A program made the translations under genes and the position numbers. From the NCBI GenBank assembly GCA_029555925.1, contig JAKPQU010000083.1, positions 1-15,054 of the forward strand: 15,054 nucleotides of DNA, written 5' to 3'. The DNA is from Bacillota bacterium (GTDB lineage: Bacteria; Eremiobacterota; SpSt-956; JAKJGF01). The stretch's first letter is position 1, and the number at the start of each line of letters is the position of its first letter. Shown here one piece after another: positions 1-15,054 of the stretch. The notes beneath the pieces are model-generated. The model did not search any database and was not told the DNA's origin. It worked only from the letters and a program-made list of their open reading frames with translations.

Positions 1-135
1 GCCTTATTTAATTTGTTTTACAGACAATAAATTAGCCCTTATTTAATTTTTAATCCTATATAAAAAACTAATTTTTCTTCTCCAGAGCCCGCCAGGCAGA
101 AGCTTTTTACGGATACCATTTTACCTGTTACGGTA
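1..135 (-). mobile_element. MITE-like element, copy 1 (cut by window edge)
   Basis: Read on the minus strand, this stretch starts with TACCGTAACAGGTAAA and continues with the same left arm and centre found at 9479 and 10871, including the shared blocks AGCTTCTGCCTGGC and TTTATTGTCTGTAAAAC. It stops at the window edge before the right arm. The five bases next to its visible end, CTAAG (136-140), are the expected position of a target duplication, but the partner lies outside the window. The element ends six bases beyond the stop codon of the gene at 142-672. It has no coding content, so any movement would depend on a transposase elsewhere. Confidence 0.8.
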
Positions 136-141
136 CTAAGA

Positions 142-672
142 TTATTCAAATTTAAAGCTATCTGATACTCCTTTGAAGATTCCTTCATATTTTGAAAAAT
201 TGTTTTCCATAGCAGAACCAATTATTATAAAAGCTACTCCGTCTTTTATAATAATTGTTTCCATTGTTCTACTTCCAAGATTTTTACCTTCCATATTTAA
301 TATATAGTCTATTACTGCTTCATATCTCTGTATTTTGTTAACAGTTACAGTATGTTCCGATAAAATATTTATTTCTTTATAAATAGGAGGAGGATTCTTA
401 AATGTAGCATGGACGCTTTTTATATATTCATCGAGAGTTGTATTGTTTATTTTATCTATCATTATATTAATTTTTACTGTAAATGATTTTTCGGTTGGCC
501 CGGTGAGACTGAGAATTACTCCATTCCCCTTTTTACTATTAACTTCCCATCCGTCAGGTGTTATTAGAGAAAACTTTATTTTTCCTCCTTTATCATATAT
601 ATATTTTTCACCTGCGAAAGCAAAGGATGAAATAATTATGAACATTATGAATAAGCTCAGAAATATCTTCAT
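142..672 (-). CDS. Secreted DcrB/PsbP-fold-like protein (176 aa)
   Basis: The protein begins MKIFLSLFIMFIIISSFAFA, a standard signal peptide with a predicted cut after AFA, so the mature ~156-residue part should lie outside the cytoplasmic membrane. The frame stays open to 750, but the ATG at 672 has an AAGAGG ribosome site about 8 nt upstream and starts the signal peptide, so it is preferred. The mature part opens with a F-S-L-I-x-P-x-G-W pattern and closes with F-x-G-V-x-D-S-F-K-F, separated by alternating beta strands and a helix. This resembles the Mog1/PsbP/DcrB fold (DUF1795-like). No catalytic motif is visible and no lipobox Cys is present. A heptad-repeat element lies 27 nt upstream and a MITE directly downstream, so it looks monocistronic. 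The fold call is by pattern only; the function is unknown. Confidence 0.72.
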   Translation of the reverse strand: MKIFLSLFIMFIIISSFAFAGEKYIYDKGGKIKFSLITPDGWEVNSKKGNGVILSLTGPTEKSFTVKINIMIDKINNTTLDEYIKSVHATFKNPPPIYKEINILSEHTVTVNKIQRYEAVIDYILNMEGKNLGSRTMETIIIKDGVAFIIIGSAMENNFSKYEGIFKGVSDSFKFE

Positions 673-698
673 ATAAATCGCCTCTTGAATAAATAGTT

Positions 699-754
699 TA
701 TAATGTAATGAGTGAAAAGTGAAAAGAACTGGACACGACTCACGACTCACTATA
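699..754. repeat. Heptad-repeat intergenic element H1 (inverted arms)
   Basis: Two in-phase units GTGAAAA (712-725) face two units GACTCAC (737-750), which read GTGAGTC on the other strand, so the element can fold into an imperfect hairpin. It ends CACTATA; read on the minus strand, that end (TATAGTGAGTCGTGAGTCG and two more bases) is identical over 21 nt to the start of the element at 2494. It lies between the divergent genes at 672 and 909. Confidence 0.65.
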
Positions 755-794
755 AAAAATTATTATATCATATTTTTTATCATTCTTTAAAGGG

Positions 795-823
795 TTTATA
801 AAATTTATAAAATACTATATAAT
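795..823 (+). promoter_or_regulatory. Possible sigma-70 promoter for the TPR gene
   Basis: A perfect TATAAT (818-823) is preceded by TTTATA (795-800, four of six matches to TTGACA) at a 17-nt spacing. The region is very AT-rich, so a chance match is possible. Transcripts from here would carry the heptad element at 824-884 in the 5' leader. Confidence 0.3.
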
Positions 824-884
824 ATATAGCAGGTCAGCAGTCAGCTTTCAGCAGAAGTCATGCGTATTTCATTTAAAAGCTGAT
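824..884. repeat. Heptad-repeat element H7 in the TPR gene leader
   Basis: Three in-phase 7-nt units AGGTCAG, CAGTCAG and CTTTCAG (831-851) follow TATAGC. On the minus strand they read CTGAAAG, CTGACTG and CTGACCT. TCAGCTTT (841-848) can pair with AAAGCTGA (876-883) to make an 8-bp stem. It ends just before the ribosome site of the gene starting at 909 and appears to be a decayed member of the same family as the other heptad elements. Confidence 0.5.
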
Positions 885-908
885 AGTGATTGAAAGGGGT
901 AATAATAC

Positions 909-2498
909 TTGAAACCGGAAGAGCTTTTTGAAGCAATGGCAGAAATGGATAGTTATACAAAAATGGTTGATTTCCTGAAGGAGCATCAAAAATATATCAC
1001 TCTTGATTTCATCTGGGACTTATATTATCATTGTGAACTTTTTTTCGAACAGAGAGAATATTCTATATCTATGGAGTTATGTCATATTGGAGAATGGCTT
1101 TCTTCCGGAAGAAATGATATACTGAAATTCCATTTTATTATGGAAGATATAAAAAATTTATCCCGCCTCGGCAGAAAAGAATTTGTTTACAAAAAACTTC
1201 TGGAAGCAAAAGAATTCTGTACCATGTTACCGGTTGAATTTAAAGGCGGATTTTTGATAGATATTGGAATGATGTTTCAGGAGGAAGGTTATTTAGATGA
1301 TGCACTTTCGTCTTTTATAGAAGCAAAAGATGCCTTTACAATAAATAATGATATTTACGGAATTATTGCCTCTCTGACTGATATAGGTGTTAATCACTGT
1401 GAAAGAGATAATATAGAAATAGCAAGAAATTATTTTATAGAAGCGAGAGATTTAGCTGTTAATAAGTATAGTTCACCTCAGATTCTGACTAATATATTGC
1501 TTGGCCTCGGTTATTCTTACGATCTTCACGGGAGCTATGATACAGCCAGAGACTATTACTCTCAGGCCCTTTCTGTTTCCACTCAGTGGCAGGAGGATAC
1601 TCTTAAAAGAGCCCATATACTGTACAATCTTGCTTTTACAAGTAAAAAAATGAAGCTTGATGGCCTGTCTTTCTGTTTCTATGAAGAATGCTGTGCTATA
1701 TTGAGACATTTAGATATTGCCATCGCAGAAAGCTATTATTTTTTTTACAGAGGTATCGTTCTCAGAGAACTGGAGGCATGGGATGAGGCAGGCAGGAGCT
1801 GGTGCAAATCTTTATTTTCTATGGATAAAGCAGGGAAGAGTGATAATAGAAAAACTATAGAATTTTATACAGGTGACATAAATGAACTCAAATCCCGTTA
1901 CGGAGATCTGAATTTATCTATTTTTGATGAATTTTTTTGCACCTATTCCTACAGAGGTAAAAGAGAATTTTCTCTTGCGCCTTACAGAGGCGAGTGGAAA
2001 AATAAAGATTTAATAGAAGAGATTAAAAATTATAAATTTGCATCTCCTTTAGGAGAATACAGAGTTCTTCTGAGCAGTCTTAAAAATCTGGGGCACATGT
2101 ATGTTGCCAGAGGCAGATACAGGAAAGCTCTTTCTGTATTCAGAGAAGCTATTTCTGTTCAATGGAAAAGAGGAGATTTTTCCGGATTGATTGCAACTCT
2201 TGAAGGTCTTGGAAAGAGTTACAAAAAATTAAATAAAGAAAAACAGGCTCTACTTTTTTATTCGGAAGCTTCTTTTCGTTCAATATCAGAAAAAACTCAT
2301 CATATGGAAGATTTTGATAAAAAGGAAGGATGGATTTATTTATTCCTAGAACAGCCGGAATTTGCTTTTTTACTCTGGAGTAAAGAAGCAGGCAGGGATA
2401 AATCTATATCGAATTTATTACGGCTTGCCCGCCTTTATCTCGGCCTGGAACTTTATAAAGAAGCTTTCTTTTTCCTGGATCAAACTGCAGGAATATAG
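909..2498 (+). CDS. Cytosolic TPR-repeat protein (529 aa)
   Basis: Starts at TTG (909) with AAAGGGG at 893-899, nine bases upstream. There is no signal peptide or TM segment. Residues ~114-310 form tandem helical repeats of the TPR type (patterns such as GYLDDALSSFIEA, GSYDTARDYYSQAL), and ~390-465 hold two or three more (GRYRKALSVFREAI, KEKQALLFYSEA). Residues 1-110 are helical without a recognisable domain. No enzymatic or DNA-binding domain is visible, so it is most likely a protein-interaction scaffold; repeats of this spacing resemble those in MalT/SARP-type regulators, but the DNA-binding part is absent. It converges on the kinase operon, whose second gene is also TPR-rich; a functional link is only a guess. 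The stop codon TAG lies inside the TATAG end of a repeat element, so the C-terminus may have been trimmed. Confidence 0.85.
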   Translation: MKPEELFEAMAEMDSYTKMVDFLKEHQKYITLDFIWDLYYHCELFFEQREYSISMELCHIGEWLSSGRNDILKFHFIMEDIKNLSRLGRKEFVYKKLLEAKEFCTMLPVEFKGGFLIDIGMMFQEEGYLDDALSSFIEAKDAFTINNDIYGIIASLTDIGVNHCERDNIEIARNYFIEARDLAVNKYSSPQILTNILLGLGYSYDLHGSYDTARDYYSQALSVSTQWQEDTLKRAHILYNLAFTSKKMKLDGLSFCFYEECCAILRHLDIAIAESYYFFYRGIVLRELEAWDEAGRSWCKSLFSMDKAGKSDNRKTIEFYTGDINELKSRYGDLNLSIFDEFFCTYSYRGKREFSLAPYRGEWKNKDLIEEIKNYKFASPLGEYRVLLSSLKNLGHMYVARGRYRKALSVFREAISVQWKRGDFSGLIATLEGLGKSYKKLNKEKQALLFYSEASFRSISEKTHHMEDFDKKEGWIYLFLEQPEFAFLLWSKEAGRDKSISNLLRLARLYLGLELYKEAFFFLDQTAGI

Positions 2499-2574
2499 TG
2501 AGTCGTGAGTCGTGAAAAGTGAAGAGTGAAAGTTGAAAATGAACCTGCCCATCACGGGTTACGCGTAACGATAA
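2494..2574. repeat. Heptad-repeat element H2 between convergent genes
   Basis: Begins TATAG, then six in-phase 7-nt units: GTGAGTC twice, GTGAAAA, GTGAAGA, GTGAAAG and TTGAAAA (2498-2539). The right part contains the perfect 12-base palindrome GTTACGCGTAAC (around 2558-2569), whose halves are also heptad units on the minus strand. It overlaps the last two codons of the TPR gene, and its TATAG end contains the stop. It fills nearly the whole gap between the TPR gene and the convergent kinase gene. No separate GC-rich hairpin with a T-run was found here, so whether it also ends transcription is open. Confidence 0.65.
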
Positions 2575-2584
2575 AATTTAACAT

Positions 2585-5500
2585 CTAAAAAATTTTCCAC
2601 CATCCTTTGTTTTCTTCCGTAGAAGTAGGCAGTGGTGTTTCATCGGGTTTATAGTTGCGGAAACAGTATATTTTACCATCATCGGAACCGATAAACAGCA
2701 TGCCTTCTGCTATGGCAGGTGATGACATGACAGGCCCTTTTGTTTGATATTCCCAGGGACGGCCCGAGTCTGTTTCCAGTGCATAAATTTTTCCGTCATC
2801 AGAACCCGTATAAAGTAAATTATTGGCAATTGCAGGACCTGAATTTATCTTCCCTCTGGTTTTAAATTCCCATATAAGCTCACCGTTAGAAGCATTCAAT
2901 GAATATATTTTTCTATCGTCAGAACCGAAATATACGGCATGGCCGTCAAAAGCAGCAGATGAGAGTATTCTGCCGGATTTGTTAAAGGTCCATACAATCT
3001 CTCCATTTTCTTTCTTCATAGAGCAGAACGTTTTATTCCATGTACCTGTATAAAGGAAATTTTCTGATATAATTATAGAAGAGGTTATTTTACCTCCCAG
3101 ATTTTGTTCCCATATTAATTCTCCGTTATAAGCGTTTAAAGTATAGACTTTACCGTTCATACCGCCTGTATAAAGGATGTCTTTATCCACAGAAGGTGAA
3201 CCCTGTACAGGACAGGGAAGAGGTTTTGACCATTTCTGGGCTCCGCTGTTAATATCTAAAGAAAAAATATGTCCTTTTTCATTTATAATATAGATAGAAT
3301 CTTTATATGCCAGAGGTGATGATATGATTGACGCACCTGTATTAAATTTCCACAAAAACTTACCGCTTATTGCTTCGAAGGCATAAAGAATATTATCAGT
3401 AGAACCACAGTACACATAGTTTTTATACACTACAGGCGTGGCCTGGACAGGGCCTCCTGTAATATTCTGCCATTTCTTTTCACCTGTTTCTATATCAATA
3501 GCATAGAGATTATTGTCATAAGATCCCGTATATAACATTCCATAATCCACTACAGGAGAAGATCTTATTTTTTCACCTGTTGCAAAAACCCAGTTTTCTT
3601 TAAGAAAACTCCACCTGAGAATAGTGGGAGGAGACATAGTTTTTTCTGTTTCCTGATATGATTGTCTCAGGTTATCTCTCCCCATCATGGGCCATCTTTT
3701 CTTACCCTGTCTGTTTAAAAGTATTTCAATTCTCTGTTTTATATTTTCATCAGAAGGATTAATAGAAGAAGCTGTCTGAAATACGTCCAGAGCTTCTTCT
3801 ATATGTTCCAGCCTTTCATAGGCTTCACCTAATTTTAAATAGTAATCTACAGTTTTCGGACTTTTAGATATGGCTTTTTTATATGAGTCAACTCCTTTTT
3901 GAATATTACCACCGGATACAAGTATATCACCGAGTAATATTATATAAGAATGCTCATCTGGAGACAGCTTCAGAGCCCTGTTTACCATCATCTCGGCTTC
4001 TGTTAATTTTTTGCTGTATAAATAGGCTTCTCCTAGTTTCAGGTAGTATTTTGCCACACCCGGCACCAGCCCAATTACCTTACTGAATGATTTTACGGCA
4101 TCATCATATTGATTGAGAAGAAGCTTTTCTTCTCCTTCCCTGAATATACGTTCGGCCTCCTCATATTTACTTCCGATTTCATTCAGCTTTTCTGAAATTT
4201 CCCTGTTACCCGGCTCCAGTTCCAGTGCTTTCTTAAGAACTGCAATAGCTTCGCTTTCTTTGTTTGTTTTTAACAGTAAAAATCCGAGTTCTTTATAATA
4301 GGTTCCATTTCCCGGAGATTGCTCAATAGCTTTATCCATAGCTTTTATTGCTTCAACTGTATTATCTATCTTAAGATAACACTGACTCTTTTTATATTCA
4401 ATGAGTCCGTCTCCTGTAATGTTTGATTTATTATACTCATCAAGGGCTTCTTCATATTTAGCCTGGAGAAAGTAGCAATCTCCCAGTAACAGATGGTTCC
4501 CAAGTTTATTCAAAATTTCTACTGCGTAATTAAAATTTGTTTCTTCCCGGAAAGAAGGATCTTTTTCCAGAAATTCCATCATACCTCTGGCTGTTTCCAT
4601 AAGATAGTCCTTATTGTCCGGTTCGGCTGACAGAGCTTCTTTAAATGCTTCAAGGAATTTTTTATCTCCCTCTGACAGATATTTTTTGCCTGCTTCAAAG
4701 TGATAGGAGCCTTTGATTTTCCCGAGTTCAGTGCGATATTCTTCCCTGTCCGGAGCAAGTTTTATGGCATTTTCAAGTTTCTTTATTGCTTCATCAAGAT
4801 TTCCTTCTTTTAATAATTTTTTGCTTTTTTCATAATCATCTTTTGCATTGACTATATTTCTCATACCGGCAAGTTTTGCCTTGATGTCAGGGTCATTCGG
4901 TTTCAGGACAAGAAACTTTGTATAAAATTTTATAGCTTCATAGGGCTGATTTATATGTTCATATATTTCTCCAAGTGTTTTAATATAAACAGGATTTGAA
5001 GGATTTATTTTTATTGCTTTCTGTATTTCTTTTATAGCTTCGTTGATTTCTCCGAGTAATTTAAGATAAACAGTATTTGAAGGATCTTTCTGTATTTCTT
5101 TTATAGCTCCATCGGTTCTTTCTTTAAATTTATAATTAATAAGTCCTATTCTAAAATGAGCCCAGTCAAGATTATCGTTTATATTAACGGCATTCTGGTA
5201 ATGAATAAGAGCTCTGTTATAGTTGTTTTTTCGGAACATTATATCGCCAATCAGGATGGAATATTGGGCAGAACATTCTATCTTCAGAAGTTCTTCCAGG
5301 ACAGAGATTGCTTCATCAAATAATTTAGGATCTTCAGACAGGTAACATGATTTTGCAAAGCCCTGGAGATACTCCTTTTTCCTCTCTATGGCCAATGCTT
5401 TTCTATAGTATTCTGCTGCTTTAAAATACTGTCCTGACTTGAATAAATTATTTCCTTCTTCAAAGTATTTTTTAGTAATACCGGCACTCGATACAAAACT

Positions 5501-7624
5501 GTAGAGGGTATTGCCGGAAGAGAAATAAAGGGTGCTGTTTGCAATGGCGGGTGAAGCATGGGTCGGGCCTGCAACCTTCATTTTATAGAGCACTTGACCT
5601 TTTTTTGCATCAATACAATAAAGATAATTGGTTATGACAAAAACTATTTTGTTTGCAAGAGCGGGAGATGAAAGTATGGGAGCGTCTGTCTGATATGACC
5701 AGATTCTTGTACCTTTAAAGGCATCAAGGCCGTAAACATTCATGTCGGTAGACGTTATATATACCATAGATTCTCCCACTGCAGCATTTGTTTCTATCTT
5801 GCTCCCTGTATTAAAGATCCATCTCATTCTCCCTGTATTTATATCAACTGCATAGAATTTCCCATCAAAAGAACCTGTATATAACATATTATTTTCTATG
5901 GAAGGGGTGGAACTCACAGGAGAACCTGCGTCAAATATCCATCTGGTCTGGCCTGTTTTAGCATTTACCGAGAAAATAGAAGCAGACATATTGCCGAAAA
6001 ATACATTTTCTTCATATATTGCAGGACTCGATATGATTGATGCTCTTGAATCAAATTCCCAGAGTTTTCTTACATTTGAAGTAATACCTGTAAGGGCATA
6101 GAGTTTATTATCACTGCTTCCTACATAGAGTATATCGTCATATACTGCAGGAGATGAAAATACAGGCCCCCCGGTTTTAAAATGCCACATTTTTCTGCCG
6201 TTGGAAGCCTGCAGTGCATAAACATTTGTGTCATTTGAACCGAAAAATACCATGCCTTTATAATAACATGGCGAAGATATAACCGGTTTCCCCGTGTCAT
6301 AGGCCCATTTTAATGAACCACTGGTTACATCCACACATAATAATTTCCCTGTTTTTGTTCCTATAAAAAGCATACCATCGCCTGCACATGGAGAAGATTT
6401 TGGTGGTATGTCAAAATGGTCATGCTGCCATAGAGGTGCAAGAGGTGATATAATTTCTATATCAAAGTTCTGGCAGGAAGTTCTTGTAACATTTTTTGAG
6501 AACATAGGCCATGATTTTATCAGTTCTTTTTTTATGGTCTCAAATTTTCCTCTTATAAGATTTATCTGTTCTGGAGGAAGAATACCTTTGAAGCCGGCAG
6601 TCATGCCTTTATATATTTCAGAAAGACCTTTTTCCATATTACCGAGATAATAATGTACCTCGCCGGCTCTGCCTGAATATTCACCTGTAGATGGATCGCT
6701 TCTGGCAGCATCCTGATAGTATTCCAGTGCTTTTTTATAGTTTTTCGCCAGAAGTTCCTGTTCTCCGAGAGAGAAGAATTTTCTGGCTCTATCAGTACCT
6801 GACAGAGCCCTGGTACAGGTAAGAGTTTTAAGGTCTTCGAGCAGTTCTTTTGGTGTCTGGTATCTTCTGTCTGCATCATTTTCCATTGCCTTCATGAGGA
6901 TTTTTTCCAGTTCTTCCGACACAGAAGGATTTATTTTTCTTGCAGGAAGAAAGTTAAAAGGTGTTTCTGAGGGATCTTTTTTTGTAAGAGCCTCATACAT
7001 GGTAACACCGAGAGAAAATATGTCAGATCTTATGTCAGATTTCCCCTTGTATTGTTCCGCTGCTGCATAACCTGGAGAGCCCATTCTCACAGTATCCATG
7101 GCATTGGGTTTCCATTCCCTTGCTATTGTAAAATCTATAATTTTTACTTTTCCGTCAGGTGTATGCTGGATATTTGAAGGTTTTATATCTCTTATAACTA
7201 TGGGATTAGGTTTCTGATGGCTTAAATATACCAGAGTTTTTGTAAGTTCTGTCATCCATTCTATAACCACTTTCTCAGGCACAGGGCCTTTATATGAATT
7301 AATTGTTTTTTCCAGACTCTGGCCCGGAACAAATTCTACAACCAGAAAGTGAGTACCCATTTCCTGAAAATATTCATAGGCTCTCGGAAGTGACGGATGG
7401 TTGAGCTTGGAAAGAAATGTGTGTTCCTTCATAAATAACTGGATATTCTGTGCTTTTTCCTTCGGATCTTTAGTCTGATCTATAAGACATTTCAGAACAA
7501 GATTATTCTGTCCTGTAAACTGGTCGCATATCTGATAGACGATACACTGTCCTCCACGGCCGAGGAGTCTTATTATCTGATATCTGTTTTTTAATTTTGT
7601 TCCCGGAGCTAAAGGAGTAACCAT
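2585..7624 (-). CDS. Giant Ser/Thr protein kinase with two PQQ-like propellers and TPR solenoid (1679 aa)
   Basis: ATG start with TAAGGG five bases upstream, 37 nt after the stop of the kinase gene at 7662-9299, so the two are co-transcribed. Residues ~14-270 are a Hanks-type kinase: glycine loop LGRGGQCIVY (21-30), Lys45, helix-C Glu67, catalytic IRDIKPSN (Asp146, Lys148, Asn151), DFT at 164-166, AAAE at 187-190 and Asp201. HRD and DFG are altered to IRD and DFT, but the phosphotransfer residues are kept. A short TPR pair follows (~281-345). A WPM motif (372-374) leads into an eight-repeat PQQ/BamB-like propeller (~399-712, repeats of the W-x-F-x-T-G...SSP...Y-x-G-S-x-D type). Next are about fifteen TPRs (~720-1310), a second WPM motif, and a second eight-repeat propeller (~1334-1655). 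No TM or signal peptide, so it is cytosolic. The propellers more likely bind proteins or ligands than act as PQQ enzymes. Substrates are unknown. Confidence 0.92.
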   Translation of the reverse strand: MVTPLAPGTKLKNRYQIIRLLGRGGQCIVYQICDQFTGQNNLVLKCLIDQTKDPKEKAQNIQLFMKEHTFLSKLNHPSLPRAYEYFQEMGTHFLVVEFVPGQSLEKTINSYKGPVPEKVVIEWMTELTKTLVYLSHQKPNPIVIRDIKPSNIQHTPDGKVKIIDFTIAREWKPNAMDTVRMGSPGYAAAEQYKGKSDIRSDIFSLGVTMYEALTKKDPSETPFNFLPARKINPSVSEELEKILMKAMENDADRRYQTPKELLEDLKTLTCTRALSGTDRARKFFSLGEQELLAKNYKKALEYYQDAARSDPSTGEYSGRAGEVHYYLGNMEKGLSEIYKGMTAGFKGILPPEQINLIRGKFETIKKELIKSWPMFSKNVTRTSCQNFDIEIISPLAPLWQHDHFDIPPKSSPCAGDGMLFIGTKTGKLLCVDVTSGSLKWAYDTGKPVISSPCYYKGMVFFGSNDTNVYALQASNGRKMWHFKTGGPVFSSPAVYDDILYVGSSDNKLYALTGITSNVRKLWEFDSRASIISSPAIYEENVFFGNMSASIFSVNAKTGQTRWIFDAGSPVSSTPSIENNMLYTGSFDGKFYAVDINTGRMRWIFNTGSKIETNAAVGESMVYITSTDMNVYGLDAFKGTRIWSYQTDAPILSSPALANKIVFVITNYLYCIDAKKGQVLYKMKVAGPTHASPAIANSTLYFSSGNTLYSFVSSAGITKKYFEEGNNLFKSGQYFKAAEYYRKALAIERKKEYLQGFAKSCYLSEDPKLFDEAISVLEELLKIECSAQYSILIGDIMFRKNNYNRALIHYQNAVNINDNLDWAHFRIGLINYKFKERTDGAIKEIQKDPSNTVYLKLLGEINEAIKEIQKAIKINPSNPVYIKTLGEIYEHINQPYEAIKFYTKFLVLKPNDPDIKAKLAGMRNIVNAKDDYEKSKKLLKEGNLDEAIKKLENAIKLAPDREEYRTELGKIKGSYHFEAGKKYLSEGDKKFLEAFKEALSAEPDNKDYLMETARGMMEFLEKDPSFREETNFNYAVEILNKLGNHLLLGDCYFLQAKYEEALDEYNKSNITGDGLIEYKKSQCYLKIDNTVEAIKAMDKAIEQSPGNGTYYKELGFLLLKTNKESEAIAVLKKALELEPGNREISEKLNEIGSKYEEAERIFREGEEKLLLNQYDDAVKSFSKVIGLVPGVAKYYLKLGEAYLYSKKLTEAEMMVNRALKLSPDEHSYIILLGDILVSGGNIQKGVDSYKKAISKSPKTVDYYLKLGEAYERLEHIEEALDVFQTASSINPSDENIKQRIEILLNRQGKKRWPMMGRDNLRQSYQETEKTMSPPTILRWSFLKENWVFATGEKIRSSPVVDYGMLYTGSYDNNLYAIDIETGEKKWQNITGGPVQATPVVYKNYVYCGSTDNILYAFEAISGKFLWKFNTGASIISSPLAYKDSIYIINEKGHIFSLDINSGAQKWSKPLPCPVQGSPSVDKDILYTGGMNGKVYTLNAYNGELIWEQNLGGKITSSIIISENFLYTGTWNKTFCSMKKENGEIVWTFNKSGRILSSAAFDGHAVYFGSDDRKIYSLNASNGELIWEFKTRGKINSGPAIANNLLYTGSDDGKIYALETDSGRPWEYQTKGPVMSSPAIAEGMLFIGSDDGKIYCFRNYKPDETPLPTSTEENKGWWKIF
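4937..5107 (-). repeat. Tandem TPR duplication with a shortened 23-residue unit
   Basis: Inside the giant kinase, residues 840-862 (5107 down to 5039) and 863-896 (5038 down to 4937) are near copies, both starting AIKEIQK and sharing PSN-x-VY and LGEI. The second is a normal 34-residue TPR. The first lacks four residues after QK and seven at its end, giving a 69-base unit. The DNA is almost identical around TCTGTATTTCTTTTATAGCT, so the duplication looks recent. Confidence 0.65.
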
Positions 7625-7661
7625 TTAAACCCTTATTTCAACTCTCTATCTATACAAAAGT

Positions 7662-9299
7662 TTACAAATTATCTTTTATGCCTTTTAAAAGTTTCATTAA
7701 TTGTTCGGGTGATCTCTGTCTCTGTGCCGGATCTATTTGAACCATATTTAAAATCAGTTCCTGAATCCTGTCAGGTACAGATTCATTAAAGGTTTTAACA
7801 GGTATGATTTTTTTATAATAATGGCTTTCTAAAATCATATTGGGCGTATCACCTTCAAAAGGTAATTCACCTGTAAGTAACCTGTAAAATATAATTCCGA
7901 GAGAAAATAGATCTGAACGGAAATCCATAGATTTTTTTTCAAGTTTTTCCGGTGCCATATACTGCATCTGTCCTTTATAGACACCGATGGAATTTATCGA
8001 ATAGCCATACAGGTCCCTGCATATACAGTAATTATCGACTTTAACATGATCTGTTTCTGTGATAAGTATATTTGACGGTTTCAGATCGCCGTGTATAACG
8101 CCTTTTGCCTGACCATAGCTCAGGGCCAGTGTCAGTTGATAGATTATATCTACTGCTTCTTTTAAATCTATAGGTGAATTTTTCGGAATAATCTCATCGA
8201 GTCTTCTGGATTTTACAAATTCCAGAGCTATATAGAGATTTTTTTCCGAGCCATAGTCATATACATTGACAATATTCGGATGGTTAAGACCTTTCCATAT
8301 TTCCATTTCTTCCTGAAAATATTTTATAAATACAGGGTCCTGTGCCAGATAGGGTAATGGTATTTTTATAATAACCTCCTGGCCTGTATGGCAATGGATT
8401 CCTTTGTAAATGGTAAAAAAACTATCCTCTGAAATTTTTCCTGTAATTTTATAATTTCCTACTATTTTATCCTTACCATGAAGTCCGGTTTTGATAAATA
8501 TTTTTTTACATGCCATCACGATACATACAATAATTATTATCCCTGTAATAATATATAATAATGGAAAAGTTTTTTTTGCCTCATTCAGTGTTATTTTTAC
8601 TTCTTTTTTTTCCCCTTTCTTTATTTCAATCTCTCTTGTTTTAGTGTCGTAGCCAGATTTTATTACTTTTATCATGTGATTTCCCGGAGCAACAGAGAGT
8701 TCCACCAGAGGGCTTCTGCCTGTAACATTATTATCTATATAAATATCTGCATCAGGAGGAAGTGTTCTTATGGTCAATCTGCCGTTCTCGGCAGGATTGT
8801 TTCCGTCCGATACGGGTTTTAAGTTTATATTTATATTTTCTATTTCTCCGCTTTTTATAGTTATTGTTTCGGAATAGGTTTCATAACCTTCCATGGTAAC
8901 ATTTATTGTATGTTTCCCTGATAATACCAGTTTGAGATTGACAGGCGATTTACCTACATATACTTCATCCAGAAATACTTTTGCACCGGACGGCGTCGAT
9001 GTGACAGAGAGCCCTCCTTCTCTTTCCTGGAATACTATATGTATGGTTTTCGTAGGGCCCGGTTTTATCTCTATTTCCTTGATTACTTCCTGCTGGTCTT
9101 TGAGTGTGATCTTCAGGGTATGTTTTCCCTGAGGGATTTTATATACAGGCAGAGGCGTAGTTCCCACGTTTTTCCCGTCCAGGAAAACAGTAGCACCTAC
9201 AGGTTGAGAATTTACGAATATATCACCTGTTGCCATGGAAAAGGCCGGACAGGTTAACAGAAAGAATAAAATAAGACCTGGTATAAATTTATTTATCAA
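7662..9299 (-). CDS. Membrane Ser/Thr protein kinase with three extracytoplasmic PEGA domains (545 aa)
   Basis: Starts at TTG with AGGGG eight bases upstream. Residues 1-21 are a signal peptide (FIPGLILFFLLTCPAFS). Three PEGA domains follow at ~26-91, 96-161 and 173-239, each with the pattern S-x-P-x-x-A-x-[IV]-[FY]-[IL]-D-x-x-x-x-G-x-[ST]-P. A TM helix lies at ~246-265, then basic residues, then a kinase domain at ~282-540. The glycine loop is degenerate (GKISEDSFFTIY), but Lys312, a helix-C Glu (330/331), HGDLKPSN (Asp405, Lys407, Asn410), the DNY replacement of DFG (422-424), APE (449-451) and Asp463 remain. The topology puts PEGA outside and the kinase inside, suggesting a surface or envelope sensor. 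It is the first gene of the operon with the giant kinase, which may be its partner or substrate (inference). Activity is plausible but uncertain given the weak ATP loop. Confidence 0.9.
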   Translation of the reverse strand: MINKFIPGLILFFLLTCPAFSMATGDIFVNSQPVGATVFLDGKNVGTTPLPVYKIPQGKHTLKITLKDQQEVIKEIEIKPGPTKTIHIVFQEREGGLSVTSTPSGAKVFLDEVYVGKSPVNLKLVLSGKHTINVTMEGYETYSETITIKSGEIENININLKPVSDGNNPAENGRLTIRTLPPDADIYIDNNVTGRSPLVELSVAPGNHMIKVIKSGYDTKTREIEIKKGEKKEVKITLNEAKKTFPLLYIITGIIIIVCIVMACKKIFIKTGLHGKDKIVGNYKITGKISEDSFFTIYKGIHCHTGQEVIIKIPLPYLAQDPVFIKYFQEEMEIWKGLNHPNIVNVYDYGSEKNLYIALEFVKSRRLDEIIPKNSPIDLKEAVDIIYQLTLALSYGQAKGVIHGDLKPSNILITETDHVKVDNYCICRDLYGYSINSIGVYKGQMQYMAPEKLEKKSMDFRSDLFSLGIIFYRLLTGELPFEGDTPNMILESHYYKKIIPVKTFNESVPDRIQELILNMVQIDPAQRQRSPEQLMKLLKGIKDNL

Positions 9300-9343
9300 T
9301 GAGTTAACCCCTGAAAAATTAAATTTATAGCTAATTTCGTTAT

Positions 9344-9404
9344 TATCGTAGAAACAGAATGTTTCATGAAATTAACTATAATAAACAACTATATTTCTAC
9401 GATA
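9344..9404. promoter_or_regulatory. Inverted repeat upstream of the kinase operon (possible operator)
   Basis: A perfect 11-base inverted repeat, TATCGTAGAAA (9344-9354) and TTTCTACGATA (9394-9404), is separated by 39 nt and encloses the 10-base palindrome TTTCATGAAA (9362-9371). It lies 45-105 bases upstream of the operon's TTG start, where a regulator site or leader hairpin would fit. No convincing -35/-10 pair was found beside it, and it could instead be a remnant repeat. Apart from this inverted repeat, I see nothing in 9300-9473. Confidence 0.4.
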
Positions 9405-9478
9405 TGTGTTTAAATCCTGCTGAGATGATATGGGGTAATTGCGAGTTTATCTGTTTTGTATATACATCGGAACATAAG

Positions 9479-9820
9479 TACCGTAACAGGTAAAAGGGTA
9501 TCCATAAAAAGCTTCTGACTGGCAGGCTCTGGAGAAGAAAAATTAGTTTTTTCTATAGTATTAGAAATTAACCAGTGGTTATAGTTAGTGTCATAACTAT
9601 CCATAAATAATGACCTCGTAATGCGTAAAGCATAATGTGTGATGTGCAGGGATTAAACCCGTCACGCGTCACGCGTCACGACGACTTAAATTCTAATAAG
9701 TTATGAAATACACTATAATTTATTGTCTGCAAAACAAATTAAATAAGGCAAATTATTTTTCTTCGTAAGAGCCTGTCAGGCAGAAGCTGATAAATGGTTA
9801 CTAATTTACCTGTAGCGGTA
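9479..9820 (+). mobile_element. MITE-like element, copy 2 (interrupted by a nested insertion)
   Basis: Left arm 9479-9581 starts TACCGTAACAGGTAAA; right arm 9718-9820 ends in the reverse complement of TACCGCTACAGGTAAA, matching the left terminus at 14 of 16 bases. Both ends are flanked by the 5-bp direct repeat ATAAG (9474-9478 and 9821-9825), a target-site duplication. Removing the nested insert and its duplicated TA leaves about 206 bp, agreeing with the 207 bp of the copy at 10871. The arms are imperfectly complementary along most of their length. No open frame in it looks like a transposase; a frame at 9410-9604 is incidental. Confidence 0.88.
9582..9715. mobile_element. Nested 134-bp inverted-repeat element (H3) inserted at TA
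   Basis: This sequence interrupts copy 2 of the MITE exactly where the uninterrupted copy reads GGTTAATTTATT. Its ends are TAGTTAGTGTCATAACT and, from the other side, TAGTGTATTTCATAACT. It is flanked by TA on both sides (9580-9581 and 9716-9717), consistent with a TA target duplication as made by IS630/Tc1-mariner-type elements. Inside are heptad units GTAATGC, GTAAAGC, ATAATGT and GTGATGT (9618-9645) facing repeated GCGTCAC units (9666-9679), so it belongs to the same heptad family as the other intergenic elements. Confidence 0.78.
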
Positions 9821-9875
9821 ATAAGTTTATATGAAAAATTACAGGATCTTTATGAAAAGCTCTGCAGCATTCCTA

Positions 9876-10475
9876 TTAAAAATCTTTAAAAATAAGGCCT
9901 GCATCAATTTCCAGTCCTTCAAATCCTTCGACCTTTATTATATCATTCCGTGTGTATATTTCCGGCTTATTATAGGTGCTTTTATCGTTTAGTTTAAAAA
10001 TAAAAATCTCTTTTTCTTCCGGATCAAGGATCCAGTATTGATTTACTCTATTTTTTTCATAAAGGTCTCTTTTTTTTATAAAATCCTTTGATGCAGTAGA
10101 AGGTGATATGATTTCAATGATTATAGAAGGAGCACCTTTACAGCAATTCTCTTCTAATTTATCTAAATCACATACGACTAATATATCAGGTTGTACTACG
10201 TTAAATATTTCTTCATTCCTGTCTTTTTCATCTTCCGGAAATTTTACATCAAAGGGAGCTTCATAAACTTCACAGGTTTTATCTTCAAAATAATTATATA
10301 ATTTACTTGCGAGTTTTATAGAAATTTTCTGATGTTTTCTTGTTGGAGAAGGGCTCATGTTATAGGCAACACCATTAATTATTTCCCATCTTTCATTACC
10401 AGGCCATGTAAGATAATCGGCATAACTGAATTTATTCTCCTCTTTTTTTGCAGGTAAAGGCATATTCTTCACCAT
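9876..10475 (-). CDS. Uma2-family (DUF820) PD-(D/E)XK endonuclease-like protein (199 aa)
   Basis: The N-terminal part has the family signature YADYLTWP-x-x-ERWEIINGVAYNMSP followed by a His-containing helix. The nuclease-like core has QPDILVV with Asp97, then IIIEIISPST with Glu121 and a downstream Lys (K130 or K134/135), then YWILDPEEKEIFIF. These match the PD-(D/E)XK-type Uma2 fold. Length is normal for the family. The first ATG (10475) has AGGG five bases upstream. An in-frame ATG at 10463 (giving MPLPAKKEE) has GGTGA five bases upstream and is an equally good start. Uma2 genes are common in cyanobacteria and candidate phyla, often in many copies and without a known partner; the substrate is unknown. 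It lies between two MITE copies, in the most repeat-rich part of the window. Confidence 0.88.
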   Translation of the reverse strand: MVKNMPLPAKKEENKFSYADYLTWPGNERWEIINGVAYNMSPSPTRKHQKISIKLASKLYNYFEDKTCEVYEAPFDVKFPEDEKDRNEEIFNVVQPDILVVCDLDKLEENCCKGAPSIIIEIISPSTASKDFIKKRDLYEKNRVNQYWILDPEEKEIFIFKLNDKSTYNKPEIYTRNDIIKVEGFEGLEIDAGLIFKDF

Positions 10476-10546
10476 CCTTTCCCTATAATTTCCACTTTAC
10501 ATAATATCATAATGGATTGAAAAAGTCTATTTTATCAGTGTTAAAT

Positions 10547-10799
10547 CTATTTATTCATAAATTCCTGAACTTCTGTATTTTTTGCATTCAAGTCTTTTTT
10601 TATTTCCTTTATTATTTCCATCCATAATTTTTCCTGTTTTTCTACACTCCCAAGTAAAAGCAATGGATAATATATATAAAAGAGTCAAAAAAAATGAATT
10701 TTCCGAAAAATATTTATATATTTTTTTGTAAACTTTATCCGGATAATTTGTTATAATTATATCATAGATAAGATATCTATCATTTACTGACCTGAGCAT
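10547..10799 (-). pseudogene. Probable frameshifted remnant of a small membrane protein gene
   Basis: From the ATG at 10799 a frame reads MLRSVNDRYLIYDII and runs into a hydrophobic stretch (FFLTLLYILSIAF), after which its residues become basic and unlike protein (KGNKKRLECKKYRSSG). In another frame over 10547-10684 a coherent continuation exists: a hydrophobic start (LYYPLLLLGS), then a charged amphipathic tail ending MEIIKEIKKDLNAKNTEV and a stop at 10547-10549. A one-base shift near 10665-10684, next to A/T runs, would join the two. No ribosome site is obvious and I do not recognise the family. It may instead be non-coding, or the shift may be an assembly error. Confidence 0.35.
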
Positions 10800-10820
10800 A
10801 AATATGTAATAAAGGTTTTT

Positions 10821-10846
10821 CTCCCGTTACGCGTTACGAGAGCATG
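10821..10846. repeat. Short heptad-repeat remnant H4
   Basis: CGTTACG occurs twice in 7-nt phase (10825-10838). On the minus strand this reads GTAACGC and GTAACGG, the same unit type as in the palindrome at 2558-2569 and in the nested element at 9582. It is followed by GAGCAT (10840-10845), which can pair with ATGCTC (10859-10864). Confidence 0.4.
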
Positions 10847-10870
10847 GATGTATCATTTATGCTCACTCAG

Positions 10871-11077
10871 TACCGTAACAGGTAAAAGGGTATCCGTAAA
10901 AAGCTTCTGTCTGGCAGGCTCTGGAGAAGAAAAATTCGTTTTTTCTATAGTATTAGAAATTAACTAGGGGTTAATTTATTGTCTGTAAAATAAATTATAT
11001 AAGGCAAATTATTTTTCTTTGTAAGAGCCTGCCAGGCAGAAGCTGATAAAATGGTTACTAATTTATCTGGAGTGGTA
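10871..11077 (+). mobile_element. MITE-like element, copy 3 (intact, 207 bp)
   Basis: Begins TACCGTAACAGGTAAA and ends in the reverse complement of TACCACTCCAGATAAATT. Flanked by CTCAG at 10866-10870 and 11078-11082 (the match extends to ACTCAGTA if the terminal bases are counted), a target duplication. By eye it differs from copy 2 at about five of ~102 bases in the left arm. The arms pair over the AGCTTCTG...CAGAAGCT core and the flanking GAAGAAAAATT region, so a transcript would fold into a long interrupted hairpin. The right end lies 43 bases before the start of nfeD, so it could affect that gene's transcription. No coding frame is supported. Confidence 0.88.
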
Positions 11078-11104
11078 CTCAGTATATGTCTTTATTAAAA
11101 TCTG

Positions 11105-11122
11105 AAAGGAGGGATTTTTATA
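11105..11122 (+). promoter_or_regulatory. Strong ribosome site pointing to an ATA start codon for nfeD
   Basis: AAAGGAGGG (11105-11113) is followed, after a six-base gap, by ATA (11120-11122), which opens a perfect signal peptide in the nfeD frame. No ATG, GTG or TTG lies at a proper distance, and an in-frame TAA at 11096-11098 rules out a longer reading. The first conventional start codon (TTG, 11153) is 39 bases from this site and would remove half the signal peptide. Confidence 0.6.
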
Positions 11123-12418
11123 AAAAAGATTTTATGTGTCTTTATTTTTATATTGCTTTTATTCATGTCTGTTCTGGCAAAAGACAGTGGCTCCGTATAT
11201 GTAATGAAGATAAAAGGACCTATAGGCCCTGTTACTGATACATATTTCAAAAGGGTTCTGAATGAGGCAAGAGAGAATGATGCCATGTGTCTTGTAGTAG
11301 AGATGGATACACCGGGCGGTCTGATGGATTCAATGAAAGATATAATGCAGAAAATTATCAATTCTGAAATACCTGTTGTTGTTTATGTATCTCCCGGTGG
11401 AGCCAGTGCAACATCGGCAGGGGTTTTTATAACACTTTCCGCACATGTTGCGGCTATGGCGCCCAATACAAACATAGGAGCGGCTCATCCTGTCATGATC
11501 GGTGAAAACGGTGAGCAACAGATGTCAAAGGAAATGAAAGAAAAGATAACAAATGATTCCGTAGCCCTGATAAAAACAACGGCAGAAAAAAAAGGAAGAA
11601 ATATGGAATGGGCGGAAAAAGCTGTAAGAGAAAGTGTTTCTGCAACAGAGAAAGAAGCACTGCAACTGAAGGTTGTAGACCTTATAGCAGGTAATCTTAC
11701 AGAATTACTGAAAAATATTGACGGTTATAAAATTGATACGTCAAAAGGAACAGTTATTCTGAAAACTTCAGGTGTTATAATAAAGGAAATATCAATGAGC
11801 ACCACTGAAAAATTCCTTGATGTTCTGAGTAATCCCAATGTGGCTTATATATTAATCATACTCGGAACTTACGGTTTGATTTACGAACTGGCAAGCCCTA
11901 TGGCAATATTCCCGGGCGTAGTCGGAGGAATATGTATTATCCTTGCTTTTTTTGCACTGGGAACATTGCCTGTAAATTATGCAGGTCTTGCGCTGTTAGT
12001 ATTTGCCTTTATTCTTTTTATAATAGATATTAAAGCACCTACCCATGGATTTCTTACTGCAGGAGGGATAGTATCAATGATTTTAGGTTCTCTGTTTCTC
12101 TTTAATTCTGATCTGCCATTCTATCAGGTTTCATGGAGTATTATTCTTGGAGTAGTGGGCACGACTACAATCTTTTTTGTATTTATAATAACTACAGTTC
12201 TCAGGAGCCATAAAAAGAAAGTTACTACAGGAGTGGAAGGACTCGCAGGACAGAAGGGAATTGTAAAAAGTCCACTTGAACCGAAAGGGCAGATCATGCT
12301 TGATGGTGCCCTGTGGCGTGCCATAACTGCAGGAAGATATATTAAAGAAGGAGAAGAGGTTGTTGTTAAGAAGGTAGATGGATTGACTGTATATGTTGAA
12401 CCCTGTGAAAATAAGTAG
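11120..12418 (+). CDS. nfeD: NfeD-family membrane-bound serine protease (ClpP-class, long form, ~432 aa)
   Basis: Numbered from the proposed ATA start. A signal sequence is present (KKILCVFIFILLLFMSVLA). Residues ~25-190 are a ClpP/crotonase-like protease domain with VVEMDTPGG, the nucleophile motif GGASATSAG (Ser99 in TSAG) and a Lys-rich helix (Lys142 the likely dyad partner by comparison with archaeal 1510-N). Five TM helices follow (~242-257, 263-283, 287-304, 310-328, 338-360). The C-terminal ~372-427 is the OB-fold NfeD domain (GxxGxVKSPLEPKGQIMLDG...). This is the full-length form. The next gene is a stomatin; in archaea the protease domain cleaves the hydrophobic C-terminal region of its paired stomatin, so a shared role in membrane protein control is expected. 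If the ATA start is wrong, the start is TTG at 11153. Confidence 0.9.
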   Translation: MKKILCVFIFILLLFMSVLAKDSGSVYVMKIKGPIGPVTDTYFKRVLNEARENDAMCLVVEMDTPGGLMDSMKDIMQKIINSEIPVVVYVSPGGASATSAGVFITLSAHVAAMAPNTNIGAAHPVMIGENGEQQMSKEMKEKITNDSVALIKTTAEKKGRNMEWAEKAVRESVSATEKEALQLKVVDLIAGNLTELLKNIDGYKIDTSKGTVILKTSGVIIKEISMSTTEKFLDVLSNPNVAYILIILGTYGLIYELASPMAIFPGVVGGICIILAFFALGTLPVNYAGLALLVFAFILFIIDIKAPTHGFLTAGGIVSMILGSLFLFNSDLPFYQVSWSIILGVVGTTTIFFVFIITTVLRSHKKKVTTGVEGLAGQKGIVKSPLEPKGQIMLDGALWRAITAGRYIKEGEEVVVKKVDGLTVYVEPCENK

Positions 12419-12450
12419 TAAAGGCAGGTGAGATTTTTATATATTTATAT

Positions 12451-12515
12451 GAGAATCGTGAAGGGTGAAGAGTGAAGGGTGAAGAGAAGATAAGTTCTGT
12501 TAGAGTATTATAACT
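12451..12515. repeat. Heptad-repeat element H5 inside the nfeD-stomatin gap
   Basis: Four perfect in-phase 7-nt units, GTGAAGG and GTGAAGA alternating (12458-12485), are followed by AT-rich sequence ending ATTATAACTCGTGA. It takes up about half of the 135-base gap between two genes expected to be co-transcribed, so it is probably part of their mRNA. The inverted arm is poorly preserved. Confidence 0.6.
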
Positions 12516-12553
12516 CGTGAAAAATTTTTAAATAAAGAAAGGATGATTTTACA

Positions 12554-13381
12554 TTGGAAAAAATTATTGGTTGTGGCGCACCTTTAGTTATTATTGCTAT
12601 TGTTGCATTCATATCTATTATTACATCTGCCATAAGGATTGTAAATGAATATGAAAGGGCTGTTGTGTTCAGACTGGGAAGGCTGGTAGGAGCAAAAGGG
12701 CCCGGCCTTATCCTGCTTATACCCTTTGTTGATAAAATGAGAAAGGTGGATATTCGCGTTATTACAATGGATGTGCCGGCACAGGAAGTTATAACCAAAG
12801 ATAATGTTACAATCAAAGTAAATGCCGTTGTATATTTTAAAGTATTTGATCCATGTAAATCTGTTGTGAATGTTCTTGATTTTATAAGAGCAACCTCTCA
12901 GATTGCCCAGACTACCCTGAGGAGTATACTTGGACAGGTAGAGTTAGATGAAGTATTATCACACAGGGAAAAAATCAACCAGGAACTTCAGCATATAATT
13001 GACGAACAGACCGAACCATGGGGTATTAAAGTGAGCACAGTAGAAGTAAAAGATGTCGAATTGCCTCAGAGTATGCAGAGAGCCATGGCAAAACAGGCAG
13101 AAGCAGAACGTGAAAAGAGAGCAAAGATTATTCATGCTTCAGGTGAATTTGAGGCATCGAAGCAACTGGCACAGGCAGCCAGTATAATAGCATCCGAACC
13201 TGCTACATTACAGCTCAGATTCCTCCAGACCCTTACAGAAATAGCGGTTGAGAAAAACTCTACCATACTGTTCCCTGTACCCATAGATATTTTCGAACCT
13301 TTTAAAGCTATTGCACATAAAATGAGAGAAGATATGAACAATGTTGGTGAGAAAAAACTAACCAGAGGAATAGATGATTAA
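12554..13381 (+). CDS. Stomatin/slipin-family SPFH protein (275 aa)
   Basis: Starts at TTG with AAAGGATGA about ten bases upstream. A hydrophobic N-terminal segment (residues ~8-27) anchors it in the membrane. Then comes the slipin/SPFH domain (~28-180) with the family signature [47 protein letters not shown] and [20 protein letters not shown]. The coiled-coil region [20 protein letters not shown] (~186-205) drives oligomer assembly. The C-terminal hydrophobic stretch [12 protein letters not shown] corresponds to the part cut by the NfeD-type protease in archaeal homologues. Length is normal for prokaryotic stomatins. It follows nfeD on the same strand, the usual bacterial and archaeal arrangement. 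A repeat hairpin begins immediately after its stop codon. Confidence 0.93.
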
Positions 13382-13383
13382 TT

Positions 13384-13470
13384 AGCGGTCAGCTATCAGC
13401 GATCAGCTATCAGCAGAACAGGAACTACATTCTTTCTGGCTGAATGCTGACCGCTGAATGGTGACCGCTA
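13384..13470. repeat. Heptad-repeat hairpin H6 overlapping the VanZ-like gene end
   Basis: Left arm AGCGGTC, AGCTATC, AGCGATC, AGCTATC, AGC (13384-13414) and right arm 13439-13469 are inverted, pairing at 25 of 31 positions across a 24-nt loop. On the plus strand the right arm reads CTGAATG, CTGACCG, CTGAATG and GTGACCG in phase. The GCGG...CCGC core is flanked by TA on both sides. It begins three bases after the stomatin stop and extends into the coding sequence of the convergent VanZ-like gene. Its strong stem could end transcription from both sides, although there is no T-run. Confidence 0.75.
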
Positions 13471-13819
13471 TAATAATTATACCGCCACAGTTTGCCATCA
13501 GATCTGCTATTGTAAAACTTCTTGTAGGGACAAAGATTTGAAGTGTTTCACAGATAATAGCCCATATGAGACCGAATAAAAGAGTAAGTTGAAAAGATTT
13601 ATCTTTATTGTAAGTGTAGAAAGATCCGCTTAAAAGAATACTGAAAAGGCAGAAACCGCTGAAATGGTATATTACATCTATATAATCAAAGAAAAACATA
13701 CTTTTAGGGAGATTTTCAACTCCTGTGGTACATAAGAATAGAACAACAATACCATAAAATAATGTTAATAATCTCAGGATTATTTTATATTTTTCACAGA
13801 TACTGATAAATCGTTTCAT
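13403..13819 (-). CDS. VanZ-like membrane protein with a repeat-derived C-terminus (138 aa)
   Basis: Four hydrophobic segments (~11-31, 49-65, 76-93 and 105-120) and the family's typical residues are present: D-x-I-Y-H-F in the second, CETLQIFVPTRSFTIADLMAN before the last. These match the VanZ-like superfamily, whose namesake gives low-level teicoplanin resistance; the biochemical role here is unknown. The last ~19 residues (from about VTIQRSAF to the stop) are read from the repeat hairpin at 13384-13470 and look unlike the family; the final TM helix may be cut short. The ATG at 13819 has no clear ribosome site. It starts 39 nt after the stop of the histidine kinase gene and is probably co-transcribed or translationally coupled with it. 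Confidence 0.78.
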   Translation of the reverse strand: MKRFISICEKYKIILRLLTLFYGIVVLFLCTTGVENLPKSMFFFDYIDVIYHFSGFCLFSILLSGSFYTYNKDKSFQLTLLFGLIWAIICETLQIFVPTRSFTIADLMANCGGIIIIAVTIQRSAFSQKECSSCSADS

Positions 13820-13858
13820 TTTTTTCGTAGAAAGAGTACTGCTGAAGTTTTTACTTTT

Positions 13859-14971
13859 TCAGGCCAGAGGTAATGTAAAGACAATAATATTTCCCATGTT
13901 CCCCTCTGAAGGTTCCATCCAGATCTGCCCGCCCATTTTCTCCACTGCATACTTGCAGAAGGTCATAGAAAATCCTCGTCCGAATCTGTAACCTGCATCA
14001 AAGATTTCTAACTGGCCGTAAAAATTAAATATTTTCTTTCTATATTCTTCCGGTAAAGGCCTTCCCGGGTCTATTACTCTTACTTCCAGGCACGATCTAC
14101 TTTCTGACAGGTTTACTCTTATTGTAACCTGCCCCATGGCTGACGTATTTTTTATTGCATTATTTAGAAGAGATTCTATAAGTCTCTTTACAAGTTCTTC
14201 CTGACCTTTTACCCGTGGTATTTGTTCCGGAATTTCAATTACAAGTTTTCTTTTATTGTATGTAAAAAAATCATCCAGTTCATTTTTTATTTGATTTAAA
14301 AGGCGATTTATATCAATGGTCTGTAATTCATATATATGGGTGTCTTCATCGAACTGGCTGATATCTCCTATATTTTTAATTATCTGTAACAGTTCTTTTG
14401 CACTTTCACCTGCTCTTACCAGATGCTTTAATTGTTTCTCCGTAAAATTGTCGTTCGAGAGTTTTAATAGATCTATACTGCCTACAACACCACTTATACT
14501 GTTTCCCATATCATGAATGATAATTCTTAATATATCTTCACGAAATGTTTTAAGTTCTAAATTTTCTTTTTCTCTGGCAAAGAGCTCTTTCTGAGATCTG
14601 CCGAGGTGTAATAGGATTTTGATAGATTGTAAAAGTGCTGAAGGATTTACAGGTGCCGGCAAAAAACTATCTATAATCCCTCTGTCCAGGTAATCTTTTA
14701 TAATATCTTCATTAGAATCTATGATTGCTATAACCGGTATATTATGTAAATCTGTGTTTTCATTCAGAAGATCTATTATTTCTGAAGTATTTGCATTTAT
14801 GATTACCAGGTCAGGTCCGACCATTCTGATTTTACTGGCAAAGTTCTTCTTATCTGAACAAAATTTAACAAGATGATTTGAAGAGAGAATTTCCGTCAGA
14901 ATGGTATCTTCTTTCGGGTAAACCACTATGACCGGTTTGCAATTACTGTTTACATAGACATCCATAATCAT
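13859..14971 (-). CDS. Soluble histidine kinase with an N-terminal degenerate receiver domain (370 aa)
   Basis: ATG start with AGGAG five bases upstream; a second ATG two codons later is less well placed. No TM segment, so it is cytosolic. Residues ~13-122 resemble a receiver domain (PVIVVYPKEDTIL, GPDLVIIN, IPVIAIID, FLPAPVNP). The phosphoacceptor Asp is Asn59 and the conserved Lys is Ala106, so it should not be phosphorylated. A coiled linker (~125-145) leads to the HisKA H-box IIIHDMGNSISG with His153. The HATPase domain has the N-box ending NNAIKNTS (Asn271), the DPG box at 301-303, and a G2 box FGRGFSMTFCKYAVEKMGG. Catalytic residues appear complete. It likely phosphorylates a response regulator encoded elsewhere, with the receiver-like part acting as a sensor or docking unit. 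No cognate regulator is in the window. Confidence 0.88.
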   Translation of the reverse strand: MIMDVYVNSNCKPVIVVYPKEDTILTEILSSNHLVKFCSDKKNFASKIRMVGPDLVIINANTSEIIDLLNENTDLHNIPVIAIIDSNEDIIKDYLDRGIIDSFLPAPVNPSALLQSIKILLHLGRSQKELFAREKENLELKTFREDILRIIIHDMGNSISGVVGSIDLLKLSNDNFTEKQLKHLVRAGESAKELLQIIKNIGDISQFDEDTHIYELQTIDINRLLNQIKNELDDFFTYNKRKLVIEIPEQIPRVKGQEELVKRLIESLLNNAIKNTSAMGQVTIRVNLSESRSCLEVRVIDPGRPLPEEYRKKIFNFYGQLEIFDAGYRFGRGFSMTFCKYAVEKMGGQIWMEPSEGNMGNIIVFTLPLA

Positions 14972-14985
14972 TATAACTCCTATTT

Positions 14986-15054
14986 AAGTGCCTGAAATAC
15001 GTGCCGATTCAAACCTTATGGCACTTGGACCGGAATAGTGCCCTTCTATGGCAC
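14986..15054. repeat. Short GTGCC/GGCAC inverted repeats at the right edge
   Basis: AAGTGCC (14986-14992) pairs with GGCACTT (15020-15026), and GTGCC (15038-15042) pairs with GGCAC (15050-15054) over a 7-nt loop. TATGGCAC occurs twice, 30 nt apart. The block is cut by the window edge, directly upstream of the histidine kinase gene, so its nature cannot be decided. Confidence 0.3.

Follow-up and report, generated by a model that had tools for sequence, protein, structure and literature searches.

A 15,054-nt stretch of DNA assigned to Bacillota bacterium (hereafter the window) carries three copies of a short repeat with long complementary arms, which raises the question of whether this repeat is a mobile element or a hairpin kept for the sake of its RNA, and of how it came to occupy its sites. 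Direct reading and an end-pattern scan bore out the two complete copies and one partial copy of the preliminary description, as well as their common termini (Table 1). All three have TACCGTAACAGGTAAA ends, and the pattern TACCGYWACAGGTAAANNNGTAWCC, allowing up to 3 mismatches, occurs five times in the window, in each case at one of the copies, whereas 200 shuffles gave none; the terminal inverted repeats thereby follow one pattern, at the two ends of copy 1 and of copy 2 and at the single end of copy 3. The flanks of both complete copies read as previously given and are exact 5-bp target-site duplications (TSDs) in two of two cases. Without the nested 134 bp (9582–9715) and one TA, copy 1 measures 206 bp against the 207 bp of copy 2, with which it aligns at 95% over 105 nt and at 94% over 79 nt, in agreement with the length claimed earlier. 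The element also lacks coding content, as proposed: the window list of ORFs of at least 60 aa has none inside copy 2, and the 64-aa (9410–9604) and 60-aa (39–221) frames that overlap copies 1 and 3, respectively, extend outside the element.

Table 1. Positions of the repeat copies, their flanking duplications and the nested insert in the window
Feature	Position	Strand	Basis
Copy 3, truncated by window start	1..135	-	end pattern, alignment, profile
CTAAG flank of copy 3, partner flank beyond window	136..140	.	read from sequence
Left TSD of copy 1, ATAAG	9474..9478	.	read from sequence
Copy 1, split by nested insert (206 bp without it)	9479..9820	+	
Left TA duplication of nested insert	9580..9581	.	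comparison with copy 2
Nested 134-bp element, inverted ends TAGTTAGTGTCATAACT / AGTTATGAAATACACTA	9582..9715	+	
Right TA duplication of nested insert	9716..9717	.	comparison with copy 2
Right TSD of copy 1, ATAAG	9821..9825	.	read from sequence
Left TSD of copy 2, CTCAG	10866..10870	.	read from sequence
Copy 2, 207 bp, intact	10871..11077	+	end pattern, fold, nhmmer profile
Right TSD of copy 2, CTCAG	11078..11082	.	read from sequence

Between copies 1 and 2 lies a Uma2-family gene (9876–10475, identified with Pfam). A composite transposon formed by both copies around this gene was considered and rejected, because the TSD of one copy differs from that of the other, so the pair was not mobilised as a whole.

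Comparison with the uninterrupted copy 2 further revealed that the nested insert combines a TA duplication with inverted ends, as in MITEs of the IS630/mariner type, and its centre contains CGTCACG heptamer repeats. End-to-end relatives occur at four loci (L120 2187–2323, L116 3730–3866, L147 691–813 and L046 1238–1370) of Bacillota bacterium UR.bin48, the metagenome-assembled genome (MAG) dealt with below. On these sequence features, the insert represents a second, TA-duplicating MITE-like family, with ends like TAGTTAGTKTCATAAC, flanking TA in the window and at L046, and a heptamer-like repeat centre. The Uma2 gene adjoins both the repeat and a TA-type element not only in the window but also at L027 261–537 of UR.bin48, where TA element and gene keep the same order and the gene stretch is 68% identical; this association may be coincidence. 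Heptamer tandem repeats are also scattered over the window (734–750, 2498–2543, 9660–9680, 12458–12486, 13384–13414 and 13439–13469), with the types CACGACT, GTGAGTC, CGTCACG, GTGAAGG, AGCGATC and GCTGAAT. They have short matches in UR.bin48, where some copies of the 207-bp family are inserted in such repeats.

An exact end-pattern scan of 84,980 species genomes, which misses genomes whose ends have diverged from the pattern, returned 50 stretches, all 50 of them in the single MAG UR.bin48. Ends with up to 3 mismatches occur there 135 times (70 + 65) and centres 160 times (89 + 71), reversed-pattern controls giving 0 in both cases; a looser end pattern yielded 189 matches. UR.bin48 carries about 160 copies. 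When the 148 genomes around it were searched at up to 2 mismatches, matches appeared in UR.bin48 alone, and neither viral contigs (exact patterns) nor plasmids and phages (blastn with window copy 2) gave any. Window positions 11095–13380 match UR.bin48 DNA at 77–78% identity, and we therefore take this MAG to be a related but different species.

The nucleotide comparison proposed in the preliminary description failed as such: copy 2 had no match in UR.bin48 at E 0.001 among the 40 of 124 candidates that were scored, in our reading because the interior has diverged. The relatives were instead located by their end pattern, and an nhmmer profile built on nine of them matched window copy 2 over its full length (profile positions 1–221, E=1.7e-7) and the truncated copy 3 (E=5.9e-5), the split copy 1 being absent from the reported matches. 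The catalogue drawn from about 0.63 Mb holds at least 151 copies or pieces, the window included. Of these, 80, namely 79 from UR.bin48 plus window copy 2, are complete and include the flank on either side; family members are ~207–229 bp long. Two derivatives stand apart. A 74-bp form at L022 2698–2771, barely more than two ends with CTTAG on both sides, is possibly the smallest mobile form, and at L036 2836–2857 a copy breaks off into sequence ending GTGATTGAAAC, which resembles a CRISPR repeat end.

Repeats of this kind may be misplaced by assembly or binning, and copy 3 is indeed truncated by the window start, while the matches at L003, L005 and L008 lie close to a contig end. Against such an artefact, whose probability we regard as negligible, copies in two different hosts have flanks that are distinct on either side. 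The family occurs at many unrelated sites (160 centre matches in UR.bin48 and three copies in the window).

We examined these sites for traces of insertion. Identical 5-bp flanks border 36 of the 80 complete copies, as compared with a mean of 13.4 and a maximum of 24 in 2000 shuffles of flank pairs that keep the target preference; the other 44 copies have non-identical flanks. Rare 5-mers are duplicated as well, namely GTAAG (twice), CGTAG, CTTAT and the CTCAG of the window. Across 65 copies the target consensus is CTWAG, i.e., C-T-(A/T)-A-G, with little preference beyond these 5 bp, the strongest outside base being A in 38 of 65 copies at right flank position 7. A clean paralogous empty site was found for L066: this copy is flanked by CGTAG on both sides, and L118 and L041 contain a single CGTAG; two more paralogues read CATAG and TGTAG at the site. 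The comparison for L042 was not clean (CTTAG at the copy, mostly CTCCA at the paralogous sites), and copies inside heptamer-type repeats yielded no clean empty sites. The window locus itself has a counterpart at L051, which aligns with 8137–9231 (64%) and 11200–12117 (77%). Between these conserved matches L051 has 381 bp as against 1968 bp in the window, with no copy of the repeat and no Uma2 gene. An empty site is thus documented through the paralogues of L066, and absence of both insertions at the level of the locus through L051. Surviving insertions lie mainly between genes: among those with long enough flanks, 7 of 57 fall inside ORFs of at least 120 aa, as compared with 1893 of 2850 random points (66%). 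Three head-to-tail pairs share one 5-mer between their members (L012 5150–5596, L119 4001–4456 and L144 121–576), consistent with insertion of an element into a duplication that was already there. The earlier suggestion that the family is active or recently active gains limited weight from the median nearest-neighbour divergence of 2.7% among UR.bin48 copies.

The non-identical flanks of UR.bin48 copies differ mostly in one direction. Of the 79 complete UR.bin48 copies, 8 were dropped and 71 retained for their good ends and no more than 2 differences; among these, 30 differences leave the inward strands G.T-pairable, 6 are of the opposite type and 9 are transversions; for 30 versus 6, p = 7e-5, an optimistic value as related copies are not independent. 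Outward flank words at 223 ends, partial copies included, are distributed in the same sense: CTTAG 82, CTAAG 54, CCAAG 24, CTTGG 1, CTCAG 11 and CTGAG 3. A duplicated CCAAG/CTTGG target should give both words equally. The sums fit a CTWAG origin in which the outward strand has undergone T to C change at the TpA step, affecting about a third of CTAAG ends (24/78) and an eighth of CTTAG ends (11/93). Nearest-neighbour distance has the same median, 2.7%, in copies with G.T-only differences (n=23) and in those with identical flanks (n=35; p = 0.92), so that mismatches are unrelated to copy divergence, which speaks against slow decay. For the mismatched copies, paralogous sites give no ancestral base, their targets being variable heptamer-type repeats. 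In the window, the 5-bp flanks of copies 1 and 2 are identical within each pair, so the asymmetry is seen in UR.bin48 only.

Non-identical flanks would be accounted for by a tyrosine recombinase acting on a circular intermediate with a 5-bp coupling sequence, which would leave one flank derived from the donor and the other from the target. The joined ends are in fact inverted around a 5-bp spacer, and both the 44 of 80 copies with differing flanks and the lack of a rise in mismatches with divergence are in line with such a route. It is nonetheless highly improbable: the excess of identical flanks is large and extends to rare 5-mers, bases outside the 5 bp show little preference, and, as we reason, recombination of this type should produce both mismatch directions equally, contrary to the 30 versus 6 counted.

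One-directional flank differences are not what a plain cut-and-fill model would lead one to expect. Transposition might leave a strand-specific mark: the strand to which the element 3′ end is joined would have C in place of T at roughly one third of outward-CTAAG ends, such that the inward 5-nt strands still pair through G.T wobble. We hold this reading only tentatively and judge it rather unlikely. A mark of this type would fit a bacterial counterpart of the piggyBac-like route, in which a 5-nt 5′ overhang from the donor site anneals to the target, and would likewise fit a base change on single-stranded DNA during gap repair, by error or deamination. Inside the element, A/T transitions average 1.8% per column, except for six columns at 11–33% that probably reflect subfamily differences; T-to-C change at TpA columns averages 3.2% and affects the similar context ATACTAAC in 5 of 79 copies. 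Given these rates, a context hotspot, that is, host-specific mutation beside the ends, stays a candidate cause of the asymmetry.

The long complementary arms invite a different explanation for the whole family, namely a structured RNA element, or a regulator or terminator, kept by selection for its hairpin. Copy 2 has a predicted fold of −81.9 kcal/mol against a shuffle mean of −40.8 (z −10.2; 0 of 200 shuffles as good). This fold comprises 53 long-range arm pairs with bulges around a central 75 nt with only local hairpins, so that the original wording, almost fully self-complementary, is a little strong. The arms differ in sequence between the two hosts yet pair in both, with the same overall fold shape. 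Variation is lower in stem columns than in unpaired ones (3.1% versus 5.2%), which makes some constraint on them possible, and the mostly intergenic placement of the copies would also suit a functional RNA. However, complementary double changes number 19 in the long-range arms of the UR.bin48 copies, a value that 1000 shuffles also reach (mean 11.1, max 22), and complementary transversions number 4 (mean 1.2, max 5); those found in single copies at L005 and L012, considered as covariation candidates, were discarded on the same grounds. Arm covariation thus lends no support to the notion that a hairpin in transcripts matters. Moreover, Rfam returned no match in the window at gathering scores, and the related locus L051 does without the element. 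We accordingly rate selection for an RNA structure as very unlikely. From comparison of the two hosts we take the arm difference to reflect inverted arms diverging in each lineage, and the hairpin most likely just mirrors these arms.

If the repeat is a transposon, its transposase is presumably supplied in trans. The preliminary description had noted no recognised transposase nearby, and a Pfam scan of eight window ORFs, with the 1679-aa ORF 2585–7624 outside the scan, agreed with it in finding none. Five transposase families were searched in UR.bin48. PF01609 (DDE_Tnp_1) occurs at four places, L124–L127, none of them bounded by TACCG ends; PF00665 (rve), PF13701 (DDE_Tnp_1_4) and PF01526 (Tn3) had 0 matches, and the 0 obtained for PF13843 (DDE_Tnp_1_7) is uninformative, as its control matched nowhere. 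No end pair with a longer interior in the UR.bin48 loci examined made a convincing parent. At L029 626–2538, two partial ends enclose 1.8 kb containing a 94-aa piece that we read as methyltransferase-like and a 443-aa ORF of no known kind, and the flanks do not match; at L110 6122 a lone end precedes an unrelated gene. Both were dismissed. An autonomous partner with the same ends was accordingly found neither through the five families nor in the part of the fragmented MAG covered, nor did these searches yield a name for the parent IS family that the preliminary description had left unnamed. Since the UR.bin48 assembly is broken into hundreds of contigs, and the repeat forms the end of some, it is quite possible that the parent element was left unassembled.

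Taken together, copies with fixed ends, the excess of identical flanks, the empty site, the L051 locus and the absence of a transposase from the scanned window ORFs uphold the original proposal of a non-autonomous MITE with 5-bp TSDs. We consider it very probable that the element belongs to a gene-less MITE family of ~207–229 bp that is moved in trans at CTWAG-like sites with 5-bp duplication. Beyond the ends, TSDs, target consensus, copy number and one empty site, which were directly observed, the mechanism would involve a transposase supplied in trans. Such an enzyme would recognise the ends of a DNA transposon whose terminal inverted repeats (TACCGYAACAGGTAAA...) are imperfect and whose arms are complementary over a long stretch, and would insert it at CTWAG-like sites, generating the 5-bp duplication.

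Phage Mu and other DDE elements with a 5-bp stagger also make 5-bp duplications and prefer symmetric targets of the C-Y-N-R-G style, a likeness that concerns these known features and not the ends; no rve-domain gene (PF00665) was found in UR.bin48. Correia and ERIC elements, for their part, target TA. The latter two are short repeats with more than 100 copies in some genomes (PMC10969869); the window family is comparable through its copy number in UR.bin48 and differs in duplicating 5 bp instead of TA. The same review characterises prokaryotic MITEs as shorter than 500 bp, AT-rich, intergenic and stem-loop forming, with inverted ends and direct repeats (PMC10969869), general features that the window family shares. 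It departs from them in its complementary arms, which reach far beyond the terminal repeats, its CTWAG target and, in the UR.bin48 relatives, the one-directional TSD differences. Chunjie of Geobacter uraniireducens, as described there, is a 235-bp MITE with 37 further copies of 178–235 bp and 57 partial ones, mostly intergenic (PMC10969869). It resembles the window family in size and intergenic placement, a comparison drawn from its description and not from ends or duplication length, and differs in host and copy number. As far as these searches go, the family is new as a family and ordinary as a kind.

With this analysis, a poorly known lineage gains a MITE family of high copy number and sharply defined 5-bp target. 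Most deserving of specialist attention are the TSD mismatches with their prevailing direction: should they arise in the course of transposition, the duplications would preserve a record of the origin of each strand.
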